Below, in pieces: positions 1-64,000 of a DNA stretch of 64,000 bases. The translations under genes were made by a program, and so were the position numbers. The notes under the pieces were generated by a model. The model saw nothing but the letters and a program-made list of their open reading frames with translations. It was not told where the DNA came from and did no database searches. The DNA comes from Filosporella fistucella (Eukaryota; Ascomycota; Leotiomycetes; Helotiales), in contig JAQJZZ010000008.1 in assembly GCA_030077755.1 (NCBI GenBank), forward strand, positions 62,001 to 126,000, read 5' to 3'. Each line of letters starts with the position of its first letter. The first letter of the stretch is position 1.

Positions 1-194
1 TTACTGATATGGTAGGAGGAGAATTTGAGAACACCCTCGAGCCTTAAAGATCAATTTACTGAATCAGGAAGCCCTGAAAGGCATCGTGTCATAAGCCAAA
101 ATCTATGCGATGTGTATGTCGTGAGTATATACCACAATCCTTATCCAATGAACGCCCCAACTCCAACTCCAAAAGATTGTCTCTTTCCAAGTGC

Positions 195-1782
195 CTACTT
201 GTAATGCTGTGTTTGTGTATAAGCTGGCGCAATTCTCTCCAATTCCACATTCCTCTCCCCACTGTTCTCCTTTCTCAACACCATGGGTACGCCTTTCCGT
301 CTGACGATCGTGAGAACGATATATATCAGTCCCACGACGCCAGCAACAACTCCATAAGCAATCTCGCCATTCTTGCTGTTGGCAGCGAGTCTCAGTCCCA
401 ATCCACCATTTATAACTGCAAGGACCATCAAGATTCGACCAAACCAGATATGAAGATGCGAAACACCCGCTCGGGCGAAGTTCCGGCGGAATTGGATATG
501 GTGAATGATACCGAAAACGGGTTGGAGGAGGAATAGTACGCAAATCACAAGCCCAAAGATGGTATGTGAGTTGTTGAAAAGCTAAAAAGTCAGCATTATC
601 ATCAAAGGGTTACGATATCTCGCAGAAAGCGAGGAGGGCAACAAATCATAATGATAACGGCGCCCTACCTCGCTTCTCCGTTGAATACCTGGCCTGCCAG
701 GAAACCCATTTGGATAACCGCCTGGAAATCCATTGGGCCGACCTCCTCCAAAGAATGGGAATCTTACATAGCTTTTCATTTCCGCCAATTTGATTCCAAG
801 ACCAAGACCGCAAAGAAGTGCGACAAGACTGAACATTTGGATTGCTGAGTGAACGAACATGTTACCTCCCATTCGCATCCAGATTCCTCCAATCGGGAAG
901 AGTAGGACGACCACAACACCCATTATGATTCCATGTGCCTTTTGGTAGTCGTGGACGACTGCTAAGCTGTTTCCAACAACTGTTGCACCTGAATTTCCAC
1001 TGTTTGAGTTGCTGTTCCCATCATTTCCATCATTGCCATGATCATCGCCTGTCGAGGTAGATGTCGGACTGGAGGCAGAGGCCGTAGTGGTAGCAGATCC
1101 GACAAAAGGATTCGAATTTGCAGAAACGGCCGCCTGGGTAAGATCTAGTCTGACTTGTGTATAACTGCCGTCGCTGTGTTGGTTGATGGAGTATGAAGTA
1201 TCGGAGCTGTCAATGGCAGAGCCAGTCGACCAAGCGGCAATGAAGGGAGAATTCGTAGAGGAAGCTGAGCCGGAAGAGAGTTTGCAAGTTGTGCCTAATC
1301 ATTAGCTTTGTCTCCGCCAGGATAGAAAGACTTACATAGAATATTGGCAATCATCCTTCCATTTACAATTCCACTTCCCCCGAGAAGTGTAACCCCAGAT
1401 GCCAAAGACGAGCTGTATCTTGGCTCCACATGCCCACTTCCCGTCCTTGGACTAATAGTCACATTCCCATTTCCATCACTGTACATGACAAAGATAGTGG
1501 CTCCCGACATCTGCGATCCAATTCCCAATCCCACCCATTGGTAACTTGTCGGCGCACTGAGTTGTAGGTAAATAGGTCCATTGGCAGAGGAAGAGATACT
1601 CGATCCAGAGGGAACTCCAACCGAGTAGCTAGGACCAGGAGAGAAAGAAGCTAAAGCATTTGTTTTTGATACTATTCCCAACATCAGTTACATTCCTCGG
1701 CCGCAGCATATAACTAAACACAAGCAAGATCCGACGTACCTAAACCAGCAATAGCCAGCAGATTCTGGTATTGAAGCCTCAT
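195..1782 (-). CDS. DOMON-cytochrome b561 membrane protein, 4 exons
   Basis: Exons 1782-1740, 1671-1336, 1294-768 and 581-195 give about 430 residues. Residues 1-22 are a signal peptide. A DOMON cytochrome domain follows, with the motifs WVGLGIGSQMSG and GHVEP, whose Met and His are the usual heme b ligands. A Ser/Thr/Asn/Gly-rich linker leads to a cytochrome b561 domain that starts at HGIIMGVVVVLLFPIGG and has about five membrane helices with histidines (HSAIQ, NNSHTIFG, IIHHIQF). The family moves electrons across membranes; fungal members resemble the cytochrome part of cellobiose dehydrogenase. Exon joins were set by frame and by family continuity (KSY to LFNNSH). The 41-nt second intron is very short. 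The C-terminal tail is cytosolic and basic. The start at 1782 is chosen because it supplies the signal peptide. Role in extracellular or plasma-membrane redox is inferred. Confidence 0.85.
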
Positions 1783-3016
1783 GATGAAGAATCAATCGAA
1801 AGCAAAATCCAAGAAATGTACGGAATATTATTGTTCAACCTTGCAAACCACACACGGCGACAGGGACAATAAATATATAAAAAGAGAATGGTCGGTGCAC
1901 TTTAATAGATCTCACCTGTGTCTTACCCTGTTCCTTCCCTCCACCTCAATCCCTTGGGTGTTTCAGGCCGGGAGAGACGACCGCCGTGCGCTTGCGGGGT
2001 TCATCCATTCCAAATCCCACAGGGCAGAACAAAGACAAAAAAGGACGAATCATGTTCAGCGCATTTGAGGAATCGTGGAGGCTGAGTGCAGCCACATTAC
2101 GCGTTAGTTGGGTGCCGGAGTTGAACTGTGGGTGGTGGGCTGTATCTACTGTACTGGTAGGTTGGGTTGTTTGTTGCAGGGGAGATGCGGTGATTGTGCA
2201 CTGGACGAGCGCTGGGTATGGAGGTAAGGTACTCTAGAACGGGGAAAGTGCTGGATTAAGGACATGGGTAAGGTGGTTACCTTCGTAGAATTGGGTTCAA
2301 TCTGCAGGGTAATACGGTTAGTGTACGCTGTTAGTATACTTGGTCCTACTGGTATTACAATTACAGCAGAGTAAACCCGGCTATGTTAGGGTACCGTTAA
2401 AATACGTTGTCTACTTGTACAAGTATTACAGACCCACCGTCAATCACTTGCTCGGTGCTGGTCTCCTCTGGGTTTAGGATGCAGTTCTCGGCCACCGAGC
2501 GTGATATCAGGTGTCTCAACTCCCAATCAGTTCCTTATCGCTGCAGCCAAGGAACCATTACGCGTGGCTCTTGTATACCCATACTTTAAAACTGCATGTC
2601 GTGATACTTGACATTCGTGCGCGTTGAATGCGAAACTTGAAGATCTTCTTGGTATGATGTGAATATGATTGTGGCTCTTCAGAGGTGTCTAATAGCAATG
2701 GAGATGAGGAAACGAGCACAAGTACGGAGAGAGTGGTAGCCGGGGCTAAGATTGGCAGCTAATTATAAGCTTGATTTATGGGGGGATCACAATTGTCATG
2801 CTGTTTTCAGCTTGTTGATAGTGTCCGAAATATAGGTAAGGGGTCTGGACTTTACTAATTTCTCATGTACTTGCTGTTGCTTGTGCCTGACGGGAGTGTC
2901 TACGAATCCTGAAGAATATACATTTGGCCCAGATAGAAGGTGTAATAACTACTTGACAATAGCGCAATACTGCAATCGTAATCGCCTCCAACATCACCAA
3001 GAGTTATCAAAATTAC
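1783..3016. other. intergenic, no gene supported
   Basis: The stretch upstream of the DOMON gene has only short reading frames without recognisable domains or splice-consistent extensions. It should contain the promoter of that gene. I see nothing else that I can support. Confidence 0.5.
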
Positions 3017-3978
3017 CTATGATTCAAACTCCATAAGACATCTCGAAAACACAATCTCCCCAGCAGAATCCCTGTGCGCATCATAAATATCCCCACACTC
3101 ACAAGTCATCCTACCATCCTTCTTTTTATAATCAAAAGAAAAGTCCCAGTTAAAACTATTCTGCCTTTGAATCTCATACAAAGACCTCTTCAACTTACCA
3201 TCAATGTCCTTCTCGCCCAACGTACCATACACGCCTCGATAAGCACTTCAATCGCAATAGCAACTCCGCGTTCCAGCTTCTGATTCGCAACGCTATGCTT
3301 GTAGCCCTCATGGCCACATCCGTATTTGTTTGTTGATTTTTTGAAGAAGGTATTCAACGGGGAATTTCCCATTCTAGAAACATGCCTCAATTGGGAATGA
3401 TTTAATCCCTACGGACACCAGTACCTCCCAACCGCAGTCCACTCAGCTGTCAGATGCCGAACGCACAGAAACGTGGTCCTGTCTACAAAGTCAAATGGGG
3501 TTGTGTCGTGGCTGAGTAATTCATCCTCCCGTGTCCTCGCATCGCGGATTCTGCACTGCACAACTGGCATCATAATTCCAAGAAAGGCACCTCCAATCCC
3601 ATGGAGATCGTTTGCACATCCTTCTGAGTCAGCAATCACCAACCATTAACTCCCTTTACGGTAATATCTCCCTCTTACCATATCCTATCCAGCGCATCAA
3701 ACAGGTACGTGAAAATCATATTCGGCACAATGCTCTAAAAGTGGTTCATCCACCAGTTTCGTTTCGTTTTGTTTGAATGTCATATCATGTCTTTGCTTTC
3801 TCAATCCCAATGCAAGCACAATCGCAAGCACAGATCTATTTCTCGGCAAGCAGATATCGGGATGTTTCGGCTGACAGATGACGTGGATCTGTCGGTGCGG
3901 GAAAAGTTTCCTGTTAGTTGCGTGCAGGGTTGGAGGCTTGGAGAGAGGTGGGAGCCGCATGTCAATTTCTTTAGTCAA
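3017..3978 (-). pseudogene. broken minus-strand coding remnant, Cys-containing product
   Basis: Several adjoining minus-strand frames look coding but cannot be joined. At 3697-3978 and 3409-3642 the products end in EYDFHVPV and begin near EGCANDLHG. A good donor (GTAAGAGG) and acceptor lie between them, but the splice makes a stop. Downstream, 3390-3190 (with NKYGCGHEGYK and VAIAIEVLIEA) runs into 3232-3017 (YGTLGEKDIDGK, then FSFDYKKKDGRMTCECG) only through a one-base frame change near 3235. The last part has several cysteines and could be the mature part of a small secreted protein. No family recognised. It is a decayed gene, or less likely a gene with sequencing errors. Confidence 0.4.
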
Positions 3979-5473
3979 TTCTTAGTATTGAGCTTAGAGA
4001 TAGGTATATTTTATGGAATGTTATGTTGATATCGATGGGGAGAATTGGATGTGGATGTGATGTAAGACTTCAGGTAAGCGATGGAGACAGGTTTCATTGA
4101 GGTAGTGTACGCCGTGTTCGTACTCGTGTCGTTCATTTCCTGAGTTGCTGCGGAGGAAAGTATAATATACGATGCTTGCTACCTCTATCCAGGGCAGGGA
4201 AGGTAGAAAGTGTAAATGACTTCATTTTACTGAGTTTTCTTCTCTTGTTTATGGTTTCAATCTGCACGTCGAAATGTAAAGTTTAGGAAAATGGATGATA
4301 AGTACTCCAATTTCCATTCATTAAACGAAAGGAGGCAGACAGATTGAATTGTGCATGCTTGCATTAAATTCTAATGTTGAATCAAGGGCTCAAGAAGTTG
4401 AGCAGAATTAATGCAAACTTCTACTCAATTCTCCAAATCAATGATGTAGGCATATCCACTTCCCCATTCATTCTCTTGGTTCAACGTCAAAAAAATACAT
4501 ATCGCGTTGGTACCTCTACTCCCGATCGCTCTCCCCTCATCTATCCCCATCTCTACCCTCCTTCCAAACCACTCATACTCATGAGCCCCATCTATTCCCA
4601 TTTTCGCATATGACGCCATACAAATTTTCAAACAGGGCCCTTCGTCGCATCAGCTTTCCAATCTACCTTATCCGTCTCTTAGACTCTCGACTCTCCCTCC
4701 CATTCCCTCCCAAAAGCCAAAATCCCTAACTCCCAACTCTGAGAAAATTGTTACAACCCTGGAACAACTTTCCGACATCTCAGGAACTCTGAACGCGTGG
4801 CAAGAGTCACACAGAGGATTGAGCTCAAAGATGTGAGAGAGACATGTGAAAGGTATAGATCAGATGAGATGAAATGCCCAGACGGAGAGATGAGCGGTTC
4901 GTTGAGGTCTGTGAGCATAGCATCATTGAAGCCATAAGCTGGAAGGTCTGTGTATTCTCAAGGGCTCGGCCAGTGACATCATTTCACAGCATTCACAAAA
5001 AGAAGAAGTCAATGTAACAATATTTATTCAATCACTAGGAAAAAAGCTCGCCAGCATACATCAGATCATGCCACATCAGAGAAGGTTCACGCAATCCCAT
5101 AAACACCAGCCCATCCTGCGCCATTGCAAGAAACGCTGAAATCTCGGAAATATCTTGGGCAAACCTCACCGATAGTCACCCCTCGTATTTGTGGAAACAA
5201 CTACAACAGCTTTTCAACATTTTGGGCACACTCCTCCTCCCCCGGTTCCAACGATGAATAGCCAGAAAGCTATCATGTATTTCAAGAAAACAACAGATGA
5301 CCATACATCTCAGTAGTGAACAACAAACAAGAAAAAGTAAAAAAGGGAATCACGACTTTTGTGCGTCTATGAGCTTTTGTCTAGCCATTAATTTTCAGGC
5401 AGAGCAAATGTCAAGGTCAGGGATATCTACTTTCGAAGATATGCCGTCCTTGGCGTAATGAAAGCAAAGGGTT
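3979..5473. other. intergenic, no gene supported
   Basis: About 1.5 kb between the 3' end of the acidic nuclear-type gene and the broken remnant. Short frames only, AT-rich in parts. I see no RNA gene or repeat that I can support. Confidence 0.5.
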
Positions 5474-7093
5474 TTATATCAAGCTTTTGTTTCTTTTGTG
5501 ACCATGGTAATCTTCACCGTCGTATCTGCGCTTTCGACTCAGTTGTGACAGTGGGCTACCTGGGCTGACTGCGAGAGGAGGGCGAATGGTGGATTTGTGC
5601 TTGCGGACAGGAGTAATGGGTGTGTTTGCATGATGAAGACGACCTGACTTGACTCCTCGAATGGTACCCTCCAGAAGGCTGCCTCCAAAGGCAAGCGAGT
5701 CCCGAGACGCGATGTTGCGATTCAACAGTTGATGACGATTTTGATTGCTTCGGAATGCGGCGACACCATGCTTCTCAAAATGGTCGAGAAGAGGATGAAC
5801 TTGATCTTCGCTTCTGGCAGTTGTTGGTCGAGCAGGAGTTGATGATGGACAGCCTGGTGTAGAGGCAGGCGCGCAAGTTTCATCACTTGGTACATCTTCG
5901 TTTTCATCGGCAGATGATTCCTCCCCAAACTGAAGGAAGTCGTCGACATTCCATAAATCCTCATCATCCAAATCGTCCTCATCGTATCCAGAAGAACTAT
6001 CTTGTGCGACGGTACCATCGGCATTGACGCTCATGAAGGGATAGAACGCCTCTGGTGGTCCCAAAACCTGTCCGCCGAGGTTTTCGTAGGTAAATGGATC
6101 GTTCCATGAATTCATTGCACTCATCATGATATTACCAGAGTTGCTGATCATAGGAGAAGACTCAACGATAGGAGCGACTTGTTGGAATGTAGTACGTGCA
6201 GGGGTACCATCAACACTGAATCTTCGTACTTGTACATTTTCCACGTTGTACATTATCATTCTGTTGGTTCCTGTATGAATGACACCATACGGTTTTGACC
6301 CGTCATGGATGAAGGTACTCAGGCGAGGTTGGCGGATCGGCTGGCGGCGAGATATGGTCATTTCCTCCTCATCAGATGAAGCATCAGCAGATCGACGAAG
6401 TAGGGACTTTGCAGGTAGATATTTGGCCGCTGGTGGAAGGTCTTCATCGGTAGTTTCGCCTTCATCAGCTGCAAAATGTTAGCAATGACCTGCACAGAGT
6501 ATTGGCTACCGACTTTCGTAGCCACTGGATGATCCGCTTTCAGATCCATCAGAGTTATCGGCTTCGTCTTCGTATTCCATGACATCTCCTTCACCTTGAT
6601 AATCATAGTATGATCCATTGGAAAGGTTATCATCATCTTGGTCAATTTCTCGGCGAAAGCCCGGGTCGAGTTCATTTTTCGTGATGAAGATATCTGGATA
6701 GAGTGGATCATCATCTTCCTCATCATCTGATATCTCGCTATCAGAAACATTCTTGAATCGAACTCTTCGAGGTGGTGGTTCATCGGGTTGGAACTCTTGA
6801 TCAAAGAATGGAATATCTTGTCCTAAAATTTCGTTCTGATCGTCAAACTCAAATCCTTCCCAAACTTGTCCATCATCAATGAGAGGCCGAGGAGTATCCT
6901 GCATATCATCTTCCGACTCAATGATTGCACGCTCCTCGGCCACTTCAACATCTGGCTCATCTTCTTCAGAGTCGGAAATTTGGTCAACCCCACCATAATC
7001 ATCATCATCTGAAGACTCTTGTGAATGATTTCCTCCTTGTGGCATCTTCTGCGCAGGGGGGGGAGTCGCTCTGTGACGCAAGTTTCGAGACAT
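5474..7093 (-). CDS. acidic, disordered nuclear-type protein, possibly CRF1/IFH1-like
   Basis: Exons 7093-6514 and 6468-5474 (intron 45 nt, donor GTCGGT) encode about 524 residues. The N-terminal 230 residues are strongly acidic and serine-rich (SSDDDDYGG, SDSEEDEPD, EDEADNSDGSESGSSSG). Then come ETDEGETTDEDLPP, a basic patch SLLRR, and a conserved-looking block RQPRLSTFIHDGSKPYGVIHTG. A second acidic stretch (DEDDLDDEDLW) precedes a basic C-terminus with SRKRRYDG and GHKRNK, likely nuclear-localisation signals. The arrangement TTDEDLPP, LLRR, then a short globular strand-rich block recalls fungal CRF1/IFH1-type transcription cofactors of ribosomal-protein genes; I hold this only as a possibility. 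No catalytic motif. A conserved unknown nuclear protein is the safe reading. Confidence 0.7.
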
Positions 7094-10000
7094 TTTGTCT
7101 TTTTGGTATATGCGGGGTGCGTTTGAAAATTGGCGGTGTAGGGGACGGAGAGTTTGTATGTTTCGTATTTAAGGCTCCGCACTAAAAAAAAAATGACGGC
7201 AGCGTGTAGTTTAAAGTCGATTGAGGTTATCGAGATAGGTAGGAGGGTGGTAGAGGTCGTAGTGTTGGAGATTCGAGGAGGGGATTCGAATGGCGGTGGT
7301 CGCGGATGGAGTGTCACTCCTCAATGGCAGAGCGCAACTCGATCTTAATTTTTGTGTGATGAAGACTCTAAATTGTAGGCCACTCTGGCTAGACAATTAA
7401 AAGTCTGATTTCTTCGTCGAGGTCGATAGATTGGTGAATATCTCGTTGGCTGAAGGACCACGGACACGCTCCGATCGAGCGTGCCCGCAGTGGGCGTTCA
7501 CAGCTCAGCGATAGCCTGCGGCATGATTCTCGACGAAGGGTAATGTATTTATGTGCGTTTTTGAGAGTATTTTAGTGTGACTTCGTTGTCTGTGGGGGGG
7601 ATGTTGTTTGGAGTTGAAGGAGAGAAGAAGAAATCGGGTTTTCGAGGTGGAGTAAAGTCTCGACATAATTTCTCGCTTAGTGGCAGCAGCGGCGTTGCGC
7701 TGCCATGCTCATGATTGTCCCTACTGTTTCTCCACTCCACATGCTTGAACCGCGCTGTGTTCGCACTACTGCGCCTATTGCCTCACTCTCAGCGTTTGGG
7801 TCATGGATAAATGGGTGCTGATTGGGTACATCAAGTGTTCACCGCTACATCTTTTAGGTAAGGGGGATGTTGAAGCATGGTTAGAGAGGAATGGTAAGAT
7901 AATGTGTTACAAGATGTCGCATTGGTATTCGTTGCAGAGGGTGGAGATGACTACACCGTGTACAAGTACCTCTGCATCCAGTATCTGTTTGTAGGGTCAA
8001 GGACACTTCAACGACTTCGTATCTGGAGACTGAACAGCAGATCTCAGGGTCTTGTGGGGAGATGCAAGAGAAAATGCTCGATCAATACATCCTGGGACGG
8101 TCCCAGTGTTTCTGCATTTCATTTATACAGCACAACATCTGACAGGAAGGTCAAGAGAAAATCATGAAGATCAGTTCACATCATGAGGAAGTACTTCGTC
8201 AGCGGAGCCCCCTATTCTACCTATTTTATCCGGTGTTCCCCTCCTGTTCAATACCTTTTTGGTACGGTACAACAAACTCTGTACGAGGATTCTCCCTATA
8301 ACATCAGTCCCATCCGTGACGGATGGGTCGTCCAGGGACCAGAGGCTCCGTGCTGAACCTGAACCTGAACAACACATTTAGACCGAATGACGCAGAGGGG
8401 TAAATCGAGTCATGGCCATAGTCATAGAAGACAAGACGGGAGAATTGACTCAAAGTGTATAGCCACGCGCAAAGTCTAAGTGGGCTAGATGGAAAAAGTG
8501 AGGTGTCATCTATTGTCACTGTATTGTTCATGGCCTTGTCATTGGTTTCTCTATCGTCTGCTTTTCACCTGGTAGTTTAAACATTTTTCGTCCTGAAATT
8601 TTCATTTATTTTTGTGGGACTTTTTCTGCCATGTCTCACCGATGAGGGGAGCAAATTCGCCTAAAATGCAACGGCCGTTTAGAGTTATCGACGCTAACCG
8701 AATTGAGTCGACGATTACCCCTCCAAAGGGTCTGGCACGTGGAAAGTTTCCCAACAGAGAGATTCGGGAAGACGTCATTATACATTATCAATAGACGCTT
8801 GTAGGTAGAGCTTCGTGTCTTTGAACCATGATTTTTACGCTTTAAGAATGCCTCAGTAATTCTTCTTAAGGTCGGTCTAAGTCACGTGACTTACCCCTCC
8901 AGCCAAGGTCGCTAGCTTCACTCTCGAAAAATGCTCTTTGTCGATTCTATCTGTGGACAATAAATGGCATTGAAGATAATAGTTCTTAACAATAATATAT
9001 CTTGACAGTATCGAAGGTTAATAAGAACTTTCATCCCTTCATCCCTCCAAATCTATATTCATACGAAAAATATCTTGTTCAATGCCATATTACCTTCACC
9101 TCGATCCCAGTATTGAGCCTACCAACCGCTGCTACACGTGAGAAAGGATCTGATATCCGAACCTTCTCCTGTAACCCACCATTGATTGATCCAAGTTGTT
9201 TGATTGCAGCGAGTCAAGAATATGTCTCTTTTTATACGGGAACTTCATAAGAGAAGAAGCCAAGGCTGAGAACAACTTTTCGTCGTTGCTGTGTGAAGTT
9301 CGAAGCTCAACTTCAAATTCAACTTTTCTAAGGTTATAAACCATGAGAGGGTTGGAATTTGAAGGAAACATAATGAAAGATATTTTTCTGCAGGGATTTC
9401 TGCTCTTTTCACACTCATTTCAACTTTGAATTTCTAATCAAATTCAATACTAAAATGATCTAAATTTCAGTAACCCTGCCTTCCTGTTCAGTTTCTTCGA
9501 GTCCTCCGACTTCTTGAGAGCAATGTATATAACATCTCCTCCTCATCCACTATTCTATCATATACCACCAGCAATAAGGAGACTTGCTTCAGGGTCTAAG
9601 GTGTAGCGGAATGACCTGCCATCGCACAATCGACCTGCGCTTTTTACAGGTTCTGCTTGGCACGATGGAAGATTACGAGAAGTATTTAGTGGTAATATTT
9701 GGAGTAGGTTGAACAAGTTATGTATAGAGTAGAAAACAAGAAAGGAGACGAGATACTAGGAGGAATTTCGTCCGATGCGAGTGGCTACTCATGACAACTT
9801 CAGCTCTTGACAGTTGCATTTATTGCCGATTTCGTTTTATTGATGATGATAGCTATTTCTTGCGGTCCTACCCCCCGACGGCGGAAGAAGTTCAGATATT
9901 GTTACAATTCCCAGCAAAACTTGCTATATCTAGGAAACTGTCTAGGTGTCAACGTATTCAACACTACGAGTCCGGTAGGGTCTATATCTCTGTGTAATGC

Positions 10001-10305
10001 TGCCCTGCCCTGGCTGGGATCGCTTTTTGATTTCCTCAGCTACTTCCGAACAAGCCAACTCCATCAACAACTCGTGCAACGAATTGTGGTGAGCACTGTT
10101 GGCTTTCAGATTCCGAGAATTTGGGAGCTTTCATTCAAAATCGCAATTGCCTATTTGGCCTCCGATTTGCAAGATAGGCAAAAAAGATTTCAGGCTGTTC
10201 TGGTGAATATTTTGGAAATTCATTACACATTATATATACAGTTCAATCTTTGCAAGACCATGGCCCCCTCCATACCCACTCAAGTTTCAAAGTCATCCCA
10301 TTACC
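7094..10305. other. 3.2-kb intergenic stretch, no gene supported
   Basis: It lies upstream of the acidic nuclear-type gene and downstream of the GMC flavoprotein gene. All reading frames are short or overlap AT-rich low-complexity sequence. The longest, plus strand 9807-10376, has no recognisable domain and runs into the 3' end of the flavoprotein gene, so I do not call it. Confidence 0.5.
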
Positions 10306-12064
10306 CTATAAACAGCCAATATTTTTACCATCAAGAGCAAGGATCAACTCACTTGCTCTCTCTGCGGCAGCCATGATGCCAAATTGCGGATTAACAGTCA
10401 ATGGAGAGACGATACTTCCATCGACGACATGTAAATTCTTCATTCCAGTAACAACAGTATTCGCATCCACACACTTGCCGATCCTACAGCTGCTTGACCA
10501 GTGATTTACCTGTCCCTTGGCATACGCAGAGAAAGTGGTGATGTATTTCTCGATCTCTGCCGCAGTGGAGGACTGTGGGATGTTCAACGAGGTGAGACCG
10601 GAAGCTGGGAGCTTTTGGAAGATCTTGAAGATGAATGCTGCAATATCTTTTGCGTCTTGTGGATTGGAATAATATACATTGCCGTCGGGACCGGGCACGA
10701 ATTTGGGATCTAGAACCACTTTACCAGAAGACTTAAGCCCGGATGTGCCGTACACGTTCAAGGTGATGACATTGGGCCCCGTGTAATCTGCGTAGCCAGA
10801 AGAGTCGATTGTGCCTTGAAGTCCTGCTATGCTGCCATCGTCGTGTTTGATGGTATCCCAGAAGACAGATGTCTCGCTGGCAAAGGTATACGGGCCACTT
10901 CTGTTCTGGAGGTAGAGATCTTTGTCGTTCGCTGCCGGGCTGTCATACGAGTACACATATGATTCCACCGAAGAGTCTTGCAACTCGATGAATGTATTTG
11001 GGTTGTCGAAGAGGCCCTCGCCGATGGCCGTTGAATTGATCCAGTGGGTTGCAGGAACCGTCAGCTTTCCAGCGGATTGGAGGCTCGACAAGGTAGCTGG
11101 ATCTCCGATTCCGGAGAACATTAAAAGAGCGGGACTTCGAAGAGCTCCACCACTCATGATAGCCCGACCGCTTGGAGCCAAACTTATAGTCTTCTCCTCT
11201 CCGTCAACCATCACTACTACTCCAGTTGCCTGGTTTCCATTTCGTACAACACGCACAGCCAATGTTCCACTCTGCAGATGGAAGTTCGGTCGCTTCAACG
11301 CGGCCTGGAGATATGTAACTACAGGCCCACCTCGCTGTCCGTTGGCATAATCGAAAATTGGATAGCCAAACACCTCTGTTTTGTTATCCGCCTCTGCATT
11401 GATATCAACGTCCTTGAAGCCAAGTCCATCCACAATCCACTGCTTCGCTGCATTGTATCCCGACTGTAGATATCGTACCCCATCTAGGGAGGTAAGATTC
11501 GTCGAGGGTTGGTTTTTGTATAGCCTGCTTGTAGAATTTTTCATGTCTTTGGATTTCCATCCGTCAGGGAAGTACAGGTCGTAGTCGCTCGCTGGTGGTT
11601 CGAAGAATAGGCCAGCATTGATGGCTGAGCTTCCTCCAATTGTGCATCCTCCGTACCCATTCATCAAACTACCACATGTGAGGTTTCCTCCACTCGAGAA
11701 TATGGATTTGTATAGTCCAGGAACATCGACTCGAGTAAGATTTGTGCCAGCAAGCCATCCCTAGAATTGTCAGATTGGAAGGGAAGGTTTTCGGGACACA
11801 AACTGGTCTGCGGGAATCCAAATCGCCTCCTGTTATACCATATGAAGGGCCACCTCCTTCAATTAGCAGAGTCTGCAAACCTGCAGCTGCCATGCGACTT
11901 GCAACTGGTCACGGTCAGATTGATCCTTCTCGATGCCCTTCGCACTCACCAATGATACCAGCCGGACCGGCCCCTACGATGATAGCATCCCATTGCTGAA
12001 TTGTCCAGTCGGCCAGAGCAGTAGCTGCAAGTGAAGACCAAATAAAAGACTTTAAGAAATACAT
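10306..12064 (-). CDS. secreted GMC flavoprotein, CDH dehydrogenase-domain-like, no cytochrome domain
   Basis: Exons 12064-11950, 11904-11804 and 11760-10306 give about 556 residues. An 18-residue signal peptide precedes the FAD-binding motif IIVGAGPAGIIVASR. PGWLAGTNLTRVDVPGLY and the segment GGCTIGGSSAINAGLFFEP resemble the dehydrogenase domain of cellobiose dehydrogenase (CAZy AA3). The C-terminal active site shows VNHWSSSC (catalytic His) and TVNPQFGIMAAAERASE, with Asn as the second residue as in CDH. The protein starts directly at the flavin domain, so the heme domain and carbohydrate-binding module are absent. Likely it oxidises sugars or oligosaccharides outside the cell. An upstream in-frame ATG at 12097 is rejected because it would bury the signal peptide. 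A DOMON-b561 gene 9 kb away is a possible electron partner (inference only). Confidence 0.9.
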
Positions 12065-13285
12065 TATGAGAACGTTGCTGGACCTACTTTCTAGCACATA
12101 AGGAAGACAACCTACTTATCTCTCTGCCTATCCATCCTACCTACCTCAGAGTTCCATCCGGAAGGTAATATTCACTCCACTTGCGTGCTCTGATACGAGC
12201 ATAGGGCTGTACTACTGAGACAAAAATACAAGAATACGAGTCGACAATGATGTCAGGGGTGTCGGCTGTGGAATGCGATGAAGAGAGCGGCTGAAAAGTC
12301 TATTTTTATGCTGAGATGGAGTTTCTCCGCCCGGCGTCTGTCGGCTTTGGATAGACTACGAAGTGGAGCTCGGCTGCTGGCTTTAGAGTAGGAAATTTCG
12401 GTGCATCATGATTCAAGTCTCTTCAATTTCCGAGTTTATGGGTCATCATGAAGAGATTCTTAAAGTGACAGCTACCAGTGTAGTCTGGTGATCGCGAACA
12501 CACAATTGTTTTGTTCTTTCGTATCTTGCAAAAACCAGGACCCAAACATCCATCCTGCATCACGAGAATCAGGCGTTTCCAGCGAGACATCAGCAATGCC
12601 AGCGCATACGTGTTGGCAGATAAATCCCTGATTTGAGGACCAAAAATCCTTCAATTGCAAGATTTGAACGATGATTCGACTCCGTGTAAGTGAGCATCAA
12701 GCTGAGATGCAGCCTGACCGTGGCTGAAACGAGTCTGCGTTACCCCGCCGTGAAAGGATAGCATCCACCTCCAGTCACATAACGAGCTGTGCGGGATCGA
12801 TCTCTAGTTCTAATTCTAGGCATATCATGTCAATTGGCATCAAGGTGCAAGAAACCATGCCAGCTACCCAGTCTAGTTGATTGAAATGAGCACGTCCGGA
12901 TTGGTAGCTGCAACAAGTCCATTCAAAGGTTCCGATTTTTGGTTTCCGTCCAAAGGACTGGAGCGGTATTTGATTGAGAAGCCCAGAGAAATTAAAAGAG
13001 AAGCCTAATTCCGTCCATCGGACTGGAAAGTTATGTAAAATACAGATCAAAGAAATTAAGAAACAGCCCCACGCTCCCAATATCCTCTTCATCTTATTTC
13101 AGCGAGACGTTGTGCATCCGTTGCCACGTATAAGCATCTGACAGACGGATAGTATCAAGAGAAGGCCACTCGCGACGCTGAACTCGGCACTCTGAGAATC
13201 GATCGTTGCTGTAAAATGTGTTCAGGATTTTTGCGATCTGGTTCATGCAAGTCAATATTTATTCAAATCATGGTTGATTGAAAAC
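12065..13285. other. intergenic, no gene supported
   Basis: Holds the promoter of the flavoprotein gene. A 105-residue minus-strand frame (13092-12775) begins with a hydrophobic segment, but it has no codon or domain support and is not called. Confidence 0.45.
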
Positions 13286-14179
13286 TCACCTCCTCATTAT
13301 TGAAATCCGCACTGCAAGGTCACAGGCACGGACCGATACAAGAATACAGCGCCAACGGTTAATAGAAAGCGCAGTTCCGATGTGCTTGTGCACGCTCTGT
13401 CTCCGTGCTTCATTCTCTGCTGACGGATCTGCGCCTGCTCCAAGTATGTACCGCACGTCTGCCATTTTTCCGATGACCTTTGAGGTCCACCATTGCCAGA
13501 TCCAAGGTTCTCTGTCACTCATTTCTCTCCAGTAAAGAAGGAGTCTGGCGTCCTGGGTATTGAAACTCCATTTCGAGCTGCCATCAGCGCTAACATCTAC
13601 GAAGTCTTTTTGCAAGATCCAGTACCTAAAGCATATCAGTGACGGATCCAAATGGGAATACATCAGGAAGATCGATGGACGAACTCACAAAGCAACTGGT
13701 AATGCTCCGGTTTTAAGCATTGCTGCGCGCATATTATTACCCGCTTTCGCTAGATCTTCCAGCAATTTGTTGTATCTGCCAAAGTCTGCATGTCCTTTGA
13801 AGATCACAGGCAGATGATTCGGCAAGCGATTCGCGCTTAGTGGGCCATAATGGAAATGATGTATGGTCAGGAAGGTCTTCAGATATGGGCGCTGTACTTC
13901 GTCTCCATGCATCATATTTGCGTATTTAGATTCCTCGCGCGACACTAGATTCTGAGAGTCCGCCTCATAGTCAACCTCGAAATCACCAAAAATTGTGTAT
14001 TTTCGAACGATGAGTTTGGTCAATATCTCAGGCGTTGATCGGAATTTAGTGGCAACCAATTTCTCGAAATCTCGATTTGCTGCCTTTCTGTTCATGAAGT
14101 CTTTCAAGGTCTTTTGGAATTGTGTGCGTGCCTTGAAAGTCTCTGCGATTGTGCTCATGTTAGTGTGTGCGCCTTTCAT
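13286..14179 (-). CDS. unknown protein, 2 or more exons, N-terminus uncertain
   Basis: Exons 14179-13689 and 13625-13286 join cleanly (VAL to YWILQKDF) across a 63-nt intron and give about 276 residues from the ATG at 14179; an inner ATG lies at 14158. The product is mixed alpha-beta with segments such as TQFQKTLKDFMNRKAANRDF, KYTIFGDFEVDYEAD, FLTIHHFHYGP and WREMSDREPWIWQWWTSK. There is no signal peptide, membrane helix or motif I know. Upstream, 14478-14290 on the same strand reads as plausible coding sequence (LNHTVVEAYQLIIDAEH) followed by a GTAAGACG donor, so a 5' exon may be missing from this model. Function unknown. Confidence 0.55.
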
Positions 14180-14479
14180 ATGGATGAGAGCTACATGCCT
14201 GGCATTTTCGGCTTTGGCAGAGATGCGGGAGAAGGAGGATTTGGTACTGGTGGTGCTAGATCTTCCTCCATCATGGGTTCGTCTTACATCATGTGCTCTG
14301 CGTCTATGATGAGTTGATATGCCTCGACAACAGTATGATTCAGGTGGAGGAAGTGATATGAAGACGGAAAGAGGAGGAGTATGGAAGATGGATTGAGAAA
14401 AAGAAAGGTATTGGAACGCGGCCCCTGCAATAGGGACCTGGTGATCAAGGTGAAGTTGTCGTCAGTTGAAATATACACA

Positions 14480-16451
14480 CGCTTTCAAAGATTCGGGCCT
14501 TACCGACTTGGGTAACTGGCGAAATTACTCTCAGTTTCAAACTCGATACGGACGTGTTCAGAATAGTTTAATGAAGAAAATTCTTCTCAACTGCAATTCT
14601 ACACTTTTACGCTGCAGACAATGTGTGTCTATGGGCACCAGAAGCATAAAAATGCAAAAGTGAAGCCAAACTTTATACTTCCAATGGAACTCTTCAGTTT
14701 TCACAAAACACTCTACTTCTCCTAATTTTGAAGTTAATCTGAAGTAGTACACATGACCATGTCGGGGATTAGGATCTCTCTCAACCTCGCCTTCAACCTC
14801 ACTTTCCTAGAAACAATGTTTATAATGACAACATGTCGACCGCCTTGACAGTTCACACTATTCAATAGGGTAAAATCTGCAATGCCAGTACAACAACACG
14901 CAAGTTGATTGGGAATCTGATATACTCGCAGTCCGTAGCTGCGGATTGGCGATGGCGAGTTGTTTAATAGTCTCCTTGTATCCTAAATCTTGTCGGGGAA
15001 TTGCTCGACTTTTTGACGCTTTGGGTCTTTTCCTCTCTAGCCTTTGTCAACAAAAATCATCGTCACAGCGCTTGAGAAGTGTTGAATCAGCAATTCAGAG
15101 GAGTAGAACTAAAACGTCTACAGCTGGCTTCATAAAATTCGAGACATTGAGGATTCAGACTATACTTGTACCTGGTAGCTGCTATATCTTTCTTAGATTC
15201 TATATCAACGATAAACAAAACCCGTAGACAAATCAGGAGAGTCAGATAGGATATAAGATCATACAATGTTCTTTTGGACAGATGAAGACCTTTTCTTTTT
15301 CTTTTCAGGGGCCAAGTATCCACTCCTCAAAGACAACGCTGCCTTTGCTGCTAAGCAATTTTTCCCCGAGAGAGTAATAATCGAACAAGTACCACGAAGA
15401 ATCACGAAATACGGAGAAAGAGATTTGTCCAACAGTTTCTCTGAATTCACATCTCCATTTTGCAGCATCTCTACCTGATCTGAAATATAGATAAGAGGTA
15501 AATACACCGGTGTTTGAATATATTCGTCACAGATCAACTATTTCTAGGGTGCCTAGGAATATAGGAAATTATATAGGTATACTTACATTATCTACTTTCG
15601 TGCACTTCAATTCCACCATGCAACAAAGTTGGCACACATAGTGCTCCCGTCATGTCCCCAAGCCAGCCCTGTTGAGCCTAACTCAGCGACCCGTAACGGT
15701 GTCCTGCACGGAGGTTTCAGAGGTTGACCCCACTATGCTGTACCCCCGAAATCCGCGAGCTCGCCTTCCTATGCCACCTATGTCTGCATCGACTCCATCA
15801 CCACGTATTGGTTAGTTTGTTACGCGTTAGTATTATCATTCCTTAGCTACGTGTTATTTTGAATTGATCTGCACTGAAAATGAAGTGTGGCTAAGGCAAA
15901 TGGATCATTTAAAGGAGGTGAGTAGACATGTCATTGAGCTGAACTATTTCCTTTCCCGTGACGAGGAGTTGTGATTATACTTGAATTAGGACTAACCTTA
16001 AGGTAGTATTGAACTTATGATTGGTCTATTCTACTCAGAAATCGTCAGTCTCCAAATCGAGACTTCGTGTCACAATTGCAATAGGAAGATCAGTCAAGGT
16101 CGAAGCATTTCTCATGCGGTAATTCGTCTTAAGTCTGCTAAGCATCGAATGATGGTTACTAGGCAGAGAGCATTACCGAGCAGATCAAGTTAATTCTCGA
16201 GAAGTTCCTGCTACGAGAATCTGTTGCTGCTCCGATTGACCATTGCCTGCATACTGCTGCAAGGTGGGGGCGGTGTTACTCGTTAAGCGCTCTCCTCGGT
16301 GAGCGATTTCCCTCTCTAATCCGCCATAGTGGTCGCTGTGCTGGGCTCAAGGTAATGAATTCTACAACAACAATCAGCAACGTCTCAACCGTCTCAAAGG
16401 TCTCTAAAGTTGTGGTCCTTCGACTCTCCGAAATAAAATTGCGGACACAAC
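14480..16451. other. 2-kb intergenic stretch, no gene supported
   Basis: Between the unknown minus-strand gene and the HET gene, which are divergent. Only short frames. The proximal few hundred bases on each side should hold their promoters; no motif stands out. Confidence 0.5.
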
Positions 16452-19046
16452 GTGACGATGACTTCGTGGCGGGGAGAACCAAAGAGCCATATCGATGCTT
16501 CGATCCAAGAGGCATTAGATATTTCTAGAAATGCATTCTCCTCGGACTCAGAGCTTTTCATAAAGTCTGTGGCCTCTACACGACTGTGTATCAACTGTAC
16601 TCGTGCGTGCATGAACTGTGTTCGATATCCATCATACGTAGGCGCGCACCACGACGGATATCATGGTCTCTATGCGTGGTTATATAGGGACCTGTTGCTC
16701 CGAAGCACATGGGGTGAAAACCCGAAAGATTCTAGCACACCGTTTTGGTCCAAGTCTAAGAAAGACTTCATGAGAGTCACAAGCCCGTCTGGCTGCCACC
16801 TCTGCATTATCATTGCTCGCGCCTTCCATCAAGCCTCTATCGCAACTTTTGCGAAAATGGATGTTGATCAAACACTGAAATATTTATTCGAATACCGTAC
16901 CGCCGAGCGGGATCCAAGTGGGAAACTCGACTATGATCAAAGGACTCGTATGCCCCTGGACAACATCGTACTCCTAGATCAAATGCCAGCTGAGTTCTGG
17001 CTAGAGCTAACACCTAAAACGGTGGAGATGATCAGCCACCCGCCTATTCATTTTCGTATGCAGCCTCTGACAGGTAAGAGTAATAAGAAAAAGTGAGAGA
17101 AGATCGCTGACGTGGGCCTAGCATCTTCTTGCGGTGACGCGATTCATACGGATGTGAAAGCGCATGTATCAACTGGAAACCGTCAAAACTTCGAGCTGGG
17201 ACTGAAATGGCTTGAAAATTGTAGGAATTATCATAAGATGTGCATACTTTTCCGCCCTGGGCGCCAAGATTGGCGACCATCAAGACTCATCTATGTCGGT
17301 GACGATTTTCCAAGACTTAGTGTTTCTTCTGACAATAAGGGGTCTTTGAGATATTGTGCGTTGAGCTACTGCTGGGGAAAGAACCAAAACGTGGTACTGA
17401 CGAGGAACACACTTTTCGAATATCAACAGCACCTTCCAGTTGAGATTCTGCCAACGACTATCCGAGACGCAATCACCTTCACCAAAAGCATTAAATGTCT
17501 GTATCTTTGGATCGATGCCCTCTGCATAATCCAAGATTCCCAGGAGGATTGGGAAGACCAGTCTTCACAAATGGGTGCCATATATGGCTTGGCGACTCTC
17601 ACCATCGCCGCAGGTGGGACTTCTAATGTGACAGAAGGTATGTTCTGTAGACGCGATCCACGAACTGTTCGACCATGCGTAGTCCATATTGGTGGCGGAC
17701 CTGGACCGTTTGTACGAATCACCCCTTGGGTGGTATATCCTAGTAATGCCGAGCAGAGGATAGCACAAGCTTTCCATGACAACCCTTTATCTCGGCGAGC
17801 CTGGACATTGCAGGAACGTATACTCTCTCCAAGAGTGCTGATGTTTGGCGAGAATCAAATACTTTGGTCGTGCGTCACTATGGAAGCCTGTGAGACTTTT
17901 CCAAGTGGGCTACACCCACAGTTTAGCACACCTTTGAGTGAAATGCGAAGTTTAGCAAATCTGCGACAGAGATTGATGACTATTTCAACAACATCAGAGG
18001 GATCACCGTCCGAATTTTGGGACGATGTCGTTCAGATGTACTCGAAAACTGATTTGACAATGAGCTCTGACAAGCTGGTGGCCTTACATGGATTTGTGAC
18101 GAGGCTGACTGGAGGGCTTCGAGATGAAACAAAGAATGACACACACCAGAAAGAAGTTACAAGTTACAAGTACATGGCAGGAATCTGGTACGACAAAAAT
18201 GTCAAACAACAACTTCTATGGCGCACAAAGCAAAGCTCGGTCCGTTCACGTCCTAAATCCTACCGTGCCCCGTCTTGGTCCTGGGCCGCCATCGATGGTG
18301 AAATTCTACCATTCGAACAGTATATTTTTTGGGCCTGGACAGACAGCGAGTTCGAGCTGGCAACAGTCTTAGACATACATGCCGAACCACTGCTCTCTCA
18401 TAAGGGATCACACACTGGCCAAGTTTCTGGAGGGTATCTCGATCTACGATGTTTCCTGCGCCGCTGCTTCCTGTACAAATCACAATCGCCAACAAAATCT
18501 CATCCCGATGAGTCGATTTGCTCAGACGCTATCATTGTCTCTGCCCAGACTTGGGAAGATGTTCAAGCAGATATATCTAGCTCGAATGATAGCAACCTGA
18601 TGATCCGGAATCAAGACAAGTCAATGCTTTTCACAGAGTACTGTACACTAGACTGTCCTGACGATATTCCATCATCACAATGGGTTGAGGTGTATTGTGT
18701 TCCAATTGATCGTGCATCACTTGAGACGGACAGGTATGAGCGGCCGATATGGGAAAGTTATGAGGGGTTGATTCTTAGGAACGTGAGAGAGCAAGAAGTG
18801 ACGAACGAACGGCCGCAAGTAAGACCACAAAGCCAAGGACCAAGAGCAAAACCTCCTGCAGATCCAGAACTCAGGGGCAATATATATCCATCTGCAGTAT
18901 CCCACACATTCAGCCGCGTGGGACTGTTTGCTTATCATATCAATGACGAGAATCGAAATATGCGTGAAGATGCATTATTTGGGCCGACTTCGGACCTGAG
19001 CTCAAAAATGGATTCCAGGGATCGATTTTCGATTCGAGTTATATAA
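16452..19046 (+). CDS. HET (heterokaryon incompatibility) domain protein, 848 aa
   Basis: Exons 16452-17073 and 17122-19046 (48-nt intron; join PLT-ASSCGD). The N-terminal 207 residues carry a C-x2-C-x3-C-x2-C cluster (CINCTRACMNC) and further Cys/His residues (PSGCHLC), suggesting a metal-binding module. The HET domain starts near residue 285 with YCALSYCWG, continues with IRDAITF, CLYLWIDALCIIQD and YGLATLTIAAGG, and ends with SRRAWTLQERILSPRVLMFG. HET domains trigger regulated cell death in nonself recognition. The C-terminal 400 residues have no known domain. No STAND or NLR module is fused. The ORF is long and intact, so the gene is probably functional. Whether it controls heterokaryon incompatibility in this species cannot be told from sequence. 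Confidence 0.9.
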
Positions 19047-19485
19047 AGAGCAGAATTGATTCATCTCACATAGCGTTCAATGGAGCAGAGGAAGATGTTT
19101 CAGACTGCCAGCAATTGACTTGGTGCATAGCATGCAACGGTCTAGTGCTCCAGGCGGCGTGCAAACCGTTAAAGCGGCAGGAACATTAGATAAATTCGGG
19201 ATATTATGGCAAAAGTTAGTCAACACGTGAGACCTTCGTAACAACTTCACCTTTCCAGCTTTTGTTCCAAGTAGCCTACTATCTATTTGGCGACAAAAGC
19301 GCCATAGCCTTTATCTCGTCGAAACGATTTCTAAAGGCTGGCGCCTGCTTGCCTTTTGTATTCACATCCTTCTAGGGCTGGGAAATCCTAACGTCATCAT
19401 TTTTGGTTGGTGCTTTGATATCAGTGGAGATTTGTGAGCACCGACGACCTACAGACAACATAGTTTTCTGTTAGAGTTATTCGTC
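19047..19485. other. short intergenic region
   Basis: Between the HET gene and the downstream Rossmann-fold gene on the same strand; expected to hold the terminator of one and the promoter of the other. Nothing else seen. Confidence 0.5.
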
Positions 19486-20529
19486 ATGATGGACCGGCTT
19501 GTCTTGGAATCAAATCCCCTCGTCTCATGCAATACCATCCCGCAAAATAGAGAGCAATCCGGATCCTCCGCCGCTATTTCTCCTTCACAGGTGGACATGC
19601 TTATCTTAGGAGCAGGATGGACTTCAACATTTCTCATCCCAACCCTCGAACAAGAGGAGATCAAGTACGCAGCCACCACAACCACAGGGCGGGATCATAC
19701 TTTAAAATTCAAATTCGAGTACGATGATTCACGTGAGCCAGGATACAAAGATGACATCAAGCCATATGAACAACTTCCTCTCGCAAGAACAATCTTGATT
19801 ACGTTTCCTCTTCGAGGCAAAAAGCCATTACAGCATCTGAAGGGATTATACGAAAAAGTGCATGGAAGTAACGGACAGTTCATTCTCCTTGGCAGCTCCG
19901 GGATATGGCAAATCCCGGATCAAGATCTTTGGGTGACAAGAAATACGAAGTATGATATTGACAGCCCACGAGCTCAGGCAGAGGACGAATTGATCAGGCA
20001 AGGGGGGTGCGCACTGAATCTTTCAGGCTTGTGGGGAGACCAGAGACAGCCGAAGAATTGGGTTGACAGGGTTGCACCAACGAAGGAGAAGTTGGCTGAG
20101 AAGACGTGAGTTTTTAACTGTGTTTCTGTGGAAGCTTTTATTGATTTTTCAGATCACTTCATCTGATCCATGGAGAGGATGTTGCGAGAGGCATCGTAGC
20201 ATGTCACAAGAAATGGGAGGCTGCGAAAGGACAGCGATTTGTGTGTTTCTCATCCCTTCGAAATACAAATCTAACGTGCAACCCAGATGTTGACCGATCT
20301 AATTGTATACGATTGGTGGGAGCTTGTTCTTGGATTTGCAGCAGATGCTCTCAAGGTCAACGCGAAAGACGAGAAAGCTAGCAAGCAATTCAGTTGGGTT
20401 CAGGAGCTGATGAGCGAGAAGGACGTGAGAGCCTTGCCGAGATCAAAGCACCAATTGGGTCGATGCTACGATTCAAGAGATTTTTGGGAGATTTTCAATA
20501 TCTCGCCCATAAAGGCAAGAGTTCATTAA
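19486..20529 (+). CDS. NAD(P)-binding Rossmann-fold protein (YeeZ-like), 3 exons
   Basis: Exons 19486-20105, 20153-20240 and 20287-20529 give 316 residues. An N-terminal disordered stretch of about 35 residues precedes MLILGAGWTSTFLIPTL, a glycine-rich dinucleotide-binding loop. The later segments ILITFPLRG, FILLGSSGIW, LNLSGLWGDQR and LHLIHGEDVARGIVACH match the atypical-SDR plan in which the last segment ends the Rossmann core. The C-terminal exon carries WWELVLGFA and a conserved tail ending near YDSRDFWEIF. The third exon was placed by the GTGTGT donor at 20241 and the CAG acceptor at 20286. A second in-frame ATG follows the first directly. Substrate unknown; the family includes nucleoside-diphosphate-sugar epimerase-like proteins. 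Confidence 0.85.
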
Positions 20530-20663
20530 TGGTGGCTATTGATAATGGAGAAAAGGAAACGAGATATTAATGATATCACTTCCCATCCAAGTTCAGACCT
20601 GCACGCCTGAACTGAAATGACAATTACCCCGCAGCCTCCAAACTACCCCGCGAGAAGAACTTT

Positions 20664-22822
20664 TCAAACGTACTGACTTGGACAAGTAGTCAAATCATCA
20701 TTTGAACATGAGGCAAACATACTCTTCCCGATAGCACCAATTGCCTTCGCCTTTGGCGATCTTAAAGTTGTCCCAAGCTTGACATCAATATGGCTCGCAC
20801 CTCCACCATTCGCAGGAATATCAGCAGGCTGAACAATAGTTCCTTGGAAGATTGTGTACGCGCCCTTCGTGGTGTATGAAGTCATCAGGACGGAGGCCTG
20901 CTTGTAAGTTGGCGAAGTTGAACCGACTTGACCGGCGGCGTAATAGAGTGTTGCGTTTAGCTTTGTTCCTGCTGGGGCGAGTGTCGTCAGGAGCTATGAT
21001 GGTCAGCATTTTGCACAATTCAGAGCTTAGGTGAAAAGTTTCTTACAGCAGCGCGGACAAGATATTTTGGGCCAGCGCCAAAGTTGGCATAGCTCAGAGA
21101 CGGAACGATAAAGAGCTTCTGGTTGATGGCTTCAGTGTATGATCCTTGAACTACCAATGAGTTGACATTCGAGGCGATGGTGTCGCTGAATGGATAGAAT
21201 GTTGTGTTTCCGAAGAATGGAAATCTTGTTGCATAGAAGTTGTGACCTTCACTGTCGGTTATGTTGTTGATCACGTATGCTTGCGGGACTATGGGATGTC
21301 AGTCAATGTTGCATGCTAAGTTAGTAGACTTACTGCCGACTTGGCTGGTTTTGGTTCCAACGTTTCCACCAGTAGTCTTGCCGTATGTGTACGATGCAGT
21401 GTTCGGCATAGCAGTCTTGGAGAAAGTCCCAATAACTCCATTATATGTAACAGCATTAGTGGCTGTGAGGTCAAGATATCCATCCATCGTGATCCATTTC
21501 CTGGGCCCGATAACATCCGAGAGCGTGACGCTCGATGGCACGGTATTGATCATTTTCTCGAATATGGTAAAGCAAGTGCTTTCGAAAGTGGCTTGTGTCT
21601 TGGCCAAGGCTTTGATTGTCGTGTTGCCATCAGAGTTAAAGATATTGAAATCCGATCTTGCTGCAGAATTTGATGTGGTAACAAGCGGTCCGCCTGCTTT
21701 CCCGGTTCCGTCAAGATATTTCTTGACTCCAACGTTGTCGAAAACGAATGGAGTGTCGTCGAAGTAGTCTACCTCGCTCGATCTAGAAGACGGTTAGAAC
21801 AACCCTACTTTATTTTTGTGAAGCTCTTGCTTACCCAAACGTGGGTTGAGTTCCGACTGGTTTATGTTAGCATTGTTATCTTTAACAATTGGCAAAAGTG
21901 AGATTACCAATTTCAGGGAAATTAACACCATGAACTCCACCTATTGAGTGACCGCAAGCACTGCTAATTGTCAATAATCATACATGAAGTGGAGGGATTG
22001 AGCATACACAGCTTGAATCATTTCAGTGGGGGTGAAGCCAGCTCTTGCGAATGCCGCCTTTTGTGATGGAAAAGGATCCAAAGGTCCGGGAACCCCAAGT
22101 GGTCCAGCTTCCTTTGCATCAATACGTCCAGCACGGAGCTTGATCATTGGGGAAGCTGGGTCGCATGACAGGACAGCCTCTGCCAGACCCTTCATGTTGT
22201 CAGATCGCGATATTTAAGTGAACGCGCTACTTACAAGTGCAATGAAATCGGCAGTTGATATGAAGACGGTAGAGAAGAGATTAAACTATTGATATCAGAA
22301 TCATCTCAGAGTTAGGTACCACAAGATTCTATACCCCGATGATGGTTCTATCAATGAAGCTCTCTCCAGGAAACACCTTGCCAAGATTCTCTGGTCGATC
22401 TGCCTCAAACCCGATCGATGCATCAAGACCTCTAAATATGGTATCAGCAGTGAGATCGAATATTCCAAGTCAGTCAGCTTACCCAGTTCCAGCAGTTTTG
22501 TTGGCCGTGATGAAATCATGGAAAACTGTTCTCACCCATTGTGCTGCTGTCTAAGAAACCGTTATTATATAAAGATCAAATCAATCATGTATAGGAACCG
22601 AGAATATTGTACCTGATCACCTGCCTGACCAGGAAATCCCGGCGGGGGGCCGTTCAAAACGAATTCACAAGGAGCAACTTGAAAGTCGATAGTGCCTGGT
22701 GTGAGCATAAGACGTTCGATAGCGAGTACTTTCTCGGCAAGTGAGATTCCATTGACATCTAGAGTCTGAGCAAAGACGCTCTGGCAGTGCAAGAGCAATG
22801 AAACGAAGGCGAGAATCAGCAT
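20664..22822 (-). CDS. secreted heme peroxidase (plant/fungal superfamily), 10 exons
   Basis: Ten exons: 22822-22613, 22550-22483, 22431-22335, 22285-22235, 22189-22008, 21963-21908, 21856-21835, 21782-21334, 21288-21047 and 20993-20664, all in phase, 568 residues. The signal peptide ends at SVFA. The distal heme motif WVRTVFHDF provides the catalytic Arg and His; DASIGFE follows. SACGHSIGGVHGVNFPEIV gives the proximal His. The C-terminal 250 residues are a beta-rich extension (GTTLRSPKAKAIG, near the end) not found in classical lignin-type peroxidases but typical of ascomycete hybrid-type secreted peroxidases. It should use H2O2 to oxidise phenolic or other substrates outside the cell. Very high intron density contrasts with its neighbours. 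Substrate class cannot be settled from sequence. Confidence 0.88.
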
Positions 22823-25566
22823 CGTGACTCGTAAGGTGATGGCGAAAGGTGTATTACTTGAATACGGATAAAGATTGCAGAAGCTGAGGCTATATGGAGC
22901 AGGTGTTGAGTAATTTATAGTTGTGAGTAGCTTATGCTTGTATGGCCTTCAGCCAAACATTCTCTTTGCATTGCCATTATACTGTTGCTCCCGAATCTTC
23001 TCATGATGGTCTACCAACCTGCAAGGAATATCGGACGAGGGTAGTACCCGAGCACAATGAGGCAAGGCGGGCTCAGGAAATGGGATGACGATAGCACGAC
23101 CCCAATCAAGATACAAGATTGGCTGGCAAGAATGATAAGATGAGTCTGTATCAGTCATCGTGCTGATTTTCTTTGATGTGGCTTCCCTGCCGCCATCATC
23201 TACTACGGTGATATGGTGGACTTTCGGCCGCCATGAAATAGAAATCTCGATAGATATCAAAGGTTCCTGCATCTCGTCTATCAATACGGGTTGGTGGGCT
23301 TTAGTCTGGAGCTGGCTGGGCGGAGGAGGCTAGTCGTTCAAGCTTTTATTCGTGGTCCCGAGCAAGGTACGGAAGGATGCCGATATCAAATGTCAGAACA
23401 TCTGGGCTCATAGAAGTCTAAATTTGACATACTTGCGGGACTGCAAGCTTAGGTAACCTCGGTGAGGTGTTGATGAATACAACCTTGCCATCCGAAATGC
23501 ATAAATCACACTGCATTAGACAAATCCGGTGCCAAGGTTGGTTAACGACATGAGATGAAGCTTAAATAAGAGTCGAAAGGGAGAAGTATGGTCTGGCATA
23601 GCAATATCAGCGCTGCGGAAGGCTTGCTGAGGATCCATCAATTGAGTTCCATTGGCGATCATAGTCTGACAGAGAAATAAGGATACTTGAATAGGACATA
23701 CGACGAAATGCCCCCTGCGCGGTAGCACAACAGTAAGAAGTTTATTTTTCTGACTCTGGGGCTTGTGATAGCTTCAAAACAGTTCCCTGGATTTCTCAGG
23801 TGAAGGATCAATGACGGCAAACAATAATTGGTGCTCGACTTTCAGTACGATTCTCTTTTCATTGTGCGTATGGTCCCTCGACGCAGAGCATTCAATGTCC
23901 CGAAGTAGATTTCAAGACGTTATCCGGAAGTCTTCCGGCGGCGGCCCCTTGTAAAGTTGTAGGTAAGCGTCGATGGTAAGGGTACATCAAAGTGGGGGTG
24001 TTCAAGCTTTAGAACCTATCATGAATTTGGAGAATACTTACTGTGCCTTACGGTTCCCACGAAGACAAAAATTCATGCAATAACCCCGGCACCTGTCAGA
24101 TGTGGCGTCCCGACCTCAATATCTCAATTGCGGGTACGCCCGCTGGAGGTTCAAGGATTTCAATCCTACACGTGGGATTCCTGATAGATTTCAACCATTC
24201 TGATGGGACTGCGAGCGCCTTGAAGTATCCACATGCGGCTCGTAACCCTTTAACCGTTAGAGCCTGTTGTGCTGCATGAGAGGAACAGGTCGTGGAATGT
24301 TTGACCAAGCCGTGAAATGTTCACCGATTGATCAGTTGAACATTTGGTAAGTTGCAAATGTCAGCAATCAGCCCTAGGTAAATTTGGGAGGTGCCAGCGG
24401 GGGTGATGACCAGGCTTCGGAAAGATTGATTGGAACACCAGAATTTCAACAGACTATACCCTGCTTCTCGTATTTCCAAACATTCCTGCAGGTCAGAGGT
24501 AAGCTCCCAACGAGATGCACCTCTTCCAAAGAAGTCTCAATTGATGACATCTAGAACATGGGAACTCATCTCAGTAGATAAGTATTCGCTTTGAGAGACA
24601 TTCGGAAGGAACTATAACGGGCAAGTAAAAGCGGGATTCTTTCGTTGGCATCTAAATGCACATATGCTTCGAAGGATGAAAATTCAGGGCGAATATCTGA
24701 ACAATAAATGATCTGTATGGAACGCAATTCAAGGAAAGAAGCAGGAAGGGCTTTTCAGTTGATGCAAAATGTGTATCAGAAGCATTGTCCAAATAAAAAG
24801 TCGCACATGGTGAAGGTAGTCCGATATCTATGTCGAAACTGAGTAGTTCCACTTGTTCACCCTAGCTTGTCGGCATCTTCAATGAGCATGTGAAAGTGCA
24901 ACTTCTCCTCACTTGCACATGCCCCAAGAAGAATACCTCTAATGGTGGTGATGTCTTTGATCCAACGAGATATATTTTGTTTTTCGTTGCTCATCGTCGT
25001 CGTGTTCGTGTTCGGTTTACTTTATTAATTCGATCGACGAGGAAACTCGACATCATTAATTCAATTACGTTGATCAGGATATGAAGACTAGATTCTCAAA
25101 TCGGAAACTCGGATCTCAATCGAGATGGGAATTAAGACAATCGCATAGCGAGATGTGGGGTGTACCTGGCCTAGAGCGCGCTAAGGAAGACGATCGGAGT
25201 CTTGACGACGTTGACATTTTAAAGGTATGAGGGCCCGTCATTGATATGGACGGGACAGAAGAAACAATAACAATAGTACTTTGAAACGTGATAACTCGAT
25301 AGTGAATCCGGGGATGGGAGAATGCCGAGACCCTAAAAGCAATTGTATTTCGGTAGCGATGAGATAGTAAATGTAATGACATCAATGAGGCGAGGAAGAG
25401 CCAAAGCACCGACGCTCTCACAAATTGCACTTTAAAGCAGAATTATAAAAGTTAAGGTCATACTCGCTTCAAATTATCTCCATAGCCATCATTTCACGTT
25501 CTCAACTCATTCCTTCTGGTCAAACCACAATTTCCCAACCCCAAGATCAAAACTTCAACACTCAAG
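22823..25566. other. 2.7-kb intergenic stretch, no gene supported
   Basis: Between two divergent genes. Minus-strand frames at 22949-23284 and 23516-23728 and a few others are short and lack domains; I could not join them by splicing. AT-rich tracts around 24.9-25.1 kb. No RNA gene recognised. Confidence 0.45.
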
Positions 25567-25955
25567 ATGTCTGCCGACGACCAATACGAGCAACCCAATG
25601 ACAGTGTCTCCGGTGATGTCCCAGCAGGAGACGCTCAAGATAACGATTACACCTCTCGCCCTGGCCAAAAACAGGCACCCATCCCTGTCCAGTCAGATAA
25701 TGCTCCGGTAGAGGATCCAATTGATCCTGCTACTGCCGATAGTGATGAGCAACTTTGTAAGATACTTATTTGACTATGATTCGCATGCATAGAAACTAAC
25801 AAACCGCAGCGAGAGATGATAATGAAGCTATTGATGAAGGAAACATTATTGGAGAGAGGACTCGAGGCGCGGGACCCAGCGGTGGATATACGGAGCCAGG
25901 TGATGAGGAGGGGTTGCCAGGACCAGAGGATGGAACGAGTGCTGGAGCCCAGTAG
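25567..25955 (+). CDS. small acidic disordered protein, 111 aa
   Basis: Exons 25567-25756 and 25810-25955 (53-nt intron) encode 111 residues. The product is low in hydrophobic residues and acidic: DDQYEQPND, QDNDYTSRPGQKQAPIPVQS, VEDPIDPATADSDEQLSRDD, then EGNIIGERTRGAGPSGGY and EPGDEEGLPGPEDG. The pattern, a run of Ser/Asp with TADSDEQL and ERTRGA, looks like a small conserved protein of filamentous fungi that I recall only as uncharacterised, possibly histone-chaperone-like; I assign no role. Reading only the first exon gives a short tail after DEQL, so the splice matters. The exon join keeps the acidic composition on both sides, which supports it. Confidence 0.7.
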
Positions 25956-26457
25956 ATGTTGGAATGAATTCTGGATTGTGTGGGATATAGTTTTATTTGA
26001 TATTGATGCTATTATTGTTCTGGACAGTTGCTTCGAAAGATGAAAGACATAATGTACGTGCTTCAGATATTTTTGTCCAGTGAAGGATATCGAATTGTCT
26101 GCAGCACCACATAAGGTTGCTAACGCCTCGACAAGTCATTATTTCTGGATTAGACTCCCAAAGCGCTACTGAGCACGCCAGGAGACGGTGGAAGACTTGT
26201 GTCGTCTCTGCATCGGGGAAAAGCTCTGCGTCCTCTCGTTATGCTCACGCCAACGGACGTAAGTACATGTGAAGTTGGACACTTCCTTGATTTCGAGTCC
26301 GTCTAAAAGAACAGTTTGTAGCGTACACGGTGGCAGGCACTTGCCAAAACCACAGCAGGACAAGTCTGGCAAAAGTCTGCGTAAAGACATGGGGTATATA
26401 TTTTGATACATATATGGTACAGTATGTCAAAAAGAATGGACTTGTACTTGCACAGCG
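25956..26457. other. convergent intergenic region
   Basis: Five hundred bases between the 3' ends of the small acidic gene and BCS1. It should contain both transcript ends. No gene or repeat seen. Confidence 0.5.
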
Positions 26458-27849
26458 TTACGCCGTCATTTTAATAACTCCATCCGGGTTCTGCGGCTCT
26501 TGTTCGTAGATGACGGGAATCAACCCTTCAGCCTGTTGTAGAGCTCCAACCATATCATCCTTATTAAACAGAAACAATCCTTGAATAGCAGCCGTGCTAG
26601 TGTGCCTTGTTGGTTTTTTCGTCCCAGCGGCATCTGTAATCAGCCCAAGCTCTTCCAGCCTATTCAAGAACAGCTCCTTCCCTTCTCCAATTGTATCAAC
26701 ATCGCCATAAAATCTAGTCCACATCTCTCCAGCTTGATGTCTTGTAGCCTCGCCAATTCTCTCCATTACATCTACTCTGCCAGGTCTTATCAAGGCGTTG
26801 TCGAGCCTCTCGATATGATTTGTTGTTAAGAAAGCAATTCGCTCTTCTCCTGCAGCAACTCCATCCAAAGCATTCAACAAACCAGAGAACGTGACGGTTC
26901 CACCACCGTAGCCATCTGCATCGATTTGTCTCCTGTTTGCAAAAGCAGCATCTGCATCCTCTAGTAGCAGTATCGTCCTCGGGGGCAGCTTCGTCCACAA
27001 ATGCGCCAACTTGTCGTCCGTCATTCCTCTTTCGCTCAAGTTGATGATTGCAACATCGTAATCCAGATATCCAGCCAATGCTTGTATGAAAGAGCTTTTG
27101 CCGCTCCCTGGAGGTCCATGCAACATGTATCCCCGTCTGTATGGAATTCCTCGATCAACATACCACTGCTGCCGTGCTAAGAAATCTTGCACATCATGTA
27201 CAATCCTCTCTTTCACTCCCTTGTCCAATATCACAGACTCCAACGGCCGTTTTTTCCTAGGATCCCCTATTCTTGCCCATTCTGTTCCTCGAGCCGTCCA
27301 CATTATGGTTTTCCCTTCGTGAGCCGACAATGCCAATTGGTGCGCCTCCGCAAATACACTCTGGAAGATATCTCGATGTGCATACAGTGTTGTCAGCGTC
27401 ACAGTTTCGTGTGGCTCGCCCGTAGTCATATTCGAAGTGCTCTGTTTTTCTCGATTGACGACAATATACGCAGGCCCATGCTTCAAAATGTATCTGCTGT
27501 ATCCTGGCTGGAGCACAAATTGTGCACCAGCAGTTCGAGACTGGCCAACATTCCCCGCAGAGCTCATAGAAAGGTGATTGATTCGTGTCAATTTAGAGGC
27601 AATGAAGCCTTTCGAAGGAGGCTGTAACGATAACCACGCAAGAATCCATTGGTATACAGGGTCGCGTTTGCTGATTTCAACATTCACAAGAAGCCGTTGC
27701 TTTATGAGAGATGCGCCTCGAATAGTTGCACGCCTTGCAACAGCTGCTGCTGCTCCCAGACCAGCGAGACCGACGCCGCCGGCGAAAAGCGGGTTATTGA
27801 AGAGCGCATCGAGAGGGGGGAATGAAGTTGATGCTGCTGGATTGGACAT
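26458..27849 (-). CDS. bcs1: mitochondrial BCS1-type AAA ATPase
   Basis: Single exon, 463 residues from the ATG at 27849 (MSNPAASTSF). The longer frame to 27963 adds a stretch with no known equivalent and is rejected. Residues 20-45 form the membrane anchor (GGVGLAGLGAAAAVARRAT). The BCS1-specific N-terminal domain follows, with YQWILAWLS, LTTLYAHRDIF and YVDRGIPYRRGYMLHGPPGSGKSS, whose end is the Walker A. Walker B is TILLLEDADAAF; sensor 1 is AFLTTNH; the arginine-finger region is RPGRVDVME. BCS1 inserts the Rieske iron-sulfur protein into complex III of the inner mitochondrial membrane. Fungi also have BCS1 paralogues of unknown role; the good N-terminal match favours BCS1 itself or a close paralogue. 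Confidence 0.88.
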   Translation of the reverse strand: MSNPAASTSFPPLDALFNNPLFAGGVGLAGLGAAAAVARRATIRGASLIKQRLLVNVEISKRDPVYQWILAWLSLQPPSKGFIASKLTRINHLSMSSAGNVGQSRTAGAQFVLQPGYSRYILKHGPAYIVVNREKQSTSNMTTGEPHETVTLTTLYAHRDIFQSVFAEAHQLALSAHEGKTIMWTARGTEWARIGDPRKKRPLESVILDKGVKERIVHDVQDFLARQQWYVDRGIPYRRGYMLHGPPGSGKSSFIQALAGYLDYDVAIINLSERGMTDDKLAHLWTKLPPRTILLLEDADAAFANRRQIDADGYGGGTVTFSGLLNALDGVAAGEERIAFLTTNHIERLDNALIRPGRVDVMERIGEATRHQAGEMWTRFYGDVDTIGEGKELFLNRLEELGLITDAAGTKKPTRHTSTAAIQGLFLFNKDDMVGALQQAEGLIPVIYEQEPQNPDGVIKMTA

Positions 27850-28292
27850 TATTTGAATGTTGAATTGGGGGAGAAAAGTTTCCGGGGACGTTGAAGCCGC
27901 GACCCGACGCGATGTCACGGGCACCGGGCGGGTGTTGGAGGCACGATCCCTCCGCTCGCACATCCTTCACTTTACCACATTATTGTTCAGCAAGACCATG
28001 GGGATAGATAATTTGCCTTGCTGGCTTTTCCAGTGATAGCAGCGCTCCTCATGTGGGCTTGATGGTCATTGTGGCGACTTCATTTTGTGACGTTGTGGTC
28101 ACAATAATGCCACTGGTTATCGCATTTTCTGCGAGCACCTAGCACCTACTGGCTTCAGTATTGACCGTCTTGTTAAGTGCCAGTTAGCATATCAATCTCT
28201 GGCTCTAGCTCGTCCTATGTATGGTTTCGTTCTTATATTATCTATTATGATCCTAATAAAATATTCCAGAGACACCTAGCAAGAGTTTTGCA
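27850..28292. other. short intergenic region
   Basis: Upstream of BCS1 and downstream of the aldo-keto reductase gene; it contains the BCS1 promoter. Nothing further seen. Confidence 0.5.
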
Positions 28293-29433
28293 TCAATTAT
28301 TATCCAACTCAGGGCTGTTACCAAAGAGTGTAGCCATATAAGCCACAGGGTAACGAGTCCCCTTCGTTCCGCCAACACTGGCTATTGTGTTCCTAATCAA
28401 TTGCTCTTCATCCTTTGTCAACTTTACTCGCGCACTTTCTGCATTCTCCTGCAAATATTTGACATGTGTCGTGCCGGGGATGGGGATGAAGTCTAGAGGT
28501 ATCAAAATCGTGCGCGTGAGAAGAGAGGACCAATTAAACTTACCTTCCCCTTGAGCCAATATCCAAGCCAAAGTCAGTTGACCCGGTGTACACCCCTTTT
28601 CTTTAGCAATAGCGGAAATTGCGTCCACGACCTTCAAGTTGTCTGCGAAGTTCTTCTCTGAGAATCGAGGGAAATGTCTTCGCATATCTTTCGCATCCAA
28701 ATCACCGAGGCTTTTGATAGCACCAGTCATGAAACCTCGTCCCAGTGGGGAGTATGGAATGATACTAACACCAAATTCTCTCGCTGCTTTCAAGACACCA
28801 ATCTCTTCAGATTCGATATCGAGTGCAAATGGCGAGTATTCCATCTCGATGGCCGCCATTTGATGGACCTTGCTTGCCCTTCGCAAGGTTGAAGCAGAGC
28901 ACTCGGACAACCCAAGATAACGAATCTTCCCTTCATTTTTCAGTTCTACCATTGCCTCAATCGTCTTTTCAATTGGAGTTCTCGTGTCTACTCTATGCTG
29001 CATGTACAAGTCAATGTGATCAGTATTCAAACGCTCCAGACTGGCTTGGCAAGCTTCCTTGACATGTTCTGGTGTGCTGCACATAGCGTGTGCACCATCG
29101 ACGAGTTTTACTCCAAATTTGGTAACGAGAAAAATCTCATCACGTCGGCCAGTCTCTTTGAACCACCTTCCCAGAAGTTTCTCATTCGTAAATGGACCAT
29201 AGTAGTCGCTTGTCACCCAGAAATTCAGACCCTGTCAGAATGAGTATGTTTCTCATCGAGAATCGCAAAAATGGTGCTCCAAAGCATACCATATCGGCAG
29301 CAGCAGTGAGAACTTGGAGAGACTCCTCGTCATCTGGAGCAGTAGAGCGGACAATTGACATTCCCATACAACCTAGGCCAATGGCAGAGACGAAATCATC
29401 TCCAAGCTTGCGCTGCGGGAAATTGAAAGGCAT
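28293..29433 (-). CDS. aldo-keto reductase, YakC/Tas-like, 3 exons
   Basis: Exons 29433-29290, 29231-28544 and 28492-28293 give 343 residues. The start region RKLGDDFVSAIGLGCMGMS is the classic first strand of the TIM barrel. The tetrad is visible: Asp and Tyr in SDYYG, Lys in FLVTKFGVK, His in LYMQHRVD. Downstream are IRYLGLSECSASTLRRA, EYSPFALDIE, IIPYSPLGRGFMTG and the NADPH-binding segment IPIPGTTHVKYLQENAES. It should reduce carbonyls with NADPH. The second intron cannot be seen in the frame alone: reading through it inserts KFNWSSLLTRTI before the conserved IPIPGT. A cytosolic enzyme; its substrate is unknown and no gene partner is evident. Confidence 0.9.
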
Positions 29434-30024
29434 TGTTTGTATGGTAGAAAATATAATGATATTTCAAGATAGAGAGGCTTGCAATCTATGTTGAACTGTA
29501 GTGGTAGGCATCTAGCTGTTGAGATATATATCATGTTCTTTCAAACCGGGGCGGGAATTTGGACACCCGGAACACCGCACACCATCGCTCAATTTGGGGA
29601 TGGGTGGATATGGTACAAATTCAAGCGGCCGGAGAAAGGTGTTTATGTTTCTTAAGTCCTAACTCCAACAATCGTGCCCAAGTGTTGATGATGATGATGT
29701 CTGACGGAGGAACAAATCTGATTTAGAGATGATGTAGCTTTGCTCGGCACATCATCACATCAGAGAGGCGAACCGGCTTTTGCCCTGTGGAGCGCCGCTT
29801 GAAGCGGTCTCAATTCGGAGTCAAATAAGTCTCACTTTCAATGTCCAGAGCTGATGCACATCATCTTTATCACCGGATATTCTTGCGTAATCTTTGTACG
29901 GGGTGTTTGGGGACAGCATCGAAAGGTTCTTGGGTCCTGACAAGGTCCATATGCAGAAGGATTCGACTTCCCCGACTCTACTTTCAAACTTCGCAGAAAT
30001 TGTATCGGATACCTTTGGATGTAA
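29434..30024. other. intergenic region
   Basis: Promoter of the aldo-keto reductase gene and the 3' flank of the F-box remnant. A short GAT run lies near 29,690. Nothing else supported. Confidence 0.45.
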
Positions 30025-31661
30025 CTACATAGAAGACAAGGGAGCGTCTCGATATAGTATTCGAGCATCCTCGTCAAAATCCTTGACGATCCAAACCCAG
30101 CCAGGTGTAACAACATCAAACTTGAAAGAATTTGGAGCATCCGGGTACAAATAATCAGATATTTGCTCCATAGCAGCGATCCTTACACCTTTCTTGGGGT
30201 AGCATTGTCGAATAATGAGTTCTGGCCGATGTAAATTCCAGATTCCATTAGCTGCAAGAACGAGGTTCCTCTTAATCTGAACAAGAGGCGTCTCGTATAT
30301 GCACTCGCCTGCCGGAAATAAGTCGATTTCAAGTCTATCTTCCAAATATTCGGTAGGTTCGAAAACATCCCGTAGAGTGGAACTGTGTCAACGTGTAGAT
30401 TTGCCAAGCTTAAATGTGTCAAGTAAGGGAATGACTACGCGTATGGAGCGGGAAAAATGTCATCTACATTACCCTAAAGTCAGCATCACGGGCTTCGCGT
30501 CTCTCAAAGTTGGCACGGAATGTCAGCTGTCGCAGGCACCTCAGCCTGCGTAGAGCGTTCTTCAACATGGCATTCTCGAATACGTTGAAGGGTGGAAAAA
30601 CTTGAACACCTGGGAAGTTGAGAGCCAGATCAACTCTCGTTAAGTGAAGTGTGTCGTAGAGATGTGATGTGTTCGTGTATTCGAGGTTGGGAAAGTTGAA
30701 CAATTGGTAACAAATCCCTGTCATGTCGAGCTTGACGACGATGATGAACTCTTCGATTCGACAATGTTGTACAGCTGCCAGTACTTCAGAGGCGACGGTA
30801 CTATAACCCTTCCATCTATCATGAAGAGGTCGCTCATACCATGGAGTCTCGAAAACAAGCTGTTCGATGAACCCCCCCTCCTCAAATAGGCTGGATCGAT
30901 AAGCCTTCCCTGAGGCCCAACCAAGCCATGGCCATAGAACCGGCATGAGAAAGCCAGGTGGCAGTAACCTGAAGAATGGTATTTCGTATGTTGGGTAGAG
31001 GAATGATGGCCTTCAAACAACACTAGACAAGGTAATTCTCTTGAGGTTTGGTAGTGACTTTAAAGCTAGTCTCAACCCCTCGTTATGCTCGCCAGTCCAA
31101 AGAATTACTTGCTATTCATTGTAAAATAGTCGATACATCTCGAATGCTTGCCATGGGCGAATCCATGGTCCCCCCCCCCCCCCCCCGACAAGCCTTTAGT
31201 TCTCATAGTGTTCAAAGGTGGCAGTCAGGATCTTTGTAAAAATTCGGAATACCGTTTGCATACAGGCACTTCTCATCTTAAACTCCATGAGACTCTTCGA
31301 AAAAATCATCGAAGTGTTTGTGGCCGTCATAGAAAATCAAGCCTCGCATAGGATCAACTTCGGATGCTCTGGGATAAACGTTATGATCATTCCGATCAAG
31401 AGGCATGCCCAGTTCGAAGTCGCGTAGACGTGAATCACCCCAGATGATTTCTGTCACCATGGGATTCAATGATGGATGTGCGATGATGCTCCTGGCAGCG
31501 GATAAATTGGCACGGTTTGCAGAGATGAAAATGCGCTTAATGCAAAGTTTTGCGACAACATGAAGACGTTTTGCAACGAGGCGGAGAGATCTGATATCCT
31601 TTCGGCCTAAATAGGACACTATTACTGCGAGAAGCTCGTTTGGAGGGTCGGGGAGCAGCAT
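30025..31661 (-). pseudogene. decayed F-box / leucine-rich-type protein gene
   Basis: The N-terminus starts at 31661 with an F-box-like module (LLPDPPNELLAVIVSYLGRKDIRSL) and continues to FDDFFEESHG, where TAA stops it; skipping one base restores MRSACMQTVFRIFTKILTATFEHYEN. A run of 17 C follows at 31170-31186. Further on, LRLALKSLPNLKRITLSSVV is followed by an in-frame TGA, then the reading continues RPSFLYPTYEIPFFRLLPPG and on to RRLRCLRQLTF. A final part, 30345-30025 (DRLEIDLFPAGECIYETP), cannot be spliced in phase. The sum is one F-box gene with at least two stops and frame changes. F-box proteins of this type recruit targets to SCF ubiquitin ligases; this copy probably does not work. Confidence 0.7.
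31170..31186 (+). repeat. homopolymer run of 17 C
   Basis: Seventeen consecutive C on the plus strand, inside the F-box remnant. Such a run is rare in this sequence and prone to slippage, so its length may be unreliable in the assembly. Confidence 0.95.
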
Positions 31662-33939
31662 CGTGATATCGTGCCCGTGGTGAATGAGACTTGCGGCGAT
31701 GTCGTGGAGAAGCGGTAAAATTGTACATTCGGAACGAGAGAAGTGACGAAGAGGACGGGGAAAACAGCAGAAGAGAAGCTGGCATGCGGGTATCCGGTTA
31801 TGGTGCCAATCATAGAGCAAGAAAGGAGGGAAGCGAGTAGGAAAAGAAAAAGGGGGAGCCATGCCAAGAACAGGAAAAGAAACAATCGTAAACCATACAG
31901 GATTCTAGGGAAATGTCTCGGAATAAAAAAAATAGAGCACGAGCAAATCATTAATGGCCTATAGTATTTTCTGAAATAGCAAGCTAGCTTGAAAAGACGG
32001 GTTGCAGAGGGCGGAAATGTAAAGATGGAAGATATGGCTGCCAAATATGATAACCTTCCTGATAAATTAGGTTAAACATCCGCAATGATATCTTACTGAG
32101 ACAACAGCCAATGAACATGATACCATAATGTCTAGATAAGAGTCTGACTACAGGAAAGAGGAAGGAGAAGGAAATGCTAGTTGTGCAAATGATCCAATCA
32201 AGAAGTCAAGATCTTAGCGCTGACGAACTTTTTCGGTAGAAAGTAGACGGTGTCACAAAAGTATAGACTTCTTGACGAATTTTTTGACATATTCGTCCTT
32301 GGAATACATCGTTCACTATGAAGGTGATATCCAGTCTTTTAAATTGTTCGGAATAACGTTATAGCTTAACACCATGGAATTTACAGAGAAAGAAATATCA
32401 AAATCTGGCTATTGGTTGATACTACTACAATTCAAGGCAACCACTCAAAACATACATACGGATCCATCTCCGAAGTGGGCTTCCACCACTCAGCCTGAGG
32501 ATCAAATTTAACTTCAGCCCCTCTCCGGCTTTGATAAGCAAACAACCTCATTACGAAACAGTCACCAAAAACTGTGGCCGCACCGACGGACCAAAATCCC
32601 ACTGCATCGATGGCGTTCGGCTGACGGGCAGACTCAAGACTCCAGCGGAAATCCGCTCAATGATCTGCAGCATTCAACTGAACTACGGTATTCCGTAGTA
32701 CAGCTGCAACCTCAGATTAACTGGCCAGAGAAGCAACCACCACAAACGCAGGCTGAAACTGTGCAGCAGAGTACAGATTTATAAAGCAGATGTATAAATA
32801 ATTTTCTCTTACAAAGAATTATTACAGGTTTTAGGGGAGGTAATTGATCGCTTTGTATCGAGTAGACGGCTTGCAGGCACGGCTACAGGCTCGGGCTGTC
32901 CTATCCGAGATGACCACGTCCCGAAGCATGAATTGCCGCAGGTTGGAGGTCATGAACTGGGCAGCTATGAGCAGGAAAAGATCAACCGTTTCGAGACCAT
33001 GGTCGATACAGGATTTAATCTCGCTGTCTCCGTATCACACTATCTTAACCTAATATACCAGGATTTATGAACGAGAGCGAGAATTACGCTTCACTCTTTC
33101 AGATGAGATCTTACTACCTCCATCCCAAGAGATATATCCATTTTCAATCATAAATGCCTCCAAATCAAGATACCGCTCCTAAACCTCATATCCAAACACC
33201 GGGAGTATCTCCTCATCAAGCCTAGCCATATCCAAGAGGAAACGGTACCGCCTTACCCGTCCCCGCCCCAGCGTGCACCAACTCACGATCTCACTCCCAT
33301 CACAACCTCTTAGCGTCCGCTCCAGCATCCGCCTGTCATCCCCGTCACTTTTCCCTCTGCTGATAGGGTAAAAGGTACGAGTTCTTGATTGTGCCGCACG
33401 CTTCGCAGGCCGGGAGAACGCCCAAGACACATGCTTAATTCCCTCTTCGCTTGCTCTCTTATCCGAACCCGAAGACTTCTCACTCCGCTTGGAGTGGCAG
33501 ACAGGCGCTTAATTGCTAGGATCAGGAGGATGCTAGGGTCAAGAGGTGTAGACTACGATGCAGCCTATAAGAGAGAGGGAGAGGGGCTAGGGAATAAGGA
33601 GTGACAGCCTTATGGGAACCTTATGGCTGTTCTGGGAGGGGAGGGAAGAGGCAGTGGATGATTTAGTCAGCGGCGATAAAAATACCTGTTGCTTTGTGGA
33701 TAGGGCTCAGGCTTCGGCTGCGTGACGGCGAGGGAGCTACTTGAATTAGAGGTTCTCTCGATGGCCAGAGGTTCTGGAAGGAGATGTTGTTTCTTGTTGG
33801 AAATGTTTATCGGTATTTAAATTCTCTATCCGACCATTGCATTGCTTTTAGGGAGAAAGTTGAGTATTCTGTTGGAATTCGACACACTTTTCTTGGGTTC
33901 CCCTGAGGTTCGCTTAGAGAGTGAGTCGATTTAGGGACG
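31662..33939. other. 2.3-kb intergenic stretch, no gene supported
   Basis: Between the divergent F-box remnant and the Zn2Cys6 gene. A GC-richer block at about 33,180-33,600 gives overlapping frames on both strands (minus strand RGRVRRYRFLLDMARLDEEI) but no domain or splice-consistent model. Possibly an old remnant. Confidence 0.4.
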
Positions 33940-35814
33940 ATGGGAGGGACTTCAGTTACTTCGGAGACATCGACCGGTTCTCCGGGTGCTGGATCGAGTA
34001 GTGAAGTGAAGAAGATTAGAGGAAGGAGAAGTACGAAGAGAAGTAGAACAGGGTGCTTGACTTGCAAGTAAGTCCTCTCTCCAGCTCTTTCCTTCCCTTT
34101 GCTCTCCCCCTTCTCTTCCTCTTCCTCTTTCATCTTGACAGTCGACCAACACAACGAATTCAGATTCAGAAAAGTAAAATGCGACGAGCAAAAACCAGAA
34201 TGTAATCGCTGCATCGCCTTCGGTATCGGCTGCGACGGCTATGAGAAGCCACGCTCACAGAAGAAAACCACCGTCCTTCCTCTCCTTCCCTTAACTATCA
34301 AAGCACCCTTACTCCCCGCTCCACCAACCCTTTCTTTCGATAGCCGGATTCAACAAACCTATTATCACCATTTCCGGACACAGACAGCATCGGAACTAGG
34401 AAATTCGTTCGAAAACTCGTTCTGGAATCATTTGATCCTGCAAGCTTGTCATGAAGAGTATTTTGTCCTACAGGCTGTAACTGCCTTGGGAGCCTTTAGT
34501 ACCTTTCTCCTTGTCTCCAGTGCCGGCAACCAGGATCCGATATTGAGAGTCATAGCCGGAAGACATTCTGATTTTGCGTTTGAGCAGTACCAAAAAGCTT
34601 TATCGACAGTACGTGGATCATTGAATGGGGGCCGAGATCCCAGGAAAGCACTTATTGCCTCTATCCTGGTTTGTTCTTTTGAGGGCTTGGTCGGCAATAC
34701 AGGAACAGCGTTGGCGCATGCGCAAAGTGGACAGAAACTGCTTGACGAATGGATGGTAGAGTGCTCGTTTGGTGGGACTAGGGAGGCACAGACTGAAGAG
34801 CAGTTGATGCAGGTATCGAGGTTCTTTGATGCGCAGATAATGGGGTTTTGTGGTGAAGAGAATGGAGGGATGGCACAGCTCCATTACTTAGGCCATGAGA
34901 CGATTCAGGCCCTTCCTTCTTCATTCAAAGACATCTCCGAGACACGGTACCATTTCGACAGCCTTGCTCGCCAGATAGTACCTTTCATATCGACGGCATC
35001 CTCGTCCGTACACCCTCAGCAGTCTCTCTTTCTCCAACACGATCCGAACATCGACCCTTTCCTCTTCACCCCTCCTCTTCCACAAACAAATCTACCTTCC
35101 CTCCGCATCCAACAAGCCACTCATATTCAAACCCTCGAGCGCTGGCGCTCCATCTACAACGATCTCTACTCCCGCACCAAGAGATCCTCAAACCGACAAG
35201 TCGTCCTCGAAGCACACACTCTCCAACTGCGATACCTAAGTACCTCTCTATCCCTCTCCGGCTGTCTGGATACGAATAATTGCACCTACGATCAACACTT
35301 CTCTCTTTTCCACGAGATGGTTTCTCTTTCTAGAGAGATCTTGCGACTTCGCAAAACACTGTCGCAAGAACAGACTGATTTCTCGTTTGAGATTGATATT
35401 TTGCCTGCTTTGCATATCATGGCTATTTGTTGTCGCGAAAGAGGTATAAGGAGTGAAGCACTTGCTATGATGAGCTGGGAGGGGGTGAACGAGGGGCGAT
35501 GGGATAGTAGTGTTGTAGCGGAGATGGATAGTGTTGTCATTGGTGTCGAGGAGGAAGGTGTTGAGACTGGTTTTATACCTGAAGAGAAGAGGATAAGAGT
35601 CTTGGGTGTGACGATGAAAGTTGGGATGCCATTTGCTAGTCTTGAATTTATGAGAGGTAGTAAGAGGACCGGAGAGGAATATGGGGAGAGACTTGTTGCA
35701 ATGCCTGTATCCACAGAGGGAATGGGGATGAGCGGGGATGGGATAGAGATGTCGAGTAGCGTACCTGTGTTCATGAGTGATAATATATATGGGATGGGGG
35801 AATTGGAGATTTGA
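33940..35814 (+). CDS. Zn2Cys6 transcription factor, 592 aa
   Basis: Exons 33940-34067 and 34164-35814, separated by a 96-nt intron that splits the zinc cluster. The first exon encodes GRRSTKRSRTGCLTCK. The second starts FRKVKCDEQKPECNRC and ends the cluster with IAFGIGC, so all six cysteines are restored (C-x2-C-x6-C-x6-C-x2-C-x6-C). Starting at 34099 would lose half of the DNA-binding domain. The rest is a fungal-specific transcription-factor domain (FYHHFRTQTASELG region, AVTALGAFSTFLLV, FAFEQYQKALSTV, LIASILVCSFEGLVGN). This places it with the short C6 regulators that carry a DUF3468-like (Fungal_trans_2) domain. Targets unknown. It converges with the S9 peptidase gene, 290 bases downstream. 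Confidence 0.9.
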
Positions 35815-36103
35815 ATGGTAATACCAGTGATGAAGGAGTATATGATGGGAGAATACAATAACATAAGCATACAAATCCAAGAATTCAAAACACTATGTAA
35901 GAAACACCGTGAGATGCAAAATGATGCAAAAGATGTACAAGACTCAAGTGATTCAGAATATCCAAGGGGCAAGCCGAACTTTAATAGACATATTAAAACC
36001 CAACAACTATTTTCGAACCCGATAGCAGGGATTCCGTTGGCTCAACCGTTTCGGGGCGTAATACTGACCAACTGCACGTGACGTCCGAACACGACCAAGC
36101 CAA

Positions 36104-38251
36104 TCACAATAAGGTTCTTTCCCACAGCCCTTGCTCCTCTTCAATGGCTCTCTTGATGTTTTCCTGCATCTTAAATCCGTGTCCCTCGTTCTTAAAAACC
36201 ACTAATGTCACATCCCGCTTCTCTTCTTTCAGGATGCGTTCCATTTCCTCGGCTTGCGCTAATGGAACAACCATGTCGATGTCTCCTTGAAGCAAGACTA
36301 ATGGACGTTCGATATTCTTTGCATGAAAACAGGGACTTCGATCATAGTATATTTTCTCTTGTTCAGCTTCGGGTGTTCCTTCTGGGAAAAGTAGGGCGAA
36401 TAGGTACTGCGACTCAAATTTGTGAGTGTCTGCCGCGAGGGACTTGAGGTTCCCGACACCGTACAGACTGCATCCTGCAGCGAATGATTTGGGAAATGTG
36501 CACATGGCTTGGAGAGTGGTATATCCTCCTGCACTACCTCCCGTGATGCCGACTTTGGAACCATCAATCAGGCCTTTGCTAGAAAGATAATCGATGCAAG
36601 AGACAGTGTCTTCACAGTCCTTCAATCCCCAGTTGTAATCAAGTTCTGCACGGTATTTTCGTCCATACCCTGTGGACCCTGCATAATTGATGTAGCAATA
36701 GGCATAACCGCGAGAAGTGTAGTATTGCGCACCAAGTGAAAGTCCAGGCGTGACATGCGAGGTTGGGCCGCCATGGATACTGACGATCATAGGTGGTTTG
36801 GTTCCTGGTTCTGCTTCAAAATCGGGGTTTTGAGGCGGGATGTATATTGCATAGGAGCTCGAGTTGAGATCTGCGCCGTGAGTTCGTGGGAACTCAATTG
36901 ATTCTGCTTTGGAGAGATAGGCTGTTGAAATGTCTGCCGCGCTTGAGCTCTTGAGCATTTTCTTTCCAGCCGCATTTGTGACTTCGATGTAATAGAGAGC
37001 AATTGGAGCATCAAGAGTGCCTCCAATGACAGCAACTGATTTATCTGATACTTTCTTAAGAGCACATCCAGGGACGTTGACAATGCCAACATCAAGTTCG
37101 GTTGCGGTCTTTGTGTCCAGATCATAGAGCAGAAATCCAGTTGTGGCTTTTCTGGTATACACAACAACCAGTTGACTATCGTTTAACGATATGTAGTTAT
37201 TACTGTTCATATTAAGCATCATGATCAGTAGAGAACAGAAATACTCACCATCCGAGGATAAACTCATTGCCTCCAAATTCAACATCTGTGTACCCATGCA
37301 TCACAAGTTGGTCGACAACCTTGAAATTAAATCGATACAGCTGCCAAAATCCGGTTCGATCACTGCAAAAAAGTAGCGATCCATCAGTATGCCATTTTGG
37401 CTGGCAGATACTTTCCTCTCTCGCCTTTCCCGCAATCTTGGTAGCATTCGTGACCTTTCTGTCCTCCCACGCAGCGACATACAATTCTGATCCAGTCCAA
37501 GGCATATCTGGATGATTCCATTGCAGCCATGATAATTTCGTCCCATCAGGATTCCATTTCGGATGACTGTAAAAATCGGCTCCCTCCACCACAATCTTTG
37601 CTGTCTTGGATGCGACATCAATCAGGGCAATCCGATTAATTACTTCGCTGCCCGTATGGTCTTCCTGAACAGCGACCATGAGTCCATGATCAGTTGGGTG
37701 GATATCGAAGTTCGCATATCGCATTTTCTCATCGCCTTTGATAATCTCGGTCACCTCGTGATCCCTCGACAAGCTGAAAACACCGCTAGTGGCGAAATCG
37801 GTGAAAACGATGCTTCCATCAGGAGTGACTTGGGCTGCAGCGCCACCATACTCGTGCACTTTGCTGCGAACATTGTATTCTTTTGGCAGAATATCGGTGC
37901 TTTTGCCGTCTTTGAATTGCACGATGGAGACGCGCCCCTTTTCGGCGGGTCGCCCTTCAAGAAGGTAGATTGATGCGGTTGAGGGCTAGGATGGTCAGTT
38001 TGTTTGTGATACCGATAAGTGGGGGATATTACATTTGTGTGTACTTCCGCGAACGATAGATTGCTTCCTGATACGATCTCTTTTGATATAGGACTTGTCC
38101 ATCTGCCATACGGCGCGATCTTAGGGGCCATTGGAAGAGGCGTGTATTGTCGCAATTGAGATGAATTGATAAAAACTTGTCTTGGTATCAGAAATGTTAA
38201 GAGTCGTACAGGACGTAAGCACGACCTAGATACTCTAGGCAAAGTGTACAT
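36104..38251 (-). CDS. S9 family serine peptidase (acylaminoacyl-peptidase / prolyl oligopeptidase-like)
   Basis: Exons 38251-38033, 37985-37249 and 37202-36104 give 684 residues. The N-terminal half is a beta-propeller (repeats such as HEYGGAAAQVTPDGSIVFTD, DFYSHPKWNPDGTKLSWLQW and PKWHTDGSLLFCSD). The C-terminal alpha/beta-hydrolase domain has SIHGGPTSH, the nucleophile elbow ITGGSAGGYTT (Ser), QGDIDMVVP (Asp) and NEGHGF (His), so the triad is complete. It should cleave short peptides or acylated N-termini. From 38251 the first 40 residues are Arg/Ser/Leu-rich without acidic residues, like a mitochondrial presequence; an internal ATG at 38131 (MAPKIAPYG) would give a cytosolic form. Both starts may be used. 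Confidence 0.9.
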
Positions 38252-38725
38252 CTGCCTTGGTCACTGATACTCCGAGTTGACAGGTGTTGATCTTTGGTGC
38301 TTACCTACGGCGAGACGTTACAGGCTAGTCTTAAAATGACCCCGCCATATCCTAAACAGGCAGGTGGGGTTTTCTCTTGGTAGCAAAAAATGGATGCAGT
38401 CTATTTGATGGGTAATGACGGCTTTGCGTAAATGAACATTATGAAGATATATAGTTGCACATTTCCCCACCGTGTAACGTACGTCTGCTCTTTGGTATGC
38501 GGCGTACCGTGGTTTCTCGCCGGATTCAAATGATAGCAAGCCCAATGGATTCGCATTGAGCCAGACTTCAAATGGTGAGCCGGAATAGTTGATTCTCCAA
38601 GCTTTGAAAGTTCACATATTCGGCAACAGAGCTAGGCACAGCTACCAATAGCGGTGACGGCGAATGGCATCTACTGATTGTCCCAATTCCTTTTGTCTTT
38701 GCCAAATTCCTGCCAACCTCCCACT
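38252..38725. other. intergenic region
   Basis: Contains the promoter of the S9 peptidase gene and the 3' flank of the RBR ligase gene. Nothing else seen. Confidence 0.45.
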
Positions 38726-39887
38726 TCACCTCCTCTTCACACAAATCCAACTATGATTCGGATAATCATGCAAGCAGTTCCAGCAAAACTGTCTCCCACA
38801 GAAACAAGTCATATGTGGACACCCTCCATTTTTGTTAATGTACCGCCTACATCCAGGACATCTCTTCGCGATCTTCTTGATAATTTTCTCCGTCTTCTTT
38901 TCCAGCTTGTTTGTTCCTTTTGAATTCTTCTTCTCGTATTCCTCGCAAGTCATATCGTTGTGCCAGGGTACGTTGTGTTGTACACATGCTTCAAATCCGC
39001 AAGAGGTACATGTCATCATTGGCTCTGCTGCACTGTCGGCATGTTCTTGTCCTGATGAGCAATTCGGTCCAATGCACCATCTGAAGTTTGGGATTTCGGA
39101 TTCGATCGCGCGGCGAGTGGAGAGGTTGTCATATCTTTAAAAGTCAGCAAGATTCTGAAGGAGGCCCGACTTGGAAATGCTTACCTCTCAAACACTTCTG
39201 CGGGCGCAAACTCGGCAACGTCTTTGTGGTCGAGTTGAATGTTGCATATCTGGCTCCATATTAGCATTATTAATGCGGTGCAAACTGATGACGTACCGGG
39301 CATCGAATATCATCCCACATATTACCTCCAAAAGCAGCAGCAATCGACTGCTCTAGGCACATCGTACAGCACTGTGTAGACGCATGCTCACAATAGTCCG
39401 TTGGCGGCCGTGATGGAAATTCATGTGCCATCTTTTCCTCCAAACAGACAAGACATTCTGCCGTTCCAGGCAGTTCTGTTGCCGCTCCTGCACGCTCTTC
39501 TGACACATCGTTTGCAACATAAGCCGGAGGCGGCCTTCTGATCTCTCTGACCGGCGTATGCAATGGGATGAAAGTTGGCCTAGGCCGTACTTCCGCGAAT
39601 GGTAATCCCCTGAGCATTCTCTCAGCTCTCCATATCCGAATGTTCTCTATCCACGATGGCCAGCTCGTAAGGAACTTCCAAAGTAGAACAAAGAACCAGT
39701 ACAGTCCATACAATGCTGCCGCTACTGCTGCGAGACACAGTAGGCCAAAAGCTAGTACTGCTGCCGCCACAAGGACACAAGTGGCGAATGCTACTGGTAT
39801 TCCAATAACAGTGATACACATCCATTTCAAAACGATTCCCAGCGTATGCCAAGCGTGCAGAAAGCCGGTCCAGGCATGAGTTGGCAT
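38726..39887 (-). CDS. membrane-anchored RBR-type E3 ubiquitin ligase
   Basis: Exons 39887-39297, 39249-39185 and 39134-38726 give 354 residues. Residues 15-75 hold two hydrophobic segments (ITVIGIPVAFATCVLVAAAV; AALYGLYWFFVLLWKFL), a probable membrane hairpin. RING1 begins at ECLVCLEEK, with CEHASTQCCTMCLEQSI and IRCPICNIQL. The IBR part has FRWCIGPNCSSG and MTCTSCGFEACVQHNVPWH. RING2 is RCPGCRRYINKNGGCPHMTC, then CGRQFCWNC; the Cys in GGCPHM is the catalytic one in this family. RBR ligases accept ubiquitin on that Cys before passing it to substrate. The membrane hairpin suggests a role at an organelle surface. The first intron interrupts RING1 and both joins restore metal-binding cysteines, which supports the model. 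Confidence 0.9.
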
Positions 39888-41111
39888 AATAAATGTAGAC
39901 CGCTGGGCGAACTTGGTTACAATTTATTGACAAGTTTACGTTCCAATACTGGTTTCGTTTGAAAAAGACAGGTTTCAAAGGTGAATGAGAGACTTGAAAT
40001 TGGCCGTCAAATGAGTCAGTTCAAAGTACCTCGAGCTTCGCTTCAGCCTTGCCGGTGGTCTTTAAAAGTAAACTGTTGGAGGGAAACAAGTATATGGCGT
40101 ACAATGAAGCATGCAAGAAACGAATGAATTGCCCAGGATTGTAAGTGAGCGATGGCAAAAGCTACAAGTATATATTTGAAAGATAGAACACTCGATCAAA
40201 ACATGCGATGCTCATGGGGCTGAGAATTGCACGTGAGAGGGCCACTGACCAGGCAGTCAATGTCGAAAAGGAGTTTCGGTGGGCGGGACGACGCCACGTT
40301 GACGAGGCTGCATATGAGGGCAGACTCGAAATGGGTGTGCCCTTACGACAGCGAGGAATTATTCAAGAGGTACGAAACGAATAATTTGAGTATTACTGGG
40401 TAGGTCTCAAAGCTTTGAACTCAGAAGGAGACCCCAAGCCTTGACCGAAGAGTTGCATTTGATGCGTGACTTCACGACCATCAAGAATATCAGCCTGGTG
40501 ATTCGCCATGAGCGCCTCTGCAGATAAAATGCTGACATTGTTCCGCAAGGCAGACATCAAAGGACTCCCTTCGGTGACAGGCTAGCGTTGTGCCTGGACT
40601 TCAGGACTTTGAAGGATGAGTGGAGGCTGAGCAGTTGAAACGAGACCTATCAGACGTTATTGTACACCAGGACGGTAATTTCCATCCAGTAACGATTGAA
40701 GAGATATCGTGATTGAAGGCCTGGCGATGCTATATATGGTTGAAAAGTTCGCGAACAATGCCATGTCAACCCTCAAACCGGGAGAAAGGAGGAAAAAGTT
40801 TACAGGATGACAAGGTCACGAGACTTACAAAATTAATTTTTGTTCATATTCATGGTCTTCTGCTTCGTACTGGCAAAGTAACAATACCCAGGGCATAAAT
40901 TAATTGACATAATTGATATCTGTGAAACCCTGCATGAAGCTGGAAACCCAAGGAAGAGTTGCTTCACATGCTTGAGTCACGTGTGTCTAGGTTCATTCTT
41001 GGTAGTGTTTTTCGGCAATAACTTCTTAACAACAATTTCCATTGATGAAACGCATGGATTCTCGTTCCCACACAACTTGAACCTCCTGGCCCTTGTGATA
41101 ATTGTCGTGAT
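39888..41111. other. intergenic stretch with a possible small coding remnant
   Basis: At 40208-40384 a plus-strand frame of 59 codons reads RERATDQAVNVEKEFRWAGR and YEGRLEMGVPLRQRG, and around 40,430-40,540 another reads RRPQALTEELHLMRDFTTIK before a stop. Both look coding in composition but neither can be extended or spliced with confidence. I treat them as remnants. No other feature seen. Confidence 0.35.
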
Positions 41112-42857
41112 GAGCCAGTCATTCATTCTCGCCCAATCTGAAGGTGTCGACTGTCGCAAGATCAATGCCGCGGTTGACAAGTTGAGATGGAGAACCACTG
41201 GCAGGAGAGGACCAACGTCACGCTTAAAACGCCCTTGCCTGTCATGTTGAAAAAGGCATCTTAAATGTATGCACTCACTGCAATTCTTTGCCTCACATAC
41301 TGGTCTTGGGTAGGTGGTGGGCAAGAGCTATGTTCAAATTGCCAAAGGTCCAAACGATCGAGTATGCGATGCGAATATGATAACCAAGAAGGCAATGCGG
41401 TCGTGCAATGGAGTCCTAAGGATGCCGGACTCAATCCTGGAGAGCCGGCCAAGCAAATTTCACAGACAATTACAGGAACATTTATCAATGAGACAGAAAG
41501 GACTGTCAGCCAGTATGTCACCACGGACTCTCCAGCTGTTTCACCACGGAGATCCCAGTATCCTGTTCTGTCGCCACCAGATACACGCTCTCAATCATCA
41601 CCGTCAATGACGTTCATTACCTCCCCGAGAATTGAACGGTCGAAGGGTATAGGTCTCGAGTCAGATCTGTTTTATCTCGACAGATACTGTCACATAATCG
41701 GTCCATGGTTTGAGCTATTTGACCAGGAGGGAAACTTTTCTCTTGTTGTACCTCATCTCAGCCTCAGTTATCCTCTCTTAGCCCTCTGCACTAGCATGCG
41801 CTTTCCAACAGCACCATTTAACTCCATCGAGTAATGTCGATACAACTCTTACATACTATGACGATGCTTTTCAAATGCTCACTGCCTCATTGAGAGAAGC
41901 CGGCACTCCTCATCTTCTGCGGTCTTTGCTTCATGCTTATTCTCGCTCATTGCGAGATGATTGGCGCCAGCACCCAAGACTGGCATTTGCATATCTCTGG
42001 TACCTATTCACTAATTCGAACTCATGGATGGCATGGTCGAAGTCAAGGACTTTCCCAAGCATGTTTCTGGGTTTATTGCAGAATGGATCTTCTTTCCTCC
42101 CTCGCCACGGGTGAACTGACACGGCTTGACACCTCACACTGGATTTCTAGACCTCAGCTACTCCCTGAGGTCTGGGTAATTGATAGCTGGGCTAATCATG
42201 CCGTTTCCTCCTCGCTCGGGTCCATACTTTTCTTTAAGGATACGAGGAGAGTCTCCTTCCACTCCGCTCCTCTTAGCAGAGTGGCAATCCTTGAACAATG
42301 CTATTGACACACACGATCAGAATCAGCCATCTGTCATTCGTCCCCTCATTTCGCTTCCACCTTCCGTCGAAACTCCATTCTCGTCCCATTTCTGTATTTC
42401 CGAAGTAGTGAGCGCCGCCCAATAGATGTTTGATTTAGCTCGTCTCTTTCTCATCATCTGTCGGCCAGAACGCTCTCGCGCCAAACGCATAGCTCGGTTT
42501 CATGCCCAAGGAGAAATTGCCACTGTCTACATCGACCGAATTATCGCGTACAGCATCGTCAATCGTCACGATATCAATTGGGCTACTGCTGTGCAGCTAC
42601 TTAGTTCTGCTGGTCATGCTTTGGTGGGATGGCGCAAAAAGCAGGCATTACTTGGATGCTTAGTCGATATTCAACTTAAAACAGGCTGGAATACAAGAGA
42701 GAATGTGAGAGGTTTGTTGGAATGGTGGGGCTGGGCAGATGTGATAGGTGAGAAAGGCTGGGACTGGAGAGATGTGACTGACGAGATCGGACAAAACTCA
42801 ACAGCTGGCGAGGTATCAATGAGGATATTTGAGTGGTATTTACCAGAGAAGTCTTGA
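41112..42857 (+). pseudogene. Zn2Cys6 transcription factor pseudogene
   Basis: The zinc cluster starts at 41236 as CLSC, then TGA (41248-41250), then KRHLKC. Removing a 47-nt intron (41267-41313) gives GGQELCSNCQRSKRSSMRC, so all six cysteines exist but a stop sits where most relatives have Arg or Lys. The frame then breaks near 41,793 (one extra base; LLAL to ACAFQQHHLTPSSNVD). It resumes at WQSLNNAIDTHDQNQ, is stopped by TAG at 42423-42425, and continues DLARLFLIICRPERSRAKRI to EWYLPEKS. The later parts match the fungal transcription-factor regulatory domain. It lies beside the broken sugar kinase and transporter, which it may once have controlled. Confidence 0.8.
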
Positions 42858-42943
42858 ATCATCAACACGTATGCCAGCAGCAGAAAGAACAATAACCCCC
42901 TAGGTATTCTACAGCATAATCTAACACTACTCCTTTGTCAAAA

Positions 42944-43743
42944 TCAATGGCCATTTGCGACACCATTACTTTGCTCCGCAATCTCCACCTTCAATACTGG
43001 ACCCATTCTCCTCTCAAGTGGCCAGTCTCCCCAGAAATCATGTACGTGTTTCATCAGTCGATGATACTGTAATCCTGCTCCTGGTTGGATATGTCCAATT
43101 ATCCCAGATTTATCACTCTCCACATGCGTAGGAACAGTCAGACTTCCCCCAACTATGCATTCATGCCCCTTGAAAGAAAAGCTCATTGCTTCTCGGCTTC
43201 CTTATGGAACTCTAAGAACATCTAAGAATCGGATTCTGGTCTTTGGAAGTTGTTCGTGGAGATATTTGATAATGTTGGCATTGTAAGAGCCTCCTCCACC
43301 GAGGTAAATCTCATCAATCCCACCAGGTTGACCCCACCACTTGTACCCACCGGCCAGAGTTTTGGCTGTGATGCGTGTGATTGTCGCAACACAGTCTTCA
43401 GGTGTTGCTCCCTTCGCCAGCATGCGCTGACAAAGATCTTCCGACAGATTATCACCGAAGGTCTCTCTCCCAGTTGTCTTTGGGATATCATAAAGGAAAT
43501 ATGGTTCCTGAAGATTCTTGTCGACGATCTCCTTATCAACCTTACCTGCGGCGCCCATCATCACTCCATCTTTATCATACTGTCGCTCGCCATTCTTGAA
43601 ATATCGAATAGCGCCATCAATGTTCACATTCCTGGTCTGGGATCGAAATCATGGCCAAGCCTTGGGTCACCTTTCGGCAGCATTGTTACATTCGCGTTTC
43701 CTCCGATACTTTGAACTGCAACATTTGAAATCGCTGTCGCTGG
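42944..43743 (-). pseudogene. AnmK/levoglucosan-kinase-like sugar kinase, 5'-truncated pseudogene
   Basis: Reading the minus strand from about 43743: VAVQSIGGNANVTM, then GHDFDPRPG, a one-base loss, NVNIDGAIRYFKNGERQYDK, TTGRETFGDNLSEDL, ATITRITAKTLAGGYKWW, IDEIYLGGGGSYNANII and RFLD. An in-frame TAA is followed by EAMSFSFKGHECIVGGSLTVP and a tail to 42944. These are the C-terminal motifs of the anhydro-N-acetylmuramic acid kinase family; in fungi the related enzyme is levoglucosan kinase, which opens and phosphorylates an anhydrosugar with ATP. The N-terminal part with the ATP-binding start is missing: the sequence changes to a transporter on the other strand at 43743. It cannot make an active enzyme. 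Confidence 0.8.
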
Positions 43744-45061
43744 AATTGTAGCATGCGCTTTCTGGCTTTTCGGTTACGATATAAGTTTGTAAGTATACTC
43801 CAACTTCTCAAATTCCATATCTGATTGATATAGGATGGGCGGTCTCATTACCGAAGAGCCATTCTTCAGCGTCTTTCCAGTGTCCAGAAATCCCAATGTT
43901 CAAGGCATCATCATTGCCGTTCTGGAACTAGGAGCGCTCATCGGGTCGATTATATGTCTCATGTACGGAGACAATATGGGACGAAGAGAACAGTGTGGAT
44001 CGGCATGTGTTATATGGTAGTAGGCGGTATCCTACAAGCATCGGCTTTCCATGTCGCATAAATGGGAATCGGTCGCGTTATCTCTGGAATTGGGCTAGGT
44101 CTCCAAGTAACGACTATCCCAACTTGGCAATCAGAATGTGCGAAGCCGAAAACTCAAGGAAAATGGGTCATGATTGAAGGTGGTTTACAAATTACTGGCG
44201 TGGCTTGTAGACAGTGGGTGGGCTATGCTTTCTTCTTCACCAAAGGCCAGATTCAATGGAGAATGCCTGTCGCTATTCAACTTGTTCCAGCCATTATCGT
44301 ATTCTGCCTTACCATGTTCCTTCCCAAATCACCTCGATGGCTCATCAAGCATGGCAGGATCGAGCAAGGTGTACACAACCTCTGCAAACTGAGAGGCCTG
44401 CCAGAAGACGACCCAGTACTAAGGGCAGAGCCTGATTCTACCAACGCCACATTCGAGTCTTAAAAGTTAAAAGCTCCATTCCAGTATAAAGAGCTCTTCC
44501 AAAACGGAAAGTCACAGACTTTCAGGAGAATGTGTCTTGGTTTCTTCATTCAAGCTGCGCAGCAGTTATCTGGTATCAAGCTCGTCTCCACGTACGCCAA
44601 CCAAATTCTCGGTCAATCATTCAACTCGCACCAGGCATGTCTCATCTCCTCGCCGCATGTGGAGGCACCGAGTACGCCATCTGTTCCGTCCTCTTAGTCT
44701 TCTTGATCGAAGGACTAGGTCGCAGAATGGCCTTCCTACTAAACTCCACCGGCATGACCATCTCCTTCATTTGCCAATATCGGATGGAAAACATATATCG
44801 TGTACGCTGTCCTGAATGCGACTTTTATACCAATCATATATTATTTCTGGTGGAGACAAGGGCAGGAGTTTGGAGGAATTGGATGTTAATTTTGCCACAC
44901 CTGGTAATCCAGTTAAGAATGAGAAGAGGATGCCGCATGATATTTCTGCAGGTGAAGGTAGAAGGATTTTGGGGCTTGATGATGACGGAACAGAAGAGAA
45001 GAGTGATGGGTCAGTGGGTGAGGTCAAAGTTGATGGGAGCAAGGAGGTCGATTATGCTTGA
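43744..45061 (+). pseudogene. MFS sugar transporter pseudogene, 5'-truncated
   Basis: The recognisable part starts in the first membrane helix (ACAFWLFGYDIS), passes a 45-48-nt intron, and gives MGGLITEEPFF, VQGIIIAVLELGALIGS and YGDNMGRRE. A one-base shift leads to TVWIGMCYMVVGGILQAS; then TAA stands where CAA/CAG would be expected (44058-44060), followed by GRVISGIGLGLQVTTIPTWQ, SPRWLIKHGRIEQG, a stop (TAA near 44461) and AAQQLSGIKLVSTYANQIL. The central loop and several helices are garbled, and the C-terminus (GWKTYIVYAVLNATF, GRSLEELDVNFA) is in yet another frame. The motifs GRR and SPRWL identify the sugar-porter family. It is dead, and its 5' end is joined to the sugar-kinase remnant. 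Confidence 0.85.
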
Positions 45062-45199
45062 AATGGATAGTGGCTAGAAGAGAATGAATTGTCCAGTCGG
45101 GATTTAGATTTTGATGAAAATCTCCGAAATTGAATTATTTGATCATTTAGCCGGTGTTCACGGTGAAGGCGAGTACCAAGGATGATGTTTGTCTTCTAC

Positions 45200-46467
45200 T
45201 CAAGTTGTAGCTTTCTTCACCAACAACCTATCCATAACCTTTCCGAAACGGACGATCGCTTCGTCGACAATCTGACAGTGGATTACCACCCTAGCATACA
45301 AAAATTTAAGCCCTTCCTCCTTCCCAACTCTGATCAGCTCCTCCAGTGTGATATTACTGAATGCTAAATCAAGCAGTACCATATTTGTCTCCACAGGCCG
45401 ACTGACTTTGCCACCCCTGGAAACCCACATCTGTTCAATAACCTTTGCCTTCACATGGGTTTCGCGAAGCTTTCCCCCCTCACCATTTGGCCCTTTTCCA
45501 AAATTCTCTTCCACAGCAACTCGAGCCGCCGCCGAGACTATACCTGCCTGACGAATTCCGCCACCAATCATTTTCCGGATCCATGTACAATGGTCGAGGG
45601 TTTTTCGCGAGCCGACGACTATGCTTCCTAGCGGTGCTGCTAAGCCTTTCGTGAAACATAATTGTGCCGTATCAAAGCAGTCCAGAAAGTCTCTCAATGA
45701 CCCAGCACCCGCTGCTACAGCTTCCCATAACCTGGCACCGTCCAAATGCATCTTGATGCCGTTCTCGCGGGCAAACTTGGAGATCTTTCGTACTTCATCA
45801 AGTGGGGTGATGGTCCCTGCGAGTGTGTTCTCAAGTGAAATCACGCGTGTTGGCGCACAGTGTATATTGTTGCTGATTATGGCATCTCGCTTGATGTCTT
45901 CCAAGGTCAGGTAGAGACCATTTGCTGGAAATGAAGGTTGCATATGCGCTTGAGATACTATTAGACTGTTAGCTATCAATCATGTTGACACATAACAGCC
46001 GGAGAGGCTGAAACATTCTTAGAAGTCTCTGATAAATCGTATCATTCGTGAAACCTTGCTAGAATGTATAGTTGGAGCGCATTTTACTTACAAACTGCGC
46101 ACCCTCCTGCTTCCGCATTCAGAATGTGCGATCGGTTGTGACATAGAACAGCATGAGGAGGTTGAGTTAAATGAGACCGCAATGCAATCTGATTGCCCAT
46201 TGTGCCCGACATAGTCAGCATAGCAGCTTCTTTTCCGGTAAGAGCTGCCATAAATTGTTCGAAGTCTGCAGTTGTCTTGTCTTCATGATACACATCATCT
46301 CCAAGCATCGACTGAGCGATTGCTTGTAGCATAGACAAGCTAGGAGTTGTGATGGTATCGGTTCGGAAGTCGAACGCAGCTGGTGTTGGGCCGCACCATG
46401 ATGAACCAGCTTTGATGGTGTCTTGAAACACTGGAACCTCGATAGAAGGTTCTTGGATACTGCCCAT
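45200..46467 (-). CDS. low-specificity threonine aldolase
   Basis: Exons 46467-46092 and 45957-45200 (133-nt intron, long for this window) give 377 residues. FDFRTDTITTPS and MLQAIAQSMLGDDVYHEDKT form the conserved start; MLTMSGTMGNQIAL binds PLP phosphate; GIKMHLDGARLWEA contains the PLP-contacting Asp; LCFTKGLAAPLGSIVVG supplies the Schiff-base Lys. RKMIGGGIRQAGIVSAAARVAV completes the core. The enzyme splits beta-hydroxy amino acids such as threonine into glycine and an aldehyde. It is divergent from the aldo-keto reductase gene, and their shared 0.5-kb region carries several CGGAG motifs, so it probably belongs to the cluster that follows. The aldehyde product would suit that reductase (inference). 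Confidence 0.92.
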
Positions 46468-46977
46468 TATGGAGATTCAAAGGAGTTCAGTCCAGTGAGT
46501 CAAAAAGATCGCCCAAAAGTGTCAGTGCTCAGATCTCGCAAGAAGGAAAGGTGAGCTGGATGTTTATTCAACTTGATTAATGGGAAGAAAGAGTCAGCAT
46601 ATAAAATTATACCGGAGAGCCAGAAATCCTTGACAGGTCTTATCTTGGTGATCTCTTAATTCAGGGTGGATGCAAGGTTCGGAGCAGTACTCGGAGTTGA
46701 TCTCGGAGTGGAATATGGGACTAGTAGAGTGGGCTATAATGTTAAGCAACACCAGAAATTTACAATGTCAAGCTCGGAGTGGGTACTGAAAGATACGCGG
46801 TATGAGACCCATTTATCTGCAGCAATCTCGATAGAAGATAGGTATCATGTGAGTAACACCTTCCAGTTGTACCTTTTTGACTTATATTTCTTTCAGAAGT
46901 ATCGGTTGCTTTATTTTGCACATCCAAATTACAAGCTCTCTCGTAGCAAGATCATTTACCTCACGGACAACAAAAAA
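46468..46977. promoter_or_regulatory. divergent promoter with four CGGAG motifs
   Basis: Between threonine aldolase and aldo-keto reductase. TCGGAG occurs at 46679, 46691, 46703 and 46774; the last two extend to TCGGAGTG. CGG half-sites are what Zn2Cys6 factors bind, and one is encoded 3.5 kb away. The motif also occurs upstream of the other cluster genes. Confidence 0.6.
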
Positions 46978-47892
46978 ATGGCGAATACAACACAATTCTC
47001 ATTGTCAAGCAAAGTCAAGTTGAACAACGATATTTTGATACCCCGAATTCATCTCGGAGTTTACCTCACCTCGGGGCAAGAGACCGAGACGGCGGTGAAG
47101 CTCGCGCTGAATGCCGGCTATCTGGCGATCGATAGTGCCGAATCATATGCCAACGAGCGAGAGTGTGGTAATGCTATCTCAAGCTGGCTGCAATCCAAAG
47201 AGAATGTTAAAGGATTGCAAAGACAAGATTTGTGGTTTACGAGCAAAGTCAGGCACAACCAGGGATACAAAGCAACTCGCCGAGCTATTAAAGCAAGTAT
47301 TGAAAAAAGCCAAATGTCATATCTGGATTTGTATCTCCTGCACAGTCCCTATGGAGGTAAAAAGTTAAGAATGGAGAGTTGGCGGGCTCTTGAAGATGCT
47401 ATTCTAGATGGCGAGGTCCGAGCAGCTGGCGTGTCCAATTATGGAATCAAACATGTAAGTTTACAGAACCCATGTAGAATCTTACCAGCTCACAAACTCC
47501 AGATGCAAGAAATCCTCGACTCTAATCCCAGAGTCAAGCTTGCTATCAACCAGCTTGAAGTACATCCATTCAATACACAGACAACAATCACAGACTTCTG
47601 CAAGAAACATGATATTGCCGTCCAAGCATACTGTCCGCTGGCACAGGCTATGCGTTTCGATCATCAAAAGATCTTAAAGCTATCCCAAATTTACGCATGT
47701 ACACCTGCGCAGCTATTTATTAGGTGGTCATTACAGCATGGATATATTCCACTACCACGGAGCGTGAAACGGGAGAGAATTGTGAGCAATGTCGACGTGG
47801 CGTTTTTCGAGATCAGTGGCGAAGACATGGAAACTATGAACGGCTTAGACGAGCATCTGATTTGTGACTGGGATCCGACTGATGCGGAGTAG
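46978..47892 (+). CDS. aldo-keto reductase, prostaglandin-F-synthase/2,5-DKG-reductase-like
   Basis: Exons 46978-47454 and 47503-47892 give 288 residues. The intron (47455-47502) is 48 nt, in phase and free of stops, so it is easily read through; removing it joins VSNYGIKH directly to MQEILDS, as in relatives. The tetrad: Asp in AIDSAESY, Tyr in SYANE, Lys in FTSKVRHN, His in LYLLHSPYG. NQLEVHPF, VQAYCPLAQ and IPLPRSVKRERIVSNVDV follow. The start at 46978 is the family's; an in-frame ATG at 46666 would add 104 residues of unlike composition that overlap the CGGAG motifs. An NADPH-dependent carbonyl reductase, probably acting on an aldehyde or keto product of the cluster. Confidence 0.9.
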   Translation: MANTTQFSLSSKVKLNNDILIPRIHLGVYLTSGQETETAVKLALNAGYLAIDSAESYANERECGNAISSWLQSKENVKGLQRQDLWFTSKVRHNQGYKATRRAIKASIEKSQMSYLDLYLLHSPYGGKKLRMESWRALEDAILDGEVRAAGVSNYGIKHVSLQNPCRILPAHKLQMQEILDSNPRVKLAINQLEVHPFNTQTTITDFCKKHDIAVQAYCPLAQAMRFDHQKILKLSQIYACTPAQLFIRWSLQHGYIPLPRSVKRERIVSNVDVAFFEISGEDMETMNGLDEHLICDWDPTDAE

Positions 47893-48042
47893 ATAAAGAA
47901 ATGTTGAAGCATACCTTCTGACACGTGGGCATTTTGATGAACAATCATTCCAAATGACGAGACATGACAGCCTCCAAGACCACTCTGTATTAGTTGACAA
48001 TACTTCCCTCTTCTGCGCCCATATCTTCATCCCCAATTTTGC

Positions 48043-50520
48043 TCATCGATTTGGTTCTGGCCATTCACCTTGAGCCCAGTCTACATTTGCGAGCCAGTCA
48101 AGACTGTCTAAAGACATCCAAGATGGAGTAATCCCTTGACAAAGATCCGTTGAGTTCAGTATAATCTGTTGATTAAATTGCTCAACATTATCCACTGGTT
48201 GAATTTGTGGAGTGGTTCTACTGCTCTGCTCCTGACCTAGAAAAGATGCTTTTGGAGGATCGAATGCCGTGTCAACAATCCTTTTAAGTACATCTCTAAC
48301 TTTCCAACAGAGTTGTACATTATTATCGGTGGGTCGAATCCAATCCAGAAATGCTGTGAAAATCACAAGAGATTTTACGACATTGGATCGAGAAATCTTT
48401 ATGTGAGAGCGTAGGAACTGGCTCGGTGCCATCGAAGATGATGCGACCGCATTTGCTTTTAGAAGTTCTACACAAAGTATCCCAGCAGCTGGAATTCCAA
48501 AACAAACCACCTGATAGAGTAAGACATGTGCTGGGACTCCAAGGTAATCATTGCAAGAACTTACGATCCAGTCAAAAGTATAGCAGTACTTCTGTATGTG
48601 ATCCCGGTTCGACCAGATTGAGATAATCACAGTCATGATCTCCTCCGCTATATCAAAAAGTTTCTGGCCATCGCAGCCTTGCAATACCATAAGCCTTTGA
48701 AGTGAAAAGTGGCACTGTAATACATCTAAATGTATGCGGGCAACGATGAAAGCGTTGCTAGCACTAGTACCACATCCCAGTCCCTCGGCCCATCGGGATC
48801 TATGGTGGTATTGAAGCTGTGAAGGATATGATTTGACCACCTCGTCTAAACGAGCAATCAAGGCTCTGCAATGTGATTAAGAAAGCTGATTACTGGGGAG
48901 AATGGTCATTTACTCACTCTACTTGTGCTTGAGTGAACTGTCGATCAAAGCTCAGTGACAGTAACAGTATGTCCTCCCTGATTGGACTTAAAAGGGCATC
49001 GGCTCGCAGCCAGGTTGTGGTATAGATCTTTCCATCAGTGTTCCATCCCTCAGGGGACAATTTTGAGGCTGCACTGGAAAGCCTTTCAATTCCACTGTAA
49101 AGATCCTCTTCGCTGAGATCTAGTGGGAGCGGACAGTGACAGTACGGCTTATTCAACATGGGGGGCCTACCATGGAACAAGCTATCTCTTTTGTCCGCGC
49201 TGTACATTGATGCTGAGAGCGCTGATCGGTATTGATTCAATGGTGTGATTCTGTCAATATTTGGTAGCCGATGAAGGCCAGCTGTGACGAAAGCGCTGCC
49301 TACCGTTGCAAAACCGGCTCTGAGTTGGTCACCTAAATTAGGGTGAGTTCTATTCGCGTGGAAATCAAATGCGTGAGTCAAGGGAACGCACTTTCGTCAC
49401 TAAAGATGATACTTTGAAGTTTGACGCTATTTTTCATCAAACACACAGTAATGTCGCTAACCTCAGCGGGCCAAAGTTTCAAGCAAGCAACTGAGCATTC
49501 TCTCATCCTGTCAGCTGAAGTGCGGCGGCCTTTCTCCTGCTGTTCTGGCAATCTGAAGACAGGATCCCATTCCTGCTTGTGCTTGAATGCCATACCAGCC
49601 CAGCTGAAAAGTAAGCCCACCATTTCCCAAGTCAAAGCTGTTCCACTAAACCAATTGACCCAGTCAAACTCCGAGGGGCCATTGCCAGAAGATGTGATAT
49701 GCCTTCCATTCTCATGGAGATCTTTGGCCATCGCCCATGCTGACTCTCGTGAGCGATTAAGTCCTAAATACTCGCCATAAAGTGCCCACACTTGGTCAAG
49801 ACAATGACGAATCATGGTAGGAGAAATCCAAACATCATGCACAAAGTCAATATCCTGTAGCAATATCTTGCATGTTTGAAGTGTTGGAAACTGTAGCAGC
49901 GTTTCTATGGCAAGCTCTTTTAGTGGTGGCTCGGTTGCTGTGTTAACTTGTTCATTTGATAGGCTGCTTAACGGGCTGCTGGCAGCAGATTCGACGGCAG
50001 CCTCAATAGCAGACGCAAAACTCTGTTGATTTTCGGAGAAGACAGCCGAGAATCGAGTTGGACCGTAGGAAGTGCCTTCCTTGTGGAACAACGATGCACT
50101 TTTCCTGATGGTCTCGGAGCCTGTTAGAGTACTGCTTGCAGGACTACTAATCTGATCCGAGCACTGAACATTACTCCCTAAGCAATTTGACCCCAGAGAC
50201 TGTACATCATGAGTAGTCGGAGATTGTCTCACTCGCGCTGTGTCGCAATTGTTCAGATTGATCGTTTCCTCAAGGAGGATAGCAGGCGTCTGGACAGGCC
50301 GTGGGTACGGATTAGGTGAATGGTGCTTTCTACTCGTCGTCGTCGGCGTAGGGTCGTACACGCAGACAATCTTTCGCATGATACATCTGGAGCATTGTGG
50401 CCCTTGGTGGTCACAGCGCACTTTGGATTTTCGGCATGGTTCGCAAGAAAGTGGAAGCCCGTTCCGACGTATTCTTCGTTCCGGAGACATGAGATGTATC
50501 TTCGAAGTCGGAGAGCTCAC
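48043..50520 (-). CDS. Zn2Cys6 transcription factor, probable cluster regulator
   Basis: Exons 50520-49392, 49332-48918, 48865-48565 and 48510-48043 give 770 residues. The last intron (48564-48511) is 54 nt, in phase and without a stop. The zinc cluster is LSCEPCRKSKVRCDHQGPQC followed by SRCIMRKIVC, with six cysteines in the usual spacing. A Ser/Pro/Thr-rich linker leads to the fungal-specific transcription-factor domain (LQDIDFVHDVWISPTMIRHC, GTALTWEMVGLLFSWAGMAF, YNQ-type loop TPLNQYRSALSASMYSADKR). It is divergent from the FAD oxidoreductase, with 530 bases between them that hold CGGAG/CACTCCGA motifs. That, and its central place among genes with the same motif, make it the likely activator, probably autoregulated (inference). 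A second start lies at 50490. Confidence 0.9.
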
Positions 50521-51051
50521 AATAAACGGAACTAGATTGAAGAGGAGGTCTTTTCGTTGTGAACCTGGTAGAAATTCGGAGGGACTGGACAGATCTAGCT
50601 GTGTTATGACCGAGGTAACTCAATTGGAGATGGATATGGCACGATTGTAGGAATGATAAAGATTCAATGTTACGTGTTGCAGTTACCATAATGATAGAAA
50701 GGTCAAGACATTGACGGAGTGGCTGAGCGTAGATATCGGAATAGAGGTAAAGTGGGGGAAAGCACTAGGTGAAGATAAGGCATGCGCACTCCGAAGAACT
50801 TGCTAATTCGCGAATCACATCAGTGAAGGAGCGTACCTAACCATAAATATGCTGTATTAAATTTCGGAAGATATGGACAAAAACCATTCGCACTTGTTTA
50901 CTTCATTGAAACTCTATGTATATGTGCCCAGCACAAATTTTTCGCGTTCCCCCCTTTTGGTAGTCTTGTATTCTTGCTTTCTTGCTCTTCTATACTCTGA
51001 AGCTCCCACATATCTGCACGAACGATTCAGTCAAAGTGTCTCAATTCAAAT
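50521..51051. promoter_or_regulatory. divergent promoter of regulator and FAD oxidoreductase
   Basis: ACGGAGTG at 50714, CACTCCGA at 50787-50794 (reverse of TCGGAGTG) and TTCGGAAG near 50863. These are the same core as upstream of the aldo-keto reductase and HAD genes. Confidence 0.55.
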
Positions 51052-52422
51052 ATGACACATCAGTATGTGCCTGTCGAGAAATCTACCATCCCTTTCTGGC
51101 ATCGTGACCTCGATACACTTCACGACCATCGTACCACAGAAGATCTCCCTGCATCAAGTGACATAGTCATTATTGGGGCAGGTTATGCAGGTACCAGTGT
51201 TGCATATCACCTGGTGAAGGGTGATCAATCGTCAACAGATCTGTCAGTTACGCTTCTCGAAGCTCGTGGACTTTGTTCAGGGGCAACTGGCCGTAATGGA
51301 GGCCACCTCCGTCCAGATTTATATGGCCATATCCCCAAATATATGGACCGTGCAGGAATCGAAGCTGGCTTAGAAGTTGCTGAATTTGAAATTTCTCATC
51401 TCCAGGCAATCAAGACGCTCGTAGAAAGAGAAAACATCGACTGCGATTTCAAAATTTTCCCTCGGACGGTGGACGTGTGGATGAACGAGGCAGCTGCTAT
51501 GCGAGCTAGAGAGCTCTTCGACTTGATGGCGTCTCGCAATCTTGATTATATGAAGAACGTAACCTTTGCTATGGGAGAAGAAGCCGAAGTCATGTCTGGC
51601 GTCAAAGGCGCACGAGCTTGTGCAAGTTATCCAGCCGGCTCGCTTTGGCCTTATAAACTCATTCTCCACCTTGCTGGGGCCGCTCTCAAGACTGGTCAAG
51701 TCAATATTCAATCTCATACTCTTGTAACATCTGTTATTGAAGCTACTGATTTGGTTGGAGGCCTCCTTGTGACGACGGCTCGGGGAACTATACGGGCTAA
51801 GAAAGTTGTCTACGCAAATAATGCATATGTTGGAGGACTTTTACCCGAATACAAAAAGGCCATCGTTCCATGCAGGGGTCTCTGCTGTCATATCACGATT
51901 CCAGAAGGCTCCAAATTTCAACTTCCTTGTGGCTCTTATAACATCCGTGAAGATGACAGTGTATTGTCGTATATGGTTGTTCGACCAGACGGTAGCATTG
52001 TCATTGGAGGCGCCAATAAGAAATATCGACCACACCCTGAGCAATGGTACAACAACGTTGATGATGGGAGTTTGATTGAGCTCGTCAAAGATCACTATCA
52101 AGGATATATGCAGAAGCACTTTCAAGGATGGGAGAACAGCGGTGCCAATGTCAGCCAAGTTTGGACTGGAATCATGGGATATAGCTTTGACTCAGCGCCA
52201 CATGTAGGCTCTGTGCCAGGCAAAGCAAATCAGTACATGCTTGCTGGATTCAATGGCCATGGTATGCCGGTGGTCTGGCTTTCTGCAAAAGGGGTAGCGG
52301 AAATGGTTCTAGGTGCCGAATTTAAGGACACGAGAATGCCGCGACTGTATGAGACGACACAGATAAGGCTTGATACAATTCACAATAGCACTGGTGGAGG
52401 TGACATACTGACAAATAATTAA
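51052..52422 (+). CDS. FAD-dependent oxidoreductase of the DAO family
   Basis: Intronless, 456 residues. IPFWHRDLDTLHDHRTTEDL precedes the dinucleotide-binding start IVIIGAGYAGTSVAYHL, then LLEARGLCSGATGRNGGHLR, which covers the FAD pyrophosphate in this family. RTVDVWMNEA, VVYANNAYVGGLLPEYKKAI and IMGYSFDSAPHVGSVPGKAN, with the final GFNGHGMPVVWLSAKGVAEM, match amine- and imino-acid-oxidising DAO enzymes such as gamma-glutamylputrescine oxidoreductase-like and sarcosine/D-amino-acid oxidase-like proteins. It likely oxidises a C-N bond and passes electrons to O2. No signal peptide and no obvious peroxisomal SKL-type ending (last residues LTNN). It shares its promoter with the regulator; the neighbouring permease and threonine aldolase fit an amino-compound pathway (inference). 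Confidence 0.92.
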   Translation: MTHQYVPVEKSTIPFWHRDLDTLHDHRTTEDLPASSDIVIIGAGYAGTSVAYHLVKGDQSSTDLSVTLLEARGLCSGATGRNGGHLRPDLYGHIPKYMDRAGIEAGLEVAEFEISHLQAIKTLVERENIDCDFKIFPRTVDVWMNEAAAMRARELFDLMASRNLDYMKNVTFAMGEEAEVMSGVKGARACASYPAGSLWPYKLILHLAGAALKTGQVNIQSHTLVTSVIEATDLVGGLLVTTARGTIRAKKVVYANNAYVGGLLPEYKKAIVPCRGLCCHITIPEGSKFQLPCGSYNIREDDSVLSYMVVRPDGSIVIGGANKKYRPHPEQWYNNVDDGSLIELVKDHYQGYMQKHFQGWENSGANVSQVWTGIMGYSFDSAPHVGSVPGKANQYMLAGFNGHGMPVVWLSAKGVAEMVLGAEFKDTRMPRLYETTQIRLDTIHNSTGGGDILTNN

Positions 52423-52767
52423 GATTACAAGAATTCATGCTTGGTTATTCTTGAATCAATTCGCCAAGCTGAATTTAGCCCCCCTTTCCATGCTGACAGT
52501 GATAATTTCCACGTAAGCATCGAATAACAATTTTTGAGTGTCACGATATCGATTGCTTCAACAGAGTTTTCTCTCACTGTTGCTGTATTTACTGTTCCTC
52601 CTTATTATTTCTTCCCTCTGTATTTCGACACCGTCCCCCTCCTTGCTGAATATGAATGATTTTTCTTCAATGTCCATTAAATTCCAAGCATCTTACTGGG
52701 GTTGTGATCGTTCAAAGAGACTGGATCAGAAATCAGATTTCTATCTTCATTAACATTTTTAATTTGT
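52423..52767. other. convergent intergenic region
   Basis: Three hundred and forty-five bases between the 3' ends of the FAD oxidoreductase and SDR genes; pyrimidine-rich. No feature beyond transcript ends is expected or seen. Confidence 0.5.
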
Positions 52768-53667
52768 TTACGATATAAGATTATCTACACCGGTCCCTGT
52801 ACTCAACGTTTCGAACTTCTTCACACTTTCTTTATCAGCTTCTAACTTGGCTACAATCTTTGCATACGCATCGCCTCCCAGCACTACTCGGGGTGGCGGG
52901 TTCTCCATGCCTGCTAATTCATACATCGCAGCCGCGGCTTTACGAGGATCACCTTCCTGTTTTCCGTGCCTGGCCATCATGTAGGACTGTATGTCTAAGT
53001 GGTCGTACTCTGGATGCCGCTCTGTGAAAGCCATTGAGTGGCCGGCCCATTCGGTCCTGTATCTCATTGTTAACTTGAAATGTACTCAATATATTTGAAC
53101 ATCGGTATATGCTCACCTAAACCCTCCGGGCTCGATACAAGTAAACTTGATATTCCATTCAGGCTTGACCTCCTTCGCAACGGAATCTGTGAACCCTTCC
53201 ACCGCAAACTTACTGGCACAGTACAAACTGAACCCTGCCGCTCCCCATAGGCCCCCTGTACTCGTGATCTGTTGAATTACTCCGCCCTTTGGACTTTGGG
53301 TCCTCATGGCAACCATGGCCTCTCTGGTAACATCTAAGAGCCCAAAGAAGTTCACTTCCATCTGCTTTCGAATGTGGTCTTCTGTCATCTCCTCAAAGTT
53401 TCCAGTGAGGCCATATCCTGCATTGTTGACCACAACATCTATACGGCCAAATCGATCTTTGGCTTTTTGAAACGCGGCGGATATTGACTTCTTGTCTGTA
53501 ACATCTAGTTTGTACGCGAGGTAGTTTTCGGGTGTAGTGTTTTCGAAAGATAGAGAACTCGGATTTCTTGCAGTAGCAACAGCGATATCTCCTCGATTGA
53601 GGATCTCTTGAATGAGATGGTGGCCAAAGCCTGTAGATGTCCCCGTTACAAGAAATACTCTGGGCAT
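52768..53667 (-). CDS. short-chain dehydrogenase/reductase, classical type
   Basis: Exons 53667-53117 and 53062-52768 give 281 residues. VFLVTGTSTGFGHHLIQ is the TGxxxGxG cofactor loop; ATARNPSSL suggests NADP preference; KLDVTDKKS, VVNNAGYGLTGNFEE and QQITSTGGL (catalytic Ser region) follow. YCASKFAVEG holds the Tyr and Lys of the active site, and EPGGFRYRTEW crosses the exon join. The set of motifs is complete, so the enzyme should be active on an alcohol or ketone. The second exon's acceptor reads AATGAG, which is acceptable but weak. The gene is divergent from the amino-acid permease, and their common region holds four CGGAG cores. Confidence 0.9.
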
Positions 53668-54216
53668 AGTGACTGTGAGTGAAGGCGGTGTTTTCGGTGG
53701 TTGGATGCGTGCCTCACTCAGGCTGAGCTCGGACTGGGGATATCGACACGGTGTCGTTCAGATATGTAAGGTTTTTCTCGGACTAATGAAGTTGGGGCGG
53801 AAATAAAACGGATTACTATGAAGTGTTCCATGCGTTTGTTCTGCTCCGAGGTAAATTACAGCGCTCCGAGCTTCAGATATTTAGAGTTTAAAATTAGTGG
53901 CGGCCATCCCATCGACACGCTACGGAGCAACATTACGGAGCAATATCTACCCACAATAATTCCCCCTATCTTCGTCGTCCTTTGAACGTGGTTCTTATCT
54001 TGAATGATTATAAACATAGGATTGTCGATTGGCTGTTCTAAGGCAGAGATAACTCGACTTATGTCAAAGGCCTGCAGTATCTTGTTTTGGAAGGACTCGG
54101 CTGCCATCCACAGATAAGAGGTTGGCCGTCAAAGGTGCTCGTTCTCTGAGTTTAAGAGTGCGTAGTTCCGTCGTGTCCATGATATAACTTAATTTGTACG
54201 TCTCATATTCTTCAAA
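53668..54216. promoter_or_regulatory. divergent promoter of SDR and permease with CGGAG repeats
   Basis: CTCCGAG occurs at 53844-53850 and 53864-53870, spaced 20 bases. TACGGAGCAA occurs twice as a direct repeat at 53921-53930 and 53934-53943. CGGACT variants lie closer to the SDR start, near 53,728 and 53,776. Confidence 0.55.
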
Positions 54217-56203
54217 ATGTCGATTACCGGATCAACAGATGACTCTCTCACCAACACAGTCAATGGCTCGAAAGACGATGAGAAGAAAGCTGCATTTCAA
54301 GATGTGGAGACTCAGCACAATTGCGATGACTTGAGAGTCATTGGTGATATGACTGAGGTCGACGATGTCCGGAAAGGACTCCATGCGCGCCATGTCCAGA
54401 TGATCGCACTGGCTGGAACCATAGGTACGGCTTTTTATTTCTTGTCTGCAATATTCTCGACTTTGCGAATCGCAAAAGTTCTCCAGCCAGACACAGTGTT
54501 CAAACATCTGCTTGGGGTAAATTAAAATAGCTTTATTAGCTAAGAAGTCTCTAGGTACTGGACTTTTTCTAAGTTCCGGACGAGCTATTAGTCGTTCTGG
54601 TCCGCTCGGTGCTTTGATTGGTTACCTGGTAATGGGAGCTACGGCCGGTATAGTAACTTTAGCCACCGCAGAGATGGGTGCCCTGGCTCCTCTGAACGGA
54701 GGAATTGTTCGTTATTCTGCGCACTTTGTTGATCCTGCACTGTCTTTTGCAAACGGCTGGAACTTAGTATACTCTTACTCTGTTTCTATGCCTGCTGAGG
54801 TACGTTCACAACCTTCCTTAGTCCTCGTGCTTCTATTGCCTTATGCGAGAGTATAGTGCTAATGATGTCTTAGATCGTAGCGGCGAGTGTACTTGTTGAA
54901 TTTTGGATTACAATAAACAACGCTATCTGGATAACAACCTTCGGAGTTTTGATGCTTCTTAGTGGATTTTGTGTCATCCGCGTTTATGGAGAGATGGAAT
55001 TTTTCTTTTCATCGATGAAAATAGCCCTTATATTTGGTGTCAATATTATGGTAAGGCTTTCTTTGCCATATCTAATCATTTCTACCAACCTCTGATAACT
55101 TTTGTAGGCTTTAGTCATCACCTGCGGTGGAGGGCCTGATCATGAGCCAATCGGCTTCAAATACTGGAAGCAGCCAGGACCATTTGTGCAGTATCTTGGT
55201 ATACAAGGCTCTTTGGGACAGTTCCTTGGAGTCTGGACGGCCTTGAACAGTGCTTTGTATGCATATTCCGGGATTGAGAGTATTACAGTAGCTGCTGCGG
55301 AAACGCGCTCACCAAGACGAGCTATTCCCAGCGCTGCGAAAAGAATCTTTGGCCGCATCGCCCTCTTTTATGGTTCGTAAAGTTATTCCTCCGCTGAAAT
55401 TCTTCTTCCAACGCTAACTAATACTAGTTATTTCAATCTTCATGCTAGGTCTTGTTGTTCCTTCAGATGATCCCCAGCTTTCTCACTACAGCGGCACAGC
55501 TTCTACTTCTCCATTCGTGATTGCTGCAAAAAGAGCTGGCATCAAAGTCGTCCCTTCCATCATCAACGCTGTGATCATTACATCAGCCTGGTCTTCTGGT
55601 AATTCCAATGTTTTGAGCGGATCGAGGGTGCTTTATGGTCTTGCAAAAGATGGGCTTGCCCCTAAGATATTTACAAAGCTCAATCGCTTTTCAGTTCCAT
55701 GGGTCGCCATCGCGATGTATGGAGTTCTCATGTGCCTTGGCTACCTCACGCTCTCTTCGACAGCGAGTGTAGTCTTCGATTGGCTTCAAGATCTAGTTTC
55801 TATCAGTACCCTAGTCAACTGGCTGACGATTTGCGTCACTTATCTTCGATTCTACTACGGCTGCAAAAAACAGGGCATATCCAGAAAATCTCTACCCTAT
55901 GCAACACCTCTCCAACCCTATATCACTTGGGTTTCTATGATATTCCTCATCATTCTGCTAGTTACTGGTGGCTATGTTAATTTTATTCATCACCAATGGA
56001 GTGACGAAAGCTTCGTTTCATCATGTATCAACATTCCTATCTTCTTCATACTATATTTTGGCTACAAATACGTCAAGAAGACCAAAGTCGTTGCACTCGG
56101 AGACATTCCCATTCAAGGCTTTCTCGATCACTATGTTCAAAACCCGGAGCCTGAGCCAAAGCCAAAATCAAAACTTCGGAAATTGAATATCTTGTGGTCT
56201 TGA
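54217..56203 (+). CDS. amino-acid permease (fungal YAT-type), 5 exons
   Basis: Exons 54217-54424, 54555-54799, 54874-55050, 55108-55372 and 55428-56203 give 556 residues. The acidic N-tail with VRKGLHARHVQMIALAGTIG leads into helix 1 (GTGLFLSSGRAISRSGPLGA), the start typical of fungal amino-acid permeases of the APC superfamily. About 12 membrane segments follow; MGALAPLNGGIVRYSAHFV, GPDHEPIGFKYWKQPGPF, GIESITVAAAETRSPRRAIP and SAWSSGNSNVLSGSRVLYGL are family hallmarks. Exon 4 uses the unusual donor GTTCGT, chosen because it alone keeps the frame (LFYV-ISIFML). It should import amino acids at the plasma membrane. Placed inside the motif-sharing cluster, it probably brings in the substrate of the pathway (inference). 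Confidence 0.92.
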
Positions 56204-56739
56204 ACGGTTCTCATCGGACGCCTGTATAGGTTTTGCTACTGCTCAAGAGGAAATTACCAGGAAATGGATAAAATTGCTGGAGATAGCATGCGAATATTAG
56301 AAATTCTTTATCCGTCTTAAATCTGTTAGTTTTAAAGCGGTTTTGGAGTTCAACGAAAAGAAAACCCAACTTCTTTGAAAAAGAATTTGAGTTAATCTGC
56401 AATACTTACTCGTGCAAGTCAAAGAGAATGGCATCCAAAATCTCTTTATTATCATGGAATGATGCAAATTGAATTGATACGTTGTGGCTATCAATATATT
56501 CTCTCTTATTCACGTCTGGAACTGGAGCTATTGAAAAGTGTAAACGGAGAAAAGTCACATTTGCAAGATGCTGTAGTAAGAACACCTCAATAATATCTTC
56601 GAAGAGTAGCTCCAAATATTCAACTTCACTTTATCTTCTCGGCCTCAATGATATCTTCTGTTGTCTCCATAGTCATTGAAGACCCTCGATCGAGTGCGAC
56701 GACGATCCTCCACAGTCTGACTAGGCATTGTCTGCAGGA
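56204..56739. other. intergenic region, AT-rich
   Basis: Downstream of the permease. Short frames only; AT-rich with runs of A and T. No gene supported. Confidence 0.45.
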
Positions 56740-57060
56740 TTCTCGGAGTGTTTTCTCGCTCTTTCAAAGGTGGGGGCTGGCGCTTGCACTCCGAAAATGA
56801 TTTCTTCGGAGCGATTATTTTCGGAGTGGAGTCCTATAGCAGAGTGGATAGGTCGTGCTGCCCCGAAAGTATCACCCCACTTTAGCTGATGAGTACCAAA
56901 AGGACTGTATTAGTTTCTCAAGCATTCTGAACAAACAACTACAACTGGAGCAAACTCGTCAGATGGCCAGAGAGTAAGCATTGCATCAGCTCCAAATGCG
57001 TTTTGCCTGAATTGAAACCAAATTTGTCCTTCATCGAAACTAGTAACAGACTGTGGCGCC
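56740..57060 (+). promoter_or_regulatory. HAD gene promoter with four CGGAG motifs
   Basis: TCGGAGTG at 56743-56750, CACTCCGA at 56787-56794, TCGGAGCG at 56806-56813 and TCGGAGTG at 56821-56828, all within 90 bases and 230-320 bases upstream of the HAD start. Three of the four are the exact 8-mer or its reverse. Confidence 0.6.
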
Positions 57061-57919
57061 ATGGCTCCAAAAAAGAACGTTGTATTCGACGTCGTCGGCA
57101 CCTGTGTATCTTTCGGTATGTATCATCTCTCCTTCAAAGGTGCCAGCTAGCGCTGACAACTCCAGACGCGTTCTACAATCGTATCGATCAGATTCTTGGT
57201 CATCGTTTGAAGGAGCATTGCATCAACTCAAAACTTTTTGGCTTCGCCTGGCAAGAAGCAGCAGAGTTGGAGTTCTACTTCCTACTCAATTCGGAGCGCT
57301 ATACACCATTCCCGGAAGTGTTCAAAGCTCTCTTTTATCGTGTTCTATGGATGTCTGGAATCGAAGATCCGCGTTCATTTGCAACCGACGAAGAGAGAGA
57401 TCTATGTCAAGCGTCATACTCAGAACTTGAGCTGAGACCTGGATGCAGAGAAATTTTTAGCAAACTACGTGACAACGGGTTTGAGATTTGGTGTCTCACG
57501 ACTGGGGATAAGAAAAGAGTCAAAGGTTATTTTGACCGCGCGGGTATTGACATGCCGTCGAAAAACTGTGTGAGCTGCGATGAATTTTTGCAGACAGATG
57601 AAAATGGCGAGAAGCTAGGCACGGGCGTTTACAAGCCTTCAATGGGTGCTTATAAACCTATGCTGGCAAAGTTTGCCGTCGAAGACGAGAATTGGTTCGC
57701 TGCTGCCCATATGTGGGATGTGAGTGCTGCTGTTAAGGCAGGGTATGTTTCCATTTCATATTTGCGTATCAGAGATAGCTGATATATAATAGCTTCCGAG
57801 GAGCCTATTGCTCAATTCTGGAGAAGGAGTCTTGCATTGAGATTTTCAATACTAAGATGGATGTCGTGGCTGGTACGCTTGTGGAAATGGCAGACAAGAT
57901 TGTTGCACAAACAAATTGA
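57061..57919 (+). CDS. HAD-superfamily hydrolase, 2-haloacid dehalogenase-like
   Basis: Exons 57061-57115, 57166-57742 and 57793-57919 give 252 residues. VVFDVVGTCVSFDAFYNRI carries the nucleophilic Asp; a helical cap follows (FAWQEAAELEFYFLL, YRVLWMSGIEDP). EIWCLTTGDKKRVKGYF is motif II (Thr); VYKPSMGAYKPM supplies the motif III Lys; AAHMWDVSAAVKAGFRGAYC the motif IV Asp. The FDVVGTC start is common in fungal haloacid-dehalogenase-like proteins. The substrate may be a phosphorylated or halogenated small acid; the fold does not say which. Its promoter has the densest group of the CGGAG motif found across the cluster, so I count it as the last cluster gene. Confidence 0.88.
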
Positions 57920-59310
57920 ATGTAGTATGTCCTTATTGACAAAACATGTATCTGTTGTTGTAACGTGCATTAATGACACATTCACTCTTACAGTAACTGA
58001 AAGATGTCAGTGCATAGAGGCGAGCTGGCTTTGTGTCTTGTGGATCATTCCTTATATTAGAGGATTGGTGGATATTCAGGATAGGAATTTACCACCATCC
58101 TGCACGTAAACTAACGTTTATCCCTGCGTGCCGGAAAACCCTATATGCCGGAAAAAATGATGGGTACTTTAACTTCAACCATTTTTAAATATTTACAAAC
58201 CTTAATATATCCTGAACTTGCCCAGAAGTTATATTCCGCAGCCACTCCCAGACACTCTAAAACCCACTTACTAGAAATCACGTTTGTGTTATTGCCTTAT
58301 GCCTAATTTACAAAGTGTCTCCTTTCTATAGTATTACAGGCTTTCTCCATTACAAGTCCACTACTAAGCTCATTTCATCCTTAATACTCCTAAAGGAGTC
58401 TTATCCGAGCCAAAAGGCCATTACTACTAGTTAGCAAATCGTCATCAGCCTAGTGGCAGCTGTGACGCGCAGATTCATCCCAAATCGCCACGGGGATCGG
58501 TATAATCGGTACCTTGGATCAATGCGAGTGACGATTCTGGTTAGTGCATAATAAAGCCGCACCTCCTGTAATAGCTTGATTCAACCCATATGACTATTTA
58601 TCAAGCTGAGGCTGTCGGATCACTCACGTGATAACGTAAGAAGGTTCTTTGCATTAATAATGCAACACACACACATTCTTGCTCAAGTGCAAAGGGAGGA
58701 TAGGGAGTGTATTCTCATAAAGCGTCTAACTTATGATGAATTCAAATAGGTGCTCTACCGCCTTGCCGTACGCACGTACTGTAATAGTTTCCGCCATTCC
58801 ATATTGAAGCACACGTGTTATACACGTGCTTGGGGTCGCATCCAGTCGTCGGCGTGGGTCGATCCAGATCTGCAACCGCACACACGGAACAGCACGAGAT
58901 CTGAAAGCTGAGCTGACGGCAGCCGTTTAAATGGAATATTCGCGTACAGTACGGTATGGTCACTTAAAATCGGTGTTCAGAGTGAACGCCTCAAACAGCC
59001 TCGCCCAGCTGAGCCCTCTCACTGCCACAATGCAGCCTGATTGACAAGATAACAGGACAAGCTTTTTTCTTAAATCAACCCATCTAAAACCCTTCTATCT
59101 ATCTTCTGACGCCAGCCATATTTTGACCATTACGATAGGCACTTTGGGGTAAAGATCTGTGTCACCAGTGCTATCATCCAGAACGAGCTGGAGGCTTGGC
59201 AGGCTCAAGTTTACGACGTAAAAGTGCATCCGTATATCGCCGGGCCTCAAAGCCTTATCTAGATTCTCTAGTAAGCTCAGACTATCAATTACCATCAATC
59301 CCTATATGTT
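57920..59310. other. intergenic region holding a TIR-like repeat and E-box motifs
   Basis: Contains the left inverted repeat at 58114-58190 and three CACGTG cores (near 58,624, 58,812 and 58,822). The last two lie in a short imperfect palindrome. No coding sequence supported. The 3' part should be the promoter of the HeLo-like/PP1 gene. Confidence 0.5.
58114..58190 (+). repeat. left terminal inverted repeat-like sequence
   Basis: Starts at 58114 after TA and matches the reverse complement of 62570-62640. The core CCTGCGTGCCGGAAAA differs from the right copy by one base. Confidence 0.65.
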
Positions 59311-61712
59311 ATGGAGCCTTTAACGATCACCACGGGAACTCTTGCCCTCGTGCGCTCTATTGTGGCCATTTCTATTTCGATCTCAACCTTCACCAAAGAT
59401 GTAAATGATGCGAAGGCAGATTTGAATCAGGTCTGTAGAGAATTGGACAGTTTGACACTTGTGCTGAATTCTCTGGCCTCACATACCGACAGGCTGCAAC
59501 GCGAGTCCCAAGGTTCTAATTCTCTAGTACGCCGCATCTTGGAGGTCATTCAAGATTGCGAAAAGCTCATCGAGGAGCTAGAGACTCTGATCAAGAAATA
59601 TGATACAAGCATGCGAAGGCGAATTGCTTGGGCCATGTATGGAAAAAGTAATGTGGAGAAGCTAAGCATCAAGCTCCAAGCAAATAACAGGTTGCTCTCA
59701 TTCTCACTTGAGGTCGTGAACTCCGTGACCACGCACCGGATTAGGGATGACACCTCTGCGATGCGGAGAGAGGCGGAAGAGGCGAGAGCAGAGTTAGCCA
59801 GCTTGCGAGATCAGATGAACCGACTAATCGAGGCTTTGCAAACGCGTGGGGAATTATCAAGGAGCTTCAATGTTCAGCAATGGGTGTTTGACGTGGGTGA
59901 ATATGCAGAAAGTCTAGTCGAGGTCCCGTCGGAAGAAGCTGTTTGGAGTGTCACTGACGATGCCACTGTCTACCACTCTTCCTCAACCTCACCGGATGTT
60001 ATATACGGGGGCGGCAATACAGGCCGAGAGCCCGTCGAAGAGGTTGAAGGAATGTTAAGGAGAGCTACCGTCTCAGATTCTGTTGACGCTGTTCGGAGCC
60101 CTTCTCAGAACAGTGAATCAGAGAGAGAATCAGCCTCTCATCAAACAAATATTATTCAGGGCGGTCATAGCACATACGAACCTCCTCGAACGCCGGGACA
60201 CGTGCGGGTCGAAATGATAAATCCCCAGATTCAGGTGCCCAGCAACACAAATGAAGCGACATTGTCATCTCGGCGTGAACGAATTAATAGCGGCAACCAA
60301 AATCCTTCTACTACTTCAACTGGTCCATCTTCTCCAATGCCAGAACCCGCACGATTCAACTTCAATAGTCCGCAGAGTCAAAGATCTAGAAATGCAGCCA
60401 ACGGAGATGGCCAGAATGCGTCCTCGAGTCCAAATAGTCCAGCTCGGCCTTCTTCGGGTTCAGTTCCAGCTTTATCATTACGAAGGAATTTCTCGCCTCC
60501 GCGCCCTCGATCCCCACCTCCTCCAACTCCGTTCCAGGTACCATTCAAAGATAGTGATTTCAGCCTCGACTCAATTATAGAGCGTCTTTTAAGTGTGAGA
60601 GGTTCCAGACCCGGAACACAAATTCAATTACTTGATCAGGAAATTAGGATTCTTCTAACAAAAGCACGAGACGTTTTTATATCTCAGCCTGTTTTTTTAG
60701 AACTAGAAGCGCCTCTCAAGGTAATCTTACGACCGCTTTTTGCACGCGCAACTATTTCTATATAAATTGGCACGTAACTGACAGGAGCCCCAGGTAACTG
60801 GTACAATATGCGGTCAATACTATGACCTACTACGTATTTTCGAGTATTCCGGATTCCCTCCTGAAGCAAATTATCTCTTTCTTGGGGATTATGTCTCCAA
60901 AGGGAAGCAAGGTATCGAAACTATATGCTTACTGTTGGCGTTCAAAGTCAAGTATCCTGAAAACTTCTTTCTCCTGCGGGGAAATCACGAATGTGCATCC
61001 ATAAATCGCATATACGGATTTTATGACGAATGTCGACGAAGATACAATGAGAAATTGTGGAAGACTTTCACAGATTGTTTTAATTGCATGCCTATAGCTG
61101 CCCTCATCGATGAGAAAATATTTTGCATGCATGGAGGGCTAAGTCCGGACTTGAACTCATTAGAACAACTACGATATATTATGCGGCCAACTGACGTAAG
61201 CAAACTTTCCAGCGATTTACCGTACCCAGGGCGATGGCGAATTAGTCAAGCATAAAACAGCTATTCAATTCCAGAGGATGGCCCTTGAGGTTTAATATGC
61301 TGACAGCGTATTCTAGATTCCTGACTGTGGCCTTCTCTGTGACCTCCTCTGGGCCGATCCTGATAAAGATATAATTGGCTGGGGTGAAAGTGATCGTGGA
61401 GTGTCCTTCACCTTTGGTCCTGATGTTGTATCACGCTTCTGTCAAAAGCATGACCTTGATTTGATTGTCAGGTCACATCAGGTTGTCGAAAACGGATATG
61501 AATTCTTCTCCCAACAGCAGCTCGTTACAGTCTTTGCCGTTCCAAATTATTGTGGTGAATATGATAATGCTGGTGCCGTAATGAGTATAGATGAGAGTTT
61601 AATGTGTTCCTTTGAGGTAAGATATCCGTGATCTTATCAATTGTTTGCTCTGTGGCTACTAAGAAATTATGAAATATAGCGCTTATTGCCTGCCAAAAGA
61701 AAGTTCGTCTAG
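59311..61712 (+). CDS. HeLo-like N-terminal domain fused to a PP1-type pseudophosphatase, 714 aa
   Basis: Exons 59311-60720, 60794-61195, 61317-61616 and 61680-61712. Residues 1-190 resemble the HeLo-like N-terminal domain of fungal STAND proteins ([32 protein letters not shown]) with a coiled coil ([20 protein letters not shown]). Residues 200-405 are disordered, rich in Ser, Pro and Asn. From 411 a full PP1 fold: [89 protein letters not shown]1 metal ligands D64 and H66 are T474 and C476; D95 and R96 are S505 and K506. D92, N124, H125, H173, R221, H248 and Y272 are kept. The second exon start at 60794 gives gap-free alignment. Expected role: a phosphatase-like scaffold or decoy linked to nonself or cell-death signalling (inference). 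Confidence 0.85.
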
Positions 61713-61861
61713 CAACACAAGTATGGCCACTCCTTCCCACATTTAGTACAATTATGACAAATCAAGTTTTGCTGACCCTGCGCTGTAGATTGGACATCCA
61801 CGTAAATAAGCATCTATTTTTTGGATGCGTGATAGATGCTTTATAAGTTTATTTTGTAAGA

Positions 61862-62146
61862 TCAATTGTAGATATGAGTTAACGTCCATCTCATTTTCTT
61901 GCTCGTGCCATCCGTAAGATTCTTTAGTGTCACCTTCTCTGCCTCCCGCTTTCCTTGAATTCTCGAATCACCTTGAATAATGCGCCTGTTAAAGTGTACA
62001 ACGACAACGAGTTCAGCTTGATCGAGTTCCCTAAGGACGCTATTCCTCCATATGCTATACTTTCGCATAGATGTAAGGCTGGAGGTGGGAGATTGGGTCG
62101 TGCCTTGTGAGTTGTTATGTTCAGAATTTTGTACTGTGCACACCAA
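61862..62146 (-). CDS. unrecognised 94-aa frame, antisense, near the HeLo-like/PP1 gene
   Basis: The C-terminal two-thirds (VLRELDQAELVVVVHFNRR, GKREAEKVTLKNLTDG, MRWTLTHIYN) has the look of a real C-terminal exon, with alternating strands and charged turns. The first part is Ser/Thr/Gln-rich and may not be coding. No family recognised. It converges with the fusion gene, with about 150 bases between them, and lies within the same inverted-repeat boundaries. It is either the last exon of a gene whose 5' part is lost or a small gene. Confidence 0.3.
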   Translation of the reverse strand: MVCTVQNSEHNNSQGTTQSPTSSLTSMRKYSIWRNSVLRELDQAELVVVVHFNRRIIQGDSRIQGKREAEKVTLKNLTDGTSKKMRWTLTHIYN

Positions 62147-62389
62147 TTGCTAAGGCTGCGTGTTGCGCACCAGCCACTTCACACCAAGCCATAGAGACTA
62201 AAATTACACGGAAATTACTAAACTCACGGCACCCTAACCCAAACTGGTTAGTCACTTTGATCCAAAGTACTAATCCACCTTTCAGATCTCAGTGAAGTTG
62301 TACGCCACACCCGCCACAGGCGCTGAGGATGATTTCTGGCCTAGTAGTAAGGTGTTAGAACTTGAATATGATCCTTTTATCTATATCAG

Positions 62390-62475
62390 ATATGGTAATA
62401 GCTCAGTGGTAGAGTTAATAGATAAGATTTCTATAGAGCTACATAAGTAGGTTCTATTCAAAAATGGCGCGAGGG
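62390..62475 (+). repeat. tRNA-derived sequence (degenerate tRNA or SINE head)
   Basis: TAGCTCAGTGGTAGAG at 62399 is a perfect tRNA D-arm/A-box, and AGGTTCTATTCAAA at 62448 resembles the B-box. The spacing is that of a tRNA. The anticodon stem ATAGA/TCTAT can form, but the base before the anticodon is A rather than T, and the acceptor ends do not pair well. It is therefore a decayed tRNA or a SINE-type element rather than a working tRNA gene. Confidence 0.5.
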
Positions 62476-62569
62476 CGACAATGCGATCGTAATTTTCGAG
62501 GAAGAGGGATTGAGGATATCCGAGAGTGGCTATAGAATATTATGTATAAAACATTATAGGACGTATTAA

Positions 62570-62640
62570 GGTGTACGTGGATTTTAAAATGCCTAAAGTC
62601 AAAGTATCTGTTATTTTTTCCGACACGCAGGAATGGACGT
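62570..62640 (-). repeat. right terminal inverted repeat-like sequence
   Basis: Reverse complement begins ACGTCCATTCCTGCGTG and parallels the left copy at 58114 over about 60 bases with several substitutions. TA follows at 62641-62642. Confidence 0.65.
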
Positions 62641-63502
62641 TAACCTTGATCATGATCTTCATACTTTCCATTACATCAAACACACTTTCCTCCTCTTGGA
62701 TACTTTGCCAACCAAGTCAAATTTAGGACCGCTCGAGCATAGGTGACACACCACAAATTTTACTTCGAACTCTGCATTATATCTAAATCGAGCAATTGTC
62801 TTGATGTCTAGCACTCGACAATCTCTCTTCACCTGAGCCCAATTTATGTCGGCAATACAGATGCATTCCAGCTTGCTAGGCACTAGGTGCTATTCAGATA
62901 CACGATCAGGTAGAGCTAAAAGGCTATGCATCACTTCAATAATACAAAATGAGACCATGTTATCTGGTATTACCTTACCAAGGATCCTTTGAGGTTTTTG
63001 ATGCACAATGTGTGCTCCTTGGTTCGATGTGGCTGGTTCGAATATCCTTTGTAGACTCAATGAGAGTGAAAGCCCAAAGACCGGTGGCGTACTCAGGAGG
63101 GGTAGAAGTTCAAAAGGCTCCATCACCTTGACGATTACAATAGCAAGCTGAGAGTTTGATTAGGTTTTCGATCATTCTTGAATATCGAGAGTTCCACCCG
63201 CCATTGATATTCTTTCAAGCTTGATAGTCCACCACAGCCGAGTAGAATTAACAAAGAAATTACCTAACATTTGTCAATTACAACCTAACTTCGGAATTTC
63301 TTTCAACAATAACTGGAGCAATGAAAAGTCCGGAAGCGGAGGAGACGTCGACGCGCCATGCTGGATGCGTCTAGCAAGAAATTCTTTCAACCACATTTCT
63401 CTAAGTAGATCACTCAGTTATAACCCTTCGAGCTACATCCACCCTGGAGCTTACACCCGTTATCAATCTTTTGATACTTCCCAAAGATACCAGATTCCTA
63501 CA

Positions 63503-64000
63503 ATGCCTCCCAAAGCCGCAGACTGGAAGCCAGTCCCAGGCAACCCAGTCCTAGACATTAACCACCAATTCCGCCCCCCATCCCCAGACCTCCTCTTATT
63601 CGAGACCGAACTCGAAGCCCGCATCTACCCCCCACCACCCCCAGGGCGAGCAGCACCCGCAACACCTCCCCGTCCTAGGAACGACGATGTAGCCAAATCA
63701 GCCCTACGTTATCTACCTATCCACGCCCTAGAGCTGAAAGCTCTCCTCGATGATGAGTTTGTCCCGCCACCGGCTCATCTACTAGAGTTCTATCTGGAGC
63801 TCATTTGCAAGACGCAGAATAGTCGCACGAACAACCATAATGGCATTTCTGAATTTGGCGTCTCTCGAGCTGAAGACTTGCGTGTCGCGGAAGTGAGGAA
63901 GAATGGGAGGGGGAATCTTCCGTATGGTGCTCAGCCACCGCCGCGGATACCGTGTTATATGTATCAGACTCTTCGGTTCACAGAAAGATTATTGAATCGT
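63503..64000 (+). CDS. partial gene at window end, unknown proline-rich N-terminus
   Basis: An open frame of 166 codons from ATG at 63503 to the last base, without a stop or an evident intron. The start reads MPPKAADWKPVPGNPVLDIN, then LLFETELEARIYPPPPPGRA, a proline-rich stretch, RYLPIHALELKALLDDEFV, LLEFYLELICKTQNSRTNN and PCYMYQTLRFTERLLNR. No signal peptide. Codon use is C-rich in third positions in the first half, like well-expressed fungal genes. No domain that I recognise; the rest lies outside the window. Confidence 0.7.
   Translation, partial: MPPKAADWKPVPGNPVLDINHQFRPPSPDLLLFETELEARIYPPPPPGRAAPATPPRPRNDDVAKSALRYLPIHALELKALLDDEFVPPPAHLLEFYLELICKTQNSRTNNHNGISEFGVSRAEDLRVAEVRKNGRGNLPYGAQPPPRIPCYMYQTLRFTERLLNR

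Follow-up and report, generated by a model that had tools for sequence, protein, structure and literature searches.

Fungal HeLo and HELL helical bundles are described as membrane-acting executors related to MLKL, a protein of animals and plants in which a four-helix bundle is combined with a pseudokinase, and some HELL domains, as in MLKL, share a protein with a kinase or pseudokinase domain (PMC12881547). In HET-S and HELLP, a HeLo or HeLo-like domain is accompanied by an amyloid motif, and fungal NLRs are reported with HeLo-like N-terminal domains and with proposed kinase decoys (PMC12258605). We analysed a stretch of 64,000 nucleotides from the 45.8 Mb genome of Filosporella fistucella (hereafter the window, corresponding to positions 62001-126000 of contig C7), and noted a gene in which a HeLo-like domain is fused to a degenerate protein phosphatase 1 (PP1) core. 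What this protein would have in common with MLKL is a membrane-acting bundle of the HeLo/MLKL superfamily, a linker and a dead phospho-signalling enzyme. However, its enzyme is a predicted pseudophosphatase of the PP1 type instead of a pseudokinase, its linker spans about 220 residues and its bundle belongs to the fungal PF17111 branch, and the likeness is a claim about how the two might work only. The fungal HELL proteins with kinases or pseudokinases offer the parallel of a HeLo-like domain with an enzyme or pseudoenzyme as partner, a PP1-type partner not being mentioned in the main text of PMC12881547. With HET-S and HELLP the shared feature is a presumed executor at the N-terminus, the C-terminus of the fusion being a PP1 relic. 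With the fungal NLRs of PMC12258605 it shares the HeLo-like N-terminal domain and a captured housekeeping signalling enzyme, whereas NACHT, NB-ARC and repeat families are all missing from its Pfam matches.

The initial annotation of this locus had held that a PP1-type partner of a HeLo-like domain was undescribed, and the literature that we searched is in keeping with this. Queries on HeLo-like domains with phosphatases, PP1 pseudophosphatases in fungi, PP1-pseudoenzyme fusions, and HeLo and PP1 with heterokaryon, judged partly by title and the start of the abstract, recovered no description of such a fusion. The one paper matching the first of these queries uses "phosphatase" a single time in its main text, for an excluded gene family, and the word is absent from the main texts of three works on fungal cell death and NLRs (PMC12881547, PMC10197012 and PMC9815663).

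The fusion gene occupies positions 59311-61712 of the plus strand, and its four exons, separated by three introns with GT..AG borders and all joined in phase, encode an open frame of 714 residues that ends in TAG. Exon 1 (59311-60720 in the splice model) is a single open frame of 496 codons from stop to stop. It encodes the HeLo-like domain (residues 1-178; 59311..59844), which was delineated by Pfam, a profile-profile match and hydropathy, and then residues 179-418 (59845..60564), comprising a short extension that is helical in a low-confidence model and the Ser/Pro-rich, low-complexity linker. The last part of the exon encodes the PP1 N-terminal motif STPPase_N (residues 419-466; 60565..60720), which runs up to a splice donor placed exactly as in the corresponding exon of the PP1 gene proper of this genome. 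Since the HeLo-like domain, the linker and the PP1 N-terminal motif lie on one uninterrupted exon, the fusion stands whatever splicing is assumed; two separate genes or an annotation artefact are ruled out by this shared exon, which recurs in a second sequence described below. Exon 2 (60794-61195) encodes PP1 core with degenerate motifs, exon 3 (61317-61616) the remainder of the core, and exon 4 (61680-61712) only ten diverged C-terminal residues and the stop. A possible alternative AG acceptor of intron 1 at 60783-60784 is in frame, and its use would add three residues (EPQ; sequence 60783-60793) in front of the motif GTICGQ.

The domain search of the full 714-residue protein, which had been proposed with the initial annotation, detected STPPase_N at residues 419-466 (63.9 bits, cut-off 26.8) and the Metallophos domain at residues 475-661 (141.4 bits), consistent with the complete PP1 core that had been claimed, as well as PF17111 at residues 1-177 (25.2 bits, slightly under the curated cut-off of 27.2 bits) and SesA (21.3 bits, below its cut-off of 26.3). 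No NACHT, NB-ARC or other NTPase domain and no repeat family was found among the 14 Pfam matches with E up to 1, and as it has no NB domain (NACHT or NB-ARC) the fusion protein is not itself a STAND receptor. The linker is indeed long, as had been noted, and its disorder is a matter of composition alone. A motif search of linker residues 201-418 revealed no RVxF or SILK docking pattern, and those pattern matches that lie outside the linker are not common to the second sequence.

PF17111 (Helo_like_N, now PigL_N) is the profile named HeLo-like in PMC9815663. Its score in the fusion depends on context: residues 1-196 taken alone reach 29.3 bits, over the cut-off, across profile positions 1-182 of 209, and the six-frame genome search reaches 28.1 bits (over), while exon 1 alone gives 26.3 bits (under). 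The N-terminal domain could also be aligned, at 14-35% identity, with eight further PF17111 members that this genome encodes. A profile built from it and the second sequence matched a profile of seven of these eight over 127 columns with 96.6% probability and an E-value of 6.6e-10. Hence the assignment of a HeLo-like or STAND-type N-terminal domain made in the initial annotation is well supported at the level of sequence profiles. By hydropathy, the first helix is hydrophobic, its best 19-residue segment (residues 6-24) having a mean Kyte-Doolittle value of 1.72, as against a lower 1.37 in the second sequence. Structure models of residues 1-196 were all-helical at low confidence (pLDDT 57.9 alone and 52.0 together with the second sequence). 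Fold comparison with the first of these low-confidence models drew in coiled coils and helical bundles, no HeLo or MLKL structure being among the 50 matches listed, and a sequence search of the PDB with the PF17111 profile likewise retrieved coiled coils and, weakly, the plant NLR Sr35 (E 0.069). NCBIfam and plasmid searches yielded nothing useful. To our knowledge, functions have been tested in few PF17111 members.

The genome contains 20 match pieces of PF17111 and 11 of HeLo (PF14479), a few being parts of one gene, which make up a sizeable group of presumed cell-death-type domains. The nearest paralog of the fusion's HeLo-like domain in the genome, with 34% identity, lies on contig C15 from position 1970091; at this locus (C15:1970091-1970498, or 1501-1908 of locus L025) the open frame has only 142 codons and there is no PP1 match within the locus. 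When the 20 PF17111 loci and L025 were inspected with about 1.5 kb on each side, the only PP1 match encountered was the window's own (locus L049).

The PP1 half was compared with the genome's own PP1 gene on contig C13, which we take to encode a catalytic subunit of the Glc7/BimG type. The two are identical at 232 of 286 core residues, and the three introns of the PP1 half, at positions 52, 186 and 286 in the PP1 frame, are exactly those of the own gene. The identical positions of all three introns indicate that the PP1 half arose as a DNA-level duplicate of a PP1 gene, and its retained introns rule out a retrocopy. In a tree of PP1 proteins only (30 rows, 26 of them different), the PP1 half was placed inside the clade of PP1s from Pezizomycotina, the filamentous ascomycetes (19 rows), with support of 99/95, these values being rough as the bootstrap had not settled. 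Its membership in PP1 is thus borne out both by domains, with STPPase_N and a calcineurin-like core, and by its grouping in the tree. Origin from another PPP gene was rejected: the match on contig C1 is 50-55% identical, as against 75% and 80% for the main two segments of the PP1 on C13, and within the PP1-only tree the PP1 half falls inside the Pezizomycotina PP1s. We take it that a copy of the housekeeping PP1 gene of a filamentous ascomycete came, with its introns, to lie 3' of a HeLo-like domain, and that the two have since persisted as a single gene.

The resemblance to the PP1 catalytic subunit in core residues, introns and tree position is offset by clear departures, namely D64T, H66C, D95S and R96K, the loss of the C-tail and the N-terminal fusion itself. 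The branch of the PP1 half measures 0.24, compared with a median end-branch of 0.0061. The own PP1 matches a Pseudogymnoascus protein at all of 303 residues, and its core is identical also in Tolypocladium and Fusarium. As the own PP1 protein has hardly changed in the tree, nearly all of the protein change must have occurred on the fusion side. The ten diverged residues of exon 4 lack a PxxPxR motif and correspond to 31 residues after the same intron in the own PP1. The in-phase splicing reported in the initial annotation is borne out; the C-terminus that it called intact lacks the PP1 tail.

To delineate the changes in the catalytic core we used 101 PP1 proteins covering at least 280 of the 286 columns, drawn from the best 120 of 1640 matches listed. 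The fusion changes 13 of the 107 columns that are invariant in this set. Among these 13 are D64T and H66C, in the motif GTICGQ (60800-60817), and D95S and R96K, in the motif GDYVSKG (60884-60904), both in exon 2. In contrast, D92, N124, H125 and H173 are kept, as are R221, H248 and Y272 in exon 3. D64 and H66 are, on our assignment, the ligands of the M1 metal, and D95, R96, R221 and Y272 are likewise taken to be active-site residues. The M1 assignment of D64 and H66 agrees, as regards H66K, with PMC10776994; PMC4741303 names six metal ligands, of which D92, N124, H173 and H248 are kept. The fusion thus has only part of the metal-binding and catalytic residues of PP1. By count, the losses at the active site are only marginally enriched (4 of 11 positions, against 22 of 173 among other columns with at least 97% conservation; p 0.052). 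It is the kind of change that matters: published work connects the M2 ligands with folding, and these are retained, whereas the ligands that it connects with catalysis are gone. PP1 variants that cannot bind M2 are reported to fail to fold, both metals are described as essential, and H66K yields a stable PP1 without M1 (PMC10776994). The joint replacement of D64, H66, D95 and R96 leads us to predict a pseudophosphatase unable to hold the M1 metal, which probably keeps its fold given the retained M2 site. The initial annotation was right about the PP1 fold of this half and missed its degenerate active site.

In protein databases, a search for the same architecture, as had been proposed for other fungal genomes, detected one further case. 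This protein from ENA (P0121, 354 residues, from a 19-kb contig) carries the same fused exon, with the HeLo-like domain, the linker and the start of PP1. Its N-terminal region is identical to that of the window's protein at 125 of 200 residues in an ungapped alignment, and its PF17111 score of 27.5 bits is over the cut-off. The stretch between position 200 and the PP1 part spans 99 residues, as against 218 in the window, and aligns poorly. The P0121 frame covers exon 1 only, ending three residues beyond the site that corresponds to the splice donor in the window. Its PP1 start, with 42 of 52 residues, is closer to the normal protein than that of the window's fusion (39 of 52). Both share I45V and I59L relative to the own PP1, substitutions that also occur in other PP1s (7 and 38 of the 101, respectively). 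P0121 was the best of 31 matches in the profile search, the other 30 having no PF17111 among their listed domains. No PF17111 was seen among the domains shown for the best 120 of 1640 matches in the whole-length search, and a search with residues 1-215 gave no match at E up to 0.001 among 4387 candidates. Candidates in these searches came from set length ranges, and the whole-length and profile searches scored only those sharing most words. A distinct JGI protein (P0126, 265 aa) consists of the first exon of a PP1, extended at its N-terminus by a long, acidic and Ser-rich stretch; when its off-frame tail is back-translated, Arg is excluded at residue 96 and Leu at residue 75, and it may represent another unusual PP1.

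The first bases of contig C7 are telomere repeats, placing the fusion gene in a subtelomeric position 121-124 kb from the repeat. The scanned neighbours are mostly metabolic, those upstream including a Zn2Cys6 factor, an FAD oxidoreductase, a short-chain dehydrogenase and an amino-acid permease, and there is no NLR cluster. The exception is a decayed fragment outside the fusion gene, about 270 bases downstream (61979..62107, plus strand), which resembles the start of HET-domain genes. This fragment has no Pfam match itself; across 30 residues it is 66% and 62% identical to two longer frames elsewhere in the genome (C7:2735553 and C9:2055638), of which one is HET by Pfam and the other closely similar to it. 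Its presence beside the fusion gene is suggestive, and may be a matter of chance in a subtelomere. At the C9 locus (C9:2054500-2055900, L057), the frame that is HET-like by similarity precedes a same-strand frame with a match to NPHP3_N, which we take to be a NACHT-like NTPase domain, and the two likely form a HET-NLR gene.

Taken together, these features are best read, albeit tentatively, as an MLKL-like design in which a membrane-type helical bundle would be governed not by a pseudokinase but by a relic of PP1, possibly as a bait for PP1 partners. After the fusion, the PP1 half would have lost its hold on the M1 metal and catalysis, while keeping the M2 site and probably the fold. It might then have served as a docking or sensing part for PP1 regulators of the RVxF type, above all SDS22 and inhibitor-3, or alternatively for a PP1-directed factor of an intruder. 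A change of partner would free or cluster the HeLo-like bundle, whose first helix could act on the membrane. SDS22 is reported to bind only M1-free PP1, and inhibitor-3 to bind both PP1 and PP1 H66K (PMC10776994). Given this binding, the absence from the list of differences with the own PP1 of Y134, part of a loop that becomes unwound when SDS22 binds, and the replacement of R96 by the similar Lys, the M1-free relic could still bind such partners. Nine of the ten RVxF-site residues named in PMC6377682 are retained, only R261 being changed (to Q). This retention is consistent with binding, yet it does not exceed the average of the entire core (232 of 286). A role of the fusion protein in cell death would be plausible. 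The fuller proposal, that the protein typifies a new fungal class of MLKL-like executors, is speculative, and we regard it as rather unlikely. Such a pseudophosphatase-gated death protein would have a permanently M1-free PP1 relic, a natural copy of the SDS22-trapped state, which responds to the assembly of PP1 or to attacks directed at it and thereby controls a HeLo-like bundle active on membranes.

We also considered whether the gene could be a chance chimera or a decaying gene that is open by accident, for which the long branch might speak. The pairwise dN between the PP1 half and the own PP1 is 0.12-0.15, and dS is at saturation (two methods give 2.1 and 4.4, a third no defined value), with the 232 residues still kept. 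In neutral simulations placing half or all of the DNA differences on the fusion lineage, none of 5000 runs kept 232 residues, and 93 and 4 of 5000, respectively, remained free of stops; but with a quarter of the differences on that lineage 4997 of 5000 kept at least 232 residues and 590 were stop-free. As the outcome depends on how silent changes are split between the lineages, this argument alone is not decisive, and the same fused exon in P0121 appears to be the stronger argument for selective upkeep. P0121 argues against debris, and splice sites, frame and M2 ligands are intact, making accidental survival highly improbable and agreeing with the maintained gene envisaged in the initial annotation. 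A phosphatase that is still active, uses its metals differently and is brought to membranes by the N-terminal domain would accord with the kept M2 ligands, H125, R221 and Y272, and with the measurable activity of D64N alone, which was assayed with a pKa of 9.8 compared with 7.2 (PMC4741303). Here, however, two M1 ligands are lost together with D95 and R96, and with both metals reported as essential (PMC10776994), we hold such an enzyme to be very unlikely.

Two other explanations accept a dead PP1. In one, the relic is an integrated decoy, a bait for PP1-attacking factors of mycoviruses, bacteria or fungi fused to a death executor, for which no catalysis would be needed. The duplication and fusion of a housekeeping gene, its subtelomeric site and the adjoining HET-like remnant fit this explanation, as does the precedent of PKinase domains proposed to have been integrated from CHK-2 genes into fungal NLRs (PMC12258605). 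The fusion protein, however, has no NB domain, which counts against a decoy of this kind. So does the fact that we know of no PP1-targeting intruder of Filosporella fistucella, and we rate the decoy as possible, if on the unlikely side. In the other, the dead PP1 acts as a dominant negative or scaffold that soaks up regulators at the membrane, with the helical N-terminal domain as an anchor and without any cell death. The mostly kept RVxF site would be in line with this, as would the small number of PF17111 members whose functions are known to have been tested. PMC3930702 describes PP1 D64N as catalytically dead and reports that it acts as a dominant negative in human cells. The scaffold leaves unexplained, however, why a HeLo-like domain in particular was kept, with 125 of 200 residues identical in P0121, and it strikes us as rather improbable.

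Pseudokinases that govern membrane-acting bundles are known in animals and plants, and, according to PMC12881547, occur in fungi too. If the MLKL-like reading of the fusion is correct, the pseudokinase type of design would also accept the opposite enzyme, and a highly conserved phosphatase would have been captured as a sensor. In that case the protein would furthermore provide a natural M1-free PP1, on which the model of metal exchange and SDS22 trapping could be tested without designed mutants.
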